Shown: positions 1 to 64,000 of the stretch, piece by piece
How the letters are laid out: each line of letters opens with the position of its first letter
Numbering within the stretch: the stretch's first letter is position 1
DNA from: Ralstonia sp. SET104
GTDB lineage: Bacteria > Pseudomonadota > Gammaproteobacteria > Burkholderiales > Burkholderiaceae
DNA length: 64,000 bases
Direction of reading: 5' to 3'
Assembly (NCBI RefSeq): GCF_003851545.1
Contig: NZ_BHVX01000004.1
Coordinates: forward strand, 62,001-126,000
Notes under the pieces: model-generated
Databases searched by the model: none
The model's input: only the letters and a program-made list of their open reading frames with translations
Told to the model about the DNA's origin: nothing
Position numbers and translations under genes: made by a program

Positions 1-224
1 GGCTCTTGCGGCACATAAGCCGAGGTAACACCGCTCTGGCGGGCGATCAGGCCGTCATCGGGCGCGATGGTGCCGGCCACGATTTTCAGCAACGACGATT
101 TGCCGGTGCCATTGCGGCCAATCAGGCCAACGCGCTCACCGGCCTCCAGCGAGAAATCAGTGTGGTCGAGCAGCGCTACGTGGCCGAACGCCAGTTGCGC
201 ATTGGTAATGGAGAACAGGGCCAT
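1..224 (-). CDS. ABC-F family ATP-binding protein, N-terminal fragment (runs off the window)
   Basis: The 74 visible residues begin MALFSITNAQLAFGHVALLD and contain a Walker A motif, GRNGTGKSS, near residue 38. This is the start of an ABC-F (Uup/EttA/YheS-type) soluble ATPase. Such proteins carry two ATPase domains, no membrane domain, and act on ribosomes or in DNA repair. The first lines look most like Uup, but the linker and second domain that separate the subfamilies lie outside the window. The ATG at 222-224 is the only upstream start in frame. Family assignment is firm, subfamily is not. Confidence 0.85.
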   Translation of the reverse strand, partial: MALFSITNAQLAFGHVALLDHTDFSLEAGERVGLIGRNGTGKSSLLKIVAGTIAPDDGLIARQSGVTSAYVPQE

Positions 225-399
225 GCCGGATAGAAAAAGAATGCGGGCCGTGTGCGGCCAGAAGGCGCGTATTGTAGTCGGCCCGCGTGTTGCCCACCGG
301 CGCCATTGCGCTTGCGTGTGCGGGTGCTATAACGCTTGTGCTGCCGGACTCGCTTTCGCCGGCCACGCCAACCATACCCTTACTGAAGGGGGAACAACG

Positions 400-606
400 A
401 TGCGCGGACTTTTCGGGCTGTTGATCATCTTGATCGTGGCAGGCATTCCGGTGCGGCAGATCTTGCTGCGGACCGGCTTCTCACCGTGGTGGACCTTGCT
501 CGTGCTGGTGCCAGTGGTGAACCTGGTGGCGCTGTGGGTTTTCGCGTTTTCGAACTGGCCGCGGCAATCGCCCCAGCCGGGTAATGTGCTGCCCAATCAG
601 AACTGA
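400..606 (+). CDS. small two-helix membrane protein, function unknown
   Basis: 68 residues. Two hydrophobic helices are visible, about residues 3-18 and 31-50, separated by a short basic/aromatic turn (RQILLRTGFSPWW), followed by a polar Pro/Gln/Asn tail. A Shine-Dalgarno-like GAAGGGGGA lies just upstream of the ATG at 400, which argues against the longer reading frame that begins at 67. It is transcribed divergently from the ABC-F gene. I do not recognise a family; similar small inner-membrane proteins are common in Burkholderiales. Confidence 0.7.
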   Translation: MRGLFGLLIILIVAGIPVRQILLRTGFSPWWTLLVLVPVVNLVALWVFAFSNWPRQSPQPGNVLPNQN

Positions 607-640
607 GCAGCGCGCGAACACGAACGCGCCAAAGAAAAAC

Positions 641-659
641 GGCCCGCTTTCGGCGGGCC
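641..659. terminator. GC-rich hairpin after the small membrane protein gene
   Basis: A perfect 7-bp stem (GGCCCGC / GCGGGCC) with a 5-base loop lies 35 bases after the stop codon. The A-rich tract on its left gives a U-run only in minus-strand transcripts, so intrinsic termination is better in that direction. On the plus strand it may only stabilise the 3' end. Confidence 0.5.
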
Positions 660-1081
660 AGAAGAGTCTCTCCTCGATGCCTTGCGAACAAGACATGGCC
701 GGAGCATAGCGCCCCTCGTTCGTCTCGGGCAGTCGGGACAAACCCGGTAGGGAAAAACGCCTAACGCCAAGCCCGGTGCGGCTTCGCACCGCAGCAACGC
801 ATGCTGCGTCAAGCATGCACCGCGGGCGAGTCCGCCGCACCAGCCGTACGGCTGAGACGGTGCCGCACCGCACGCCGCGTGTGCACAACGCACCACCGCA
901 AGGCGATCACTGTCGACCGTCCTTTAGAAGACAAAATCCAGTCTTGCAGCCTGCTTACAACACCAAAAAAGCACGGGCCTGCAGGTTGCGGCGCCGCACC
1001 GTATCATGCGGCAGGCCCTCCGGCCACGAGCCGGGCATAACGATAAGGTGGGCCGCCGATTCTTTCCCGGGGGATACAACC
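660..1081. other. intergenic region with small hairpins, no credible gene
   Basis: About 420 bases without a convincing reading frame. It contains two compact inverted repeats (774-791, CGGTGCG/CGCACCG; 797-809, ACGCA/TGCGT) and, at its right end, the ribosome-binding region of the solute-binding protein gene (GGGGG before the ATG at 1082). The reading frames that cross it have no signal peptide, motif or ribosome-binding site. Confidence 0.5.
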
Positions 1082-1993
1082 ATGCCGTTCTTCACGCGCG
1101 CGCTGCCAGTTGCGGCGCTGCTCTTCACTTCGCTGTCCAGTTTTGCGCCAGGCGCCGCGCTGGCTTCGTCCACACCGGTGCTTGACCGCATCCGCGATAC
1201 CGGCACCGTCCGCGTCGCCTACCGCGAAAGCTCCGTGCCCTTCTCGTTCTACGACGCCGACAAAAAGCCCGTTGGCTACGCCATGGACCTGTGCCTGCGC
1301 GTGGTCGACAAGCTGCGCACCGATCTCAAGCGCCCCGACCTGAAAGTGCAGTATGTGATGGTCACGCCTTCCACCCGGATGCCGGCCATCATTGAAGGCA
1401 AGGCCGACCTGGAATGCGGCTCGACCACGAACAACCGTGAACGCCGCGAGAAAGTGGCCTTCACGATCCCGCACTACATCGCGGGCATCCGCATGATCGT
1501 CAAGACTTCATCTGGCATCCGCAAATGGGACGACCTGCGCGGCAAGACTGTCGTCACCACCAAGGGCACCACCAGCGTCGGGGAGCTGCGCAGGATGAAC
1601 GACGTGCGCGTGCTGAACATGAAGTTCCTTGAAGCCAAAGACCACGCCGAATCCTTCGCGATGGTCGAGGCCGGCAAGGCCGACGCCTTTGCGATGGACG
1701 ACGTGCTGCTCTACGGCTTCCGCGCCAACACCAAGAACCCGAGTGACTACGCCGTCGTCGGCGACATGCTGACGGTCGAGCCCTACGCGATCATGCTCAG
1801 CAAGGACGACACCGAATTCAAGCGCCTGATCGATCGCGCGATGACCAACATCATCCTCGACTACGACGCCGAAAAGCTCTACAAGAAGTGGTTCCAGCAG
1901 CCGATTCCACCCCACAGCGCCAAGCTCGATATTCCGATGAATTTTCTGCTGCGCGACTCGTTCAAGTACCCGAGCGACAAGGTCGCCGACTAA
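1082..1993 (+). CDS. periplasmic amino-acid ABC transporter substrate-binding protein (GltI/family 3 type)
   Basis: 303 residues. A signal peptide with a hydrophobic core ends at an ALA cleavage motif about residue 28. The mature part opens with LDRIRDTGTVRVAYRESSVP, the usual start of family 3 solute-binding proteins, and keeps the ligand-site pattern around GYAMDLC and ADLECGSTTNNRERR. It would capture a polar amino acid, probably glutamate/aspartate, for an inner-membrane permease, but no permease or ATPase gene is adjacent, so it is an orphan receptor here. The ATG at 1082 is preferred over the in-frame ATG at 776 because it begins the signal peptide and has a GGGGGA ribosome-binding site. 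Specificity is inferred from family resemblance only. Confidence 0.9.
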   Translation: MPFFTRALPVAALLFTSLSSFAPGAALASSTPVLDRIRDTGTVRVAYRESSVPFSFYDADKKPVGYAMDLCLRVVDKLRTDLKRPDLKVQYVMVTPSTRMPAIIEGKADLECGSTTNNRERREKVAFTIPHYIAGIRMIVKTSSGIRKWDDLRGKTVVTTKGTTSVGELRRMNDVRVLNMKFLEAKDHAESFAMVEAGKADAFAMDDVLLYGFRANTKNPSDYAVVGDMLTVEPYAIMLSKDDTEFKRLIDRAMTNIILDYDAEKLYKKWFQQPIPPHSAKLDIPMNFLLRDSFKYPSDKVAD

Positions 1994-2015
1994 ACGAAGC
2001 TGCACGCATCGTCAG

Positions 2016-2043
2016 CGCCGCCATCTTGCACGGCGGCGTTTTT
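2016..2043 (+). terminator. intrinsic terminator of the substrate-binding protein gene
   Basis: The 7-bp stem CGCCGCC/GGCGGCG with a 9-base loop is followed directly by five T residues, 22 bases after the stop codon. Confidence 0.85.
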
Positions 2044-2148
2044 GTTTGTGCGCGACTAACGCCGCAGGCACACCACCGGCTTACCGAGCACACGCGACAA
2101 CACGGCGTGCGGCGAATGCGTGCGATTGGCGAAACAGGAAAGCCGGAT

Positions 2149-2364
2149 TTAAAGGAAGTGTTTGACGACCTGCTCTTCCAGACCGATAAAACGCACGAGT
2201 TGGCGCGAGCCATCCGGAAACTGCTTGATGACGTGGCCGTCAGGCGTGTCGGTGTGACGGAAATAGATCGGCCGATCGATCGTCCCGGGCCGATGCGTGG
2301 GCAGCAGACTTTCCAGCGACGGCTCCACCGTCCACGGATCGTCCCGTTCTTCGGATGTCAGCAT
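2149..2364 (-). CDS. hypothetical 71-residue protein
   Basis: The product starts MLTSEERDDPWTVEPSLESL and ends VKHFL. It is soluble, acidic at the start, and has a plausible globular composition (RPIYFRHTDTPDGHVIKQFP), unlike the antisense frames nearby. No signal peptide, membrane segment or known motif is visible, and no clear ribosome-binding site precedes the ATG at 2362-2364. It stands alone between the terminator of the preceding gene and the tRNA. The call rests on its protein-like composition. Confidence 0.5.
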   Translation of the reverse strand: MLTSEERDDPWTVEPSLESLLPTHRPGTIDRPIYFRHTDTPDGHVIKQFPDGSRQLVRFIGLEEQVVKHFL

Positions 2365-2674
2365 GTTGGCCGCCTAGGGGGGTTTGGGATGAGTGGAGAA
2401 GCATAACTTCCGTGAACGATCATGCAAAGTTCGTAATACTTAAATCTGGTTCTGTGACCGATCGTTCGTTCGATTTAGCGTTTGTTTCATCACAAAAGCG
2501 CCTGAACTGTGGGCGCAAACCCAAAAACCCATAGCGTCATCATCGTTTCACCTACGCTGCGTAGCCGCCACGGATACTGCCCCTCACCCCCGGTGGCTCG
2601 CTGGTCTTGGTCTCTCAAATTGCGTAGAATCGCGGCTCGCTCGGGCCGCCGTTTGCGTCACCCGGGGTCGGTCA
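2365..2674. other. intergenic region upstream of tRNA-Arg
   Basis: About 310 bases without a gene. It is AT-richer than its surroundings in the left half. A possible -10 hexamer for the tRNA, TAGAAT at 2625-2630, lies 44 bases before the mature 5' end, but no good -35 box is spaced correctly. Nothing else was seen. Confidence 0.4.
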
Positions 2675-2749
2675 CTCGCCGTAGCACAATGGATAGTGCA
2701 CGCGCCTCCTAAGCGTGAGATACAGGTTCGATTCCTGTCGGCGGGACCA
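2675..2749 (+). tRNA. tRNA-Arg (anticodon CCU)
   Basis: The cloverleaf folds by eye: acceptor CTCGCCG pairs with CGGCGGG (one G-U), D stem GCAC/GTGC, anticodon stem CGCGC/GCGTG with loop CTCCTAA (anticodon CCT), T arm ACAGG-TTCGATT-CCTGT, discriminator A and encoded CCA. It reads the AGG arginine codon, rare in such GC-rich genomes. An intrinsic terminator follows 12 bases later. Confidence 0.96.
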
Positions 2750-2760
2750 TCAGATACGGC

Positions 2761-2792
2761 AAAGCCAGGCAACGCGCCTGGCTTTTGTTTTT
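2761..2792 (+). terminator. terminator of tRNA-Arg
   Basis: The stem AAAGCCAGGC/GCCTGGCTTT is followed by a T-rich run ending near 2792. Confidence 0.85.
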
Positions 2793-2804
2793 CCCACCGC
2801 ACAA

Positions 2805-2835
2805 AACGACGAGGCCCGCCACATACGGGCGGGCC
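2805..2835 (-). terminator. terminator of the small membrane protein gene on the minus strand
   Basis: An 8-bp stem (GGCCCGCC/GGCGGGCC, 2813-2835) is followed on the minus strand by a TCGTCGTTTT tract, 27 bases past the stop codon of the gene at 2862-3050. Confidence 0.6.
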
Positions 2836-2861
2836 TATGGCTGCGGATGGCCCCGGGCCAT

Positions 2862-3050
2862 CTAGGTCAACACCGGCAGTGCCTCGAGCACGAGCAGCCC
2901 AATCAACACCCCGATGATCGTCAGCAACACGCGAATCCCTACTCGCGCACCTCGGATCACCAGTGGCGCAGAGGCCAGCCCGATCACGCCCGCAACGCAA
3001 ACGGCGAGCAACAGATACAGGTTGGAGAAGGCCATCGGGAATTCCATCAT
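2862..3050 (-). CDS. small membrane protein, function unknown
   Basis: 62 residues, essentially two transmembrane helices (about residues 10-27 and 38-58) joined by a basic loop (RGARVGIR). It begins MMEFPMAFSNLYLLLAV. An AAAGGGG ribosome-binding site sits 3 bases before the first ATG (3050) and 6 before the second (3047), so either could be used; the longer frame from 3140 adds 30 Arg/Cys-rich residues and is rejected. No family is recognised. It is divergent from the helicase gene. Confidence 0.65.
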   Translation of the reverse strand: MMEFPMAFSNLYLLLAVCVAGVIGLASAPLVIRGARVGIRVLLTIIGVLIGLLVLEALPVLT

Positions 3051-3131
3051 CCGCCCCTTTCCCGGCCGTGAGCATGGCCGGTCCTTCGAGTATAGGACGC
3101 GCCTTCGATCCGGCAAGCGGCAGCAAATATT

Positions 3132-3162
3132 TTGCCGCACTGCAAAAAATCCGTGCTATAGT
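3132..3162 (+). promoter_or_regulatory. probable promoter of the RNA helicase gene
   Basis: TTGCCG at 3132-3137 is followed by GCTATA at 3155-3160 with a 17-base spacer (TATAGT at 3157-3162 is an alternative -10). Transcription would start near 3168, leaving a leader of roughly 360 bases before the helicase start codon. Confidence 0.45.
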
Positions 3163-3525
3163 TCGCGGCTTGGCTGCTTACTGCCGTATTTTTCGGTCCG
3201 CGGTTGGTCGATGCGCTGGTACTAAACCAGTGTCCGCCCGAATCCTCGCCCGTTGCATGCATGCGCAGCCGATTGCCATAGTGCTTGGCATCGTCTCCGA
3301 TCTCCCGCGTGGATTCACATCACGCCGAAGGGACCGCCGCCCCACCTGGCCGACTTGTTCGGCTTGAGGCCGGCCCACTCCCCCGCCTGTCCGTTCAGCA
3401 GCTCGTCTGTCGAACCGGCCTTATCCGATTGGCGCCGACGCCCGTGATTAACCGGTCGCCGTATCCCATTTCCGTCGTCTGCATCCATTAGAGCAGCGGC
3501 GCGGCAGCCTCACTACCTATTCGAC
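3163..3525 (+). other. long untranslated leader of the DEAD-box helicase gene
   Basis: Some 360 bases without a credible reading frame. Small hairpins are visible, for example CTGGT/ACCAG near 3218-3236. Long structured leaders are known upstream of cold-inducible RNA helicase genes in other bacteria; that this one is regulatory is inference. Confidence 0.4.
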
Positions 3526-5412
3526 ATGACACAGCCTCAACTGGACGGCGGTGCGATTGCGCACGCTGAATCCGACACTCCGAATTCCGACGCCCTGATT
3601 GCCAACGTCGCCACCGCCGCCAGCGCTTTTGCTGCACTCGGCCTGGACGATCGCATCGTCCGCGCCCTGGGCGAAGTGAACTACACCATCCCGACGCCGG
3701 TGCAGGCGCAAGCCATTCCAGCTGCCTTGGCAGGCAGCGACCTGCTGGTCACGAGCCAGACCGGTTCGGGCAAGACCGCAGCCTTCATGCTGCCGGCCAT
3801 CCAACGTATCAGCGAGCAGCCCGAGCCGCAGCGCCCGCGCATGGACGGCCCGCCGCAACGCATGAAGGGCCGCCGCCCCCGCCCGGCCCCCGCCAAGCCG
3901 TCGCTGCTGGTGCTCACGCCCACGCGCGAACTCGCTCTGCAGGTGACGACCGCCGCTTCCCAATACGGCCGCCACATGCGCCGCATCGTCTGCGCAAGCA
4001 TTCTGGGCGGCATGCCCTACCCGAAGCAGCTCGACATGCTGGCGCGCATGCCGGACATCATCATCGCCACGCCGGGCCGCCTGCTCGACCACATCGATTC
4101 GGGCCGCATCGACCTGTCGGCGCTGAATATGCTGGTGTTCGATGAAGCCGACCGCATGCTCGACATGGGCTTTGCTGACGACATCGAAGCCATCGTCGGC
4201 GCCACGCCGGCTACGCGCCAGATGCTGATGTTCTCGGCCACCATGGACCGCCGTATCGAGCAATTGGCCGAGCGCATGATGCGCGATCCGCAGCGCATCG
4301 AGATCGCTGCAGCAAAGGTTGACCAGAGCAACATCGAAGAGCGTCTGCACTTCACGGATGACATGTCGCACAAGCAGCAGCTGCTGGACCACCTGCTGCG
4401 CGACGCATCGCTCAAGCAAGCCATCGTCTTCACGGCAACCAAGCGTGATGCCGACTCGCTGGCCGAGCGCCTGACCGAGCACGGCTTCTCCGCCGGCGCC
4501 CTGCACGGCGACATGCACCAGGGCGCGCGTAACCGCACGCTGACGGCACTGCGCCGCGGCCAGTTGCGCGTGCTGGTGGCCACCGACGTGGCCGCCCGCG
4601 GCATCGACGTGCCGGACATCACGCACGTGGTCAACTTCGACCTGCCCAAACAAGCCGAAGACTATGTGCACCGTATCGGCCGCACGGGCCGTGCCGGCCG
4701 CAGCGGTATCGCCATCAACCTGGTGAACCACAACGACACGTTCCAATGGCGCCGTATCGAGCGCTTCGTTGATCGCCGCATCGACGCGTCCGTGGTGGAA
4801 GGACTGGAGCCGAAGCGCTCGCCCAAGCCGCGCACCGGTGGCCCGCGTGCCGGCGGCGACCGCGGTGGCTACCGTGGAAACGGCGGCGGCAATGGCGGCG
4901 GCTATCGCGGCCAGCGTGAAGGCTACGGCGCACGCCAAGGCGGCAATGGCGGCAACAGTGAAGGCCGTCTCCAACGCAGCTTCGGCGGCGACCGCGACGG
5001 CTTTGCCCCGCGCCGTGATGATCGCAACAGCAACGGCAACGGCGGCGGCTACCAAGGTGGCCAACGCGAGTGGAACCGTGACGACCGCGCTCCGCGTCAG
5101 TCGTACGGCCAAGGCCAGCAAAACCGCGGCGACTGGCAACAACAGCGCCCCGCACGTACGAACGGCACGCAAGACGGCAACCGTGGCTACGGCAATAGCA
5201 ACGGCGGCAACGGTGGTGGTTACGGCAATCGCGATGGCAATCGTGAAAGCTACGGTAATCGTGAAGGCGCCCCGCGTCGTTTCGGCGACAACAATGGTGG
5301 TAGCCGCTTTGGCGACGGTGGCAACGGCGCGCAGCGTCGCAGCTACGGCAATCGCGACGGTAACCGCGATAGCTACGGCAGCAAGGGCCGCTCGCGCGAC
5401 TTCGACCGCTGA
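3526..5412 (+). CDS. rhlE: DEAD-box ATP-dependent RNA helicase, RhlE type
   Basis: 628 residues. All helicase motifs are present: Q motif around YTIPTPVQAQAIP (53-65), Walker A SQTGSGKT (77-84), PTRELALQ (132-139), ATPGR (181-185), DEAD (206-209), SAT (237-239), then in the second RecA domain VATDVAARGIDVPD and HRIGRTGRAGR near 386-396. A basic Pro/Arg insertion lies at about 100-125. The last ~190 residues are low-complexity Gly/Asn/Arg/Tyr with RGG-like repeats, an RNA-binding tail seen in RhlE/CsdA-like helicases. It unwinds short RNA duplexes in ribosome assembly or RNA turnover. It is a single-gene unit with its own leader and terminator. Confidence 0.93.
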   Translation: MTQPQLDGGAIAHAESDTPNSDALIANVATAASAFAALGLDDRIVRALGEVNYTIPTPVQAQAIPAALAGSDLLVTSQTGSGKTAAFMLPAIQRISEQPEPQRPRMDGPPQRMKGRRPRPAPAKPSLLVLTPTRELALQVTTAASQYGRHMRRIVCASILGGMPYPKQLDMLARMPDIIIATPGRLLDHIDSGRIDLSALNMLVFDEADRMLDMGFADDIEAIVGATPATRQMLMFSATMDRRIEQLAERMMRDPQRIEIAAAKVDQSNIEERLHFTDDMSHKQQLLDHLLRDASLKQAIVFTATKRDADSLAERLTEHGFSAGALHGDMHQGARNRTLTALRRGQLRVLVATDVAARGIDVPDITHVVNFDLPKQAEDYVHRIGRTGRAGRSGIAINLVNHNDTFQWRRIERFVDRRIDASVVEGLEPKRSPKPRTGGPRAGGDRGGYRGNGGGNGGGYRGQREGYGARQGGNGGNSEGRLQRSFGGDRDGFAPRRDDRNSNGNGGGYQGGQREWNRDDRAPRQSYGQGQQNRGDWQQQRPARTNGTQDGNRGYGNSNGGNGGGYGNRDGNRESYGNREGAPRRFGDNNGGSRFGDGGNGAQRRSYGNRDGNRDSYGSKGRSRDFDR

Positions 5413-5421
5413 TCAGTAAAA

Positions 5422-5443
5422 AGGCCATCCCGCAGGATGGCCT
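5422..5443 (+). terminator. hairpin just after rhlE
   Basis: The 9-bp stem AGGCCATCC/GGATGGCCT with a 4-base loop starts 10 bases after the stop codon. There is no U-run, so it probably stabilises the 3' end or acts with the stronger terminator downstream. Confidence 0.5.
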
Positions 5444-5460
5444 CGCTTGGCTTATAGACA

Positions 5461-5489
5461 AACCCCACGCCTGACCGCGTGGGGTTTTT
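5461..5489 (+). terminator. intrinsic terminator of rhlE
   Basis: The 10-bp stem AACCCCACGC/GCGTGGGGTT is followed by a T-run to 5489. Confidence 0.85.
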
Positions 5490-5505
5490 CTTTATGCAAA
5501 CTCGA

Positions 5506-5559
5506 TCAGTTGCAGCTCGACTTACCGGTCTTGTGGTTGATCGTGCCTTTTGAGATCAG
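5506..5559 (-). pseudogene. possible 3' remnant of a small gene
   Basis: On the minus strand a short open stretch between two stops reads LISKGTINHKTGKSSCN. It looks like the end of a small Lys/Cys-containing protein rather than random GC-rich translation, but there is no start codon and no upstream coding sequence. It may be a decayed gene end; chance cannot be excluded. Confidence 0.2.
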
Positions 5560-5641
5560 TTAGATGGCGACAGCAGCGGGATGCTTAATGCTATTTCTGT
5601 CACCGGTAGCGCGTTGATGTCGCCCCACCAACGAGAGCAAC

Positions 5642-5668
5642 AAAAAAACCCTCGCCAAAGCGAGGGTT
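5642..5668 (-). terminator. terminator of the egtD-egtB-like unit
   Basis: Read on the minus strand, the 8-bp stem AACCCTCG/CGAGGGTT with a 6-base loop is followed by a run of T, 20 bases after the stop codon at 5688. Confidence 0.85.
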
Positions 5669-5687
5669 AGGGAATGCGTTGCGCACA

Positions 5688-6986
5688 TCAAAGTGCGCAG
5701 GTTCGGAAGCCGATGAAGACATCGTCGCGCTCCGGCAGCACGAAACCCCGGAAACGCGGGTGACGCGCACGCAGCGGCGTATGCGCCGCTGCGCCGCGCA
5801 CGGCCTGCATCGTCATGAAATGCGTCGCAGACAGGCTCGCCACGCGACCTCGCGGCACGCCCGGCACGAAATCCGGATAGGGCTCGAATGGTGAGGAGGT
5901 CCACTCCCATACCTGCCCCCAATGAAAACCAGCGCGGCCCTGCACCGCAGCCATCTCCCATTCGTCTTCGGTCGGCAAGCGCCGGCCAGCCCAGCGGCAC
6001 CACGCCTGCGCTTCATACAGGCTCACGTGGCGCACAGGCTCATCGCGGTTGATCGTGCGTGCCTGGCCGTAGCGCAGCGCCTGCCAAGTCCGCGTAGCCG
6101 GATCACGCTGCCAACCCAACGGCGCGGAGCGCTCCTGCATCATCAGCCACTCCATGCCCGCCGGCGACCACCACTGCGGATGGTCATAGCCGCGATCTTC
6201 GATGAACTCCAGGTATTGGCCGTTGGTGACCGGCTGCGCGTCAATTTCATAGGCTGGCACATAGGTGCGATACGGCGGACATTCGTTGTCGAAGACAAAA
6301 CCATCGGCGTCGGGCCAGCCCATCTGGAAGCGACCGCCCGGCATCGACAGCGTCTGCGCAGCAGGCACAGCCACGGCGGCCAAGGGCGGTTGCCCAGCGG
6401 GTTGCAAGCCGAGCACCTGCAGCAAGCCATGCAGATGTTCGGCGCGCAGATCTTCATGGAAGACCGCCCAGCGGAATGGTTCGAGCGCCGCATCGTCATC
6501 GGTGCCGAGTGTGGCGAGCTTGCGCAGCACGCGGTCGAGCACGTCATGCGCATACTGCTTGATCGCCGCGATGCCGGGCAGCGTCAGTTCCCAGCACGCC
6601 TCGGGCGGCATGCGATCCATATCAAAGAAGCTGTCAGCGCCGTCGAGCGCGGCGGGCAGCGTGGCTTGCCAGAGCGCCAGGTCCCATTCCGTGCCGGCGC
6701 CGTCTTTAATGGTGTCGCTGCCATTGCGACGCGGCTCGCGCAGGCACCAGAATTCGGCAAACCAGGCAAGTTGGCCCAGCGTCCAGAGCGGCGGCGCGTG
6801 ATGCTCCACGCGTTCAATCTGCCAGCCACGCTGGGTATCGCCAAATGCAGACAGCAACGCAAGCGTGCGATTGCGCGCGTCGACAAGGCTGTGCGCCAGC
6901 CCCAGGCGCGGAAGACGGCGGCCGTCGGTCCAGTCGGGAAGCGATCCGATAAAGGTCGGATCGGGAAGCATGAAGAATTCAGCCAT
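5688..6986 (-). CDS. EgtB/SenA-family protein with altered iron site
   Basis: 432 residues with the family's two-part layout: an N-terminal DinB-like helical domain (about 30-190), then a formylglycine-generating-enzyme (FGE-sulfatase) fold (about 215-432) with RRLPTEDEWEMAA and VWEWTSSPF. Its end, FRGFVLPERDDVFIGFR, resembles the EgtB-related signature also found in selenoneine synthase SenA. Family members use non-haem iron to attach cysteine, thiosugar or selenosugar to hercynine. The iron ligands should be a His in a WELGHxAWF segment and both His of an HxxxHxE motif. Here these read WTLGQLAWF (Gln72) and HEDLRAE (His177, Arg181), so two of three ligands are missing. It lies 65 bases after egtD on the same strand. 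The ATG at 6986 has GAGG upstream; 6971 is an alternative start. Family is certain, activity doubtful. Confidence 0.85.
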   Translation of the reverse strand: MAEFFMLPDPTFIGSLPDWTDGRRLPRLGLAHSLVDARNRTLALLSAFGDTQRGWQIERVEHHAPPLWTLGQLAWFAEFWCLREPRRNGSDTIKDGAGTEWDLALWQATLPAALDGADSFFDMDRMPPEACWELTLPGIAAIKQYAHDVLDRVLRKLATLGTDDDAALEPFRWAVFHEDLRAEHLHGLLQVLGLQPAGQPPLAAVAVPAAQTLSMPGGRFQMGWPDADGFVFDNECPPYRTYVPAYEIDAQPVTNGQYLEFIEDRGYDHPQWWSPAGMEWLMMQERSAPLGWQRDPATRTWQALRYGQARTINRDEPVRHVSLYEAQAWCRWAGRRLPTEDEWEMAAVQGRAGFHWGQVWEWTSSPFEPYPDFVPGVPRGRVASLSATHFMTMQAVRGAAAHTPLRARHPRFRGFVLPERDDVFIGFRTCAL

Positions 6987-7051
6987 CGCGGCAAACCTCG
7001 GGCGGGAATCGGCCCATTATCGCACTGGCTCCCCAGCCCTTTGCGGCGCGA

Positions 7052-8098
7052 CTAGCGACCGACGCTGGCGTGGCAGACAGCAAAATTGCAGTCAACGTCT
7101 GTCCAGGCATGCAGGCCTTCAAAACCGGCGCCGGCAAACATCTCGTGCAGGCGCGGCAAGTCGTATTTGACGGAGTTTTCAGTATGCATGCGCTCGCCGG
7201 CGGCAAAGGCGCGCGCATGCTCGCCCCAACGCACCGTCACGTCGCGCCGGGCTTCCAGGTGCATCTCAATACGATGTGCCTGCTCGCGATACTGCGCGAC
7301 ATGGCGCCAATCGCGCACGTCGAAATCCGCCCCCAGGAGACGATTCAGGTTGCGCAGTACGTTCAGGTTGAACGCAGCCGTCACACCGAGCGGATCGTCA
7401 TAAGCAGCCTCGAGCCGATGCCGGTCTTTGATGAGATCGATGCCCATCAGCACGCTGTCGCCCGGCGCAGAAGCTTCATGCAGGCGCGAGAGGAATGCCC
7501 CCGCTTCTTCCGGCGTGAAGTTGCCCAGGCTCGAACCCGGGTAGAACCACACGCGGCGCCCATCGCCCACCACATCGGGCAACACCAGCGGCGCGCACAG
7601 ATCGGCGCCAATGCCGACCATCGGCAACCGCGGATGCTGGCGCGCAAGCCCCCGCAGCGTATCGCGCAGAAAATCCGCCGAGATATCGATCGCCACATAG
7701 CGCGACGGCGCGAGCGTACGGAACAGGCGCGCGGCCTTTTCACAGTTACCAGCACCGAGGTCAATCAGCGTCGCGCCGCGGCCAACCCGCAATGCGATCT
7801 CCGCTGCGTGCAGGTTGAAGATGGCAGCTTCGGTGCGCGTCGGGTAGTACTCGGGCAGATCGGTAATCGCTTCGAACAGGCGCGAACCCAGCGGGTCGTA
7901 AAAGAACTTCGGGCTGATGCTGGCCGCCTTGGCGAGCAAACCGGCTTCTGCCTCAGCACGCAGCGCAGCGTCGTCTTCCGTAAACAGTTGGTAGAAGGTC
8001 AGGCCAGCGCCCACGGCATCGACCGTGGGCTGGGGCTGGATCAGACGGGCCAGCGCGCGGTGGGCATAGGCATCGGCGGACGGCTTAGTGGCCTGCAT
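7052..8098 (-). CDS. egtD: L-histidine N-alpha-methyltransferase
   Basis: 348 residues, close to the usual 320-350. It converts histidine to hercynine (trimethylhistidine) with three S-adenosylmethionines, the first step to ergothioneine or selenoneine. Visible family features are SPKFFYDPLGSRLFEAIT (62-79), LPEYYPTRTE (81-90), a SAM-binding LIDLGAGNCEKA (111-122), FYPGSSLGNF, and TENSVKYD near residue 316, which keeps the Glu-x-Ser pair that contacts substrate in known EgtD structures. The ATG at 8098 has a GGGAGA ribosome-binding site; the open frame to 8338 adds unrelated residues. It is first in the two-gene unit with the EgtB-like gene. Confidence 0.93.
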   Translation of the reverse strand: MQATKPSADAYAHRALARLIQPQPTVDAVGAGLTFYQLFTEDDAALRAEAEAGLLAKAASISPKFFYDPLGSRLFEAITDLPEYYPTRTEAAIFNLHAAEIALRVGRGATLIDLGAGNCEKAARLFRTLAPSRYVAIDISADFLRDTLRGLARQHPRLPMVGIGADLCAPLVLPDVVGDGRRVWFYPGSSLGNFTPEEAGAFLSRLHEASAPGDSVLMGIDLIKDRHRLEAAYDDPLGVTAAFNLNVLRNLNRLLGADFDVRDWRHVAQYREQAHRIEMHLEARRDVTVRWGEHARAFAAGERMHTENSVKYDLPRLHEMFAGAGFEGLHAWTDVDCNFAVCHASVGR

Positions 8099-8385
8099 GG
8101 TGTCTCCCGTTGTGGGTGGAACGGCACGGTGCTGCATGGTCATGAGGGCCATCGACAGCGAGAAATGTGCCATCGCTCCTATGCCATCACCGCGCGCCGG
8201 TGGCGCACAGGTGAAATTGCAGCGTAGACGCCGCTTTGTGACAGCGCCACCGTTCTTTCGCCGGAGGCGATCACAACGCGGCATCGCGCCGATCGTAAAA
8301 ATCACCCACGCCGCTGAAAAAATCACGCACACCGCCACGCCATGCCGATGTTGCGTTTTTGCAGCGCAACATCGGCTCGCTGCGA

Positions 8386-8391
8386 TATAAT
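8386..8391 (+). promoter_or_regulatory. -10 box of the riboswitch-controlled terC promoter
   Basis: A consensus TATAAT hexamer ends 12 bases before the conserved riboswitch core. No strong -35 box is seen at 17 bases. The transcript would start near 8397-8400. Confidence 0.6.
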
Positions 8392-8399
8392 TCGCCCTT

Positions 8400-8525
8400 C
8401 CTCAAAGGGGAGTAGCTCGGGGGCTCTTCAGCCCCAGGCACGATCGTCATGACGAAGCTCACGCTTCCGGTCGTGCCGGCACCAGCAGGTTCCTAATCTG
8501 CTCGTGTCGAGCAAGACCTTTGCAA
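8400..8525 (+). ncRNA. yybP-ykoY (Mn2+-sensing) riboswitch
   Basis: The conserved 5' core AAAGGGGAGTAGCTC (8404-8418) is followed by a GGGGGCT..AGCCCC hairpin, further paired segments, and the conserved 3' part GCAAGACCTTTGC (8511-8523). CAAAGG (8403-8408) pairs with CCTTTG (8517-8522) to close the P1 stem. This motif binds Mn2+ and controls manganese-export and TerC-type genes, which fits the gene 89 bases downstream. The region after P1 presumably contains the expression platform; the mechanism was not resolved by eye. Confidence 0.88.
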
Positions 8526-8613
8526 CCGGATTTCATGGTCTGCAAAGCGTCTCGCCCCAGCACTCCATGCAGTTCGGTCAACCGGATTTTTATTTGTTTG
8601 ACTTGGAGCCACC

Positions 8614-9306
8614 ATGGAATGGTTGTCTGACATTTTCACCATGCAGTTTGCTGCCGCGCTGGCATCGATCATCGTGATCGACCTCGTGCTTGCGGGCGAT
8701 AACGCCATCCTCATCGCGCTGGCCGCGCGCAATCTGCCGCCCGAGCTGCAGAAGAAAGCCATCCTGTGGGGTGCGGCCGGCGCCATCGTCGTACGTGCGC
8801 TGATGACGCTGGCGGTTGTGTGGCTGCTGAAGATTCCGGGTCTGATGCTGGTGGGCGGTTTGGCGCTGGTGTGGATTGCGTGGAAGCTCCTGGCTGACGA
8901 CGGCCAGAACGGTGACGAACACGGCGCCAGCAGCACCACGCTGCTGGGCGCAATGAAGACCATCATCATCGCCGATGCGGTGATGGGCATCGACAACGTG
9001 CTCGCCATTGCCGGCGCTTCCCACGGCAGCTTCCTGCTGGTGGTGCTGGGCTTGCTGATCAGCGTGCCCGTGGTGGTGTGGGGCAGCGGCGTGGTGCTGC
9101 GCCTGATCGAACGTTTCCCGATCATCATCTACGGCGGTGCGGCGGTGCTGGCTTATACGGCAGCGCACATGATCGTGGCCGAACCCGTCCTCAAGCCGCT
9201 CTTTGCTGCGCAGCCGCCGCTTAAGTGGGCGGTGTATGGGGTGGTGTTCCTGATCGTGCTGGGCGGCGGTTGGCTGGTGCAACGTCGCCGCCAACAACCC
9301 GCTTAA
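8614..9306 (+). CDS. TerC-family integral membrane protein, probable Mn2+ exporter
   Basis: 230 residues, about seven hydrophobic helices. The paired family motifs are present: VIDLVLAGDNAILIALA near residues 21-37 and MGIDNVLAIAGASH near 124-137, whose acidic residues are thought to bind metal. TerC/Alx/YkoY proteins under yybP-ykoY control export manganese, possibly loading exoenzymes in some species. The riboswitch directly upstream supports the manganese role. Start ATG 8614 follows GGAG. Its stop overlaps the stop of the convergent threonine dehydratase gene by 4 bases. Confidence 0.9.
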   Translation: MEWLSDIFTMQFAAALASIIVIDLVLAGDNAILIALAARNLPPELQKKAILWGAAGAIVVRALMTLAVVWLLKIPGLMLVGGLALVWIAWKLLADDGQNGDEHGASSTTLLGAMKTIIIADAVMGIDNVLAIAGASHGSFLLVVLGLLISVPVVVWGSGVVLRLIERFPIIIYGGAAVLAYTAAHMIVAEPVLKPLFAAQPPLKWAVYGVVFLIVLGGGWLVQRRRQQPA

Positions 9307-10301
9307 GCCACGATGGGCTGACCGGCGAGCACACGCGCCAGCTTGGCGCGATCAATGTTGCCGCCGGTCAGTGGCAGGCCGACGCGCCGGCCGGCAATCT
9401 GCCCTCGCTGCTGCCACGCGCCCGCGAGGGCCGCGGCGGCGGCGCCTTCGGCCACGTTATGGGTAGTCGAGAAATACAGGCGGATGGCCTCTGCCACTTC
9501 ATCGTCCGTCACCGCAATGATCTCGTCGACTCCAGCGCGGATCACCCCCAGCGCATTCGCGTCCGGCGTGCGGCACGCCAGCCCGTCAGCCAGCAGCGTC
9601 GACACCGGCGACGACACTGCTTCACCGGCTGCGAACGACTGCTCATAACATCGCGCATGCGCCGAAACGACTCCAACAATGCGCGTCGATAACCCAAGCG
9701 CATTGCGCGCACGTACCGCCGCGCAAATCCCCGAACCCATGCCGATCGGCACATAGACCACATCCAGCGGTGCGGCCTCGAAGAACTCCAGCCAGTAGCT
9801 CGCCACCCCGACGACTAGATCCTCGTGATACGAGGGCACCAGGTGCAGGCCGCGTTCGGCAGCCAATTGATCAGCCACCTCGCGGCTCGCCTGGAAATCA
9901 TCGCCCGCTTCGATCAGCTCTGCGCCAAGCGCGCGCATGGCGGCGTTCTTCTCGACGCTATTGCCGTGCGGCACGACGATGGTCACGGTCATACCGTTCT
10001 GACGCGCCGCCAAGGCGATCGACTGGCCATGATTGCCACGCGTCGCCGCGATCACGCCGCGTAACGCCGGCTCACGACTGCGCAGCGCGTGCAGATAGGT
10101 CAATCCGCCCCGCACCTTGAACGCGCCCACTTCCGTGTGATTCTCATGCTTCACCCATACCGCCGCGCCCATGGCTTGCGAGAGCAACGGCCAGCAATAT
10201 TGCGGCGTAGGCGAAATCACCGCGTGGACGACATCGGCGGCGGCGCGCAGATGGCGCAACTCAGCGGCACGGTCGAGTGAGGCGACGGCAATGGGCGACA
10301 T
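9303..10301 (-). CDS. threonine dehydratase / serine-threonine ammonia-lyase family, PLP-dependent
   Basis: 332 residues, the short catabolic form without the C-terminal regulatory ACT domains of IlvA. The PLP-binding lysine lies in GAFKVRGG (Lys62), and a glycine-rich phosphate-binding stretch is visible at VPIGMGSGICAAV. It would deaminate threonine (or serine) to 2-oxobutyrate (or pyruvate) and ammonia in the cytoplasm; serine racemase or threo-3-hydroxyaspartate dehydratase cannot be excluded from sequence alone. The ATG at 10301 has GGAG upstream. It is a single gene, convergent with terC and divergent from thyA. Confidence 0.88.
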   Translation of the reverse strand: MSPIAVASLDRAAELRHLRAAADVVHAVISPTPQYCWPLLSQAMGAAVWVKHENHTEVGAFKVRGGLTYLHALRSREPALRGVIAATRGNHGQSIALAARQNGMTVTIVVPHGNSVEKNAAMRALGAELIEAGDDFQASREVADQLAAERGLHLVPSYHEDLVVGVASYWLEFFEAAPLDVVYVPIGMGSGICAAVRARNALGLSTRIVGVVSAHARCYEQSFAAGEAVSSPVSTLLADGLACRTPDANALGVIRAGVDEIIAVTDDEVAEAIRLYFSTTHNVAEGAAAAALAGAWQQRGQIAGRRVGLPLTGGNIDRAKLARVLAGQPIVA

Positions 10302-10517
10302 GGCGTTTCTCCAACGGACAATTCGAAGCGAAGGCCCCATTCTGCCGAGCTTCTCCGCCCGGCAACATCGACAATTCCGCGCTTTGCCAGCCCAACCGTG
10401 CCGCCCATTCGACCGGGCCAGTTTCCAGACACCGCCGGTACAGTCGACGCCGCGCCGCTCACGTTACAATGCGGCTCATTCGATTTCTGATCGCTCTGCC
10501 TCTTTGCCCGCGCCCGC

Positions 10518-11312
10518 ATGCAGCCCTATCTCGACCTGATGCGCCATGTCTACGAACATGGCACCGACAAAGCCGACCGAACCGGCACCGGCACGCGTTC
10601 CGTGTTCGGGCACCAGATGCGCTTCAACCTGCAGGACGGCTTTCCGCTGGTGACCACCAAGAAGGTCCACATCAAGTCCATCGTTTATGAACTGCTGTGG
10701 TTCCTCCAAGGCTCGACCAACGTGCGCTGGCTGCAGGACAACGGCGTGACGATCTGGGACGAATGGGCCGATGCCGATGGCGAACTGGGCCCCGTCTACG
10801 GTTCTCAATGGCGCTCTTGGCCGACGCCCAACGGCGAGCACATCGACCAGATCGCCGAGCTGATCGCGCAAATCAAACGCAACCCCGATTCGCGCCGGTT
10901 GATTGTCTCGGCCTGGAACGTGGCCGACATCCCGCGCATGAAGCTGCCGCCCTGCCACGCGTTCTTCCAGTTCTATGTGGCCGACGGCAAGCTGTCATGC
11001 CAGCTCTACCAGCGCAGCGCCGACATCTTCCTCGGCGTGCCGTTCAACATCGCCAGCTACGCGCTGCTCTTGCACATGGTGGCGCAACAGACCGGCCTGG
11101 ACGTGGGTGATTTTGTCTGGACCGGCGGCGACTGCCACCTCTACAACAACCACTTCGAACAGGTGGAGACGCAGCTCGCGCGCGAACCGCTGCCGCTGCC
11201 AAAACTGCACATCAAGCGCAAGCCCGAGAGCATCTTCGATTACCAATACGAAGACTTCGAGATCGTCGGCTACCAGAGCCACGCTGCGATCAAAGCACCG
11301 GTGGCGGTATGA
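10518..11312 (+). CDS. thyA: thymidylate synthase
   Basis: 264 residues, the same length as the E. coli enzyme. It methylates dUMP to dTMP with methylenetetrahydrofolate. The catalytic cysteine lies in [12 protein letters not shown] (Cys146), with the phosphate-binding [11 protein letters not shown] near 21-31 and [18 protein letters not shown] further on. It overlaps folA by 4 bases (ATGA), a classic translationally coupled pair, since the synthase produces dihydrofolate that FolA recycles. A possible -10, TACAAT at 10465-10470, lies upstream. Confidence 0.97.
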
Positions 11313-11812
11313 CGACTCTGACCTTGATCGTCGCCCGCGCGCGCAATGGCGTGATCGGCCGCGACAACACGTTGCCCTGGCGCTTGCCCGAAGACCTCGC
11401 ACACTTCAAGCGCACGACCATGGGCGCGCCAATCGTGATGGGCCGCAAGACGTACGACTCGATCGGCCGCCCGCTGCCGGGTCGGCGCAACATCGTCGTC
11501 ACCCGCAATGCCAAACTCGAATTGCCCGGTTGCGAGATCGCGTATTCGATGGAGGACGCGCAGCGCCTGTGTGTGGGTGTCGAGCAGATCTTCCTGATCG
11601 GCGGCGCGCAACTGTATGCCGATGCGTTGCCCAGCGCAGATCGCCTGATCATCACCGAGATCGACGCCGATTTCGAAGGCGATGCGCACTTCCCCATGCC
11701 GGACCCGAAGGTCTGGCACGAAGTCGCACGCGAGACACATCACGCGGCAGCACCCAACGATTTCGACTACGCATTCGTTACTTACGAACGGCCGCCTTCA
11801 GACGAGCAGTAA
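11309..11812 (+). CDS. folA: dihydrofolate reductase
   Basis: 167 residues, the usual bacterial size. It reduces dihydrofolate to tetrahydrofolate with NADPH and is the trimethoprim target. Visible motifs are [19 protein letters not shown] (16-34) with the Leu-Pro-Trp substrate loop and catalytic Glu/Asp position, [16 protein letters not shown] (44-59), and the NADPH-binding [14 protein letters not shown]. It is translationally coupled to thyA and followed by a bidirectional terminator. Confidence 0.96.
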
Positions 11813-11829
11813 CCGGCGGCAGGTAACAA

Positions 11830-11859
11830 AAAAACGCGCTCAGCTTCGAGCGCGTTTTT
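11830..11859. terminator. bidirectional terminator between folA and pmbA
   Basis: The 11-bp stem AAAAACGCGCT/AGCGCGTTTTT with an 8-base loop serves both converging genes. Confidence 0.88.
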
Positions 11860-11877
11860 CGTTTGGGCTGCAGCGGC

Positions 11878-13263
11878 TTACTCGCCGGCAATCGTCATCT
11901 GTTCAATCAGGATCGAGCCGGTTTCCTTCGTGCCGCGCACCAGCGCATCCGCGCCGATGGCGACGATCTGGCGGAACATCTCGCCCAGGTTGCCGGCAAT
12001 GGTGATCTCCTCCACCGGATACTGGATCACGCCATTCTCGACCCAGTAGCCCGACGCACCGCGCGAGTAATCGCCCGTCACGTAGTTCACACCCTGGCCC
12101 ATCAGCTCAGTCACCAGCAAACCCGTGCCCATACGGCGCAGCATGCCGGCAAAGTCGTCCTCGGGCTGCGTCTTGTCGGAGAACAACGTCAGATTGTGCG
12201 AACCGCCCGCGTTGCCGGTGGTCTGCATGCCGAGCTTGCGTGCGGAATACGTCGACAGGAAGTAGCCCTCCACCACGCCGTTCTTGACCACATCGCGGCG
12301 CTGCGTGCGCACACCTTCTTCATCGAACGGCGCACTGCCCATGCCGCCCGGCACGTGCGGGGCTTCCTTGATCTGCACGTGCGGCGCGAAGACTTCCTTG
12401 CCCAGCGTATCGAGCAGGAACGTCGACTTGCGATACAACGCGCCGCCCGACACCGCCTGCACAAACGCACCCAGCAGGCCCGCGGCCAGCGGTGCCTCGA
12501 ACAACACCGGGCACTTGCGCGTCGTCAGCCGACGCGCGGACAAACGCGCCAGCGCGCGTTCGGCCGCGTACTTGCCGATGGCTTCCGGTGCGGCCAGATC
12601 GTCGGGCGAGCGCTTGGACGAATACCAGTCGTCACGCTGCATATGCGCACCCGACCCGGCAATCGGCGCTGCCGAAATAAAGTGCCGCGAATACGGATAG
12701 CCCGCCATGAAACCGCGCGACGTGGCCAGCACGAAGTGCGAATGCTGCGCCGAGATGCTCGCGCCATCGCTGTTGCGGATCTTCGGGCTCACGGCAAAGG
12801 CAGCGGCTTCAGCGGCGCGGGCGATCTCGACAGCAGCTTCGGCATCGATCATCCACGGGTGATAGAGCTGCAGGTCGCGCGGCTGCTTCTCCAGCAGTTC
12901 CTCTTCGGCCAGGCCGGCGCAATCGTCGTCAGCCGTAAAGCGCGCGATGTTATAGGCCGCTTCCACCGTGGAGCGCAGCGCGGCCGGCGAAAAATCCGAC
13001 GTGCTGGCGTTGCCGCGCTTCTTGCCCAGCATGACCGTCACGCCGACGATCTTGTCGCGGTTCTGCTCGATGGTCTCGATTTCACCCTTGCGCACCGTGA
13101 CCGACAGGCCTTGGCCCTCGGAGATTTCCGTTGCGGCATCGCTGGCACCGAGTTCGCGTGCAATGCGCAGCACATCGGTGGCCATCTCTTCGAGCTGTTC
13201 GCGGCGGTAGGCAAACACGGCGCCGGTTGCATTGCGGATCTTGGAATCGAGCGTTTGAGACAT
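11878..13263 (-). CDS. pmbA: metalloprotease PmbA/TldE subunit
   Basis: 461 residues. PmbA (TldE) pairs with TldD in a heterodimeric zinc protease that trims unfolded peptides, for example microcin B17 precursors and the CcdA antitoxin; TldD carries the metal site. The TldD/PmbA-family glycine-rich C-terminal region is clear (YVTGDYSRGASGYWVENG, IAGNLGEMF), as is the N-terminal VRKGEIETIEQNRDK. The start MSQTLDSKIRN at 13263 is chosen because the frame upstream has no start with family resemblance. No tldD gene lies in the window. It is divergent from yjgA. Confidence 0.93.
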   Translation of the reverse strand: MSQTLDSKIRNATGAVFAYRREQLEEMATDVLRIARELGASDAATEISEGQGLSVTVRKGEIETIEQNRDKIVGVTVMLGKKRGNASTSDFSPAALRSTVEAAYNIARFTADDDCAGLAEEELLEKQPRDLQLYHPWMIDAEAAVEIARAAEAAAFAVSPKIRNSDGASISAQHSHFVLATSRGFMAGYPYSRHFISAAPIAGSGAHMQRDDWYSSKRSPDDLAAPEAIGKYAAERALARLSARRLTTRKCPVLFEAPLAAGLLGAFVQAVSGGALYRKSTFLLDTLGKEVFAPHVQIKEAPHVPGGMGSAPFDEEGVRTQRRDVVKNGVVEGYFLSTYSARKLGMQTTGNAGGSHNLTLFSDKTQPEDDFAGMLRRMGTGLLVTELMGQGVNYVTGDYSRGASGYWVENGVIQYPVEEITIAGNLGEMFRQIVAIGADALVRGTKETGSILIEQMTIAGE

Positions 13264-13330
13264 GGGCAATAAAGGGAGAAACGAGTGCCGCGATTTTGGC
13301 AAAAGCGGGCGGAAGCGCCCATCATAGCAA

Positions 13331-13336
13331 GATACA
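13331..13336 (+). promoter_or_regulatory. candidate -10 region of the yjgA-mog promoter
   Basis: GATACAAT at 13331-13338 resembles an extended -10 hexamer. If used, transcription starts so close that translation must begin at the ATG at 13346 rather than 13337. Confidence 0.4.
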
Positions 13337-13345
13337 ATGCGCGCC

Positions 13346-13960
13346 ATGAGCCGAGCATCCCGACACAACCCCACGTACCTGCAACCCGTCGTGCGCACCG
13401 ACATCGGTGACGAGGACGATCCGGATACGCCCAAGAGCAAATCGCAGCGCAAGCGCGAGGTGAACGCCCTGCAAGACCTGGGCACCGCCCTCGAAGCGCT
13501 GCCCAAGGACAAACTCGCCAAGGTGCCGCTGCCTGAAAAGCTGGTCGATGCCCTGCGCGAAGCCAAACGCACCACCGCACACGAAGGCAAGCGCCGCCAG
13601 ATGCAGTACATCGGCAAGCTGATGCGCGCCCTGACCGACGAAGAGGTCGAGGCCATCCGCCGCGTGCTGGCCACTTTCGTCGGCGCCTCCAGGGCTGAAA
13701 CCGCCCGTCTGCACGCCATCGAGCGCTGGCGCGACCGCCTGATCGCCAGCGATGACGCCATCACCGAGTTCATTGCAGCGCACCCGGATACGGACGTACA
13801 GGCCCTGCGCACGCTGGTGCGCAATGCGCGCAAGGAAGCACAACTGGCGAAGCCGCCCAAGTCGTCGCGAGAGATTTTCCAGATGGTCAAACAGACCCTG
13901 GATGGCAATGACCGTGACGACGAAGCCGATCAACCCGAAGCCGAAGACGACGAAGCATGA
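13346..13960 (+). CDS. yjgA: YjgA/DUF615 ribosome-associated protein
   Basis: 204 residues, within the family range. YjgA (DarP) associates with late 50S ribosomal precursors and promotes peptidyl-transferase-centre maturation. Family signs are the basic [17 protein letters not shown] near residue 30, the helical [27 protein letters not shown] segment, and an acidic C-terminus. An in-frame ATG at 13337 is possible, but it overlaps the likely -10 box. It overlaps mog by 4 bases. Confidence 0.88.
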
Positions 13961-14595
13961 CTGCCTCCGCACCGATCCCCCGCCGCCACCCCGACGAACT
14001 GATCGTCGGCTTTGTGTCGATTTCGGACCGCGCCTCGGCCGGCACGTATCAGGATGAAGGGATTCCGGCGCTGCGCGACTGGTTTGGTGTTACGCTGTCG
14101 TCGCCGTGGCAAGGTGTGGATCGGCTGATTCCGGACGATCAGGCCGTGATTACCGAGACGCTGATCGACCTCGTAGACCACGCTGGCTGCGATCTGGTGT
14201 TCACCACCGGCGGCACCGGCCCGACGCGCCGTGATGTGACACCCGAGGCGACGCTGGCCGTCGCGACCAAGGAAATGCCGGGTTTCGGCGAGCAGATGCG
14301 CCAGATCAGCCTGAACTTCGTTCCAACGGCGATCCTGTCGCGTCAGGTGGCGGTGATCCGTGAAACGCCGTCACGCGCCACGCTGATCATCAACCTGCCC
14401 GGTCAACCGCGCGCCATCAAGGAAACGCTGGAAGGCTTGAAGGATGTAGAAGGCCGCGCCACGGTGCCCGGTATTTTTGCGGCCGTGCCCTACTGCATCG
14501 ACCTGATCGGCGGCCCATACATTGAGACGCACGACAGCGTGGTCAAGGCCTGGCGGCCCAAGCACGCTGTGCGCGCAAAAACGCTGCAGGTTTAA
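13957..14595 (+). CDS. mog: molybdopterin adenylyltransferase
   Basis: 212 residues of the MogA/MoaB fold. It adenylates molybdopterin to prepare molybdenum insertion. The signature [18 protein letters not shown] (about 85-102) and [16 protein letters not shown] (19-34) are clear, and the MogA-like length exceeds that of MoaB. It is translationally coupled to yjgA by an ATGA overlap. The functional link between the two is not obvious. Confidence 0.93.
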
Positions 14596-14598
14596 CGC

Positions 14599-15258
14599 TT
14601 AGGGGGCCACAGAAGACGCCAGCGCTTCAGCGTCCGGCGTCTGAGGGACGTCGCGAATGAAGTGCTCGCGGTAGTAACGCAGTTCCTCGATCGACTCGAT
14701 GATGTCTGCGAATGCCGTGTGGCGCTGGTGCTTGGTAAAGCCCTTCGCAATGGCCGGCTGCCAGCGCTTGCACAACTCCTTGAGCGTGGAGACATCCAGG
14801 TTGCGGTAGTGGAAGTACTCCTCGAGCTTGGGCATGTAGCGCGCCATAAAACGACGGTCCTGACAGATGGAGTTGCCGCACATCGGCGACTTGCTCTTGG
14901 GCACCCATTTCTTGAGGAAAGCCAGCAGTTCCGCTTCCGCTTCCGCTTCCGTCGTGGTCGACGCCTTGACCTTGTCGATCAGTCCGGAGCGGCCGTGCGT
15001 GCCCTTGTTCCAGGCATCCATGCCGTCGAGCAGTTCGTCGGATTGATGGATCACCAGCACCGGGCCCTCCGCCAGCACATTCAGCTCAGAATCGGTCACC
15101 ACCACGGCCACTTCGATGATGCGGTCGTTCTCGGGGCTCAGGCCAGTCATCTCCATGTCGAGCCAGACCAGATTGTTGTCGCTCTTGGCGGCAACGCGAT
15201 TGGGGATCGAAGAGGATACGGCGGACTGGAAGGTGGACTGGGAAGCGGGGGTACTCAC
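14599..15258 (-). CDS. orn: oligoribonuclease (DEDDh 3'-5' exonuclease)
   Basis: 219 residues. Orn degrades 2-5-nt RNAs and the cyclic-di-GMP breakdown product pGpG. Exonuclease motif I is WLDMEMTGL, and motif III is near [11 protein letters not shown] (DEDDh His and Asp). The start is a GTG at 15258 giving [12 protein letters not shown], preceded by AAGG at 7 bases; the frame further upstream lacks homology to the family. The N-terminal ~30 residues are an extension over E. coli Orn. It shares a short promoter region with the divergent M48 peptidase and converges on mog with a 3-base gap. Confidence 0.93.
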
Positions 15259-15322
15259 GCGAGGGCCTTGAGAAAATGACTGAAGGCTATAATTTTCGCA
15301 TATCTGATAGGTGTTTCCCCAC

Positions 15323-16582
15323 ATGCCCGCCTTTACTGCCGTCTTCCTGGTCGCCCTTGTATTGATGTCCGCCACACGCCTGTGGCTGGCTGCGCGTCAA
15401 GTCCGTCACGTGGCACGCCACCGCAATGCCGTACCCGCGCAGTTTGCCGAGTCGATCACGCTGGACATGCATCACAAGGCCGCGGACTACACCATCGCCC
15501 GCACCCGTCTGGCGATGCTGGAAGTGCCGGTGCAGGCCGCCTTGCTGATCGCTCTGACGTTGCTGGGCGGGCTGAACTGGATCAATCAGGCATGGCTGGG
15601 CGTGTTCGGGCCGGGCTATGCGTACGGCGTGGCGCTCATAGCATCGGTCATCGTCATCAGCAGCGTGATCGAGCTGCCGTTCTCGCTGTACGCGCAGTTT
15701 GTCGTCGAAGAGCGCTTCGGCTTCAACCGCATGACGCTCAAGCTGTGGTTGGCCGACAACCTCAAGGGCCTGGCTATCGGCGCCGTGCTGGGCTTGCCGC
15801 TGCTGCTGGCGGTACTGTGGCTGATGGACAAGATGGGCACGTACTGGTGGCTTTACACCTGGATCGTATGGATGGCCTTCATGCTGTTCGTGCAAGCCAT
15901 CTACCCGAACGTCATTGCGCCGCTCTACAACAAATTCACGCCGTTGCAGGATGAGGAAATGCGCTCGCGCATCGAAAGCCTGCTCAAGCGCTGCGGCTTT
16001 GCCAGCAAGGGCCTGTTCGTGATGGACGGCAGCCGCCGTAGCGCACACGGCAATGCGTATTTCAGCGGCTTTGGCGCAACCAAACGCATCGTCTTCTTTG
16101 ACACGCTGCTCGCCCGCCTGAACCCGTCCGAGATGGAAGCCGTGCTCGCGCATGAACTCGGTCACTTCAAGCGCCACCACATCACCAAGCGCATCGCCGT
16201 GACGTTCGCGTTGAGCCTGGGTGCGCTGGCGCTGCTCGGCTGGCTGATGACGCGCACGTGGTTCTACCTGGGGCTGGGCGTTGCGCCCAACCTGTTCTCC
16301 GACAACCATGCACTGGCGCTGATGCTGTTCTTCCTGGCGCTGCCAGTGTTCACGTTTTTTGTCTCGCCGCTGGCGAGCCTGTCATCGCGCAAGGATGAGT
16401 ACGAAGCGGATGCCTTTGCTGCCGAGCACGCCGACGCCCAGCAACTCGTCTCAGCGCTGGTCAAGCTGTTCCAGGACAACGCCTCGACACTCACGCCGGA
16501 CCCGGTCTACTCAACGTTCTACTATTCGCACCCAAGCGCATCGCAGCGGGTTGAGCGCCTGGTGCAGGCCCGCGCAGCATGA
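15323..16582 (+). CDS. M48-family zinc metalloprotease (Ste24/CAAX-prenyl-protease-like)
   Basis: 419 residues, an integral membrane protein with several hydrophobic helices and the zinc motif HELGH in [13 protein letters not shown], followed by the third ligand region [16 protein letters not shown]. The length and layout match Ste24-type M48A peptidases rather than the shorter HtpX. Such enzymes cut unstructured or misfolded membrane-proximal proteins. An in-frame GTG at 15311 is an alternative start. It overlaps rsgA by 4 bases. Confidence 0.9.
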
Positions 16583-17526
16583 CGCGCGGCAAACCAAGCC
16601 GCGCCCATAAGCACGCTGCCACCGGCGAGCACGGGCTCGTCATCGCCGCGCACGGCCGCCACTACCTGGTAGAGCGCGAAGGCGGCGGTTTCCTGCAGTG
16701 CTTCCCGCGCGGCAAACGCAGCGAATGCGCCGTCGGCGATCACGTCGTCTATGAGGCCACCGCCGTCGACCAGGGCGTCGTCGTGCGCGTGGATGAACGC
16801 CGTAACCTGCTCCACCGTTCCGACCAGTTCAAATCGAAGGTACTGGCCGCCAACCTGGATCAGGTCATCATCATGCTCGGCACCGAACCGAGCTTCTCGG
16901 AAGACCTGCTCGGCCGCGCGTTGGTGGCCGCAGAATCGCTCGGCATCACGCCGCTGATCCTGCTCAACAAGATCGACCTGACTGCACGGCTGGAGACGGC
17001 GCGCTCGCGCCTGGCGTTGTATCGGGAGCTTGGCTACGCAATCGTGGAACTGACGGTGCATGGCGCGCCGCAAGCCGCGCACGCCGCGCTGGAGCCGCAT
17101 GCGGCCGGACGCGCGTCGATCCTGATCGGGCAGTCGGGCATGGGCAAATCGTCGCTGCTGAATCTGCTGATTCCGGGTGTCGATGCACAAACGCGCGAGA
17201 TCTCCGAGAAGTTGGATTCCGGCAAGCACACGACCACATTCACGCGGCTCTATCACCTGCCCGCCGAATGGGGCCAGGGTGGCGTGCTGATCGACTCGCC
17301 GGGCTTCCAGGAATTTGGCCTGCATCACCTGAGCGAAGGCATGCTCGAACGCGCCTTCCCCGAATTCCGCGCGCATCTGACCGAATGCCGCTTTTATAAC
17401 TGTCGGCACCTGCAAGAACCCGGCTGTGGCATTCTGGGTGCGATGGCCGAAGGCAAGATTGATCCGCGCCGGCACCAGCTCTACGCGCAGCTGCTGCACG
17501 AATCTGAGCAGCAAAAGCCCTGGTAG
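16579..17526 (+). CDS. rsgA: ribosome small-subunit-dependent GTPase A
   Basis: 315 residues. RsgA (YjeQ) matures 30S ribosomes. It shows the circularly permuted GTPase order: an N-terminal OB-fold, then G4 (LLNKIDL, near 129-135) before G1 ([10 protein letters not shown], near 184-193) and G3 (DSPGF). The C-terminal zinc-binding segment, [16 protein letters not shown], is intact. It is translationally coupled to the M48 protease. Confidence 0.95.
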
Positions 17527-17555
17527 CGACCGACGATACGTTCAGGGAGGCACAG

Positions 17556-17870
17556 ATGAAACTGTTGGTAAGCAGTCCATCGCTCGGCATGGCGGCGCAC
17601 TGGCAGAACGTGCTGTCTGCTGCCGGCATCCGTACCGAACTGCGCAACATCTACCTGAGCAGCGTGGCGGGTGACGTTCCGCCGCAGGATTGCGCAGCGC
17701 AAGTCTGGCTGCTAAACCCGGCGCAGGAAGCCCAGGCGCAAGCGCTGCTCGATCAAGCGCAACATCCGCCAACCGGCCCGGCTTGGCGCTGCGCACATTG
17801 CGCGGAGCGTCACGAACCGCAGTTCGCCCAATGCTGGCGCTGCGGCAAAGACCGCGAGGATGCGGCCTGA
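17556..17870 (+). CDS. DUF2007-like protein with C-terminal zinc ribbon
   Basis: 104 residues. The N-terminal part (MKLLVSSPSLGMAAHWQNVL) resembles DUF2007, a small alpha/beta fold related to PII-like signal proteins. The C-terminus has two CxxC pairs, WRCAHC and CWRCGK, about 20 residues apart, which would hold one zinc. A GGGAGG ribosome-binding site precedes the ATG. It lies 29 bases after rsgA and is probably co-transcribed with it. The function is unknown. Confidence 0.78.
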   Translation: MKLLVSSPSLGMAAHWQNVLSAAGIRTELRNIYLSSVAGDVPPQDCAAQVWLLNPAQEAQAQALLDQAQHPPTGPAWRCAHCAERHEPQFAQCWRCGKDREDAA

Positions 17871-17902
17871 TTGTTCGCCCGGCGATTCAGCGTCCTGCCG
17901 TA

Positions 17903-18844
17903 TCAGCCCAGCCACACGGCGATCGACAGCATCGCGAGCAGCAGCATCCACAGCACCACCGCGCGCCACACCAGCCCCACGGCCGATTGCAGCGTGCGAA
18001 CGTTCGGCTCCTGCCCCACTTCCATCGGATAGGCGCCATCCTCGTCGGCGATGCTCTCGGCAGAATCGCGTTGCGCAATGGGAGTACCGAGGCGCACGCC
18101 GAGTGCACCGCCGCCCGCTGCCAGCAGGATGCCGTTCACCTCGTCGCTCCACTTGGCGGCGCGGGTGCGCCACGCGTACACCGCATCTTCAAAGTTGCCG
18201 ACGATGGCAAAGCCGACCGCAGTCAGACGCGCCGGGACGTAATCAATAACGAAGAACGCCTGCCGAGCAAACAGGCCGAGTGCGGGGCTGCGCTCCGTCG
18301 ACACGTCGCTCCAGTGGCGAGCCAAGTACTCGGCGCCGCGGTACAGCACCACACCCGCTGGCCCGATCGGCACCAGAAACCAGAAGAACACACCGAACAC
18401 ATGACGATGCGCCGCCACGATCGCGCATTCCAGCGTATGGCGAACGATCTCATTGACCGGCATGTCGGTCGTATCCTGCCCCGACCACTCGTTCAGCAGC
18501 AGACGCGCAGTGACAACGTCATCGCTGCGCAGCGCCTCATGGATGTCGGTGAAGTAATGGCTGAACTGGCGGAAACCAAGCGTCAGATAGACCATCAGCA
18601 CGTTCCACAGGAACGCCAGCCCGAAGCTGATCGACGACAGCAGATAGTGCACCAGCGCCACGACCACTACAGCCGGCAGCGTAACCACGCACCAGGCGAG
18701 CACCGCATCGCGGCGATTTCCGGTGTCGAACCACTCTTCTGCCCGCGCGGCCAGTGCGCGCACGACGTCATAGATGGGGTTGTCCCGGCTGAGCGCACGG
18801 AACTGTTCGAGAATCAGCGCGCAGAGTACGGAGAAAAAAGTCAT
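17903..18844 (-). CDS. CobD/CbiB-family integral membrane protein
   Basis: 313 residues with four or five hydrophobic helices. It resembles the CobD/CbiB/AmpE group (VIDYVPARLTAVGFAIVGNF is the family hallmark). CbiB proper makes adenosylcobinamide phosphate, but no other cobalamin gene is nearby and the start lacks the usual CbiB sequence, so this looks like the stand-alone Burkholderiales paralogue of unknown role. The ATG at 18844 begins MTFFSVLCALILEQFR; the extension to 18919 is Cys/Arg-rich and rejected. Confidence 0.82.
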   Translation of the reverse strand: MTFFSVLCALILEQFRALSRDNPIYDVVRALAARAEEWFDTGNRRDAVLAWCVVTLPAVVVVALVHYLLSSISFGLAFLWNVLMVYLTLGFRQFSHYFTDIHEALRSDDVVTARLLLNEWSGQDTTDMPVNEIVRHTLECAIVAAHRHVFGVFFWFLVPIGPAGVVLYRGAEYLARHWSDVSTERSPALGLFARQAFFVIDYVPARLTAVGFAIVGNFEDAVYAWRTRAAKWSDEVNGILLAAGGGALGVRLGTPIAQRDSAESIADEDGAYPMEVGQEPNVRTLQSAVGLVWRAVVLWMLLLAMLSIAVWLG

Positions 18845-18952
18845 TGGAGGGGCGTTGCGAAGGCGTGAATCACGCCATGAATGCGATGTGCAAGACGATA
18901 GCACACAGCGTGCGCGCAACAGCGCACTATGGGGCCCATATTCGCGCCGGCG

Positions 18953-19648
18953 CTACGCTGCCAGCAGGTGATACAGGTTGCGCAGCATGCCCGCCGTCGC
19001 ACCCCAGATAAAGTGGTGACTGGCGCCGGCCTCTCGATCGGAACGACGATATGGCATCGCGTAAAACCGGCGCACACGGTCTTCCCAACGCAACTCGCGT
19101 ATTTCGTGGTTGGCCGGGTCCATCAAAAAGGCGAGTGGCACTTCAAACACTTCGGCCACCTCGCTTGGGTCCGGCTGCAGCGTGAAATCGGGCGTCAGCA
19201 ATCCGACGACCGGGCTCACATGGAAACCCGTGCCGGTGATGTAATCCGGCAGGCGGCCGATCACTTCGATGTGATTTGCGCTGATGCCCACCTCTTCCAT
19301 CGTTTCGCGCAGTGCCGTATCGACCATGTCCCGATCAAACTCTTCACGCCCGCCGCCGGGAAAGCTGACCTGACCCGCATGTTGACTGAGCGACGCATTG
19401 CGCTGGGTCAGCAGCACCGTCAGGCCCGGCTCGCGCTGCACCAGCGGCACCAGCACAGCGGCCTCCCGCAGTTTGAGCGAGGCGTCGATCAGGCGGGATT
19501 CATCCGTCTGCTCCGGCTGCCAGTCGGGCTGGGCCTGCAGCCGCTCGCGCACGAACCCGGCCGTCAACCGCACGGCCCCGAGCGCCGGCAATGATGCCTC
19601 TGTCGGCACCACCGGCAACTGCTCAGGGTCGAACACGGGACGGCGCAT
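18953..19648 (-). CDS. Nudix hydrolase, CoA pyrophosphatase type (NudL)
   Basis: 231 residues. The Nudix box is complete: GGGREEFDRDMVDTALRETM with EEVGI following, matching GX5EX7REUXEEXGU. The LLTQRNASLSQHAGQVSFPGG segment matches the CoA-diphosphatase subgroup that splits CoA to 3',5'-ADP and phosphopantetheine. The ATG at 19648 (MRRPVFDPEQLP) is preferred; an in-frame GTG at 19684 adds 12 polar residues. It is transcribed after the rplS terminator, so probably alone or with the CobD-like gene. Confidence 0.88.
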   Translation of the reverse strand: MRRPVFDPEQLPVVPTEASLPALGAVRLTAGFVRERLQAQPDWQPEQTDESRLIDASLKLREAAVLVPLVQREPGLTVLLTQRNASLSQHAGQVSFPGGGREEFDRDMVDTALRETMEEVGISANHIEVIGRLPDYITGTGFHVSPVVGLLTPDFTLQPDPSEVAEVFEVPLAFLMDPANHEIRELRWEDRVRRFYAMPYRRSDREAGASHHFIWGATAGMLRNLYHLLAA

Positions 19649-19712
19649 CGGATGGAGACTGGAATTGTTGTGAGTGGAAGACACGTGGGGTCAATCTTCC
19701 GCCGCAAAAGAG

Positions 19713-19738
19713 AAAAAAGGCACCCGAAGGTGCCTTTT
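19713..19738 (-). terminator. terminator of the rpsP-rimM-trmD-rplS operon
   Basis: On the minus strand the stem AAAAGGCACC/GGTGCCTTTT with a 4-base TTCG loop ends in a T-run, 16 bases after the rplS stop. Confidence 0.88.
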
Positions 19739-19753
19739 CGCAACGCGCGCAGA

Positions 19754-20140
19754 TTACTCCGCAGCGGCTTCCTTGCGCTTGAAGGTCAGCTTCTCCTTGA
19801 TGCGTGCCGACTTGCCCGAGCGTTGGCGCAGGTAGTACAGCTTCGCACGGCGCACATCGCCGCGACGCTTCACTTCGATGCTGGCCAGCAGCGGCGAGTA
19901 CAGCTGGAACGTACGCTCCACGCCTTCGCCCGAAGAGATCTTGCGAACGATGAACGACGAATTCAGGCCACGATTGCGCTTGGCAATCACAACGCCCTCA
20001 TACGCCTGCACACGCTTGCGAGTGCCTTCAACGACGTTCACGTTGACGATCACGGTATCGCCAGGGGCGAACGGGGGGATCGTCTTGTTGGCCGTCAGGC
20101 GCTTGATTTCTTCCTGCTCGATTTGCTCGATGAGATTCAT
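19754..20140 (-). CDS. rplS: 50S ribosomal protein L19
   Basis: 128 residues, slightly longer than E. coli L19 because of a basic/Ala tail (FKRKEAAAE). It begins [15 protein letters not shown] and contains [20 protein letters not shown] and [16 protein letters not shown]19 sits at the 30S-50S interface. The GGAGAAAAAG ribosome-binding site fixes the start at 20140. Last gene of the rpsP operon. Confidence 0.97.
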
Positions 20141-20213
20141 CTTTTTCTCCTTGACCATCATGCCGGCGTTTTGCCCGATCCATGGATCGCGGCCCCGGTA
20201 GAGGATGGGAACT

Positions 20214-21002
20214 TCACTTGGCCGAGGCTTCCGGTATGGAAGCATCCGGCCCCTTTGCCGTCGTCGCCGCGGCAGCGAGGAAAGCCTCATCGCTGCGGGA
20301 CAACAAACCTTGCTTGCGCGCTGCGTCGATCAGATCGGGCCGCTTGCGCGTTGTATTCAACAGCGCCTGCTGGCGGCGCCACTTCTCGATCTCGGCATGG
20401 TGACCACCCAGCAGCACATCGGGCACTCGCACGCCTTCGTACTCTTCCGGCCGCGTGTAGTGCGGGCAGTCGAGCAAGCCATTGACAAAGCTGTCCTGCA
20501 CCGCTGACTGCGCATCGCCCAGCACACCGGGCAGTTGCCGTACTACGGCGTCGATGATCGCCATCGCTGCAATCTCACCACCGGAGAGGACGAAATCGCC
20601 AAGGCTGATTTCCTCATCCACGCGACGATCGACCAGACGCTGGTCGATCGCCTCGTAGCGCCCGCACAGCAACGTGAGCGCCGGCAACTGCGCCAGCTCC
20701 ATCACCCGCTTGTGCGTGAGCGGCTTGCCCTGCGGCGAAAGCAACACCACATGCGAGGCCGCCGGCGCTTGCGCCTCGTGAATCGCGTCAAGCGCGGCTT
20801 CCAGGGGCTTGGCCAACATCACCATGCCGGGGCCGCCGCCGTAAGGCCGGTCGTCCACGGTACGATAGTTGTCCGTCGTGAAATCGCGCGGGTTCCAGGT
20901 GCGCAACGTGTACACCTGCTGCTTGGCTGCGCGGCTGGTGATTCCCCAGTCCGTCAGCGCCCGGAACATGTCCGGAAACAGCGAGACGACGTCGAACTGC
21001 AT
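20214..21002 (-). CDS. trmD: tRNA (guanine-37-N1)-methyltransferase
   Basis: 262 residues. TrmD methylates G37 of tRNAs next to the anticodon, preventing +1 frameshifts. It starts [20 protein letters not shown], has [17 protein letters not shown] (SAM trefoil-knot region), [12 protein letters not shown] and the [13 protein letters not shown] segment. The ATG at 21002 is preferred over 21023 because it matches the family start and has GGAG upstream. Third gene of the rpsP operon. Confidence 0.96.
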
Positions 21003-21025
21003 CGCCGAATTCTCCGGCCGCATGT

Positions 21026-21667
21026 TCAGTAATCCAGACCCCAGTCGACGACGATGCGCTTGCCTGCCACATCCACCGACTTCACGTAAACCTCAACAAA
21101 CGGCACGAGCCGCTCGACCTCGCCCTCACCGACGATACGCAAGATTTGATGCGCACCGTTGTCGATCAAGCCTCCCACCGTACCAAGCGTTTCCTGCTGC
21201 TCGTTGACGACCGTGGCGCCGATCAGATCGACCCAGTAAAACTCATCATCGTCTGGCTCGGGAAAATCGGCCCGGCTAACCCACACGGCATAGCCACGCA
21301 GTGCCTCGGCGACATTGCGATCGGGCGCGGCAGGCGAACCCGCCACCACCGTGCCGCTGTGCTCGCGCGACGTGCCAACGGGAAACACCCGCCAGTCCGT
21401 CGACGTTGCCAGCGCGCCAGTAGCGGGTTTGAGCCACCAGGTCCGGGCGTGCAGCAGCGCGTCTGCGTCGCCATGCAACTGGACCTTGATCCAGCCGCGA
21501 ATACCATAAGCACCCCCGACATAACCCACCTCGATGAGGTCATCGGGGAGCGTCGGGTTGGTGCCCTCGCCCGGGCGCATGGCTTGCAGACGCTCCGCAA
21601 CCTTTTGCGAGATTGCCTGCGTTGCAACAGCCACAGGACCGGGCCGTGTCGATGCAGCGCGCGTCAT
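21026..21667 (-). CDS. rimM: ribosome maturation factor RimM
   Basis: 213 residues. RimM binds S19 and assists assembly of the 30S head. The RimM N-domain is visible ([19 protein letters not shown]), and the C-terminal PRC-barrel ends with [20 protein letters not shown]. There is a 45-residue N-terminal extension relative to E. coli ([16 protein letters not shown]...). It is followed immediately by trmD in the standard order. Confidence 0.95.
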
Positions 21668-21713
21668 AGCAGGAAGTGCTCGGACGGCACCGTCGATCGA
21701 CGCATGCTGAAAC

Positions 21714-21968
21714 TCAGGCAGCAGCCTTCTTGGCGCCTTGCTTCACCAGGCGAGCAACCGTCGGCGACAGTTGTGCGCCCACGCCTTCCCAGTAGGTCAG
21801 GCGGTCTTGCACGATGCGCAGACCTTCTTCGCCTTCACCGGCGAGCGGGTTGTAGAAACCGACGCGCTCGATGAAACGGCCATCACGGCGGTTACGCGAG
21901 TCGGTCGCAACGATATTGAAGAACGGGCGCTTTTTGGAGCCACCGCGGGCCAGACGGATCACGACCAT
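21714..21968 (-). CDS. rpsP: 30S ribosomal protein S16
   Basis: 84 residues, the normal size, beginning [20 protein letters not shown] and containing [15 protein letters not shown]16 stabilises the 30S body. An AAGGAAAAG ribosome-binding site is well placed before the ATG at 21968; the long upstream frame is not coding. First gene of the operon, with its own strong promoter. Confidence 0.97.
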
Positions 21969-22014
21969 GGATCTTTTCCTTGAAAAACTGGGTATGCGTA
22001 CAGAGAAACACGTA

Positions 22015-22043
22015 AGTATAGCGTAATTTTCCCGACCAAACAA
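22015..22043 (-). promoter_or_regulatory. promoter of the rpsP operon
   Basis: On the minus strand, TTGTTT (22038-22043) and TATACT (22015-22020) are separated by 17 bases, a good sigma-70 promoter about 46 bases before the rpsP start. Confidence 0.8.
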
Positions 22044-22556
22044 ACACTTAGGCTTGGCGAGCGCCGTCACCAATGGCTCGCGGTGCGCAAAACCTACTAT
22101 TGGCCCTGCGGCGTTGCTTTGGGCGCTGCTTTGGGCGCCGATTTCAGCGGTGGCAAAACTACCAACCCGATCGCCCCGCGTGCCGAATGCGCCACGCCAG
22201 AGCGACAACAGCCTGTGAGCATGGCATGGCGTGATAGCAATCTCTGCGGGTCGACGGTTTCGCGCATGGTGCAGGCTCGACGGCATCGAGAATGCGGCTC
22301 AGCAAGTATCGGCGACTTGGCGGGCACCGTGTCGTGTATCGCATCCGCTACAGCGAAAAATGCCCTGAGCGTCGCCTCTCGCCCGGGCAAAGCGTGCACG
22401 AAACATCTCGTTACACGGGTAACGTTCGCACAGTGGATGCACGCTGAGTGAAGCCTTACATTGACAGGCATGAACACGCGCTGCCGACCTCTCTCGCACA
22501 CCCCGGAAGAACGCGGCGCGTGGCGCTTTCGAATCCTTGCCCGACAGGAGATAGCC
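22044..22556. other. intergenic region of unclear content
   Basis: About 510 bases without a convincing gene. Two frames are open: plus 22083-22451 and minus 22097-22558. The minus frame ends with a protein-like Pro/Lys/Ala tail ([14 protein letters not shown]), but its body is unusually Cys/Arg/His-rich and no ribosome-binding site was seen. A 12-base tandem repeat (GCGCTGCTTTGG, imperfect first copy) lies near 22110-22137. I could not assign any of this. Confidence 0.4.
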
Positions 22557-22946
22557 ATGCCGATCCGCGCATTGCTTCACCCCTTGGCGGCAGGCGTTCT
22601 GATCGTCGCCTCTGCGGGCGCTGTGGCTGCCAACGCATCGGCGCATCAAGCCGCCGTCGCCTTTGCTGAATCCGCCGTGCCCGCATGGACGCAAGCGGCG
22701 CAGAGCATGCCGCAGAAACGCCCGCTGGTGGCGCAATTTTTTGCGGATGCCCATAGCGACCAGGCCGCCCGCATCCGTGCGCAGATGGAGCGCATGGAAG
22801 CACGCGCCCGCGCCGACGATCGCCTGAACGGTCGCGTACAACCTCGCGACGGCGGCGGCCGGGGAGACTGGCAACAGCAAGAGCGCATGCGCCAAGAACG
22901 CGGCAACGGCGATCAAGGCAACTGGCGCGGCTCGCGTCGGGGCTGA
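22557..22946 (+). CDS. small secreted protein of unknown function
   Basis: 129 residues. A clear signal peptide (MPIRALLHPLAAGVLIVASA, cleavage about 28 after AVAANASA) is followed by an amphipathic Arg/Met-rich helix (ARIRAQMERMEARARADD) and a Gly/Arg/Gln/Trp-rich tail (RQERGNGDQGNWRGSRRG). An ACAGGAGAT ribosome-binding site fixes the ATG at 22557. The layout recalls small periplasmic stress proteins, but no CpxP/Spy motif was found, and no function is assigned. Confidence 0.7.
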   Translation: MPIRALLHPLAAGVLIVASAGAVAANASAHQAAVAFAESAVPAWTQAAQSMPQKRPLVAQFFADAHSDQAARIRAQMERMEARARADDRLNGRVQPRDGGGRGDWQQQERMRQERGNGDQGNWRGSRRG

Positions 22947-23187
22947 GGCGTATACAGCGCCACATTTCGCATCCTGAAGCTCGCTGGAGGACACCCCGGG
23001 CCGTACTGGATTGCAGGGACGCACGTTACAGGCGCCCCACCCCGCGACCGAATTGACGGCCACTTCCTCCGGTTGCTGATGCGTCTTTAGGACGCGTTCC
23101 TGGCGCCGCCATTTGGCTGCATGGCGGTTGATGTTGGGCGTAGAATGCGCGGCGCTGTGTTGCCTTGCCGTGTGTTCGCGCCCTGCC

Positions 23188-23643
23188 ATGCCTACGACCG
23201 CTCTCCAAAAAAAATCCAAGCTGCTGACCGTACTGCTCGCCTTCCTGTTTGGGAGTGTGGGCGCGCATCGTTTCTACCTCAAAGGCGGACGCGACTTCTG
23301 GGCGTGGTCGCAAGTGCTGGCTATGGTGCTTGGCGCGGTTGGGGTGGCACTGCTGTGGTCGACGCAGCGCGCGAGCATCCCAGGCTGGGTCTGCGCGATT
23401 ATCGGCGGATCTTCAGTGCTGGCGGGCTATCTGTCGGCGCTGGTGTATGGCCTGCGCCCCGACGAAAAATGGGACGCACAATTCAATACCGACGGCACAC
23501 CCACGCGCTCGGGCTGGCCTGTCGTGCTGTTGAGCATCCTCACATTGATGATCGGCACCGGCCTGCTGATGGCGGGTTTGGCCATCACCTTCCAGACATA
23601 CTTCGAAACGCAGGTGCAGGCAGCGAAGGCGTTGTCGCAGTAA
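23188..23643 (+). CDS. TM2 domain-containing membrane protein
   Basis: 151 residues with about four hydrophobic helices. The TM2 signature is present at the start: KKSKLLTVLLAFLFGSVGAH followed by RFYLKGG. TM2 proteins are small membrane proteins of unknown function. The ATG at 23188 begins MPTTALQKKSK; the upstream frame from 23113 is Cys-rich and unlikely. Its stop codon abuts the stop of the convergent radical SAM gene with no bases between. Confidence 0.82.
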   Translation: MPTTALQKKSKLLTVLLAFLFGSVGAHRFYLKGGRDFWAWSQVLAMVLGAVGVALLWSTQRASIPGWVCAIIGGSSVLAGYLSALVYGLRPDEKWDAQFNTDGTPTRSGWPVVLLSILTLMIGTGLLMAGLAITFQTYFETQVQAAKALSQ

Positions 23644-24768
23644 TCAGAACAGACTGCCCTGACGCTCGTCGACCGGTTTCTTTGGTTTGACGGGTCGCGC
23701 GGGCGGTTTGAACTGCGATGTGTCGAGCACCAGCTCGTTGTAGCGGTGGTAATTGAAGCCGAGCTTGTCGGCGGCCTTGTAGAAGCGCTGCCGCAGCAGA
23801 TCGGCCCAGATACCTGTGCCACGCATGCGCGTGGCGAAATCCGCCTTGTAGTCTTGGCCGCCGTGCAGATCGCGGATGCGGTTCATCACGCGTTGCGCAC
23901 GGTCGGGAAAATGCGCGCTCAGCCAATCCTGGAACACTGCGTTCAGCTCATTTGGCAGCCGCAGCACGATATAGCTCGCGTAAGTGGCACCCGCCTCGCG
24001 CGAGGCCTCCAGAATCTGCTCCATGTGGTCGTCGGTGACGAAGGGGATCATCGGCGCGACGCTCACGCCCACGGGAATGCCCGCCTCGGCCAACGCGCGA
24101 ATGGTACGCAGGCGGCGCGACGGTGTGGCCGCGCGGGGCTCCAGCCTGCGCGCCAGATCCGAGTCCAACGTCGTGATGGTCACCGCTGCGACGACGAGGT
24201 TCTTGGCCGCCATCGGTGCGAGCAGATCGATGTCGCGTTCGATCAATGTCGACTTGGTGATCAGACCGACCGGGTGATCGCAATCGTGCAGCACTTGCAA
24301 CACCTCGCGCGTGACGCGCAACTCGCGCTCGATCGGTTGATATGCGTCAGTGTTCACGCCAAGTGCGATCGCCTCACAGCGGTAGCCGGGCTTGGCCAGC
24401 GTCTCGCGCAGCACCTCGGCAGCATTCGTTTTCGCGAATAACTTCGTCTCGAAATCGAGCCCGGGTGACAACTCCAGATACGCATGCGTCGGCCGCGCAA
24501 AGCAGTACACACAGCCATGCTCACACCCGCGATACGGGTTGAGCGACACGCCAAACGGAATATCCGGCGACTGGTTGTGGCTCAGGATCGAGCGCGCGCG
24601 TTCGATGGAGACCGTGGTCTCGATACGCGTCGGCGTACCGTCCGGATCGAGCTGCGCGACAAGCGGCTGCCAGCCGTCGTCAACGCGCGTGCGTTCATCG
24701 CGTTCGAAACGGCCTTGCAGATTAGAAGTGGCGCCGCGCCCCTTGCGTGGGACGTGGCGATCGAACAT
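23644..24768 (-). CDS. PA0069-family radical SAM protein
   Basis: 374 residues. The iron-sulfur motif CEHGCVYC (CxxxCxxC), preceded by SLNPYRG, marks the SPL-like radical SAM branch (Elp3/spore-photoproduct-lyase-like core). The family is widespread in Proteobacteria but its substrate is unknown. The start is ATG 24768 (MFDRHVPRKGRG); a GTG at 24777 is possible. No ribosome-binding site is obvious. Confidence 0.85.
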   Translation of the reverse strand: MFDRHVPRKGRGATSNLQGRFERDERTRVDDGWQPLVAQLDPDGTPTRIETTVSIERARSILSHNQSPDIPFGVSLNPYRGCEHGCVYCFARPTHAYLELSPGLDFETKLFAKTNAAEVLRETLAKPGYRCEAIALGVNTDAYQPIERELRVTREVLQVLHDCDHPVGLITKSTLIERDIDLLAPMAAKNLVVAAVTITTLDSDLARRLEPRAATPSRRLRTIRALAEAGIPVGVSVAPMIPFVTDDHMEQILEASREAGATYASYIVLRLPNELNAVFQDWLSAHFPDRAQRVMNRIRDLHGGQDYKADFATRMRGTGIWADLLRQRFYKAADKLGFNYHRYNELVLDTSQFKPPARPVKPKKPVDERQGSLF

Positions 24769-24850
24769 ATCGGACACAGCGGAAAAGATCGGATGCGGGG
24801 GCTTGCTGATCCTATCGCATCCGGCCCCGCTCCGCTGTGTGTGGCGCGGG

Positions 24851-26470
24851 CTACGCTTCCGGGTCGAGCTTCACTTCCCAGAGCGATTTGCCGTCGAGAT
24901 CATGCAGCGACACGTGCATCGTGCGGGTCGCCGGATCGATCTTGGCGCGGCCGTAGTACTGCTGTAGCGCAGCCGGCGATTGATTTTGCGGATTGTCTTT
25001 CGGGATGCTGATGTAACGCAGGTCCGGCCCGAAAGTCTGATCAACCTCATTCGGCCCGAACGTGCCCGCGTTGATCGGCCCGCCGACAAATTCCCAGAAC
25101 GGCTTGAACTCCGTGAACTTGGCGCGCGACGGATGGTAGTAAGTGGCCTGCGCGTAGTGCACATCGGCCGTCACCCACACCACGTTCTGAATGTTCTCCT
25201 GCTTGATGAAGCGCAGGATCTCGGCCAGCTCCAACTCGCGGCCGGACGGTGCGCCGTCATCGGCATTGGCCCATGCCTCATAGGTGCCCTTTGGCACATC
25301 CGGATTCAGATCGGGCACCACCAGCGAAATCGGCATGTCACTGGCGATCACCTTCCACGTCGCCTTCGATTGCTTGAGCGATTGCTTGAGCCACGCCGTC
25401 TGCGCCGGGCCGAGGAAAGCGGAATCGGCATCGAGCCTGGTCTGACGGTTCGGCGAATTGCGGCCTCGATAGCTGCGCTCATCCAGCATGAACACGTCGA
25501 GCAGCGGGCCGTACTGGAACGCGCGGTAGATCTGCTCGGGGTCGATCGGGTTGAAGCGGAACGGGTTGTATTCGAACATCGCCTGACGCCCACGTGCGGC
25601 CAGCACCGATGCACTGCGCTCCTGATAGCGCTTCTCTTCGGGGCCGATCTGTTGGCCGGGATACCAGTTGTTGCGGACCTCGTGGTCGTCCCATTGCACA
25701 AGGAACGGCACTTCAGCGGCAAAGGCGCGCTTGTTCTTGTCGAGCTGGTTGTACGCGAAGGCGCCGCGGTAGTCATCAAGCGTTTGCGCGACGTGCGACT
25801 TGGCCTCGGTGACGAGGTTGGTCCACATCGAGCCGTCGGGCAGCTTCACTTCGGCCTGGATCGGGCCATCTGCGTAGATCTGGTCGCCAGAGTGGATAAA
25901 GAAGTCGGGGGATTCGCGGCGCATTGCTTCATACAGGCGATAGCCACCGAAGCGTTCGTTGATGCCCCAGCCTTGGCCGGCTTCATCGCCAGAGAACACA
26001 AAGCAGATCGGGCGATTGGCGTGCACGGGCGCGGTATGGAAGCGGCCGATAACGGGCTCGCTGAACGCTTTCTCGTGCACTAGATCCTGAAAGCGGACGC
26101 GGTAGAACAGGTCGGCGCCGGCGGGCAGACCGGTCAGGTCAACACGCGCAGTCAAACCGCTGCTCTCAGCCGCCGTTGGGCCAACACGGCGCACGATTTT
26201 CTTGAAAGCGGCATCGGTCGAATACTCGACGATCATGCGTGCCGGGCGATCCGTGCGGCTCCAGACGATGGCGCTGTCGGCCGTCACATCGCCACTCATC
26301 ACGCCGCCCGGCAGTTGCGGGCGCAGACGTTCGGCGGTGACTGCTGCTGGCGCAACGCCCTGGGCTAGCACGTCGCCGATACGCGAGCCAAGCAGTGCAG
26401 TGCCGCTGGCGCAGACAAGACCCTTGATGAGCGTGCGGCGGGTCGGCTTGAAGATCGGGTGATCGGACAT
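24851..26470 (-). CDS. phoD: PhoD-family alkaline phosphatase/phosphodiesterase
   Basis: 539 residues. A twin-arginine signal (TRRTLIKGLVCASGTALLG) shows folded export by Tat. The mature protein has the PhoD-like N-terminal fibronectin-like domain (AIVWSRTDRPARMIVEYSTD) and a metallophosphatase core with FIHSGDQIYADGP, VQWDDHEVRNNWYPG and WVTADVHYAQATYY. These enzymes release phosphate from mono- and diesters in the periplasm or outside the cell and are usually phosphate-regulated; no Pho box was identified here. GGAG precedes the ATG. Confidence 0.92.
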   Translation of the reverse strand: MSDHPIFKPTRRTLIKGLVCASGTALLGSRIGDVLAQGVAPAAVTAERLRPQLPGGVMSGDVTADSAIVWSRTDRPARMIVEYSTDAAFKKIVRRVGPTAAESSGLTARVDLTGLPAGADLFYRVRFQDLVHEKAFSEPVIGRFHTAPVHANRPICFVFSGDEAGQGWGINERFGGYRLYEAMRRESPDFFIHSGDQIYADGPIQAEVKLPDGSMWTNLVTEAKSHVAQTLDDYRGAFAYNQLDKNKRAFAAEVPFLVQWDDHEVRNNWYPGQQIGPEEKRYQERSASVLAARGRQAMFEYNPFRFNPIDPEQIYRAFQYGPLLDVFMLDERSYRGRNSPNRQTRLDADSAFLGPAQTAWLKQSLKQSKATWKVIASDMPISLVVPDLNPDVPKGTYEAWANADDGAPSGRELELAEILRFIKQENIQNVVWVTADVHYAQATYYHPSRAKFTEFKPFWEFVGGPINAGTFGPNEVDQTFGPDLRYISIPKDNPQNQSPAALQQYYGRAKIDPATRTMHVSLHDLDGKSLWEVKLDPEA

Positions 26471-26536
26471 ATGGGGCTCCGGTGTCGGTGGGGAAGATCA
26501 CTAACCAGCCTAAGATGCCTCCATGACAGCGCTACG

Positions 26537-27034
26537 TCACCCGCCCTCTTCCGTCACGTCGATGGCGAGCGTCTCCTTGATCTCCTCCATCACGATGTAA
26601 CTCTTGGACTGCACAGCGCCCGGCAACTGCAGCAGGATGTCGCCGAGCAAGCGGCGGTATTCGCCCATCTCGCGGATGCGCGCCTTGATGAGGTAATCGA
26701 AATCGCCCGAGACCAGGTGGCACTCCAGCACCTCCGGGATGCGCAGCACTTCGCGCCGGAACTGCTCGAACATGTTGCCGGATTTGCTGCCCAGGCTGAT
26801 CTCCACAAACACCAGCAGCGAGGCGCCCAGCATGGCCGGGTTCAGCCTCGCGTAATACCCCAGGATGAAGCCCTCGCGCTCCAGCCGCTTGACGCGCTCG
26901 ATGCACGGCGTGATGGTCAGGCCGACAGCCTCGGACAACTCCTTCATGGAGAGTCGGCCGTCCTTCTGCAGCAGGTCGAGGATGCGTCGATCGAGCTTGT
27001 CGAGAGCCCGGACGGGCTTGCGTTGGGTTCGCAT
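26537..27034 (-). CDS. Lrp/AsnC-family transcriptional regulator
   Basis: 165 residues, the usual Lrp size. The N-terminal winged helix-turn-helix reads [20 protein letters not shown] followed by [20 protein letters not shown]; the C-terminal RAM ligand domain follows ([31 protein letters not shown]). It is divergent from dadA with 122 bases between and probably controls D-/L-alanine catabolism, as in other Lrp-dad pairs. The palindrome at 27059-27093 is a plausible binding site for it. Confidence 0.92.
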
Positions 27035-27058
27035 GGTTAAAAACACCGCAAAATAAAA

Positions 27059-27093
27059 ATTGTTCCTGTTTTATGAAAATATACAGAAACAAT
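27059..27093. promoter_or_regulatory. palindromic operator between the Lrp regulator and dadA
   Basis: Half-sites ATTGTTCCTG and CAGAAACAAT match in inverted orientation at 9 of 10 positions, separated by a 15-base AT-rich spacer. The size and AT-rich centre fit Lrp-family operators. Binding is inferred from position and symmetry. Confidence 0.55.
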
Positions 27094-27156
27094 GACTGGA
27101 TAGGTACGAATACGATAGCGACATCTATCGCAAATGCATCTCCGGGGAGTATCACC

Positions 27157-28446
27157 ATGCGCGTGCTTGTTCTTGGCAGTGGCGTGATCGGCGTCACCAG
27201 CGCTTATTACCTGGCCCGCGCCGGCCATGAAGTCACCGTTGTCGACCGTGAAGCCGGTCCGGCGCTGGAAACGAGCTTTGCCAACGCTGGGCAAATCTCG
27301 CCGGGCTACGCATCGCCATGGGCCGCACCGGGCGTGCCGCTCAAAGCCATCAAGTGGATGTTCCAGCAGCACGCGCCACTGTCGATTCGCCCCGACGGCA
27401 CGCTCTTCCAGCTCAAATGGATGTGGCAGATGCTGCGCAACTGCGACGCCGCCAGCTACGCGCAAAACAAGGAGCGGATGGTCCGCCTGGCCGAATACAG
27501 CCGCGACTGCATCCGTGACCTGCGCGCCGACACCGGCATCGCCTATGAAGGCCGCCAGCAAGGCACGCTGCAAGTCTTCCGCACGCAACAGCAACTCGAC
27601 GGCGCCGCGAACGACATCGCCGTGCTCGAGCGCGCCGGCGTGCCCTACGAACTGCTTTCGCGCGAAGACCTCGTGCGCAGTGAACCAGGCCTGGCCTCGA
27701 CCCGCCACAAGCTGGCCGGTGGCTTGCGCCTGCCCAATGACGAAACGGGCGACTGCCAACTCTTCACCACGCGCCTGGCCGCGATGGCCGAGAAGCTTGG
27801 CGTGCGCTTCCGTTTCAACAGCACCGTCAACAGCCTGATCTTCAAGAACGATGCCGTGCGCGGCGCGCTGGTCGATGGCCAACCGATCGACGCCGATCTT
27901 GTGGTCGTGGCGCTGGGCAGCTTCAGCACGCCGTTCCTGAAGAATCTGGTGAGCGTGCCGGTGTATCCGCTCAAGGGTTTCTCGATCACCGTGCCGATGA
28001 CGGCTGCGGAAAAGAGCCCCGTCTCCACCATCCTGGACGAAACCTACAAGGTGGCCGTCACGCGCTTTGACGACCGCATCCGCGTTGGCGGCATGGCGCA
28101 GATCGTTGGCTACGACAAGCGCCTGGACCCAGGCAAGCGCAAGACGCTGGAGTTCGTTGTCAACGATCTGTTCCCGGGTGCGGGCGACGTGTCGCGCGCT
28201 TCGTTCTGGACCGGCCTGCGTCCGATGACGCCGGACGGCACACCCATCGTCGGCCAGACGCCCGTGCGCGGTCTGTGGCTCAACACCGGCCATGGCACGC
28301 TGGGTTGGACCATGGCGTGCGGCTCGGGCAAGCTGCTGTCCGATCTGGTGTCGGGCCGCTCGCCGGCCATCCGTGCGGATGATCTGTCGGTGCATCGCTA
28401 TCTGGGCGGGGCCCCGATGCCCGCAACCAAGCCTGCGTTGGCTTGA
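27157..28446 (+). CDS. dadA: D-amino acid dehydrogenase small subunit
   Basis: 429 residues, near the family norm of 432. DadA oxidatively deaminates D-amino acids, mainly D-alanine, passing electrons to the respiratory chain. The FAD dinucleotide-binding start [20 protein letters not shown] and the C-terminal [16 protein letters not shown] and [16 protein letters not shown] motifs are intact. GGGGAG precedes the ATG at 27157; the in-frame ATG at 27073 lies inside the operator and is not the start. No alanine racemase gene follows. Confidence 0.95.
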
Positions 28447-28464
28447 CCGTTTGCCGCATCAACG

Positions 28465-28493
28465 AAAAAGGGAGGCCGAAGCCTCCCTTTTTT
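28465..28493. terminator. bidirectional terminator between dadA and the acyl-CoA dehydrogenase gene
   Basis: The stem AAAAGGGAGGC/GCCTCCCTTTT with a CGAA loop has T-runs on both strands. Confidence 0.88.
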
Positions 28494-28511
28494 CATGCCC
28501 GCCAATGCGGC

Positions 28512-30296
28512 TTAGAACTGCACTTCCGGCACTGCGCCGATGGTCTCACCGCCCGTCAAGACCGACTGCGCAATACCAGGCGCCTGCGTGAGCAGCACCT
28601 CGGCAAACACACGCGCCGTGGCGATCTTGGCGCCATAGAAGTTCGGGTCTTCGCTCTCGCGGTCGATGGCCACCAGCAGCGCACGCGCCATCTGCCAGCC
28701 CGACAGCACGATGCCGCACAAGCGCAGATACGGCACGCTGCCCGCGAACACGGCATTCGGCTGCGCCTTGGTCTGCGCCACCACGAAACGCACCACCGCC
28801 TCCATCGCCTCGCGGCCCGCAGCCAGACGCGCACGCATCGCCTCGCAATGCGCGCCACCCTTGGCGGCGAGCGCGGCTTCCACCTTGGCGATTTCCGCAC
28901 AGATGCCCAGTGCCACGGCACCGCCATCGCGCACCGTCTTGCGGCCGATCAGGTCGTTGGCCTGGATGGCCGTGGTGCCTTCGTAGATCGGCAGGATACG
29001 CGCGTCGCGGTAGTACTGCGCGGCGCCCGTCTCTTCGATGAAGCCCATGCCGCCGTGCACCTGCACGCCCAGGCTCGTCACGTCGATCGACATCTCGGTG
29101 CTCCAGCCCTTCACGACCGGCACCAGGAATTCGTACAGTGCTTCGTTTTGCTTGCGCGCAGCGTCATCCGCGGCGTGATGGCCGGCATCGCATGCAGCGG
29201 CGGCCACGTAGGCCAGCGCGCGGGCGCCTTCGGTCATGGCCCGCATGGTCAGCAGCATGCGCTTGACATCCGGGTGATGAATGATCGCAACGGCCTTGGC
29301 CGCCGAGCCATCCACCGGGCGGCTCTGCACACGGTCACGCGCATAGGCCACGGCCTTCTGATACGCGCGCTCCGACACACCGATGCCCTGCATGCCCACC
29401 GCATAGCGCGCGGCGTTCATCATGATGAACATGTACTCCAGGCCGCGGTTCTCTTCGCCGACCAGCGTGCCGATGGCGCCACCGTTGTCGCCGAATTGCA
29501 GCACGGCCGTCGGGCTCGCCTTGATGCCGAGCTTGTGCTCGATCGACACGCAATGGGCATCGTTGCGTGCGCCCAGCGAGCCGTCTTCATTGACAAGGAA
29601 CTTCGGCACCACGAACAGCGAGATCCCCTTCACGCCTTCCGGCGCACCCGGCGTACGCGCCAGCACGAGGTGGACGATGTTCTCGGCCATGTCGTGCTCG
29701 CCCCAGGTGATGAAGATTTTCGTGCCGAAGATCTTGAACGTGCCGTCACCCACCGGCTCGGCGCGCGTGCGCACAAGCGCGAGGTCGGAGCCGGCCTGCG
29801 GCTCGGTCAGGTTCATCGTGCCCGTCCATTGGCCAGAGATGAGCTTGGGCACGAACAGTTGCTTCTGCTCTTCCGTGCCGGCTGTGAGCAATGCTTCGAT
29901 GGCACCATCGGTGAGCAGCGGGCACAGCGCGAACGACAGGTTGGCCGAGTTCAGCATCTCGATGCATGCCGTGGCAATCAGCTTGGGCAGGCCCTGGCCG
30001 CCGTACTCGAGCGGGTGCTGCACACCCTGCCAGCCACCTTGGCCGAATTGCTGAAAGGCTTCCTTGAATCCGGCAGTGGCCGTGACAGCACCGTCCTTCC
30101 AACTGCTCGGGTTGCGGTCGCCCTCCACATTGAGCGGAGCAACGACTTCTCCGGTAAAGCGTGCGCTTTCTTCCAGCACGGCTTGCGCGGTGTCGGCGGT
30201 GGCATCCTCAAAGCCGGGCAGTTTGGCAACGCTGTCCAAGCCGGCCAGTTCGTTCATCACGAACAGCATGTCCTTGACGGGGGCTTGATAGGTCAT
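28512..30296 (-). CDS. acyl-CoA dehydrogenase (large, ~595-residue subgroup)
   Basis: 594 residues, the longer acyl-CoA dehydrogenase type related to DmdC/FadE5 with an extra C-terminal domain. Signatures are TGTMNLTEPQAGSDLALVRT (flavin/substrate region), GTKIFITWGEHDMAEN, and HGGMGFIEETGAAQYYRDAR with IYEGTTAIQANDL, which carries the catalytic-base region. It oxidises an acyl-CoA at the alpha-beta bond and donates electrons to ETF, whose genes lie just upstream. GGAGAGAGA precedes the ATG at 30296. The substrate is unknown. Confidence 0.92.
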   Translation of the reverse strand: MTYQAPVKDMLFVMNELAGLDSVAKLPGFEDATADTAQAVLEESARFTGEVVAPLNVEGDRNPSSWKDGAVTATAGFKEAFQQFGQGGWQGVQHPLEYGGQGLPKLIATACIEMLNSANLSFALCPLLTDGAIEALLTAGTEEQKQLFVPKLISGQWTGTMNLTEPQAGSDLALVRTRAEPVGDGTFKIFGTKIFITWGEHDMAENIVHLVLARTPGAPEGVKGISLFVVPKFLVNEDGSLGARNDAHCVSIEHKLGIKASPTAVLQFGDNGGAIGTLVGEENRGLEYMFIMMNAARYAVGMQGIGVSERAYQKAVAYARDRVQSRPVDGSAAKAVAIIHHPDVKRMLLTMRAMTEGARALAYVAAAACDAGHHAADDAARKQNEALYEFLVPVVKGWSTEMSIDVTSLGVQVHGGMGFIEETGAAQYYRDARILPIYEGTTAIQANDLIGRKTVRDGGAVALGICAEIAKVEAALAAKGGAHCEAMRARLAAGREAMEAVVRFVVAQTKAQPNAVFAGSVPYLRLCGIVLSGWQMARALLVAIDRESEDPNFYGAKIATARVFAEVLLTQAPGIAQSVLTGGETIGAVPEVQF

Positions 30297-30380
30297 GTCT
30301 CTCTCCAATCCTTCGTTAAGCGCGATCAGGACAGTCGCCACCGGGGTTCGGGGCGCGCTCTCCTGATGGCGCTCGCGCAT

Positions 30381-30415
30381 GAAAAAGCCGTTTCCAAACG
30401 GGTCGGAAACGGCTT
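30381..30415 (-). terminator. terminator after etfBA
   Basis: On the minus strand an 11-bp stem (AAGCCGTTTCC/GGAAACGGCTT) is followed by TTTTCAT. It separates etfBA from the acyl-CoA dehydrogenase gene, though read-through is possible. Confidence 0.8.
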
Positions 30416-30465
30416 CGCGTGGGACGTTACGATGCGCCCTGCATCAGGCGCACCGCGCGGTTCGA

Positions 30466-31401
30466 TCAGCCCAGCGCGCTTACCAGCTCCGGCACCACAG
30501 CGTTCAGATCGCCCACCAGGCCGTAGTCAGCCACTTGGAAGATCGGCGCTTCCGGATCCTTGTTGATCGCGACGATCACCTTGGAATCCTTCATGCCGGC
30601 CAGATGCTGGATCGCGCCCGAGATGCCGACGGCGATATACAGCTGCGGCGCGACGATCTTGCCGGTCTGGCCAACCTGGTAGTCGTTCGGCACGAAGCCG
30701 GCGTCCACGGCGGCGCGCGAGGCACCGAGTGCCGCGCCCAGCTTGTCAGCCAGCGGCGTCAGCACCTTGGTGTAGTTCTCGCCCGAGCCCACGCCACGGC
30801 CACCCGACACGATGATCTTGGCGGCGGTCAGTTCCGGACGGTCGCTCTTGGTTACTTCGCGCGAGACGAATTGCGAGATACCGGCATCAGCCACGGCGGT
30901 CAGGGCTTCGGTTGCGGCCGAGCCACCGGTGGCGGCAGCCGGGTCGAATGCCGTGCCGCGCACGGTGATCACTTTCACCTTGTCGGCCGATTGCACAGTG
31001 GCAATCGCGTTGCCGGCGTAGATCGGGCGCTCGAAGGTGTCAGGGCTGTCGACCTTGGTGATGTCGGACAGTTGGGCCACGTCCAGCTTGGCGGCCACGC
31101 GCGGCAGGATGTTCTTGCCGTAAGCAGTGGCGGGCGCCAGGATGTGGCTGTAGTTGGCGGCAACGGCCAGGGCCTGCTCGGCGACGTTTTCGGCCAGGCC
31201 ATCGGCAAACTGGGGCGCGTCGGCCACCAGCACCTTGGTCACGCCGGCGATCTGCGCGGCGGCCTGGGCGGCAGCGCCGCAACCTGCGCCAGCCACCAGC
31301 ACGTGGACGTCGCCGCCGCATTGAGCGGCTGCCGTCACGGTGTTCAGCGTCGCGGCCTTGATGGATTGGTTGTCGTGTTCAGCAATAACGAGTGCAGTCA
31401 T
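30466..31401 (-). CDS. etfA: electron transfer flavoprotein alpha subunit
   Basis: 311 residues. EtfA binds FAD and carries electrons from acyl-CoA dehydrogenases to ETF:ubiquinone oxidoreductase. The C-terminal FAD signature is clear: [20 protein letters not shown] then [20 protein letters not shown]. It is 17 bases after etfB, with GGGGAGAG before the ATG. Confidence 0.97.
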
Positions 31402-31418
31402 GTTTTCTCTCCCCGCGC

Positions 31419-32168
31419 TCAGATAACTTTGGCTTCTGTCTTCAGCTTGGACACCAGCGTGGCCACATCGGGCACCATCACGCCGGCGCTGCGCTTGGCG
31501 GGCTCAACCACCTTCAGCGTCTTCAGGCGCGGTGCAACGTCCACGCCCAGGTCTTCCGGCTTGACCGTATCAAGCTGCTTCTTCTTGGCCTTCATGATGT
31601 TCGGCAGCGTCACGTAGCGCGGCTCGTTCAGGCGCAGGTCGGTGGTGACCACGGCCGGCAGCTTGACCGACAGGGTTTCCAGACCGCCATCCACTTCACG
31701 CGTGACCGAAGCGCGGCCATCGGCAACCTGCACCTTCGAGGCAAAGGTCGCTTGCGGCAGACCAGCCAGCGCAGCCAGCATCTGGCCGGTCTGGTTGGCG
31801 TCGTCGTCAATCGCCTGCTTGCCCAGGATGATCAGTTGCGGCTGTTCCTTGTCGACCAGCGCCTTGAGCAGCTTGGCCACGGCCAGCGGCTGCAGGTCTT
31901 CGCTCGTTTCAACCAGGATGCCACGGTCGGCGCCGATGGCCATGGCGGTGCGCAGGGTCTCCTGGCACTGCGTCACACCGCACGATACGGCGATGACTTC
32001 GGTAGCCACGCCCGCTTCCTTCAGGCGGACCGCCTCTTCCACGGCGATCTCGTCGAACGGGTTCATGCTCATCTTGACGTTGGCCAGATCGACACCGCTG
32101 CCGTCGGCCTTCACGCGAGCCTTCACGTTGTAATCGATCACGCGCTTGACTGCGACCAGGACTTTCAT
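31419..32168 (-). CDS. etfB: electron transfer flavoprotein beta subunit
   Basis: 249 residues, the normal size. EtfB binds AMP and pairs with EtfA. It begins [20 protein letters not shown] and has the family segments [20 protein letters not shown] and [24 protein letters not shown] precedes the ATG at 32168. First gene of etfBA. Confidence 0.97.
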
Positions 32169-32214
32169 GCGCTCACTCCACTAATTGATAAGACGATTTT
32201 GCAAAACGCCGGCC

Positions 32215-32220
32215 ATTATA
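32215..32220 (-). promoter_or_regulatory. -10 box of the etfBA promoter
   Basis: A consensus TATAAT on the minus strand lies 47 bases before the etfB ATG. The best -35 candidate (TTTAAC, 32240-32245) is 19 bases away, so the promoter may be modest or activator-dependent. Confidence 0.5.
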
Positions 32221-32273
32221 AGGGGGGCCGGTCGGCCGCGTTAAATTTCCGAACGGTCGTGCTATTTTAACCG

Positions 32274-32311
32274 CGAAAAATTGCCGGACACCAGTCGAAC
32301 GTCCGGCAATT
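32274..32311 (-). terminator. terminator of metNIQ
   Basis: Read on the minus strand, TTGCCGGA/TCCGGCAA (8 bp) is followed by a T-run, 37 bases after the metQ stop. Confidence 0.8.
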
Positions 32312-32347
32312 CGTTGGGGAAAACCCTCTAACCGTGTGTAAAAGTGT

Positions 32348-33148
32348 TTACCACGCCACGATGACGGCATCTTTGTACTTCGTCTTGACGAACGACTTCA
32401 CGGCGTCCGAATGATATGCCTTCACGAGCTTGGCGACCCACGGCTGATCCTTGTCGGCAGCGCGCACGGCCAGCACGTTGGCATACGGGCCCTTCGGGCT
32501 TTCGATGGCGATGCCATCCTTGGTCGGGTCCAGGCCAGCTTTCTCGGCGTAGTTACCATTGACGGCCGCGGCGTCCAGGTCATCCAGCGAGCGCGGCAGT
32601 TGGGCCGCATCCAGCTCGATGAACTTCAGCTTCTTCGGGTTCTCGGCCACATCGCGTGGCGAAGCCTTGAAACCCGCGTTTGGCTTGAGCTTGATCACGC
32701 CCTGGGCCTGCAGCAGCAGAAGCGCACGGCCGCCGTTGGTCGGATCGTTCGGCAGGCCGAAGCGCGCGCCGTCCTTCAGTTCCTTCAGTGACTTGATCTT
32801 CTTCGAGTAGATGCCCATCGGGAACGTGATGGTCTGGCCGACGCTCACGAACTTGTAGCCGCGCGTGGCGATCTGGTCGTCCAGGTACGGCTGGTGCTGG
32901 TAGCTGTTGGCATCCAGGTCACCGGCGGCGAGCGCGGCGTTCGGCTGGATGTAGTCGTTGAACTCGACGATCTGGAGCTTCAGGCCGTCCTTCTCGGCGA
33001 CCTTCTTCACTTCTTCCATGATCTCGGCGTGCGGGCCGGCAGTCACGCCCACCTTGATCGGCTTGCCCTGCGCCAGCGCGCTCCCTGCGACCAGTGCCAG
33101 CGCGGCACCCAGGCTGGCCGACCATTGCAGCAGTTGACGACGATTCAT
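32348..33148 (-). CDS. metQ: methionine ABC transporter substrate-binding protein
   Basis: 266 residues of the NlpA/MetQ family. It begins with a signal peptide ending ALA about residue 26 (MNRRQLLQWSASLGAALALV) and continues KPIKVGVTAGPHAEIMEEVK, the family hallmark; the ligand site region FNDYIQPNAALAAGDLDANS is intact. There is no lipobox cysteine, unlike the E. coli lipoprotein, so it is probably soluble in the periplasm. Third gene of metNIQ. Confidence 0.94.
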   Translation of the reverse strand: MNRRQLLQWSASLGAALALVAGSALAQGKPIKVGVTAGPHAEIMEEVKKVAEKDGLKLQIVEFNDYIQPNAALAAGDLDANSYQHQPYLDDQIATRGYKFVSVGQTITFPMGIYSKKIKSLKELKDGARFGLPNDPTNGGRALLLLQAQGVIKLKPNAGFKASPRDVAENPKKLKFIELDAAQLPRSLDDLDAAAVNGNYAEKAGLDPTKDGIAIESPKGPYANVLAVRAADKDQPWVAKLVKAYHSDAVKSFVKTKYKDAVIVAW

Positions 33149-33180
33149 TGTGTTTCCCTCATGATGAGTCTGTGGGTTGC

Positions 33181-33834
33181 TTAACGATGGCTGAGACGGC
33201 GCACGAGCCAGTCGCCCGTGGACTGCACTGCCTGCACAAAGACGATCAGGATGACGACGACCGCCAGCATGATGTCCGATTCGTAGCGCTGGTAGCCGTA
33301 GCGGATACCCAGGTCGCCCAGGCCGCCGCCGCCGATGGTACCGGCCATGGCCGAGTAACCGACCAGGCTGACAAAGGTGATCGTCAACCCAGCGAGAATG
33401 CCGGGCATGGCTTCGGGCAGCAGCACCTTGTAGACGAGCTGGCTGGTAGTCGCGCCCATCGATTGGGCCGCTTCGATCAGGCCGCGGTCTACTTCGCGCA
33501 ATGCGGTTTCCACCAAACGTGCGACAAAAGGAATCGCCGCAATTGTCAGCGGCACGATAGCCGCAGCGGTCCCGATGGACGAGCCAGCCAGCAGGCGCGT
33601 GAATGGAATCACCGCCACCAGCAGAATGATGAACGGCACCGAACGCACGGCATTGACGACGAGGCCCGCCACGCGGTTGAACACCGGCGCCGACAGCACG
33701 CCGCCCGGCACAGTCAGATAGAGCAGCACGCCCAGCGGCACGCCAAAGAGCGCACCGATGCCGCCAGACACGCCCACCATGGCCAGCGTTTCCCAGAACG
33801 CCGGCAGGAACAGATCGGTCACGTCAGACCACAT
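33181..33834 (-). CDS. metI: methionine ABC transporter permease
   Basis: 217 residues with five hydrophobic helices, as usual for MetI. The coupling-helix EAA-type motif is at [20 protein letters not shown], and the family segment [20 protein letters not shown] is near the end. It overlaps metN by 11 bases, so translation is coupled. Imports D- or L-methionine with MetN and MetQ. Confidence 0.95.
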
Positions 33835-34873
33835 GGTTGATCTCCTCGACCACCACGCCTTGCTCGCGCAGGAAGTTCATCGCGTTATTGATGTCGGCGG
33901 ATTCGCCCGAAGCCAGAATCGCCAGCGAGCCGAAGGCTTGGCCCTGGATCTCGTCAATATGGCCGTGCAGGATGTTGAAGTCGAGCCCGTAGTTGCGGAT
34001 CGCCTGAGCCAGCACGGGCTGATCGACGCCCGCGCCAGTAAAGGCGAGGCGGAACAGGTGGTCACGCCCGCCCTGCTCGCGTGCGACAAGACGGCTTTCC
34101 ACGCGCGCCAGCACAGAAGGCGGCAGTTCCTGCGAGATCACCTCGCCGATCAGCGCACGCGTCACGTCGTGCTGCGGCTTGAGGAATACGTCGATCACGC
34201 GGCCAAGCTCGACCACGCGGCCGGCGTCGAGCACCGCCACGCGGTCGCACACCTGCTTGATAACTTCCATCTGGTGCGTGATCAGCACGATGGTCAGACC
34301 GAGTTCACGATTGATCTTGCGCAGCAGGTCGAGAATCGAGCGCGTCGTCTCGGGGTCCAGCGCGGAGGTGGCTTCGTCCGAGAGCAACACATCCGGCTGG
34401 CTCGCCAATGCGCGGGCGATGCCGACACGTTGTTTCTGGCCGCCGGAAATCTGCGCCGGATAGCGATCCTTGTGCGCGGCCAGGCCAACGAGGTCTAGCA
34501 GCGGCAGCACGATTTCACGAATGCGTTCGCGCGGCGTGCCAGACAACTCAAGCGGCAACGCTACGTTGCCATACACCGTGCGCGACGACAGCAAGTTGAA
34601 ATGCTGGAAGATCATGCCGATCTTGCGGCGCGCCTGGCGCAGCCCATCAGCATTGAGCGCCGTCAGTTCCTGACCCGCCACGGTAACCGTGCCGGAGGTC
34701 GGCTTGTTCAGCAGGTTGATGACGCGCACCAGCGTGCTTTTGCCCGCGCCGCTACGGCCGATAATGCCGAAAATCTCGCCGTGGTTGATGGTGAGATCGA
34801 CATTGCGCAGCGCGTGGACGTCATGGCCGCCCGCTCCCCGAAAGTGCTGCGATATCCCCTTGAGTTCAATCAT
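33824..34873 (-). CDS. metN: methionine ABC transporter ATP-binding protein
   Basis: 349 residues: an ATPase domain with Walker [13 protein letters not shown], signature [15 protein letters not shown] and Walker [13 protein letters not shown], then a C-terminal NIL/C2 regulatory domain of about 100 residues. In E. coli this domain binds methionine and shuts off transport. The ATG at 34873 ([11 protein letters not shown]) is chosen over 34894. A terminator-like hairpin lies 15 bases upstream. First gene of the operon. Confidence 0.96.
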
Positions 34874-34880
34874 GCGTACA

Positions 34881-34926
34881 TACAAAAACGGCAACGCCCT
34901 GGTCCGAGGCCGTTGCCGTCTCTTTT
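34881..34926 (-). promoter_or_regulatory. candidate transcription attenuator in the metNIQ leader
   Basis: On the minus strand a 9-bp stem (ACGGCAACG/CGTTGCCGT, 14-base loop) is followed by TTTTTG just before the metN ATG. A second hairpin, GTAGGGC/GCCCTAC, lies upstream in the leader. No gene on either side needs a terminator here, so premature termination control of metNIQ is likely. No known riboswitch class was recognised. Confidence 0.55.
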
Positions 34927-35038
34927 TTGTTTGAGTAGGGCGCTAGTGTAAGGCAGGCCCTACATGCGAGGAACGATTCTTTAACGATGTCTTTATTACT
35001 TTTTCGAATGACATCGACGATTCGTCATCGTCAAGCGC

Positions 35039-35962
35039 TTAAAGCTCGGCAAGCGCCTTGACATGCGCCACCACGCTGCGGCCCAGCGCACTCAAGTTGT
35101 AGCCTCCCTCCAGGCAACTCACGATGCGACCCTTGGCGTAGGTGCGCGCCAGTTGCATGAGCTGTTGCGTGATCCAGGTGTAATCGGCTTCGACCAGGCC
35201 CATTTGTCCGAGATCATCCTCGCGGTGGGCATCGAAACCGGCGGAGATGAACAACATCTCCGGTCGGAACGCTTCCAGGCGCGGCAACCAGATCGTCTCC
35301 ACCACCTCGCGCACGGTCAGGCCGTTGGTGTATGCCGGCAGCGGAATGTTGACCATGTTTGCTGCCACCGCCTCGGTGCCCGAATACGGATAGAACGGGT
35401 GCTGAAAGATGCTGCACATCATCACGCGCGGCTCGTCAATGAACGCGGCCTCGGTGCCGTTGCCGTGGTGTACATCAAAATCGACGATCGCCACGCGCTG
35501 CAAGCCGTGGTGCTCCAGCGCGTGGCGCGCAGCCACAGCCACATTGTTGAAGAAGCAGAAGCCCATCGCGCGGCCGGGCTCGGCATGGTGGCCAGGCGGG
35601 CGCACACTGCAGAAGGCATTTTCAAGCTCACCGGCAATGACCTTGTCGGTGGCATCCACCGCAGCACCTGCCGCCAGCACTGCAGCCATGTAGGTGTGCG
35701 GGTTCATCGAGGTGTCGGGGTCGATCGGCATGTAGCCGGCAATCGGCACGCTGGCCACCAGTTCACGCACATATTCAGTGCGATGCACGCGACACAGTTG
35801 CGCCTCGGTGGCAGGCGGCGCCTCGCAAGGCACGAGCAGGTTTTCGATGCGGCTGGCGATCAACTGATCTTCGATCGCGCGCAAACGGTCAGGACATTCG
35901 GGATGGTGCGGCCCCATCTCGTGCCGGAGGAATTCGGGATGCGTGTAGAGGCCGGTCGCCAT
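35039..35962 (-). CDS. histone deacetylase/acetylpolyamine amidohydrolase family protein
   Basis: 307 residues, a complete class II-like deacetylase domain. Zinc and catalytic motifs are visible: MGPHHPECPDRLRAIEDQL, the His pair in SVRPPGHHAEPGRAMGFCFF, VDFDVHHGNGTEAAF, and SAGFDAHREDDLGQM. Bacterial members deacetylate acetylpolyamines, acetoin-pathway products or acetyl-lysine proteins; the substrate here is unknown. It is divergent from the transglycosylase gene. Confidence 0.9.
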   Translation of the reverse strand: MATGLYTHPEFLRHEMGPHHPECPDRLRAIEDQLIASRIENLLVPCEAPPATEAQLCRVHRTEYVRELVASVPIAGYMPIDPDTSMNPHTYMAAVLAAGAAVDATDKVIAGELENAFCSVRPPGHHAEPGRAMGFCFFNNVAVAARHALEHHGLQRVAIVDFDVHHGNGTEAAFIDEPRVMMCSIFQHPFYPYSGTEAVAANMVNIPLPAYTNGLTVREVVETIWLPRLEAFRPEMLFISAGFDAHREDDLGQMGLVEADYTWITQQLMQLARTYAKGRIVSCLEGGYNLSALGRSVVAHVKALAEL

Positions 35963-36093
35963 GTTGTTGTGATCCGGTGTGTTTCAGTGTCTCCAGCCGC
36001 TACGTTAGCACGGCTATGCGACAACGCCGCGCGCCCAGCGCGATCCAACAGACGCATCCGCTACAATGCCCCGATTCCGTTTGAAGCCTGCCC

Positions 36094-37221
36094 ATGAGCC
36101 AATCGCCTTCTTCCCGTCGTCCCGTATTGCGCGCCCTGATGGCTGGCGCAGCGCTCTCCGCACTCTCTTTTCCCGCGCTCTCGCTGGCTGCTGCCAAGAA
36201 GGCCGCCAAGTCGCCCAAACGCCGCGTCGCGGTGCATGAAGAAGAGATCGACCCCGACCGCTACCGCAACAACCCGCAGACGCAGGCTTTCATCGGCATG
36301 CTGGTCGGCCAATACAATTTTGATCGGGCGTCGCTCGACACGCTGTTTGCAGGCGCCGCCTATTCCGCCACGGTGGCACGGCTGATCCTGCCGCCAGCCA
36401 CCCCCGCACGCCGCAGCTGGACGGCCTATCGCGGCCGCTTCATCGAGCCGATCCGCATCAACGCCGGCGTCCGGTTCTGGCAGCAATACGGCGATACGCT
36501 GCGCCGTGCCGAGAAAGAATTCGGCGTGCCGGCCGACGTGATTGTCGGCATCTTGGGCGTGGAGACCATCTACGGCCGCGACATGGGCAACTTCCGCGTG
36601 ATGGACGCGCTGTCCACACTGGCCTTCGATTACCCTGACACGCCCAACCGCGAAGACCGCAGCACGATGTTCCGCAACCAGCTCAAGGACTTCCTGCTCT
36701 GGTGCCGCGACACCGGCACGGACGCGTTCTCGGTACTGGGCTCATATGCTGGCGCGGTCGGCATTCCGCAGTTCATGCCAACCAGCATCCGCGAATACGC
36801 CATCGACTACGACCACGACGGCCACATTGATCTGCGCAACAGTGCGGTGGATGCCATCGGCAGCGTCGCGCGCTTTCTGCAGATGCACGGCTGGGAGCCG
36901 AACCGCCCGGTAATGTGGAACATCGCTGGCGACACAGACAGCCAGGGCATTGCCGCAGCCGCCGCAGACGGCCAGCCATATCCGCGCATGACGCTGTCCA
37001 AACTCACGCGTGCGGGCCTCGCGCTGGCGCCGGGCGTTGATGCCTCGCGCGAGCAGGAAACCGAAGTGCTGATGATCGATCTGCCCACGCCCGGCCAGCC
37101 GACCGAATACCGCGTCGGCCTACGTAACTTCTACGTGCTCACGCGCTACAACCGCAGCTTCTTCTATGCGGCGGCCGTGTATGAGCTGGGCCAAGCCGTG
37201 CGGCAAGCGATGCAGGGTTGA
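36094..37221 (+). CDS. mltB: membrane-bound lytic murein transglycosylase B
   Basis: 375 residues. A signal peptide with two arginines near the start (SRRPVLRALMAGAALSALSF) is followed by the MltB fold: WQQYGDTLRRAEKEFGVPAD, GILGVETIYGRDMGNFRV (containing the catalytic Glu), and GSYAGAVGIPQFMPTSIREY. It cleaves the glycan strand of peptidoglycan with 1,6-anhydro ends. No lipobox cysteine is visible, so anchoring may differ from E. coli MltB. It is followed by a bidirectional terminator. Confidence 0.92.
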   Translation: MSQSPSSRRPVLRALMAGAALSALSFPALSLAAAKKAAKSPKRRVAVHEEEIDPDRYRNNPQTQAFIGMLVGQYNFDRASLDTLFAGAAYSATVARLILPPATPARRSWTAYRGRFIEPIRINAGVRFWQQYGDTLRRAEKEFGVPADVIVGILGVETIYGRDMGNFRVMDALSTLAFDYPDTPNREDRSTMFRNQLKDFLLWCRDTGTDAFSVLGSYAGAVGIPQFMPTSIREYAIDYDHDGHIDLRNSAVDAIGSVARFLQMHGWEPNRPVMWNIAGDTDSQGIAAAAADGQPYPRMTLSKLTRAGLALAPGVDASREQETEVLMIDLPTPGQPTEYRVGLRNFYVLTRYNRSFFYAAAVYELGQAVRQAMQG

Positions 37222-37240
37222 TCCGCCGTCGACGCAACGA

Positions 37241-37268
37241 AAAAGCGCAGCCTCGGCTGCGCTTTTTT
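37241..37268. terminator. bidirectional terminator between mltB and cysM
   Basis: The 12-bp stem AAAAGCGCAGCC/GGCTGCGCTTTT with a 2-base apex has T-runs in both directions. Confidence 0.88.
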
Positions 37269-37288
37269 CATGCTGATGCAGCCTGATG

Positions 37289-38191
37289 TCAGGCGGGGAA
37301 GACGCCCGTCGACAAATAACGATCACCGCGGTCGCACACCACAAACGCGATGGTCGCGTTCTCGGCTTCCTCCGCCACGCGCAATGCCACGCACAATGCG
37401 CCTGCTGCAGAGATGCCGCAGAAGATGCCTTCTTCGCGCGCCATGCGACGTGCCATGTGTTCGGCGTCAGACTGGCTTACGGGCTCGGTACGGTCGATGT
37501 ATTTCGGATCGTAGATCTTTGGCATGTACGCCTCGGGCCACTTGCGGATGCCCGGAATGCGCGAGCCCTCTTCCGGCTGCGCTCCGACGATCTGGATGTC
37601 CGCGTTCTTCTCTTTCAGGAAGCGCGAGACGCCGGTGATCGTGCCGGTGGTGCCCATTGCCGAGACGAAATGCGTGATGCGGCCTTCGGTGTCGCGCCAC
37701 AGCTCGGGGCCGGTGGTCTCGTAATGCGCGAGCGGGTTGTCCGGGTTGGCAAACTGGTCAAGGATGACGCCTTTGCCTTCCTTCTCCATCGCGTCGGCCA
37801 GATCGCGCGCGTATTCCATGCCACCCTTGACGGGGGTGAGGATGATTTCTGCGCCGTAGGCGGCCATGCTCTGGCGGCGCTCCACCGACAGGTCTTCCGG
37901 CATGATCAGCACCATCTTGTAGCCACGCACGGCAGCGGCCATGGCCAGCGCAATACCCGTGTTGCCCGACGTGGATTCAATGAGCGTATCGCCTGGCTTG
38001 ATGCGGCCACGCGCCTCGGCGTGCTTGATCATGGACAGCGCGGGACGATCCTTGACCGAGCCAGCCGGGTTGTTGCCCTCAAGCTTGCCGAGAATGACAT
38101 TGCCGCGGCGCGCGTTGCCTTCGCCGGGAATGCGCTGGAGCTGGACCAGCGGCGTATTGCCGATGGTGTCTTCGATGGTGAGATAGGCCAT
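37289..38191 (-). CDS. cysM: cysteine synthase B
   Basis: 300 residues, the CysM length. It makes cysteine (or S-sulfocysteine) from O-acetylserine. The PLP lysine lies in LEGNNPAGSVKDRPALSMI, and the STSGNTGIALAMAAA loop binds PLP phosphate. Family start MAYLTIEDTIGNTPLVQLQR at 38191 is preferred to the upstream frame. It lies 110 bases beyond the ComEA-like gene on the same strand. Confidence 0.95.
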   Translation of the reverse strand: MAYLTIEDTIGNTPLVQLQRIPGEGNARRGNVILGKLEGNNPAGSVKDRPALSMIKHAEARGRIKPGDTLIESTSGNTGIALAMAAAVRGYKMVLIMPEDLSVERRQSMAAYGAEIILTPVKGGMEYARDLADAMEKEGKGVILDQFANPDNPLAHYETTGPELWRDTEGRITHFVSAMGTTGTITGVSRFLKEKNADIQIVGAQPEEGSRIPGIRKWPEAYMPKIYDPKYIDRTEPVSQSDAEHMARRMAREEGIFCGISAAGALCVALRVAEEAENATIAFVVCDRGDRYLSTGVFPA

Positions 38192-38301
38192 GATGCGTGT
38201 GGGACGGGAATCAGGCCATTGTAATGCAGCCCAAACCCCTTCCTCGCACATGGCAAAACGCCCGCTCGCGCGGGGCGTCTTGCCGTGGCTGACCAGGGCG
38301 C

Positions 38302-38619
38302 TTACTTCTTCTTTGCGTCCTTGCCGGCCTTCTTGGCAGCCGCCGGTGCCGGTGCGGCCGCACCGAACGTCAACCCTTCGCTTTCCAGCTTGGACAGAGT
38401 CTTGTCGCCAATGCCGGGGACGCGCGCCTTGAAGTCGGCGGCATCCTTGAACGGGCCGCTCGTGGTTCGCTCTTCAATGATGGATTTAGAACGTTTTGGG
38501 CCGATACCGGACAATGTCTCCAACGCCGCGTGATCCGCAGTGTTCACATCCACTGCCGCCCACGCGGCCGACAACATCGACAGCGACACCAGTAAAACGG
38601 ACAAAAGCTTCTTCAACAT
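38302..38619 (-). CDS. ComEA-like helix-hairpin-helix secreted protein
   Basis: 105 residues. A signal peptide (MLKKLLSVLLVSLSMLSAAW, cleavage about 22) precedes two helix-hairpin-helix motifs (VNTADHAALETLSGIGPKRS; ARVPGIGDKTLSKLESEG) and a Lys/Ala-rich tail. Such small ComEA homologues bind DNA non-specifically in the periplasm and pull it in during natural transformation, relevant because Ralstonia is naturally competent. AAGGAGG, a perfect ribosome-binding site, precedes the ATG. Confidence 0.9.
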   Translation of the reverse strand: MLKKLLSVLLVSLSMLSAAWAAVDVNTADHAALETLSGIGPKRSKSIIEERTTSGPFKDAADFKARVPGIGDKTLSKLESEGLTFGAAAPAPAAAKKAGKDAKKK

Positions 38620-38643
38620 GTGCGCCTCCTTGGCATAGGGAAT

Positions 38644-38671
38644 AAAAAACCGCCACATCGGGTGGCGGTTT
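38644..38671 (-). terminator. terminator of the LPS heptose gene cluster
   Basis: On the minus strand the stem AAACCGCCAC/GTGGCGGTTT is followed by a T-run, 75 bases beyond the hldD stop. Confidence 0.85.
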
Positions 38672-38746
38672 CAACACATCTTAAAGAGCATCTTGGCGAT
38701 ACTGCAGCGCGCCGACAAAAAGTCACGCACTGTCTGATTCGCGGTT

Positions 38747-39742
38747 TCAGGCTGGCTGCTTCAAAAGCCACTGGCAGTAGCGTTCCACACCTTCCTGCAC
38801 CGTCAGGAAGGGCGCCGTGTAGCCTGCCGCACGCAGTCGGGACTGATCGGCCTGCGTAAAGCACTGATACTTGCCGCGCAGCGCATCAGGAAACTTCACA
38901 TACTCGATCAGGCCTTCCTGCGCCAACTCCTCGGTGGAAAGCGCCGGCTTCTCTTCTGCGCCACGCAACGTGTTCACCACCGTCGTGGCGATATCGTTGA
39001 ACGGCTGCGCGCGCCCTGTACCCAGGTTGAAGATGCCCGATTTGTCAGGATTGTCGAAGAAGAACAGGTTGACCTTCACCACGTCTTCCACCGACACAAA
39101 ATCGCGCATCTGGCCGCCCTGCGGGTAACCGTTGTATTCCCCGAACAGCTTGACCGTGCCTTCGCTGCGAAACTGGTTAAAGTTGTGGAACGCCACCGAC
39201 GCCATGCGGCCCTTGTGCTGCTCGCGCGGGCCGTACACGTTGAAGTAGCGGAAGCCGACGATCTGCGACAGCGCAGTCGGCATGACACGGCGCACGATCT
39301 GATCGAACAGCAGCTTGGAGTAGCCGTACACGTTGAGCGGCCGCTCGAACTCGGGCTCCTCGCGGAAGGTTTCAGACGCGCCGTACGTGGCCGCCGACGA
39401 GGCATAAAGAAACTGCACGCCCTGGTCCAGACACGCACGCATCACCGCCAGCGAATAGCGGTAGTTGTTGTCCATCATGTAGCGGCCGTCGGTCTCCATG
39501 GTGTCGGAGCACGCGCCTTCGTGGAAGATCGCCCGGACCTTGCCGAAATCGCCGCGCGCAAAGCGTTCGACAAATTCGGTCTTATCCAGATAATCGCTGA
39601 TCTGGCAGTCGACGATGTTCTTAAACTTGTCGGCCCGCGTGAGATTGTCGACGGCGACGATGTCGGTCTCGCCGCGCGCGTTCAGGCCTTTGACGATGTT
39701 GGCGCCGATAAAGCCAGCCGCGCCGGTGACGATGATGGTCAT
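38747..39742 (-). CDS. hldD: ADP-L-glycero-D-manno-heptose 6-epimerase
   Basis: 331 residues. HldD makes the ADP-L-glycero-heptose donor for the LPS inner core. Rossmann start [20 protein letters not shown], and SDR catalytic YxxxK in [12 protein letters not shown], plus GREQHKG-type region ([17 protein letters not shown]). It follows hldA by 18 bases, an adjacent step in the same pathway. Confidence 0.96.
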
Positions 39743-39760
39743 GATCCGTTGATCAAGTGA

Positions 39761-40693
39761 TCAGTTGAAGAGTTCTGCGTGGGTGACAACCGCCGTGCCC
39801 AGCTTGCCGACCACGATGCCGCCCGCGCGGTTCGCATATTGCACGGCTTCCTTGATGTTGGCGCCCGCGCCCAACAGCGTGGCCAGCGTCGCAATGACGG
39901 TGTCGCCGGCGCCCGACACATCGAACACCTCGCGCGCCTGAGCTGACACGTGCAGCACTTCGTGCTCAGTGTAGAGCGTCATGCCCTCCTCCGAACGCGT
40001 GAGCAGCAGCGCTTCGAGCTGCAGTTCGCGGCGCAAATTCTGCGCGCGGATGGTCAGGTCCTGCTCCGACTTCCACGAGCCGACCACCTGGCGCATCTCG
40101 GCGCGATTGGGCGTGATCATGGTAGCGCCCTTATAGCGCGAATAGTCGTCGCCCTTCGGGTCGACCAGCACACGGCGACCTGCGTGACGCGACGCCTCGA
40201 TCATCTTGCCGACGTGCGTGAGACCGCCCTTGCCATAGTCCGACAGCACCACCACGTCGTGCTGCGACACCAGCGCACCGAAACGGTCGAGCACCGACAT
40301 CAGCACCTCGTGTGTGGGCGCGTTCTCGAAATCGACGCGAATCAATTGCTGTTGGCGTGCCAGCACGCGCAGCTTGATCGTCGTGTTGACGGCCGGGTCG
40401 CGATGCAAGTGGCCAGTAACGTGGCTCTCGCCAAGCAGCGTTTCGATGCTGCGGCCGGGCTCGTCGTCGCCAATCACGCCGAGCATGCCCGCGTGCGCAC
40501 CAAGCGCAGCAACGTTGCGTGCCACGTTGGCAGCACCGCCCAAGCGCTCGTCCTGGCGCTTGATCTGCACGACTGGCACCGGCGCTTCGGGCGAAATCCG
40601 ATCGACGTCTCCAAACCAGTAGCGGTCGAGCATCATGTCGCCGACCACGAGAATGCGGGCGGTGTGGATCTGTTCGGAAGCGAGGGTGGTCAT
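39761..40693 (-). CDS. hldA: D-glycero-beta-D-manno-heptose-7-phosphate kinase
   Basis: 310 residues, the kinase domain alone (RfaE1), without the adenylyltransferase domain fused in E. coli HldE. PfkB-type motifs are visible: RLGGAANVARNVAALGAHAG near 55-75 and the catalytic DVSGAGDTVIATLATLL near 250-266. It phosphorylates heptose 7-phosphate for LPS core synthesis. The ATG at 40693 gives MTTLASEQIHTARILVVGDM. Confidence 0.95.
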   Translation of the reverse strand: MTTLASEQIHTARILVVGDMMLDRYWFGDVDRISPEAPVPVVQIKRQDERLGGAANVARNVAALGAHAGMLGVIGDDEPGRSIETLLGESHVTGHLHRDPAVNTTIKLRVLARQQQLIRVDFENAPTHEVLMSVLDRFGALVSQHDVVVLSDYGKGGLTHVGKMIEASRHAGRRVLVDPKGDDYSRYKGATMITPNRAEMRQVVGSWKSEQDLTIRAQNLRRELQLEALLLTRSEEGMTLYTEHEVLHVSAQAREVFDVSGAGDTVIATLATLLGAGANIKEAVQYANRAGGIVVGKLGTAVVTHAELFN

Positions 40694-40718
40694 GGGTCTG
40701 GGGCGCCGGCAGCGGTGA

Positions 40719-42083
40719 TTACGATTGGGTGGAGCGCCCGATGGCCTGGTATTCAAAGCCGGCATCACGCATGGCTTGCGGCTCGAACAAGTTGCGGCCG
40801 TCGAACACCATCGGCGTCTTCAACAGGGCCTTCACGGCGTTGAAGTCGGGGCTGCGGAACGCCTTCCACTCGGTCACGATGACCAGCGCGTCGGCATTCT
40901 TGAGCGCGTCCATCTGACCGGCGCAGAACGTCACGCGTTCCAGTTGTTCGGCAGAAAGATCAAGTGCCAGTGCATGGCGGGCTTCCTCCATTGCAACCGG
41001 GTCATACACCTGCACGCGTGCGCCACGGGCAAGCAGCGCCGCAATCAGAATGCGGCTCGGTGCCTCGCGCATGTCGTCGGTATTCGGCTTGAAGGCCAGG
41101 CCCCAGATGGCGAAGGCGCGCCCGGTCAGGTCAGCGCCCATGCGGTCTTCGATTTTGCTGACCAGCACTTCCTTCTGCTTGTCGTTGACGGCCTCGACGG
41201 CTTCCAGCACATGCAGCGTCTGACCGTATTCCTGCGCCGTACGCACCAGCGCCTGCACATCCTTCGGGAAGCACGAGCCGCCGTAACCGGTGCCGGCGTA
41301 GAGGAAGCTGTAGCCGATGCGCGGGTCGGAGCCGATGCCAAGGCGCACGAGTTCGATGTCGGCGCCCACCTTGTCGGCCAGATTGGCCATCTCGTTCATG
41401 AACGAGATGCGCGTGGCGAGCATCGAGTTGGCAGCGTACTTGGTGAACTCGGCGGAGCGCACATCCATGTAGAACGTGCGCTCATGGTTGCGATTGAACG
41501 GCGCGTAGAGCGTGCGCATGATCGCCTTGGCGCGCAGGCCATCGGTATCGCCATATGTGCCAAGCACGATGCGGTCCGGGCGCATGAAATCGTCCACCGC
41601 AGCGCCTTCCTTCAGGAATTCGGGGTTCGATACCACGGAGAAGCCGATGTCCGATTTGCCACGCGTGGCCAGCACTTCTCCCACAGCAGCGCGCACCTTG
41701 TCGCCGGTGCCAACGGGCACCGTCGATTTGTCGACGATCACCTTGAAGCCGGTCATGTGCTGAGCGATGTTGCGGGCGGCCGCCAGCACGTACTTCAGGT
41801 CGGCCGAGCCATCTTCATCGGGCGGCGTACCGACAGCGATGAACTGCACGTCGCCGTGCGCCACGCTGGCAGCCACGTCGGTCGAAAACTGGATACGGCC
41901 AGCCGAACGGTTGCGCTCGATCAGCTCCTTCAAGCCCGGTTCGTAGATGGGCACGCCGCCGGCGTTGAGCAGGTCGATTTTCTTCTGGTCGACGTCGAGG
42001 CAGAACACATCGTTGCCCAGCTCCGCCAGACACGCGCCGGTGACCAGACCGACATAACCGCTACCGATGATGGTGATTTTCAT
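40719..42083 (-). CDS. ugd: UDP-glucose 6-dehydrogenase
   Basis: 454 residues. It oxidises UDP-glucose twice to UDP-glucuronate, a precursor for exopolysaccharide and for UDP-aminoarabinose on lipid A. NAD-binding start [20 protein letters not shown], catalytic cysteine in [17 protein letters not shown], and [16 protein letters not shown] near the C-terminal domain. It lies 25 bases before hldA in the LPS cluster. Confidence 0.96.
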
Positions 42084-42148
42084 ACGAACACTTCAAAGAT
42101 TAAAAATGCGCCAGCGCGGTCACTACAAACACACCGCGCCAGACTGAA

Positions 42149-43423
42149 TTACATGCTGGCGCCGCCGCTGCCGCCGAGCGTCTCGGTACGGCGCGGTGCA
42201 TACGTTTCCCAGCGGTTGCAGCCGGGGCATTGCCAATAGAACAGACGCGCGCGGAATCCGCACTCCTGGCAGGTGTAGCGTGCCAGGTTGCGCGTACGAC
42301 TTTGCAGCAGATCGCGAATGGCGCCGAGATCCTGCGCGCGCTGGATATCAGCATTGCTGCCGGCCTCAACCGGATCAGCCAGCGCGCTTTCGGCCACATC
42401 AGTCGTCGTCGGCACCTCATGGCCAACCGCCTCGGACGCACGCGACGCTTCAGCCTCCACCAGCCGCGTCAACGCCATCAACGATGGCTGACGACGGATC
42501 TGATCGCGCATCAGCGCCACAGCGTCGTCGATACCGTGCACATCCAACTCGTATTTGTAGACCGTATCGAGCAATTCGGGCCCTAAGCGTGCGTCCATCT
42601 TGGAGCGCAACCAGGCGAGCCCCTCGGCGGCACGGCCAAGCTGCGTGTACGCCTTCATCAGCCGTTCGGCCACCAGCGGCAGGAATGCCGTGTTCTGCTG
42701 TTCGATGCTACGCCAACGCTTGATGGCGGCCTCAACATCCCCCTGGCCTTGCGCCACATCGCCCAACTGGATGGTGGCGCGCACGTTCTTGGGGTTCTCC
42801 TGCAGCGCACGTTCCAGCCATTCGATGGCGGTCGGCACATCCTTGCGCTGGAGCCCCTCTTGAGCGACCTCGCAGCAGAATTGCGCAATCTGCACGGCGT
42901 AGTCCTTGCCCTGCAGCTTCTGCAACTCACGTGCCGCCTCAATGGCCTTGCGCCATTCCTTCTCGACCTCATACAGCTCCAGCAGCACACGCTTGGCCGG
43001 CTCGGCGAACGTGCCTTCCATCAGCATGCGCAGGGATTCTTCCGCACGATCCAGCAGCCCTGCTCGCAGAAAATCCTGGCCAAGTTCAAACAGCGCGTGA
43101 TCACGCTCGTTGGCAGGCAGATCGGGGCGGTTGACCAAGTTCTGGTGGACACGGATGGCGCGTTCGGTCTCACCCCGACGGCGGAACAGGCTGCCGAGCG
43201 CAAAGTGCAGCTCGGTGGTCTCGGGGTCCAGACGCGCAACTTCAATGAAGGCGTCGATAGCCTTGTCCGGTTGCTCGTTTAGCAGGAAATTCAGCCCCTT
43301 GAAGTACGAGCGCGGCAGCGACGATTGCTCGGTGCGCAACTGACGGGCGTCCAACCGAGCAGCCACCCAACCCAAGCCAAACACCAGGGGGATGGCCAAC
43401 AGCCACCAGAGATCAAAATCCAT
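42149..43423 (-). CDS. lapB: LPS assembly protein LapB (YciM)
   Basis: 424 residues: an N-terminal membrane anchor (WLLAIPLVFGLGWVAA), about eight or nine TPR-like helical repeats, and a C-terminal rubredoxin-type metal site with two CxxC pairs (TCQECGFRARLFYWQCPGCN). LapB promotes FtsH degradation of LpxC, restraining LPS synthesis. It starts 3 bases after lapA ends, with AAGG upstream, the standard lapAB order. Confidence 0.93.
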   Translation of the reverse strand: MDFDLWWLLAIPLVFGLGWVAARLDARQLRTEQSSLPRSYFKGLNFLLNEQPDKAIDAFIEVARLDPETTELHFALGSLFRRRGETERAIRVHQNLVNRPDLPANERDHALFELGQDFLRAGLLDRAEESLRMLMEGTFAEPAKRVLLELYEVEKEWRKAIEAARELQKLQGKDYAVQIAQFCCEVAQEGLQRKDVPTAIEWLERALQENPKNVRATIQLGDVAQGQGDVEAAIKRWRSIEQQNTAFLPLVAERLMKAYTQLGRAAEGLAWLRSKMDARLGPELLDTVYKYELDVHGIDDAVALMRDQIRRQPSLMALTRLVEAEASRASEAVGHEVPTTTDVAESALADPVEAGSNADIQRAQDLGAIRDLLQSRTRNLARYTCQECGFRARLFYWQCPGCNRWETYAPRRTETLGGSGGASM

Positions 43424-43426
43424 GCG

Positions 43427-43750
43427 TCAGACCTTGGGGCCGGGAACGTGATATGGAGAATCGGCAACAACGGGCGTCGGCACCTCGGCCACCTCTTCGG
43501 TCTTCTTCATGTGACCGATCTGGCGACGCAGACGGCTTGCCGTAAAGCGATGGCGCATCACACGCGGTGCCATCGCCAGCATGGCCAGCAAGATGCCGGT
43601 GACGAAGAATGCCAGCGCAATCAGAATCAACGGCGCATGCCAGACCACGCCAAACGGCAGCACGAGCGAGACTTCCGCCGTGTTGTGCAGTGCCAGCACA
43701 AAAAGCAGCACAAACAACAGGATGCGGATGACCCAAACGAGAAATTTCAT
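43427..43750 (-). CDS. lapA: LapA-domain inner-membrane protein (YciS)
   Basis: 107 residues with two transmembrane helices (about 6-24 and 41-61) and a cytoplasmic basic helix (RHRFTASRLRRQIGHMKK). The motif LHNTAEVSLVLPFG between the helices is typical of LapA. It works with LapB in LPS assembly. The family is recognised from length, topology and neighbour. Confidence 0.88.
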   Translation of the reverse strand: MKFLVWVIRILLFVLLFVLALHNTAEVSLVLPFGVVWHAPLILIALAFFVTGILLAMLAMAPRVMRHRFTASRLRRQIGHMKKTEEVAEVPTPVVADSPYHVPGPKV

Positions 43751-43890
43751 GCGGATTCGGAAACGGGCGGCGGTGCAGCAGCCGGATGTGGCGCAATTGG
43801 CGGCACGATTGCCTTGTTGTGCCGCATTGTAGCGGATTCATATGGCGGCCAGCCACGCCAGGCTTGCCGGCACTCAAGCACCGCCGGAAT

Positions 43891-43917
43891 AAAAAACGCC
43901 CCGGCAAGCGGGGCGTT
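43891..43917 (-). terminator. terminator between ihfB and lapA
   Basis: On the minus strand AACGCCCCG/CGGGGCGTT is followed by TTTT, 28 bases after the ihfB stop, before lapA. Confidence 0.82.
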
Positions 43918-43944
43918 CCTGAAACTGCCAAGTGCTACCTGGGC

Positions 43945-44367
43945 TCAGCGCGACATAACCAACGGCACCACCGCCTCTACCGGAAAACCGGCAGCCTGAC
44001 GGGCGCTGTCGATCTGTCGAGCAGCCTTTACAGCCGCGAGCGACACGGCAGGCTCGCCCTCCGAAGAAGGCTCACCTTGTCGCTCCAGGCTGCGGTCGAC
44101 CCGCTCGCGCAACTCCTTGCCGGCCTTGAAGTGCGGCACCCGTTTCTCGGGCACCAGCACCTTCTCGCCGGACTTGGGGTTGCGGCCGACGCGCGGCGGA
44201 CGACGATTCAAACCAAAACTCCCGAACCCGCGGATCTCGATGCGGTGGCCGTCCGCCAAGGCGTCGGACATCGCATCCAGAATCGTCTTGACCGCGATGT
44301 CCGCATCCCGCAGCAAAAGCTGCGGAAAGCGGGCGGCCAGCTTTTCCACGAGTTCGGACTTGGTCAT
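43945..44367 (-). CDS. ihfB: integration host factor beta subunit
   Basis: 140 residues. The IHF/HU fold is complete in the first ~95 residues: [40 protein letters not shown], and [15 protein letters not shown] bends DNA sharply at specific sites. A ~45-residue C-terminal extension ([19 protein letters not shown]...) is absent from E. coli IHF-beta. The ATG at 44367 matches the family; 44373 adds two residues. It follows rpsA, the usual betaproteobacterial order. Confidence 0.93.
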
Positions 44368-44418
44368 GGGCATCGTGCGCGCGTCCTCGTCGTTCTTTAG
44401 GGTCGACCCGGTGGATGC

Positions 44419-46107
44419 TTACTGATTGGTTTCGTTCAGCTTGGCCTTCAGCAGCGCGCCGAGGTTCGTGGTACCAGCCGCGCCGGTATCCGCCGAGAAC
44501 TTCTGCATCGCTTCCTGTTGGTCGGCGCTGTCCTTGGCCTTGATGGAGACGTTGATGTTGCGCGACTTGCGATCGATGTTGACGATCATCGCGGTCATCG
44601 TTTCGCCTTCCTTCAGCACGTTGCGGGCGTCTTCCACGCGGTCACTCGAGATTTCCGAGGCGCGCAGGTAACCTTCCACGTCGTCAGCCAACTGCACCAC
44701 GGCGCCCTTCGGATCAACGGCCTTGATCGTGACCTGCACGATCGAACCCTTGTCGTTGGTCGAGATGAAGTTGTTGAACGGGTCACCCGACAGTTGCTTG
44801 ATACCCAGCGAGATGCGTTCCTTGTCGACGTCGATGGCCAGCACAACGGCTTCCACTTCGTCGCCCTTCTTGTACTTGCGAACGGCCTCTTCGCCGGTTT
44901 CTTGCCACGACAGGTCCGACAGGTGCACCAGGCCGTCGATGCCGCCCGGCAGACCGATGAACACGCCGAAGTCGGTGATGGACTTGATCTGGCCAGCCAG
45001 CTTGTCGCCCTTCTTCTGGTTGCGCGCGAAATCGTCCCACGGGTTGGCCTTGCATTGCTTCATGCCCAGGCTGATACGACGCTTGTCTTCGTCGATATCC
45101 AGAACCATGACTTCCACTTCGTCGCCCAGCTGGACAACCTTGGACGGGGCCACGTTCTTGTTGGTCCAGTCCATTTCCGACACGTGCACCAGACCTTCGA
45201 TACCGGCTTCGATCTCGACGAACGCGCCGTAGTCGGTCAGGTTGGTCACCTTGCCGAACAGGCGGGTGCCTTGCGGGTAGCGGCGCGAGATGCCAACCCA
45301 CGGATCTTCGCCCAGTTGCTTGACACCCAGCGAGACGCGGTTCTTCTCTTGGTCGAACTTGAGGATCTTGGCGGTGATTTCCTGGCCAACCGACAGCACT
45401 TCGCTCGGGTGACGCACACGACGCCATGCCAAGTCGGTGATGTGCAGCAGACCGTCGATGCCACCCAGATCCACGAACGCGCCGTAGTCGGTGATGTTCT
45501 TGACGATACCGTTGACGATCGCGCCTTCCTTGAGCGTTTCCATCAGCTTCTGACGCTCTTCGCCCAGCGTGGCTTCAACCACGGCACGGCGCGACAGCAC
45601 AACGTTGTTGCGCTTGCGGTCCAGCTTGATGACCTTGAATTCGAGGGTCTTGCCTTCGTACGGCGTGGTGTCCTTGATCGGACGCACGTCGACGAGCGAA
45701 CCCGGCAGGAATGCACGAATACCGTTGACCATGACGGTCAGGCCGCCCTTCACCTTGCCGGTCACGGTACCGGAGATGATCTCGCCGGATTCCAGTGCCT
45801 TCTCAAGGTTCAGCCACGAAGCCAGGCGCTTGGCCTTGTCGCGCGACAGGATGGTGTCGCCGTAGCCGTTTTCCAGTGCGTCGATCGCGACCGAAACGTA
45901 GTCGCCGACTTGCACTTCCAGCTCGCCCTGGTCGTTCAGGAATTCTTCGACCGGAACAAATGCTTCGGACTTCAGGCCCGCGTTCACAACGACGAAGTTG
46001 TGGTCGATACGCACAACTTCCGCAGAGATCACTTCACCCGCCTTCATATTGGAACGGGCGATCGACTCTTCGAACAGGGCGGCAAAAGATTCGTTAGTTT
46101 GGGACAT
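44419..46107 (-). CDS. rpsA: 30S ribosomal protein S1
   Basis: 562 residues, typical of the six-repeat S1. Successive S1 RNA-binding domains are visible, with recurring motifs such as [40 protein letters not shown] and [21 protein letters not shown]1 unfolds mRNA on the 30S subunit. The start [15 protein letters not shown] at 46107 is preceded by only a weak ribosome-binding site, as in other rpsA genes, which are autoregulated. It lies between cmk and ihfB. Confidence 0.97.
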
Positions 46108-46193
46108 AAAAATAAGCATCCGCAGAACATGCCTCGCACAGCTTTCGCTCAATTGGCGAAGACACGCGCATGCGGGGTTACGAGTTGAAAAAC

Positions 46194-46218
46194 CGCCGGC
46201 AGCAACATACCACCGGCG
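46194..46218 (-). terminator. possible hairpin terminator between cmk and rpsA
   Basis: A 6-bp stem (CGCCGG/CCGGCG, 13-base loop) followed on the minus strand by GTTTTTC. It is weak; it may adjust the ratio of S1 to the upstream genes rather than end the unit. Confidence 0.35.
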
Positions 46219-46241
46219 CCGATCGGACCAGATCAGCCGGC

Positions 46242-46937
46242 TCAGTTCGCCTTGTTGGCGCTCTGCACCTGCCGGTACCAGTCCAGTACCTGCGCGACGA
46301 CTTCATCAACCGTCATGTCGGACGAATCAAGTTGTCGCGCATCCTGCGCCGGACGCAGCGGCGCGACGCTGCGGGTGCAATCCCGCAAATCACGCGCTTC
46401 CAAGTCCTGCGAAAGACTTTCCACTGTAGCAGAAAAACCCTTTGCAATCAATTGTTTATAGCGCCGCTCGGCGCGTGCCTGCACGCTTGCCGTGAGGAAC
46501 ACCTTGAGCACCGCCTCGGGGAAAACCACCGTGCCCATATCGCGGCCGTCGGCCACGAGGCCGGGTGCTTCCAGGAACGCTCGCTGGCGGGCATGCAACG
46601 CCTCACGCACCGCCCCATGTACGGCGATGGCCGAGGCTTGGTTGCCAACCGATTCGTGACGTAATGCCAAGCTCACATCTTCACCCTTGAGCCAGATGTG
46701 ATCTGCCTTGAAGCGAACCTCCAGCGTGCTCGCGATGCGTACAAGATTGTCGACATCGTGCTCATCGACGTTCTCGCGCATGCTGGCAAGCGCCACCAGG
46801 CGATACAACGATCCGCTGTCAAGCAGGTGAAAGCCAAGCAAATCCGCGACCTGATGGGCGACAGTGCCCTTTCCAGATGCAGTCGGACCGTCGATAGTGA
46901 TGACCGGATACAGCATGGAGGCAGCAGCGTCGGACAT
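46242..46937 (-). CDS. cmk: cytidylate kinase
   Basis: 231 residues. Cmk phosphorylates CMP and dCMP. Walker A reads [18 protein letters not shown] near residues 15-32, with [13 protein letters not shown], the CMP-specific insert, and [13 protein letters not shown]. The ATG at 46937 is the longest start; MLYPV at 46916 is an alternative and neither has a clear ribosome-binding site. It lies 27 bases after aroA. Confidence 0.95.
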
Positions 46938-46964
46938 AAGGAAGTACGGGCGGTTAATTGCGCT

Positions 46965-48269
46965 TTAAGCGGTAAGGCCACCGAACGCGGTGAAGTATTC
47001 CGGGAACGTCTTGGCGACGCACCGCGGGTCGTTGATGCGCACCGGCACCGGGCCGAACGCGGCCAGCGAGAATGCCATCGCCATGCGGTGGTCATCGTAG
47101 GTATCAATTCCGCCGGCGGGCGGGGTCCACTGCGACGGAGGCGTCACACGAATGTAGTCAGCACCCTCCTCGACCTCGGCGCCGAGCTTGCGCAGTTCGG
47201 TGGCCATGGCGCTCAGGCGGTCGGTTTCCTTGACGCGCCAGCTTGCAATGTTGGTGAGGGTGGTAGTGCCGTCGGCAAACAGAGCCGCCACGGCCAGCGT
47301 CATTGCCGCGTCGGGAATGTGGTTGCAATCCAACTCGACCGCGTGCAGCTTGCCGTCGTCGCGCTCGACGCCGCGCACTTCAATCCAGTTGCCGCCAGCC
47401 ATGACGTTGGCGCCCATGCGATTGAGCGCATCGGCAAAGCGGACGTCGCCCTGGATGCTGGACATACCGACGCCTTCCACGCGCACCGGCCCGCCACCAA
47501 GCGCGCCGGCCGCCAGAAAGTACGATGCTGACGAAGCATCGCCTTCCACAAAGATCTCGCCCGGCGCCTTGTAAGTGATGCCTGTCGGCACCGTGAATGA
47601 CGCCCAGCCGTCGCGCGCAACCTGCACGCCAAAGCGCGCCATCAGGTTCAGCGTGATCTCGATGTAGGGCTTGGAGATCAGTTCTCCGACGACTTCAATT
47701 GTGACGTTGCCAGCCGGTTCCACCAGCGGCAAGGTCATCAGCAATGCCGTCAGGAATTGGCTCGAAACATCGCCGCGCACGCGGATCGGCGCGTCGATCT
47801 TGACTGGCGCGGCGTGGATCGCCAGCGGCGGATAGCCTGCGTTGCCGGAGTAGTCGATACGCGCGCCGACTTGGCGCAGGCCGTCGACCAAGTCGCCAAT
47901 CGGGCGCTCGTGCATGCGTGGCACGCCGTGCAGGGTGTACTCGCCGCCTTGCAGCGCAAGCGCCGCGGTCAGCGGACGAATGGCCGTGCCTGCGTTGCCC
48001 ATGAACAGATCAGCCGATTTGACCGGGAAGCGGCCGCCGGTGCCGGTGACGCGGTAGGCGTTCTCGCCCAGGTCTTCTACCGAGACGCCGAGCTTGCCGA
48101 GTGCATCCAGCATGACGCGAGTGTCATCGGAGTCGAGCAGGTCGCGCACGATGGTTTCGCCCTGCGCGAGGGCAGCCAATAGCAGCACGCGGTTGGAGAT
48201 GCTCTTTGAGCCCGGCAGCTTGATGGTGCCGCGCGCCGTCTTCAGCGGACCGACGTCGAGATGTTCCAT
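46965..48269 (-). CDS. aroA: 3-phosphoshikimate 1-carboxyvinyltransferase (EPSP synthase)
   Basis: 434 residues. It adds enolpyruvate to shikimate 3-phosphate on the way to chorismate and is the glyphosate target. Motifs are [20 protein letters not shown] near 18-37, [18 protein letters not shown] (class I GNAGTA), and [20 protein letters not shown]. The ATG at 48269 gives [14 protein letters not shown]. It lies 25 bases from tyrA, feeding the same pathway. Confidence 0.96.
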
Positions 48270-48294
48270 GAATCCAGTCAGTTCAAAACAAACG

Positions 48295-49191
48295 TTATTC
48301 GGGTTGGGTGGTCGGCGCCACGCGCTGCGGCCACGCCAGGCGTGCTTCACTTGCGCGGCGGAACACACGCTCAAGCGAGGCGCCATCGCGCTCGGCAATC
48401 ATTGTCTTCAGGCGGCCGATCACCGCCTCGTAGGTATTCAATTCGCGCAGCAGCGCCTCGCGATTGGACAAGCAGATGTCCCGCCACATCTCGGGCGACG
48501 ACGCTGCGATGCGCGTGAAATCACGAAAGCCACCGCCGGCAAAATCGAGCTTGAGTGCACCGTCTTCAGCATTGATGATTTGCGCGACCAGCGCGTACGA
48601 CAGCACGTGCGGCAGGTGGCTGACGGCAGCAAACACGGCATCGTGCTGCACGGCCGACATGATGTGGCAATACGCACCCACCGCTTCCCACATCGCCTGC
48701 ACGCGGGCGACATCGCTGCGCCTGTTTTCCTGCAGCGGACACAGCACGGTCTTTTTGCCGACGTAGAGATCAGCCAGCGCGGCTTGCACGCCATTCAACT
48801 CACGGCCAGCAATCGGATGCGCCGGTACAAACTGACTGACCTGGTCGCCCAATGCCGTCTTGGCGGCCATGATGACGTCAGACTTGGTACTACCGGCGTC
48901 CGTGACGATCGTGTCCGGGCCAAGGTGTGGCTGCATCGCGAGCAGCAGCGGCAATGTCTGCGCCACGGGAGCGCACACCACCACCATGTCGGCACCGCGC
49001 ACAGCCTCTTCCATCGGCAGGGCTTCGTCGATCACGCCCAGCCGGACCGCCGCCTCCAGCGACGCGGCCGACCGCCCAACACCCACGACATGCCCGACCA
49101 CGCCCGCGCGACGCAACCCCAGCGCCAACGAACCGCCAATCAGGCCGACGCCGACAACCACCAATCGGGAACTGGAAAAAGAAGAGGCCAC
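48295..49191 (-). CDS. tyrA: prephenate dehydrogenase
   Basis: 298 residues, a stand-alone TyrA without chorismate mutase. It converts prephenate to 4-hydroxyphenylpyruvate for tyrosine. NAD-binding [20 protein letters not shown] at the start and the conserved [20 protein letters not shown] are clear. The start is a GTG at 49191 ([15 protein letters not shown]); the longer frame carries a Lys/Arg/Trp-rich extension unlike the family. Confidence 0.93.
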
Positions 49192-49288
49192 AACACCGCC
49201 CTGCCAGAAAAAAACAAAGCGGCATTGTAGCCCGATGTGCACAGCGCCCGAGGCCCAAACCAGGGCCTTGTGGCGGTTGCGACAGAAG

Positions 49289-50413
49289 TTACGCCGCGGC
49301 TTTTTCTTGCGCCAGCGCCACTTCCAGCGCATCGATGAAGGTGGCGTTTTCTTCCGCCAAGCCAATGCTGACGCGCAGCCATTGTGGCAAGCCGTAGTTG
49401 CCGACCGGACGCACGATCACACCTTGCTTGAGCAGCGCAACGTTCACGCGCGCCCCGGCGCTGTCGTCGTCGCCCACGCGAACCAGCACGAAGTTGCCCG
49501 ACGATGGGACGTACTGCAGGCCAAGGCGATCAAACGCTTCAGTCAATTGCACATAGCCAGCGGCGTTCAGCTCGGCGGATTGACGCAGGAATTGCGCATC
49601 ATTGAGCGCCGCCACGGCTGCCGCCTGGGCCAAGCTGTTTACGTTGAACGGCTGGCGAATGCGGTTGAGCAGGTCGGTCAACTGCGGCTGCGCAATGCCG
49701 TAGCCGACACGCAGTCCAGCCAGCCCGTACGCCTTGGAGAACGTGCGCGACACCAGCAGGTTCGGATACTGGCGCACCCAGGCGGTGGAGTCGTACTGCT
49801 GTTCAGGCTTGAGAAATTCGTTGTACGCCTCATCCAACACCACCACAACCGTCGGCGGCACCTTGGCCAGGAACGCAGCAATCTCATCGGCCGACAGGAA
49901 CGTGCCGGTCGGGTTGTTGGGATTGGCGATGTAGATCAGGCGTGTGTCCGGCGTAATGGCAGCGGCCATCGCGTCGAGGTCGTGGCCGTAGTCACGCGCA
50001 GGCACTTCAATGGCACGCGCACCGACTTCCTGCGCTGCCAGCGCATACACGGCAAACGAATGCTGCGCATAAATCACGCCCTGCCCCGGCGACACCAGCG
50101 CACGGGCTGCCAACTCGAGAATGTCATTGCTGCCGTTGCCGAGCGTGATCCACGCTTGCGGCACGCCAAACTTGGCATGCAGCGCGGCCTTCAGACTGAA
50201 ACCGTTGGCATCCGGGTAGCGCGCCAGTTCATCGATGGCTGCGGCCATCGCGTTCTTGGCCGACTGCGGCATGCCCAGCGGGTTTTCGTTAGACGCCAGT
50301 TTGATGATGCGCGCGGCATCCAGATCAAACTCGCGTGCCACTTCGGAAATCGGCTTGCCGGCCACATAGGGGGCGATGGCGCGAACATACTCCGGGCCGA
50401 ACTGCAAAGACAT
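49289..50413 (-). CDS. hisC: histidinol-phosphate aminotransferase
   Basis: 374 residues. HisC transaminates imidazole acetol phosphate in histidine synthesis; in this aromatic cluster it may also act on aromatic keto acids or prephenate. The PLP lysine is in SRTFSKAYGLAGLRVGYG, with ANPNNPTGTFL upstream. GGAGGAG precedes the ATG at 50413. It lies between pheA and tyrA. Confidence 0.93.
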   Translation of the reverse strand: MSLQFGPEYVRAIAPYVAGKPISEVAREFDLDAARIIKLASNENPLGMPQSAKNAMAAAIDELARYPDANGFSLKAALHAKFGVPQAWITLGNGSNDILELAARALVSPGQGVIYAQHSFAVYALAAQEVGARAIEVPARDYGHDLDAMAAAITPDTRLIYIANPNNPTGTFLSADEIAAFLAKVPPTVVVVLDEAYNEFLKPEQQYDSTAWVRQYPNLLVSRTFSKAYGLAGLRVGYGIAQPQLTDLLNRIRQPFNVNSLAQAAAVAALNDAQFLRQSAELNAAGYVQLTEAFDRLGLQYVPSSGNFVLVRVGDDDSAGARVNVALLKQGVIVRPVGNYGLPQWLRVSIGLAEENATFIDALEVALAQEKAAA

Positions 50414-50465
50414 GGGGTGCTCCTCCGTTATCGACGCTCCGCCCATGCAGAGCGCGTTGAATCCC

Positions 50466-51581
50466 TCAATGTGCCGAGGGATAGGACCCCAGCACCTTGA
50501 AATACGCCGCGTCGTGACGCAGTTTTTCCAGCGCGCGCGCTACCTGCGGGTCACGCTGATGGCCTTCCACGTCAACGTAGAAGTAGTACTCCCACGCGCC
50601 GCTGCGCGCCGGGCGCGACTCGAAGCGGCACATCGACACGCCGTTCTCTGCCAACGGCGCCAGCAACTTGTAGACCGCGCCGGCCTCGTTCGGCACTGAC
50701 AGAATCAACGACGTCTGATCGCGCCCGCTCGGCTCCGTCTCGTAGTTGCCGATCACGACGAAGCGCGTGCGGTTGTGCGGATCATCTTCCACATTGGCGC
50801 GCACCACGTGCAGGCCGTAGCGGTTGGCCGCCTGCACGCTTGCCAGCGCGGCAACGGTTTCATCCTCGCCAGCCATACGCGCGGCCTCGGCATTGCTCGA
50901 TACGGCTTCGCGCGGCAGGTTCGGATAGTTCGTGTTCAACCACCGTTGGCACTGCGCCAGTGCCTGCGCATGTGCACGCACCACCTTCACCTGCGACATG
51001 TCGCCTGTTTTGTGCAGCAGGTTGTGGTGCACCCGCAACGCAATCTCGCCGCTGATCTTCAGCGACGTCTGCAAAAACAGATCGAGCGTGCGCGACACCA
51101 CGCCTTCCGTCGAATTCTCGACCGGCACCACACCGCAATCGACCGTGCCGGACTCCGCCGCACGGAACACCTCATCAATGCTCGGGCACGGCAGCGGCTG
51201 GATCTCGTGACCAAAATGCGCGATCACCGCCTGTTCCGAGAACGTGCCCGCCGGGCCCAGGTAACCGATGCGCAGCGCCTGCTCCAGGCCACGGCAGGCA
51301 GACATCACCTCGCGCCAGATGGCGGCGATGCTCTCGTCGTGCAGCGGCCCTTGATTGCCCGACTGCATTTTTCGGATGACCTGCAGTTCGCGGTCTGGCC
51401 GGAATGCCGGTGACGAATAACGCTTCTTTACTTCGCCCACTTCCTGCGCCACCCGGGCGCGGTCAGAGAGCAGCGCAAGCAACTGATTGTCGATCGCGTC
51501 GATCTGCGTGCGCAACGGCGCAAGCTCCGCCGCTAGTGCGGTGTCCTTGTTTTGCTTCGTATCGTCTGACTGACTGGTCAT
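50466..51581 (-). CDS. pheA: chorismate mutase / prephenate dehydratase (P-protein)
   Basis: 371 residues with three domains: AroQ chorismate mutase (LAPLRTQIDAIDNQLLALLS, about 20-95), prephenate dehydratase (IGYLGPAGTFSEQAVIAHFG to NRTRFVVIG, about 105-285), and a C-terminal ACT domain with the phenylalanine-binding CRFESRPARSGAWEYYFYV. It makes phenylpyruvate from chorismate and is feedback-inhibited by phenylalanine. The ATG at 51581 gives MTSQSDDTKQNK. Confidence 0.96.
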   Translation of the reverse strand: MTSQSDDTKQNKDTALAAELAPLRTQIDAIDNQLLALLSDRARVAQEVGEVKKRYSSPAFRPDRELQVIRKMQSGNQGPLHDESIAAIWREVMSACRGLEQALRIGYLGPAGTFSEQAVIAHFGHEIQPLPCPSIDEVFRAAESGTVDCGVVPVENSTEGVVSRTLDLFLQTSLKISGEIALRVHHNLLHKTGDMSQVKVVRAHAQALAQCQRWLNTNYPNLPREAVSSNAEAARMAGEDETVAALASVQAANRYGLHVVRANVEDDPHNRTRFVVIGNYETEPSGRDQTSLILSVPNEAGAVYKLLAPLAENGVSMCRFESRPARSGAWEYYFYVDVEGHQRDPQVARALEKLRHDAAYFKVLGSYPSAH

Positions 51582-51668
51582 TGTAGGAATCGGGTTCGGC
51601 AACGGATTGCAAATTGCCGCGCGAAGCGGGCACTTCGCGCAATGTTCTGCCGTGATTGAGGGCCAGAT

Positions 51669-52805
51669 TTAGGCGCACGCCCGCTCAAATTCGCGCATGA
51701 AGTCGACCAGCGCCTCTACGCCTTCCAGCGGCATCGCGTTGTAGATGCTCGCCCGCATGCCGCCCACGGACTTGTGGCCCTTGAGTTGCACCAACCCGCG
51801 CTCGCGCGCCTGCGTGAGAAACGCCTCGTTGCGGGATTCGTCGTTGAGGAAGAACGGCACGTTCATGCGCGAACGGCACGTCGGGTGAATTTCATTGCGA
51901 TAGAAGCTGCTGGCGTCGATAAAGTCGTACAGCATCTTCGACTTGATGATGTTGCGTGTCTCCAATGCCTCCACGCCGCCCTGGCGTTTGATCCACTGGA
52001 ACACGAGGCCCGCGATATAGATCGCATAGGTGGGCGGCGTGTTGTACATCGAGCCGTTCTCGGCCACCAGACGCCAGTTGAATGCCGACGGGCACAGCGG
52101 ATGTGCATGGCCCAACAGATCCTTGCGCACGATGGCAATCGTCAGGCCGGCGGGGCCAATGTTCTTTTGCGCGCCACCGTACAGGACTTGATAGCCGTTC
52201 CAATCGATCGGTCGCGAAAGGATGTGGCTCGACACATCAGCCACCACCACACGCCCATGCGCCTGACCAACATCGGGCGTTTCCTGGTATTCCACGCCGA
52301 CGATGGTTTCGTTCGTGCACAGGTGCACGTAGGCGGCATCGGACGACAGTTTCCAGCTCGATACATCCGGAATCTTGTGAAAACGCTCGGCCTCGCTGGT
52401 GGCAGCAATATTCACCTCACCGTACTTGCGCGCTTCCTGCTGCGACTTGATCGACCACGTGCCGGTGACGACGTAGTCCGCCTTCGGGGCATCCGCCGAC
52501 AGCCGGCGCATCAGGTTCAGCGGCACGATGGCGTTCTCGGCGATGGCGCCGCCTTGCAGGAAGAGGATTTCGTAGTTGTCCGGCACCGCCAACAGCTGAC
52601 GCAGATCGCCAAAAGCCGCCGCCAGGATGCTTTCAAACTCGCGGCCGCGATGGCTCATTTCCATCACGCTCATGCCGCTGCCGTGCCAGGAGACCATCTC
52701 GTCTTTCGCCTGCTCCAGCACCTCGACCGGCAATACTGCCGGACCTGCCGAAAAGTTGTACACGCGCGCCTGGCTGGCTTGAAGAGCTCGATCCGCTTGG
52801 TTCAT
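51669..52805 (-). CDS. serC: phosphoserine aminotransferase
   Basis: 378 residues. SerC makes 3-phosphoserine for serine and participates in vitamin B6 synthesis. Start [26 protein letters not shown] motif, and the PLP lysine in [17 protein letters not shown]. The N-terminus is a few residues longer than in E. coli. The ATG lies 18 bases beyond a terminator-like hairpin. First gene of the serC-pheA-hisC-tyrA-aroA group. Confidence 0.95.
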
Positions 52806-52823
52806 GGGGCGAAGGACAAAAGA

Positions 52824-52859
52824 AAAATGGCTGTCTGGGCGCAAACCCAAACAGCCATT
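52824..52859 (-). terminator. terminator between the DUF2059 gene and serC
   Basis: The 9-bp stem AATGGCTGT/ACAGCCATT extends inward by TGGG/CCCA across one mismatch and ends on the minus strand in TTTTTCTTTT. It starts only 19 bases before serC, so it could also attenuate serC. Confidence 0.75.
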
Positions 52860-52918
52860 ATCTACCAACTGGCGGCGCGACGGGGATTGCGCCCCGATCG
52901 CCCGCCTATGCCGGTCAA

Positions 52919-53479
52919 TTACTTCGAAGCGGCGGCAACTTCCTTGTCAGCCATGTCACGCATCTTCTTGCCGACTTGCGGGCCGTACTTCTGCATCACG
53001 TTGCCCCACACTTCCTGCATGGCCTTGCCTTGGTTAGCCATGAACTTCTGGCCGCTCGGCGTCTTCAGGAAGGCGGTCAGGTCTTTGATTTCCTGAGCCG
53101 AGTAATACTTGCCCAGCGAATCGTAGTGGGCTTGCAGAGCGTCCTTGCGGAAGGCTTCCGTGTCGAAATCCTTGCCCGCGCCGTCGGTCATACGCTGCAC
53201 AGCGCCGTTTTTCTTCAGCTTGTCGACAGCGGCCTGCTTTTGCTTGTCGTTCAGAGTCTTGTTCTCGACCAGCGCCTGCTCCAGCACCAGCGGAGCTTCC
53301 TGCTTAGCGCCGTTGGCCAGCACTTCGCCCTGACCCTTGATGGCTGCGTCGACATTCATCGTCGTCAGCAAGTCCTTGATGGCAGCCGTCTTGTCGGCGT
53401 CGCCAGCCTGCGCGAACGCGAACAGCGGAGCGAAACCAGCCACCACGATCAGATGTTTGAGTTTGAGACTCTTGTGCAT
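52919..53479 (-). CDS. DUF2059-domain secreted protein
   Basis: 186 residues. A signal peptide ([20 protein letters not shown], cleavage after AFA about 23) precedes a helical domain. The C-terminal DUF2059 part is clear: [20 protein letters not shown] then [16 protein letters not shown]. Its role is unknown. GGGAG precedes the ATG. It lies 128 bases after gyrA and its own terminator separates it from serC. Confidence 0.9.
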
Positions 53480-53607
53480 TGTTGCTCCCTTGAGATAAGC
53501 GTTGCGTTTAGGCCGGGCGTGTGACGCAAAAGTTCCAAGCCCTTGCCGCGCACAGGTCCGGCATCATGACAGAACTGCGCCTAGCGGCAAGCAAAAGATG
53601 TTTCTAA

Positions 53608-56277
53608 TTATGTCTCGCTGCTGTCATTCGGCTGTGCATCGGCATCCGGCGCGGCATCCGCTGCATCAGCGCCATCAATACCATCCGCACCTTCAGCGTC
53701 CGACTCCATCACACGTTGCAGCCCAGACAATTTGTTGCCCTCACCCACCGAGATGAGCGTGACACCCTGCGTGGCACGACCCATTTCACGGATCTCATCC
53801 ACACGCGTGCGAATCAGCACGCCGCCCGTCGTGATCAGCATGATTTCATCCTCCGGCGCCACCAGCGCGGCAGCCACCACCTTGCCGTTACGCTCGGAGG
53901 TCTGGATGGCAATCATGCCCTTCGTGCCGCGGCCGTGACGGGTGTATTCAGAGATCGGCGTGCGCTTGCCATAGCCATTTTCGGTGGCGGTCAGCACGCT
54001 ACCCGCCCCTGCCTGGGCCCCTTCACCCTCGGTTTCGGCAGGCGCCACCAGCATCGCGATGACCTGCTGGCTTTCCTCGAGGTTCATCCCACGGACACCA
54101 CGTGCCTGACGGCCCATCGGGCGCACGTCATTCTCATCAAAACGCACAGCCTTGCCAGCATCCGAGAACAACATCACGTCATGCTTGCCATCGGTAATAT
54201 CGGCACCGATCAGGAAATCGCCCTCATCCAGATCCACGGCGATGATGCCCGCCTTACGCGGGTTGGAGAACTCGGTAAGCGCCGTCTTCTTAACCGTGCC
54301 CTTCGAGGTGGCCATGAACACGAAGTGCTGTTCGTCAAACTGCTTGACCGGCAGGATCACGTTGATCTTCTCGCCCGGCGACAGCGGGAACATATTGACG
54401 ATCGGTCGCCCGCGCGAGTTGCGGCTGCCCTGCGGCACCTCCCACACCTTCAGCCAGTACAGGCGCCCGCGGTTCGAGAAGCACAAGATGTAATCGTGCG
54501 TGTTGGCGACAAATAGCGTGTCGATCCAATCGTCTTCCTTCGTTGCAGCAGCTTGTTTGCCACGGCCGCCCCGCTTCTGCGCACGATACTCAGAAATCGG
54601 CTGACTCTTCATATAGCCGCTGTGGGACAGTGTCACCACCAGATCTTGCGGCGTAATGAGGTCTTCTGTATCCAACTCGGTCGCATTGTGCTCGATCTGC
54701 GAGCGACGCTCATCGCCGAATTCAGCGCGGATAGTAGTAAGTTCTTCGACGATGATGGCGGTAATGCGCTCAGGGCGCGCCAGGATATCCAGCAGGTCGG
54801 CGATCTGCGCCATCACCTCGCGGTATTCCTGAACAATCTTGTCCTGCTCCAGCCCGGTGAGGCGTTGCAGGCGCATCTGCAGAATTTCCTGCGCTTGCGT
54901 GTCCGACAGCTTATAGAGACCATCATCCTGCATACCGAATGCAGGCAGCAAACCTTCCGGACGATATGCTGCACCGCCACCGGAGGTTTCGCTTTCTGCA
55001 CGGACGAGCATGTCACGCACCAGGCCCGAATCCCAGCTGCGGCTCATCAATTCGGCCTTGGCAACCGGCGGAGTCGGCGCGGCTTTAATGATCGCGATGA
55101 ACTCGTCGATATTGGCAAGCGCAACAGCCAAGCCTTCCAGGATATGGCCGCGCTCGCGCGCCTTGCGCAGATCAAAGACCGTGCGACGCGTCACCACCTC
55201 GCGGCGGTGCAGCAGGAAGCACTCCAGCATCTGGCGCAGATTCAGCAGGCGGGGCTGGCCATCAACCAGCGCCACCATGTTCATGCCAAACGTGTCCTGC
55301 AGCTGCGTATTCTTATAGAGGTTGTTAAGTACAACCTCCGGCACCTCGCCGCGTTTGAGTTCGATCACCACGCGCATGCCGGACTTGTCCGACTCGTCGC
55401 GAATGTCGGAAATGCCTTCGACGCGCTTTTCCGTCACGAGCTCGGCAATACGCTCAAGCAGCGTGCGCTTGTTAACTTGATAGGGCAGCTCGTCGACGAT
55501 GATCGCTTGGCGCTGGCCGCGATCGATATCCTCGAAGTGCGTTTTAGCGCGCATTACCACGCGGCCGCGACCGGTGCGGTAGCCCTCGCGCACACCCGAG
55601 ATGCCATAAATGATGCCAGCCGTCGGGAAATCCGGCGCCGGAATCAGTTCGATCAGCTCGTCGACCGTCGCTTCCGGATTGCGCAGCAAGTGCAGGCAGC
55701 CATCGACGACTTCATTCAAGTTGTGCGGAGGAATGTTCGTCGCCATACCCACTGCAATTCCGGACGAACCGTTGATCAGCAGGTTGGGAATGCGTGCCGG
55801 CAAAACGGACGGCTCAGTCTCAGAACCGTCGTAGTTCGGCTCGAAATTGACCGTTTCCTTATCAAGATCAGCCAGCAGTTCGTGGGCGATCTTCGACAGG
55901 CGGATTTCGGTGTAACGCATCGCCGCAGCGTTGTCGCCGTCGACCGAGCCGAAGTTACCTTGGCCATCGACCAGCATGTAGCGCAGCGAGAAGTTCTGCG
56001 CCATCCGCACGATGGTGTCGTATACAGCAGTGTCGCCGTGGGGGTGATATTTACCGATCACATCCCCGACAATACGGGCGGACTTCTTATAAGGGCGATT
56101 CCAGTCGTTGTTCAGCTCGTGCATCGAGTACAGCGCACGACGATGCACCGGTTTGAGACCATCCCGCACATCTGGAAGGGCGCGGCCTACGATCACGCTC
56201 ATCGCGTAAGCGAGGTACGAACTGCGCATTTCTTCTTCGAGCGATACCGGGAGTGTCTCTTTGGCGAATTGATCCAT
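53608..56277 (-). CDS. gyrA: DNA gyrase subunit A
   Basis: 889 residues. With GyrB it introduces negative supercoils. Start [20 protein letters not shown]; the active tyrosine is in [20 protein letters not shown], and the quinolone-determining region reads [20 protein letters not shown], with Thr at E. coli position 83 and Asp at 87, both common in susceptible species. The GyrA-box ([10 protein letters not shown]-type, here [15 protein letters not shown]) is present, and the C-terminus is acidic ([18 protein letters not shown]). The ATG at 56277 has no good ribosome-binding site. Confidence 0.97.
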
Positions 56278-56709
56278 TGGGCGAACGGTGGGAGGTCCCG
56301 TAGTGAGCACAGTGATGCGCACGACAGGACGCTGCGGTTGCGCGAATAACAGAACATTTTACCATGCCGCAAGCCCCCTCCCCTCATACGCGCGAGCGAC
56401 GCATCATCAACCCCGGGCACGTTCCCTGCGAGCGGGGGCAAAACCGGCGACCCAGTCCCCATAAGGGTTTGCGAGCCATTTCCTGCCTTGTTGCGTACAC
56501 ACCACAAGGCCGTGGCGCCCCGTTCGAATCGCTTATATTTGCTTTTTAGGAGTGCGTGCTTGTGGCACAATCCCCCAGCGAAGAGGCAGACATTGTTCGA
56601 AGTGGAGCCTTCACCACACCGAGAATGTTATACTCCGAAGAATGTATGACTTGTTTTCGTCCCATCTGCTCGCAGTCTTCTGCGGTGATCTCATCCTGAG
56701 AGGAGAAAT
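56278..56709. other. divergent promoter region between gyrA and the OmpA-family gene
   Basis: About 430 bases without a gene. A possible gyrA -10 (TAAAAT on the minus strand, 56356-56361) and the ompA-side TATACT at 56629-56634 are the only signals recognised. The ATG-containing frames are short and have no family features. Confidence 0.4.
56629..56634 (+). promoter_or_regulatory. -10 box of the OmpA-family gene
   Basis: TATACT lies 75 bases before the start codon in a locally AT-richer stretch. No convincing -35 box is 16-18 bases upstream. Confidence 0.4.
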
Positions 56710-57366
56710 ATGAAAAAATTTGCCAAGCTCGCGTTCGCTGCAGCTGCGGTAGCCATGGCTGCGTCCGCTTACGCTCAGTCGGTGCCCTACGAAAAGAAGG
56801 CCGTCAACGACAACTGGGGTAACGGCACGAGCGAGTGGGTCTGGAAGAACGGCACGAACGAACTGTGCTGGCGCAATGGCTTCTGGACGCCGGCAACCGC
56901 CAATGCTCAGTGCGACGGCGCTCTGGCTCCGGCAGCTGCTTCGACGGCTGCTCCGGCTGCTCCGGCTGCTCCGGTTGTGTCGAGCGAAAAGGTTACGTTC
57001 GCTGCTGACACCCTGTTCGACTTCGACAAGGCTGTGCTGAAGCCGGAAGGCAAGGCCAAGCTGGACGATCTGGTCTCGAAGCTGAAGGGCATCAACCTGG
57101 AAGTCGTGATCGCCGTTGGCCACACCGACTCGTTCGGCTCGGACAAGTACAACGACCGCCTGTCGGTTCGTCGTGCTGAAGCCGTCAAGGGCTACCTGGT
57201 CAGCAAGGGCATCGAAGCCAACCGTGTTTACACGGAAGGCAAGGGCAAGCGCCAGCTGAAGGTTGATCCGAAGTCGTGCAAGGGCGCTCGCAAGGCACAA
57301 ATCGCCTGCCAGCAACCGAACCGCCGCGTGGACGTCGAAGTCGTCGGCACCCGCAAGGCTCAGTAA
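56710..57366 (+). CDS. OmpA-family outer membrane protein
   Basis: 218 residues. A signal peptide (MKKFAKLAFAAAAVAMAASA, cleavage after AYA about 22) precedes a Trp/Asn-rich region (GNGTSEWVWKNGTNELCWRN), an Ala/Pro linker of repeated AAP, and a complete OmpA C-terminal domain (FAADTLFDFDKAVLKPEGKA; AVGHTDSFGSDKYNDRLSVR) that binds peptidoglycan. It tethers the outer membrane to the wall and is likely abundant. AGAGGAG precedes the ATG. Confidence 0.95.
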   Translation: MKKFAKLAFAAAAVAMAASAYAQSVPYEKKAVNDNWGNGTSEWVWKNGTNELCWRNGFWTPATANAQCDGALAPAAASTAAPAAPAAPVVSSEKVTFAADTLFDFDKAVLKPEGKAKLDDLVSKLKGINLEVVIAVGHTDSFGSDKYNDRLSVRRAEAVKGYLVSKGIEANRVYTEGKGKRQLKVDPKSCKGARKAQIACQQPNRRVDVEVVGTRKAQ

Positions 57367-57383
57367 TTCGGTTCACACCGGGA

Positions 57384-57413
57384 AAAAGCCCAGCGAAAGC
57401 TGGGCTTTTTTTG
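57384..57413 (+). terminator. terminator of the OmpA-family gene
   Basis: The 11-bp stem AAAAGCCCAGC/GCTGGGCTTTT with a GAAA loop is followed by a T-run. Confidence 0.9.
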
Positions 57414-57463
57414 TTTGTGCGTCAGTGGGTCGCCCGTCGATTCGCTGGCTGCCGGGCAACAAA

Positions 57464-57498
57464 AAAAAACGATGACGCCAGCGCGCCATCGTTTTTTT
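57464..57498. terminator. bidirectional terminator between the OmpA-family and glycine-zipper genes
   Basis: AAAAACGATG/CATCGTTTTT with long A and T tracts on both sides, serving the minus-strand lipoprotein gene and any read-through from the left. Confidence 0.85.
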
Positions 57499-57539
57499 AT
57501 TCAGAGCATTCGCCCCTTTCTTTCGCCTATCGTCGCCTC

Positions 57540-58043
57540 TTAGTAAGACGGCGTCGCCTGATCGTTCGCAACCATCGCGCGATCACCCACGCGCAGATTG
57601 TTCGGATTACGCTGCGTAACGGTCGCTACGCGGCCATCATCCAAGCGCACGCTGATGCGGTAGACGGTTTGGCCGCCTGCGCCGGCACGCTGCTCGACCT
57701 GGTTGCCCGCATAGGCGCCCAGTGCCGCGCCGCCAATGGTTGCCACGGTATTGCCCGTACCGCCGCCGACCTGGTGGCCGAGGATGCCGCCCGCAACACC
57801 GCCGATGATCGTACCCAGAATGCCTGGACTGTTCGCCGGGGCCTGCATCGGCTGGATCGATTCGACTCGACCATACAACGCGCCCGTTTGCTGTGGCTGG
57901 CCGCCATAAGCCGGTTGCTGGCCATAGGCAGGCTGTTGCGCATACCCACCGTTATAGCCACCGCCGTAACCCGGCGCTGCGCAGCCAGTCAGCACCGTCA
58001 AGCCCGCAACACCCAGTCCCGCCAGAATTTGTTTGGATTTCAT
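57540..58043 (-). CDS. glycine-zipper (2TM) lipoprotein
   Basis: 167 residues. The lipobox LTGC (Cys19) after MKSKQILAGLGVAGLT marks a lipoprotein. Next comes a repetitive Tyr/Gln/Gly region (YAQQPAYGQQPAYGGQPQQ) and a glycine-zipper domain, GILGTIIGGVAGGILGHQVG with GGAALGAYAGNQ, as in SlyB/PcP outer-membrane stress proteins. AAGGAGAG precedes the ATG at 58043. Confidence 0.9.
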   Translation of the reverse strand: MKSKQILAGLGVAGLTVLTGCAAPGYGGGYNGGYAQQPAYGQQPAYGGQPQQTGALYGRVESIQPMQAPANSPGILGTIIGGVAGGILGHQVGGGTGNTVATIGGAALGAYAGNQVEQRAGAGGQTVYRISVRLDDGRVATVTQRNPNNLRVGDRAMVANDQATPSY

Positions 58044-58203
58044 TGACCTCTCCTTGAGCGAAGGTGACAGTTGGAGGAAACGCATGCGCGTTTGTTCACC
58101 TTTGTTTCAATGTGAAACCTTTTTGCACACCATGTGATTTGGTCAGGGCGACGCTTTTTGGTACATTTCCTCACCTAGCCGATACACCCAGGCGCAGTGC
58201 AAC

Positions 58204-58920
58204 ATGACGACCACTCACGCGAACGCCGATCCCGGCGAACTCGAAAAATTCAGCGAACTCGCCCACCGCTGGTGGGACCCTAACAGCGAGTTCAAACCTC
58301 TGCATGAAATCAATCCACTGCGCCTTGACTGGATTCAGTCGATCGCGCCGTTGGCCGGCAAACGCGTTGTCGATGTCGGCTGCGGCGGCGGCATCCTTTC
58401 AGAGAGCATGGCGCGTGCCGGGGCCAACGTCAAAGGCATCGATCTGTCACGCAAAGCATTGCGCGTTGCTGATCTGCATGGCCTGGAAGCGGGCGTTACC
58501 GTCGATTACGAGGAGATCGCCGCAGAAGCGCTGGCCGCACGTGAACCCGGCAGCTTTGACGTGGTGACTTGCATGGAGATGCTCGAACATGTGCCCGATC
58601 CTGAATCGGTTGTGCGCGCTTGCGCGACGCTGGTGAAGCCGGGCGGCCACGTGTTCTTTTCGACCATCCATCGCAATGCCAAGGCGTATCTGCTGGCAGT
58701 CATTGGGGCCGAGTACGTATTGAACATGCTGCCGCGCGGCACGCATGATTATGCCAAGTTCATTCGCCCGTCGGAGCTGAGTACATTCGTGCGCGGGGCG
58801 GGACTCCAGGCGCAGCAGATGCGTGGGCTGGAGTACAACCCGATCACGGGCCGCTACGCCCTCACGCAAGACACCAGCGTCAACTATCTGATGGCCACAC
58901 GCCGTCCGGCCGAAGCATGA
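58204..58920 (+). CDS. ubiG: ubiquinone biosynthesis O-methyltransferase
   Basis: 238 residues. UbiG carries out both O-methylations of ubiquinone synthesis. The SAM motif [20 protein letters not shown] is at about 58-77, with the membrane-interaction segment ([20 protein letters not shown]) and start [20 protein letters not shown]. It overlaps gph by 4 bases. Confidence 0.95.
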
Positions 58921-59606
58921 TGGGGAGCCGGTTTCCCGATCCGCTGGGCGCGATACTGTTCGACCTGGACGGCACGCTGGCGGACACGGCACCCGATCTG
59001 GCCGCCGCAGCCAACAAGGTGCGCACCGACCGCGGCCTCAAGCCGGTGGACTATGAAGCGCTGCGCCCCGTTGCCTCGCATGGCGCACGCGGGCTGATTG
59101 GTGTGGCCTTTGGCGTGGGGCCTGGGGATGCGGAATTCGAATCGCTGCGGCTGGCGTTCCTCGCCAACTATGAAGCGGAAATCTGCGTGCGTACGCAGTT
59201 GTTTCCGGGCATGACTGATGTACTGGCCGAACTCGGCCGTGCAGGTATTCCTTGGGGGATCGTCACCAACAAGTCGGGCCGGCTAACGGTGCCCCTGGTG
59301 GCACAGTTGCCGTTTCCGGTGCCGCCGGCCTGCGTTGTTGCCGGTGACACCACGCCGCACGCCAAACCCCACCCTGCCCCGCTGTTGCATGCGGCCGAAT
59401 CGATCGGCGTCGAGGCACGGCAGATCGTCTACGTGGGCGATGACTTGCGCGACATCGAGGCCGGCCGCGCTGCCGGCATGCCTACCATTGCGGCCAGTTA
59501 CGGCTATTGTGGTAATGGGCTGTCGCCGACGGAATGGCGCGCCGATGCGCTCATCGCCAGCGCAGCCGAGTTGATTCCGCTGCTGCTCGAATCGCAACGC
59601 GCTTGA
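58917..59606 (+). CDS. gph: phosphoglycolate phosphatase
   Basis: 229 residues, HAD superfamily. The nucleophile motif is [20 protein letters not shown], motif II VTNKSGR, motif [15 protein letters not shown] and [18 protein letters not shown]. It removes 2-phosphoglycolate, for instance from DNA repair; a MupP-like role on MurNAc-6P is possible because of the ubiG coupling seen in pseudomonads. Either of two tandem ATGs (58917, 58920) may start it. Confidence 0.92.
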
Positions 59607-59728
59607 CACCGATGCCCGGGTAAATGCCCGGGCCCCGCACCTTTTTTCAGGGCCGCCGCCTCCCACATGGGACGTGGCGGTCGATTGACTGACGAAGTAC
59701 GCCACGCCGTGGCCGGACCGACACCAGC

Positions 59729-62700
59729 ATGAGCACCTCCCCCGACTCGCGCCCTGACCTGCAATCGAATCCCACCAGCTGGCGTGCGCGGCTGGATCGC
59801 GTACGCGGCTCGGCCGGTTGGCAACGCGCCGCACAGGTCGGCACCTCCCGGCGCACCAAGCGCATCGGGGTCGGCGTGCTCATCTTCCTCGTGGTGTTCG
59901 GCCTGCTGGGTGCGTTCGGCGGTCCGCCATTGCTGCGCCACTTGGCGCAAACGCAGCTTAGCAAGCTGCTGGAACGGCCGGTTTCGGTCGGCAAAATCAG
60001 CATCAATCCGTACACGCTGCGGCTTGATGTGGACCAACTCCACATTGCCGAGCGCGATGGCAAGGCGCCGTTCGTCGATGTCGGCCATCTGCATGTGAAT
60101 GCGTCGTGGAGTTCGATCTTCCGCCGCGCGCCCGTCATTGAAGACATCAGCGTGGACGCACCGCATGTGCGTATCGTGCGCACTGCCGAGCAACGCTTCA
60201 ACTTCTCCGACATTGTCGACAAGCTGAGCCGGCCCGAGAACCCGCCCAAGCCCAAGTCGGATGAGCCCGCACGTTTTGTCTTCGCCAACCTGCAGTTGAC
60301 CAACGGCGCAATCGACTTTGTCGATCAGCCGCTCGGCGCACAGCACAAGGTGGATGGCTTGCAGATCGGCGTGCCTTTTCTGGCCAGCCTGCCGGCCGAC
60401 GTGAACATCTTTGTACAACCGCTGCTGGCCGCGCGCATTGATGGCACGCCGCTGCACTTCGCTGGCAAGACCAAGCCGTTTGCCGATTCGCTGGAATCGA
60501 ACCTGAACATCAAGATCGACGGGCTCGATCTGCCCCGCTATCTCGGTTATGTGCCCGGGCCGCTGCCGGTGGCGGTGCCGCAGGGCAAGCTGACGACCGA
60601 CCTGACGATCGATTTCCAGAAACCCAAGAGCAGCGCGCCGGTGCTGCGCTTGCACGGCACCGCCGGGCTCGACAACCTGGAAGTGACCGATGCCAGGAAG
60701 ACGCCGCTGGTGGTCGCCAAACAGGTGCGCGCAACGCTCAGCGACGTGCGTCCGCTCGATAACGTGTTCCACCTCGATACGCTGACGCTCGACGGCGTGC
60801 GTGTCGATGCCTCGCGCAGCGCAGACGGTGCGGTCAACTTCGCGCAGCTTGGCAGCAAGCCCGCACAGGCGAAGCCCGCCGAGCCGGCACCTGCCCCGGC
60901 AGCAAAACCGAAGCCGCTGGACGTGGCCATCGCCAAGCTGCAACTGGCCAACAGCACCGTCCACTGGCGTGATGCGACCACACAGCCTGCTGCTGACCTG
61001 ACGCTGGAAGACCTCCACGGCGACATTGGCGTGCGCACACTGGGCGGTCCGACCACGCTCGACATTGGTGCCAAGCTGGCGCAAGGCGGCACGCTCAATG
61101 TCAAGGGGAACACGTCGCTGGAGAAGAACACTGGCGAACTGGAACTGAAGCTGGATGGCGTGAAGCTGGCCGGTATCGGCCCATACCTGCGCCAGGCGGG
61201 CGCGCCGCAATTGCAGAATGGTGCGCTGTCGGCCGAGGGCAAGGTCGCGCTCGACTTCGGGCCGGACAAGTTCAACGTACGTGCGCAGCCGCTGACGGTC
61301 AGCCTGGCAGACCTGTCGCTGGCACCTGCCACGGGCAAGGACACGGCGCTGCGCGCCAAGCTGCTGCGCGCAGATGTGAAGACCTTCGACCTGGCGGCAC
61401 GCACCATCGCACTGAACGAAGTCCGTGCCGACGGCTTGCAGATCGACGCACTGCGCAAGAAAGATGGCACAACCACGCTGACGCTGCTCGATGGGGCACA
61501 ACCGGCGGCCGGCAAATCGGCGGCGTCCGCCAAATCCAACGCAAAATCCGGCACAAAGTCGAACGCCCCGGCCGAAAAAGCCTGGGCCGTGACCGTACAG
61601 ACACTGAAACTCGACAACAGCGCTGTCGGCTTTGAAGACCAATCGAACTCGCGCCCGGTGAAGGTGCGCGTCGAGCCGCTGAACGTGGTCGTGCAGAACG
61701 CATCGAACGATCTCGGCAAGCCCGTCAACGTGCAGATCGGCGCGGGGCTGGGTGCCAAGGGCAAACTCGATGTGCGCGGCGAAGTTGTGCCGCAGCCGCT
61801 GAAGGCCGACCTGCGCGTGAATTCGCAAAACCTTTCACTGGCGGGCCTGGATCCGTACCTGGACAAATCGCTGAATGCGGCGATTACGAGCGCGCTGCTG
61901 TCGATGGATGGGCGCCTCGTGCTCAAGCAGGGCAAGGCGCTGACGGTCAACTACCAAGGCAACGCAACGCTGGGCAATGTGCGCCTGCAAGACCGCGTGA
62001 GTTCGGACGACTTCCTGCGCTGGCGCTCGCTCTCACTCAACCGCATCCAGGCGAATTACGATGGCAGCACGCCGCACGTGCGCGTGGGCGCGGTCGCACT
62101 GTCGTCGTTCTATGCGCGGGTCATCATCAACCCGAACGGGCGCCTGAACCTGCAGGACATCCGCGTGCAGTCGGATGAGGAGCGCCGCTCGCTCACGCAG
62201 AGCGAACCTGCATCGGGCGCGTCGGCGCCGGTGGCGGCTTCGGCTCCGGTTGCAGCCCCGGCATCGGCTGTGACGGCTACAGCGCCTACGCCCAAGGCCG
62301 GCGGCGCAGACTTGCGTGTCGACGCCATCACGCTGCAGGACGGCAACATCCGCTTTACCGACAACTTCGTCAAACCGAACTACACCGCCAACCTGACTGC
62401 CATTGGCGGCACGGTCGGCACCATTAGCACGGCCGCCAATCAGACGCCCGCCGACGTCACGCTACGCGGCAGTGTCGACGGCACCGCACCGATAGACATC
62501 CACGGCAAAATCAACCCGCTCGCGCCCACGGCCTTCGTGGATCTGACGGCCAAAGCCGACGGGGTTGAGCTGACCAACCTGACGCCCTACTCCGCCAAGT
62601 ACGCCGGCTACCCGATCATCAAGGGCAAGCTGACGATGGACCTGCACTACCTGCTCGACGGCGGCAAGCTGACGGCCGACAACCACATCTTCATCGACCA

Positions 62701-63487
62701 GCTCACTTTTGGCGATCGCGTGGAGAGCAAGGATGCGACCAACCTGCCTGTGCGACTGGCGGTGTCGCTGCTCAAGAATTCGCGCGGAGAAATCGACGTG
62801 CGCGTGCCGGTGTCGGGTTCGCTGAGCGACCCCCAGTTCAGCATCGGCGGCGTGATCCTGCGCGCGTTCGTCAACCTGATTGCGCGCGCGGTGACGGCAC
62901 CGTTCTCGCTGCTGGCCAGCGCCTTTGGCGGCAGCGGCGGCGAGGAACTCGGCTACATCGAATTCGACCCCGGCACGTCGACCATCAGCCAGGCATCGAT
63001 CGCCAAGATGGACAAGCTGGCCACCGCGCTCAAGGACCGCCCGGGGCTGAAGGTCGACATCGTCGGTCGCGTCGATCCGGAATTCGACCGCGACGGCCTG
63101 CGCCGTGAAGCCGTGAACCGCCAGATCCGCGAGCAAAAACTGAAGGACGCCGGCGACGCTGCTGAAGCCGACACCACCGTCAAGCCGGAAGAGGAGAATA
63201 AGTACCTTGAACGCGCCTACAAGGCCGCCAAGTTCCCGAAGCCGCGCAACGTGATCGGCCTGACAAAATCGCTGCCGCCTGAAGAGATGCGCAAGCTGAT
63301 GGAGACCAACATACAGGTGACGGAAGCCGATCTGCGCGAACTGGCCCAGCGCCGCGCCAACGCCGTGCATGTGGCGCTGGCCGAACGCGTGGAACCGGGG
63401 CGTCTCTTCGTGGTGGCCCCCAAGCTCAACGCAGAAGGCATCAAGGACAAGGGCAAGACCACAAGGGTTGATTTCGCGCTGAAATAG
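59729..63487 (+). CDS. large AsmA-like/DUF748 envelope protein
   Basis: 1252 residues. One transmembrane helix (GVGVLIFLVVFGLLGAFG, about 48-65) anchors a long periplasmic part of repeating beta-rich DUF748/AsmA-type segments, for example INPYTLRLDVDQLHIAERD and several LRLQDxR-like repeats. AsmA-like proteins form hydrophobic rods that shuttle phospholipids between membranes. The C-terminal ~180 residues (GYIEFDPGTSTISQASIAKM ... LAQRRANAVHVALAERVEPG) look like an OmpA-like domain with an insertion. An Ala/Pro/Val linker lies at about 830-850. It stands alone after ubiG-gph. Confidence 0.88.
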   Translation: MSTSPDSRPDLQSNPTSWRARLDRVRGSAGWQRAAQVGTSRRTKRIGVGVLIFLVVFGLLGAFGGPPLLRHLAQTQLSKLLERPVSVGKISINPYTLRLDVDQLHIAERDGKAPFVDVGHLHVNASWSSIFRRAPVIEDISVDAPHVRIVRTAEQRFNFSDIVDKLSRPENPPKPKSDEPARFVFANLQLTNGAIDFVDQPLGAQHKVDGLQIGVPFLASLPADVNIFVQPLLAARIDGTPLHFAGKTKPFADSLESNLNIKIDGLDLPRYLGYVPGPLPVAVPQGKLTTDLTIDFQKPKSSAPVLRLHGTAGLDNLEVTDARKTPLVVAKQVRATLSDVRPLDNVFHLDTLTLDGVRVDASRSADGAVNFAQLGSKPAQAKPAEPAPAPAAKPKPLDVAIAKLQLANSTVHWRDATTQPAADLTLEDLHGDIGVRTLGGPTTLDIGAKLAQGGTLNVKGNTSLEKNTGELELKLDGVKLAGIGPYLRQAGAPQLQNGALSAEGKVALDFGPDKFNVRAQPLTVSLADLSLAPATGKDTALRAKLLRADVKTFDLAARTIALNEVRADGLQIDALRKKDGTTTLTLLDGAQPAAGKSAASAKSNAKSGTKSNAPAEKAWAVTVQTLKLDNSAVGFEDQSNSRPVKVRVEPLNVVVQNASNDLGKPVNVQIGAGLGAKGKLDVRGEVVPQPLKADLRVNSQNLSLAGLDPYLDKSLNAAITSALLSMDGRLVLKQGKALTVNYQGNATLGNVRLQDRVSSDDFLRWRSLSLNRIQANYDGSTPHVRVGAVALSSFYARVIINPNGRLNLQDIRVQSDEERRSLTQSEPASGASAPVAASAPVAAPASAVTATAPTPKAGGADLRVDAITLQDGNIRFTDNFVKPNYTANLTAIGGTVGTISTAANQTPADVTLRGSVDGTAPIDIHGKINPLAPTAFVDLTAKADGVELTNLTPYSAKYAGYPIIKGKLTMDLHYLLDGGKLTADNHIFIDQLTFGDRVESKDATNLPVRLAVSLLKNSRGEIDVRVPVSGSLSDPQFSIGGVILRAFVNLIARAVTAPFSLLASAFGGSGGEELGYIEFDPGTSTISQASIAKMDKLATALKDRPGLKVDIVGRVDPEFDRDGLRREAVNRQIREQKLKDAGDAAEADTTVKPEEENKYLERAYKAAKFPKPRNVIGLTKSLPPEEMRKLMETNIQVTEADLRELAQRRANAVHVALAERVEPGRLFVVAPKLNAEGIKDKGKTTRVDFALK

Positions 63488-63498
63488 CCCATCTGTGG

Positions 63499-63504
63499 GA
63501 TAAT
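63499..63504 (+). promoter_or_regulatory. extended -10 promoter of ssrA
   Basis: TGGGATAAT (TG at 63496-63497, hexamer GATAAT 63499-63504) lies 15 bases before the mature tmRNA 5' end. It overlaps no gene; the DUF748 stop is 12 bases upstream of the hexamer. Confidence 0.55.
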
Positions 63505-63519
63505 TGAGACTCTTCTACT

Positions 63520-63907
63520 GGGGCCGACCTGGTTTCGACGTGGGTTGCAAAGCAGTAGCGGGCATACCGAGGACCCGTCACCTCGTTAATCAATGGGAAC
63601 GCAATAATTGCTACCTTTAGCAAAAACGAAGCTGCGAACGATTCGTCGTTCGCTCTTGCCGCTTAATAACCGGTAACTTCCCTCGTACTAGCTTGCCGAT
63701 AGGCTAGAGGCCGCAAGGCCACGCGAGGTCATCAATATCGGACCGCTCCCGGAGATCGCCACGGATCCGGGTGCTAAATCCAGTGGATCGCCGTCGCGCA
63801 GCGTGTTCGTCCGCGTCGTTACGGTTAAATCAAACGACTGAACTAAGTATGTAGAACGCTCTGTGGAGGGCTTGCGGACGCGGGTTCGATTCCCGCCGGC
63901 TCCACCA
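63520..63907 (+). ncRNA. ssrA: transfer-messenger RNA (tmRNA)
   Basis: The tRNA-like ends pair: GGGGCCG at the 5' end with CGGCTCC before A-CCA at the 3' end, with GACCTGGTTTCGACG and a T arm GCGGG-TTCGATT-CCCGC. The tag reading frame, from a GCG resume codon near 63635, encodes ANDSSFALAA followed by two stops (TAATAA). It rescues stalled ribosomes and tags the nascent chains for proteolysis by ClpXP. A terminator follows. Confidence 0.96.
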
Positions 63908-63913
63908 ATATCG

Positions 63914-63945
63914 AAACCCCAACCCCTCCCGGTTGGGGTTTTTTC
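63914..63945 (+). terminator. terminator of ssrA
   Basis: The 10-bp stem AACCCCAACC/GGTTGGGGTT is followed by a T-run. Confidence 0.9.
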
Positions 63946-64000
63946 TTGCCTGATCGCGCCAGTTCGGCACATTCCGCTCTCTCCAGGTCATTCTTCTCTC

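What the first reader, a model, noticed from the sequence alone, without database searches (positions are those of the whole stretch)
5688..6986. EgtB/SenA-type protein that has lost two of three iron-binding histidines
In EgtB-type sulfoxide synthases three histidines bind the catalytic iron: one in a conserved WELGHxAWF segment and two in HxxxHxE. Here the first is Gln72 (WTLGQLAWF) and the last Arg181 (HEDLRAE), both confirmed from the nucleotide sequence; only His177 remains. The rest of the fold, including the C-terminal FRGFVLPERDD signature, is kept and the frame is open. It may be a non-iron enzyme with a new reaction, a binding protein for hercynine made by the adjacent EgtD, or a decaying gene.
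Basis: partly seen in the sequence, partly recalled or inferred. Interest (0 to 1): 0.7.

Follow-up and report, generated by a model that had tools for sequence, protein, structure and literature searches.

The report
Conserved dead relative of selenoneine synthase
A soil bacterium carries a protein descended from the iron enzyme that makes the antioxidant selenoneine; its catalytic centre has been dismantled, yet the gene is strictly preserved next to the ergothioneine-pathway gene egtD, which suggests an old enzyme that found a new, probably non-catalytic job.

Summary
In detail: window 5688-6986 (-) encodes a 432-aa SenA/EgtB-type protein with Q72-H177-R181 where SenA and EgtB have three iron-binding His. 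The damage goes further: the equivalents of EgtB Tyr377, Tyr380 and Asn414 are lost too. It is not decay: 16 of 16 Ralstonia genomes keep it next to their only EgtD, and its dN/dS (0.038) is below that of EgtD (0.061) and the intact EgtB (0.070). Orthologues in 39 genomes of genus g3 (probably Cupriavidus) and one of g5 join it in one clade; in g3 the former active site varies more than background while scaffold residues stay fixed. A second set of dismantled SenA occurs in family f49. Rule found: SenB, which makes SenA's selenosugar, is in 50 of 51 genomes with an intact SenA and in 0 of 65 with dismantled copies only. Best reading: SenA turned pseudoenzyme after SenB loss, kept for a non-catalytic role, possibly as EgtD partner. 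No structure could be predicted; function is inferred.

The parts
5688..6986 (-). SenA-derived protein with dismantled active site (432 aa; DinB_2-like N-terminal domain, just under the Pfam cut-off, plus FGE-sulfatase-like domain)
   Evidence: (SenA NF041186 392 bits, cut-off 420)
6771..6773 (-). codon of Q72, first iron-His position (His in 37 of 37 intact rows)
6456..6458 (-). codon of H177, the one iron-His position kept in Ralstonia
6444..6446 (-). codon of R181, third iron-His position
5853..5855 (-). codon of P378, aligned with the catalytic Tyr377 of MthEgtB (Tyr in 37 of 37 intact rows)
   Evidence: role of Tyr377 from PMC10903977 passages
5745..5747 (-). codon of G414, aligned with Asn414 of MthEgtB (Asn in 37 of 37 intact rows)
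6897..6986 (-). N-terminal extension (residues 1-30), conserved within the clade; residues 1-24 not shared with the sister SenA proteins
   Evidence: (residues 1-24: 50% identity to g3, 4% to four sister SenA)
7052..8098 (-). egtD, histidine N-alpha-methyltransferase (348 aa from the ATG before MQATKPS, my choice of start; the listed ORF runs to 8338)
   Evidence: (TIGR03438 374.5 bits, cut-off 290.9)
6987..7051 (-). 65-base gap between egtD and the pseudo-SenA gene, with GAGG nine bases before the ATG (my reading); no terminator-like site called in it
5647..5668 (-). terminator-like hairpin plus T run just after the pseudo-SenA stop codon (end of a putative egtD operon)
   Evidence: 6 such sites in the region, 2.5 expected in shuffles; no promoter-like site called

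Best explanation
It is a pseudoenzyme descended from selenoneine synthase SenA. Shown: the ancestor belonged to the SenA family; two iron ligands and the position of the catalytic tyrosine are lost; the gene is kept by purifying selection beside the genome's only egtD; and no SenB, which makes SenA's selenosugar substrate, is found. Inferred: once SenB was lost SenA had no substrate, its active site was freed from constraint, and the folded protein was retained for a non-catalytic job (binding a protein or a small molecule). In Ralstonia and its sister genera the most likely partner is the co-encoded EgtD or the hercynine branch it starts, perhaps through the clade-specific N-terminal extension. 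My split: catalytically dead as SenA/EgtB 0.9; retained for a non-catalytic function 0.65; that function acts on EgtD or hercynine 0.35.
For: Descent: nearest solved relatives by sequence are SenA 8ryz/8k5i; SenA is the best NCBIfam model though below its cut-off; clade support 100 with intact SenA as sister; the sister locus L109 has senA, senB, a SelD-like gene and egtD together. Dismantling: 32 of 62 positions invariant (95%) in 37 intact SenA are kept (at 90%) in 53 clade rows, against 56 of 60 for the neighbouring EgtD; clade rows keep 0-4 of 15 site residues, intact rows 14-15 (one cut-off row 12); the position of Tyr377 is lost in 33 of 33 sampled dismantled rows of both lineages. Selection: dN/dS 0.038 (13 sequences, 78 pairs) against EgtD 0.061 and EgtB 0.070; g3 0.205 (39 sequences), equal to EgtD 0.202. 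Reversal of constraint in g3: 15 former site positions 1.03 bits, background 0.57, 34 scaffold positions 0.02; in intact SenA 0.036 for the site against 1.94 background. Substrate loss: SenB over cut-off in 0 of 16 Ralstonia; of 74 genomes 25 have SenB and these are the 25 with an intact SenA; a later test on the 26 remaining genomes with an intact copy found SenB in 25. EgtD link: adjacent, same strand, in 16 of 16, 39 of 39 and 1 of 1 loci; EgtD is single-copy in 16 of 16.
Against: No experiment and no structure model (12 attempts, machine busy). egtD adjacency is partly inherited: egtD also sits near intact senA elsewhere, so it is weak proof of a shared function. In family f49 none of 30 loci shows egtD in its flanks of about 1.5 kb, and 3 of 14 genomes with only a dismantled copy have neither EgtD nor EgtB, so there the function cannot need hercynine. 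The iron triad itself is not always lost: 7 of 22 f49 copies that I call dismantled keep all three His and lose other site residues, and 2 of 39 g3 copies (L150, L155) have His at position 181 with H72 and H177. One genome with an intact SenA (G356, 96% complete, 130 contigs) shows no SenB; its senA starts 259 bases from a contig end, so SenB may be missing from the assembly. In Ralstonia alone the changed site positions are themselves fixed (14 of 15 invariant; 301 of 365 in the background), which would also fit a new conserved site. A Tyr377 call depends on the alignment around a four-residue insert of this clade.
Confidence: 0.6

Rival explanations
1. A working enzyme with new chemistry, without iron or with another metal, using the remodelled SenA pocket.
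For: In Ralstonia the new residues (A64, T69, Q72, L180, R181, H389, G414) are the same in 13 of 13 rows and dN/dS is very low; H62/H63, H184, H186 and H389 add histidines near the old site in sequence.
Against: The orthologous positions vary in g3 (1.03 bits against 0.57 background); no His is conserved through the clade except H320, which most intact SenA also have; H62 is Tyr in one Ralstonia.
Confidence: 0.15
2. A ligand sensor or carrier for hercynine or ergothioneine that binds them in the old pocket and reports to EgtD or buffers the product.
For: Pairing with the only EgtD; an intact EgtB elsewhere in the genome (TIGR03440 589.5 bits) would use the same hercynine.
Against: The Asn414 and Tyr380 positions are lost and differ between genera; in f49 3 of 14 genomes with only a dismantled copy have no EgtD or EgtB.
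Confidence: 0.13
3. A decaying gene on its way to loss.
For: Loss of catalytic residues; relaxed site positions in g3; dN/dS of dismantled f49 pairs is 0.23-0.29 in 3 pairs, against 0.15 and 0.22 for 2 intact pairs.
Against: No internal stop in the 16 Ralstonia rows (two cut by contig ends) or the 39 g3 rows; dN/dS 0.038 in Ralstonia, lower than for intact neighbours; the 34 scaffold positions are near-invariant in g3 (the 34 were chosen with some of these rows in view).
Confidence: 0.04
4. Still an iron enzyme: other residues complete the site, or one or two His are enough.
For: H177 is kept in Ralstonia; 31 of 39 g3 copies keep both H72 and H177, two of them (L150, L155) all three; 7 of 22 dismantled f49 copies keep all three.
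Against: 7 of 39 g3 sequences (A-Y-Q, three N-Y-Q, Y-L-Q, N-F-Q, S-Y-Q) and the g5 one (N-R-E) have lost all three; the Tyr377 and Asn414 positions are lost in all 11 sampled clade rows.
Confidence: 0.05

Closest known systems
Selenoneine synthase SenA (NF041186; PDB 8k5i, 8ryz)
   Same: Full-length similarity, best model and best solved relative, common ancestry, old gene neighbour egtD
   Different: Below the family cut-off; two iron His and the Tyr and Asn positions lost; no SenB found in the genome; an added conserved N-terminal extension
Sulfoxide synthase EgtB (TIGR03440; PDB 4x8b)
   Same: Same superfamily and pathway neighbourhood (hercynine)
   Different: 234.6 bits against a cut-off of 360; the genome has a separate intact EgtB with three His (589.5 bits)
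SUMF2/pFGE, paralogue of formylglycine-generating enzyme; the abstract of a zebrafish paper calls sumf2 and sumf1 negative and positive factors (PMC13199485, search listing only; PDB 1y4j)
   Same: Precedent in the FGE-like fold for a paralogue that regulates instead of the active enzyme's reaction
   Different: No DinB domain (recalled), animal protein; it acts beside its own active paralogue, whereas here the suspected partner is an unrelated methyltransferase

Membership tests
SenA (selenoneine synthase) | score over the curated NCBIfam cut-off (420 bits) | tested here: not met
   392 bits; orthologues L014 364.4, L050 361, L150 370.6
SenA (selenoneine synthase) | three iron-binding His | tested here: not met
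   Q72/H177/R181
SenA (selenoneine synthase) | Tyr and Asn at the positions of EgtB Tyr377/Tyr380/Asn414 (37 of 37 intact rows) | tested here: not met
   P378, L385, G414
SenA (selenoneine synthase) | SenB selenosugar synthase in the same genome | tested here: not met
   0 of 16 Ralstonia over the TIGR04348 cut-off, this genome included
SenA (selenoneine synthase) | full-length sequence similarity and common descent | tested here: met
SenA (selenoneine synthase) | C-Se bond formation with hercynine | not testable with these tools
   needs assay
EgtB (ergothioneine sulfoxide synthase) | score over the TIGR03440 cut-off (360) and three His | tested here: not met
   234.6 bits; two His absent
Pseudoenzyme of the FGE/EgtB fold | catalytic residues lost while the gene is under purifying selection | tested here: met
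Pseudoenzyme of the FGE/EgtB fold | no catalytic activity, and a bound or regulated partner | not testable with these tools
   needs biochemistry
Pseudoenzyme of the FGE/EgtB fold | retained three-dimensional fold | not tested
   structure prediction did not run; only sequence models support the fold

The most novel reading that the evidence does not exclude
Loss of SenB repeatedly turns selenoneine synthase into a selected pseudoenzyme: in Burkholderiales a whole class of SenA-derived, non-catalytic proteins exists (one clade beside egtD in Ralstonia and its sisters, and several separate events in family f49), kept for a function that SenA already had beside catalysis or gained afterwards. 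Some of them score as 'selenoneine synthase' in current annotation models.
Probability: 0.5. Interest if true: 0.75.

Novelty: new variant of a known kind. Interest (0 to 1): 0.6.

Why it matters
If true, it corrects annotation: two dismantled copies that I scored pass NCBI's SenA cut-off (L084 478 and L115 424.7 bits, cut-off 420), so selenoneine production may be over-predicted. It gives a simple genomic test, SenB presence, for real selenoneine makers. It also offers a natural series of repeated enzyme-to-pseudoenzyme conversions in one family, with living intact sisters, and points to an unknown accessory factor beside the first enzyme of ergothioneine synthesis in Ralstonia and its sister genera.

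Tried and rejected
Alternative histidines completing the iron site: not supported by the His census over 12 Ralstonia, 39 g3, one g5 and 37 intact rows. Decay: rejected by dN/dS. Two sulfoxide synthase genes confused: rejected, the second copy (G000:C7) is an intact EgtB over its cut-off. One EgtD-bound function for all dismantled copies: weakened, because 3 of 14 f49 genomes lack EgtD and EgtB (G636 is 86% complete, G669 99%, G627 100%). Gene neighbours in f49: no constant partner seen by eye in 10 f49 loci (one search listed 12, two of them from another family; no family scan was run on them); within about 1.5 kb a SelD-like gene without SenB stands beside 4 of 30, and 3 more have both. EgtD residues peculiar to the clade (15 positions) were seen but not tied to an interface; that call's outgroup wrongly held L015, a clade member, put right. 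Naming g3 through plasmid records failed, so 'Cupriavidus' is my guess. Names SenB and SelD rest on one g3 locus: SenB is borne out by TIGR04348 at the same place, SelD is by eye. Literature: eight searches, some with capped listings (20 of 2,602; 30 of 36; 20 of 24; 20 of 1,002), and passages of two papers showed nothing on a dismantled SenA or EgtB; the library is open access only and the SenA structure paper was not found.

Caveats on counts: the 15 signature positions were chosen from this clade against intact SenA before the f49 copies were read, so they are an independent test for f49 but not for this clade. The 34 'retained' positions were chosen with sampled g3 and f49 rows in view. 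The g3 genomes are those listed with a match; 107 unmatched genomes of that call were not listed, and only the five best candidates per genome were scored there. In f49, 30 loci of the 58 matching genomes (120 searched) were examined, the best matches to a dismantled copy. The 74 genomes were chosen by me for holding a copy whose site I had read; one search then took the 26 other genomes with an intact copy. Totals: SenB in 25 of 25 plus 25 of 26 genomes with an intact copy; in 0 of 49 plus 0 of 16 with dismantled copies only. Fisher p (2.9e-20, for the 74) ignores relatedness; within f49 it is 16 to 14 without exception. dN/dS is Nei-Gojobori without correction for G+C bias.

Full report
What is in the sequence. 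Window 5688-6986 (minus strand) holds one open frame of 432 residues. NCBIfam gives SenA (NF041186, 392 bits, cut-off 420) well ahead of EgtB (234.6, cut-off 360); Pfam finds the FGE-sulfatase domain and a DinB_2 domain just under its cut-off. The closest solved structures by sequence are selenoneine synthase SenA, 8ryz and 8k5i. The alignment puts Q72 and R181 on two of the three iron-binding His; H177 is the third.

The loss is wider than stated. I compared 53 rows of this clade with 37 intact SenA homologues. In the window protein N64, E69, S123, H128, M180, Y378, Y385 and N414, besides the two His, stand changed where the intact set is invariant. In the alignment P378 stands on MthEgtB Tyr377, whose mutation to Phe strongly cuts sulfoxide synthase activity (PMC10903977, passages), and G414 on Asn414 (numbering fixed by His51 and Tyr377 of PMC4768315, passages; that Asn414 touches the substrate is my recollection). 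The 'FRGFVLPERDD signature' has therefore lost an invariant Asn. Of 62 positions invariant at 95% in intact SenA the clade keeps 32, whereas the EgtD next door keeps 56 of 60. Over 15 site positions clade rows keep 0-4 canonical residues and intact rows 14-15, one truncated row 12.

It is an old, conserved state. All 16 Ralstonia genomes held have the orthologue; in the 15 that could be read the site is Q-H-R. These form one clade with support 100, whose sister is intact SenA. In the 39 g3 rows the triad reads H-H-Q (27), H-H-Y (2), H-H-H (2, close relatives L150 and L155), H-L-Q (1), and in 7 rows no His is left. The same neighbours (DEAD-box helicase, egtD, TerC, thymidylate synthase) flank the gene in the window and in a g3 locus (helicase and thymidylate synthase also named by matches, TerC by my reading).

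It is not decaying. Pairwise dN/dS has a median of 0.038 in Ralstonia (13 sequences, 78 pairs, median dS 0.66), below EgtD (0.061) and the intact EgtB of the genus (0.070, 14 sequences). In g3 it is 0.205, like EgtD there (0.202) and true SenA (0.170, 6 sequences). In g3 the 15 former site positions are more variable (1.03 bits) than the background (0.57), while 34 scaffold positions are almost frozen (0.02); in intact SenA the order is reversed, 0.036 for the site and 1.94 for background. A protein whose scaffold is guarded and whose catalytic centre drifts is what a pseudoenzyme should look like. In Ralstonia the site residues are fixed in their new state, which the small divergence there cannot tell apart from general conservation.

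Surroundings. egtD (7052-8098) ends 65 bases before the gene on the same strand, and a terminator-like hairpin follows the gene's stop. The pairing holds in 16 of 16 Ralstonia, 39 of 39 g3 and 1 of 1 g5 loci. EgtD is the only one in each of the 16 Ralstonia genomes, scores above cut-off and keeps the TExS and YDD stretches of 4pim. An intact three-His EgtB lies elsewhere, so ergothioneine synthesis can run without the window protein's chemistry (inference). Residues 1-24 are conserved within the clade (50% between Ralstonia and g3) but not in four sister SenA (4%): a gained element, possibly an interface (inference).

Why the site was lost. SenA uses a selenosugar made by SenB (PMC10903977 passage). 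The sister locus L109 has senA, senB, a SelD-like gene and egtD within 4.3 kb. No Ralstonia has a SenB over the family cut-off, 0 of 16. Of 74 further genomes 25 have SenB; these are the 25 with an intact SenA, and the 49 without SenB have only dismantled copies. As a check I then searched the 26 other genomes in which I had read an intact copy: 25 have SenB. The exception, G356, is a draft of 130 contigs whose senA begins 259 bases from a contig end, on the side where SenB lies in loci such as L060 and L109. In all, SenB is in 50 of 51 genomes with an intact copy and 0 of 65 with dismantled copies only. The five g3 genomes with SenB carry a separate, intact SenA beside it as well as the dismantled one.

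The same has happened elsewhere. A search of 120 genomes of family f49 found 58 with a relative. Of the 30 best loci, 22 have dismantled and 8 intact sites; over 70 rows the state is two-peaked, 14-15 of 15 signature residues or at most 11. 'Dismantled' here means the 15-residue site: 7 of the 22 still have the three His. On a tree built without those columns the label needs 8 changes (shuffled mean about 23; well-supported branches force at least 3). In these 30 genomes the SenB rule holds 16 to 14 without exception. The position of Tyr377 is lost in all 33 dismantled rows sampled. Against a common EgtD-bound function: 3 of the 14 SenB-less f49 genomes have neither EgtD nor EgtB, and none of the 30 f49 loci shows egtD within its flanks.

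How it most likely works. Shown: descent from SenA, dismantled site, selection, absence of SenB, egtD pairing. Inferred: without the selenosugar the catalytic centre became free to change, and the folded protein was kept for a binding role. In Ralstonia the nearest candidate is EgtD or its product; I give that step 0.35. The FGE-like fold has a precedent in SUMF2, named with its paralogue SUMF1 as negative and positive factors (PMC13199485, search listing).

Novelty. Eight literature searches, with capped listings, showed no description of a dismantled SenA or EgtB; the library holds open-access papers only. I rate it a new variant of a known kind: a pseudoenzyme branch of the SenA family, unusual for its recurrence and its close tie to SenB.

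Noticed in passing
8395-8508 (+): A match below threshold to the manganese (yybP-ykoY) riboswitch RF00080, 35.9 bits against a gathering score of 45 (E 2.5e-8 in a 401-base search), lies upstream of a TerC-like gene at 8614 (name by eye); probably a real Mn riboswitch.
   Followed up: partly
L160-L189, L112, L115 (family f49 genomes): 22 of 30 SenA homologues have dismantled sites; two that were scored pass the NCBIfam SenA cut-off (478 and 424.7 bits), so they would be annotated as selenoneine synthase.
   Followed up: yes
L150 and L155 (g3): Two closely related sequences have His at the third iron position inside a clade of Gln; with H72 and H177 the triad is there while the other site residues stay lost.
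   Followed up: partly
L171, L177, L185, L186 (family f49): A SelD-like gene right beside a dismantled SenA, with no SenB over cut-off in the genome: perhaps remnants of a sen cluster.
   Followed up: no
L112, L115, L190, L204 (family f49): The f49 SenA-type gene, intact or dismantled, has nearby a gene that I took by eye for a molybdate-type regulator; not scanned against families.
   Followed up: no
2675-2746 (+): A tRNA gene (Rfam 64.1 bits).
   Followed up: no
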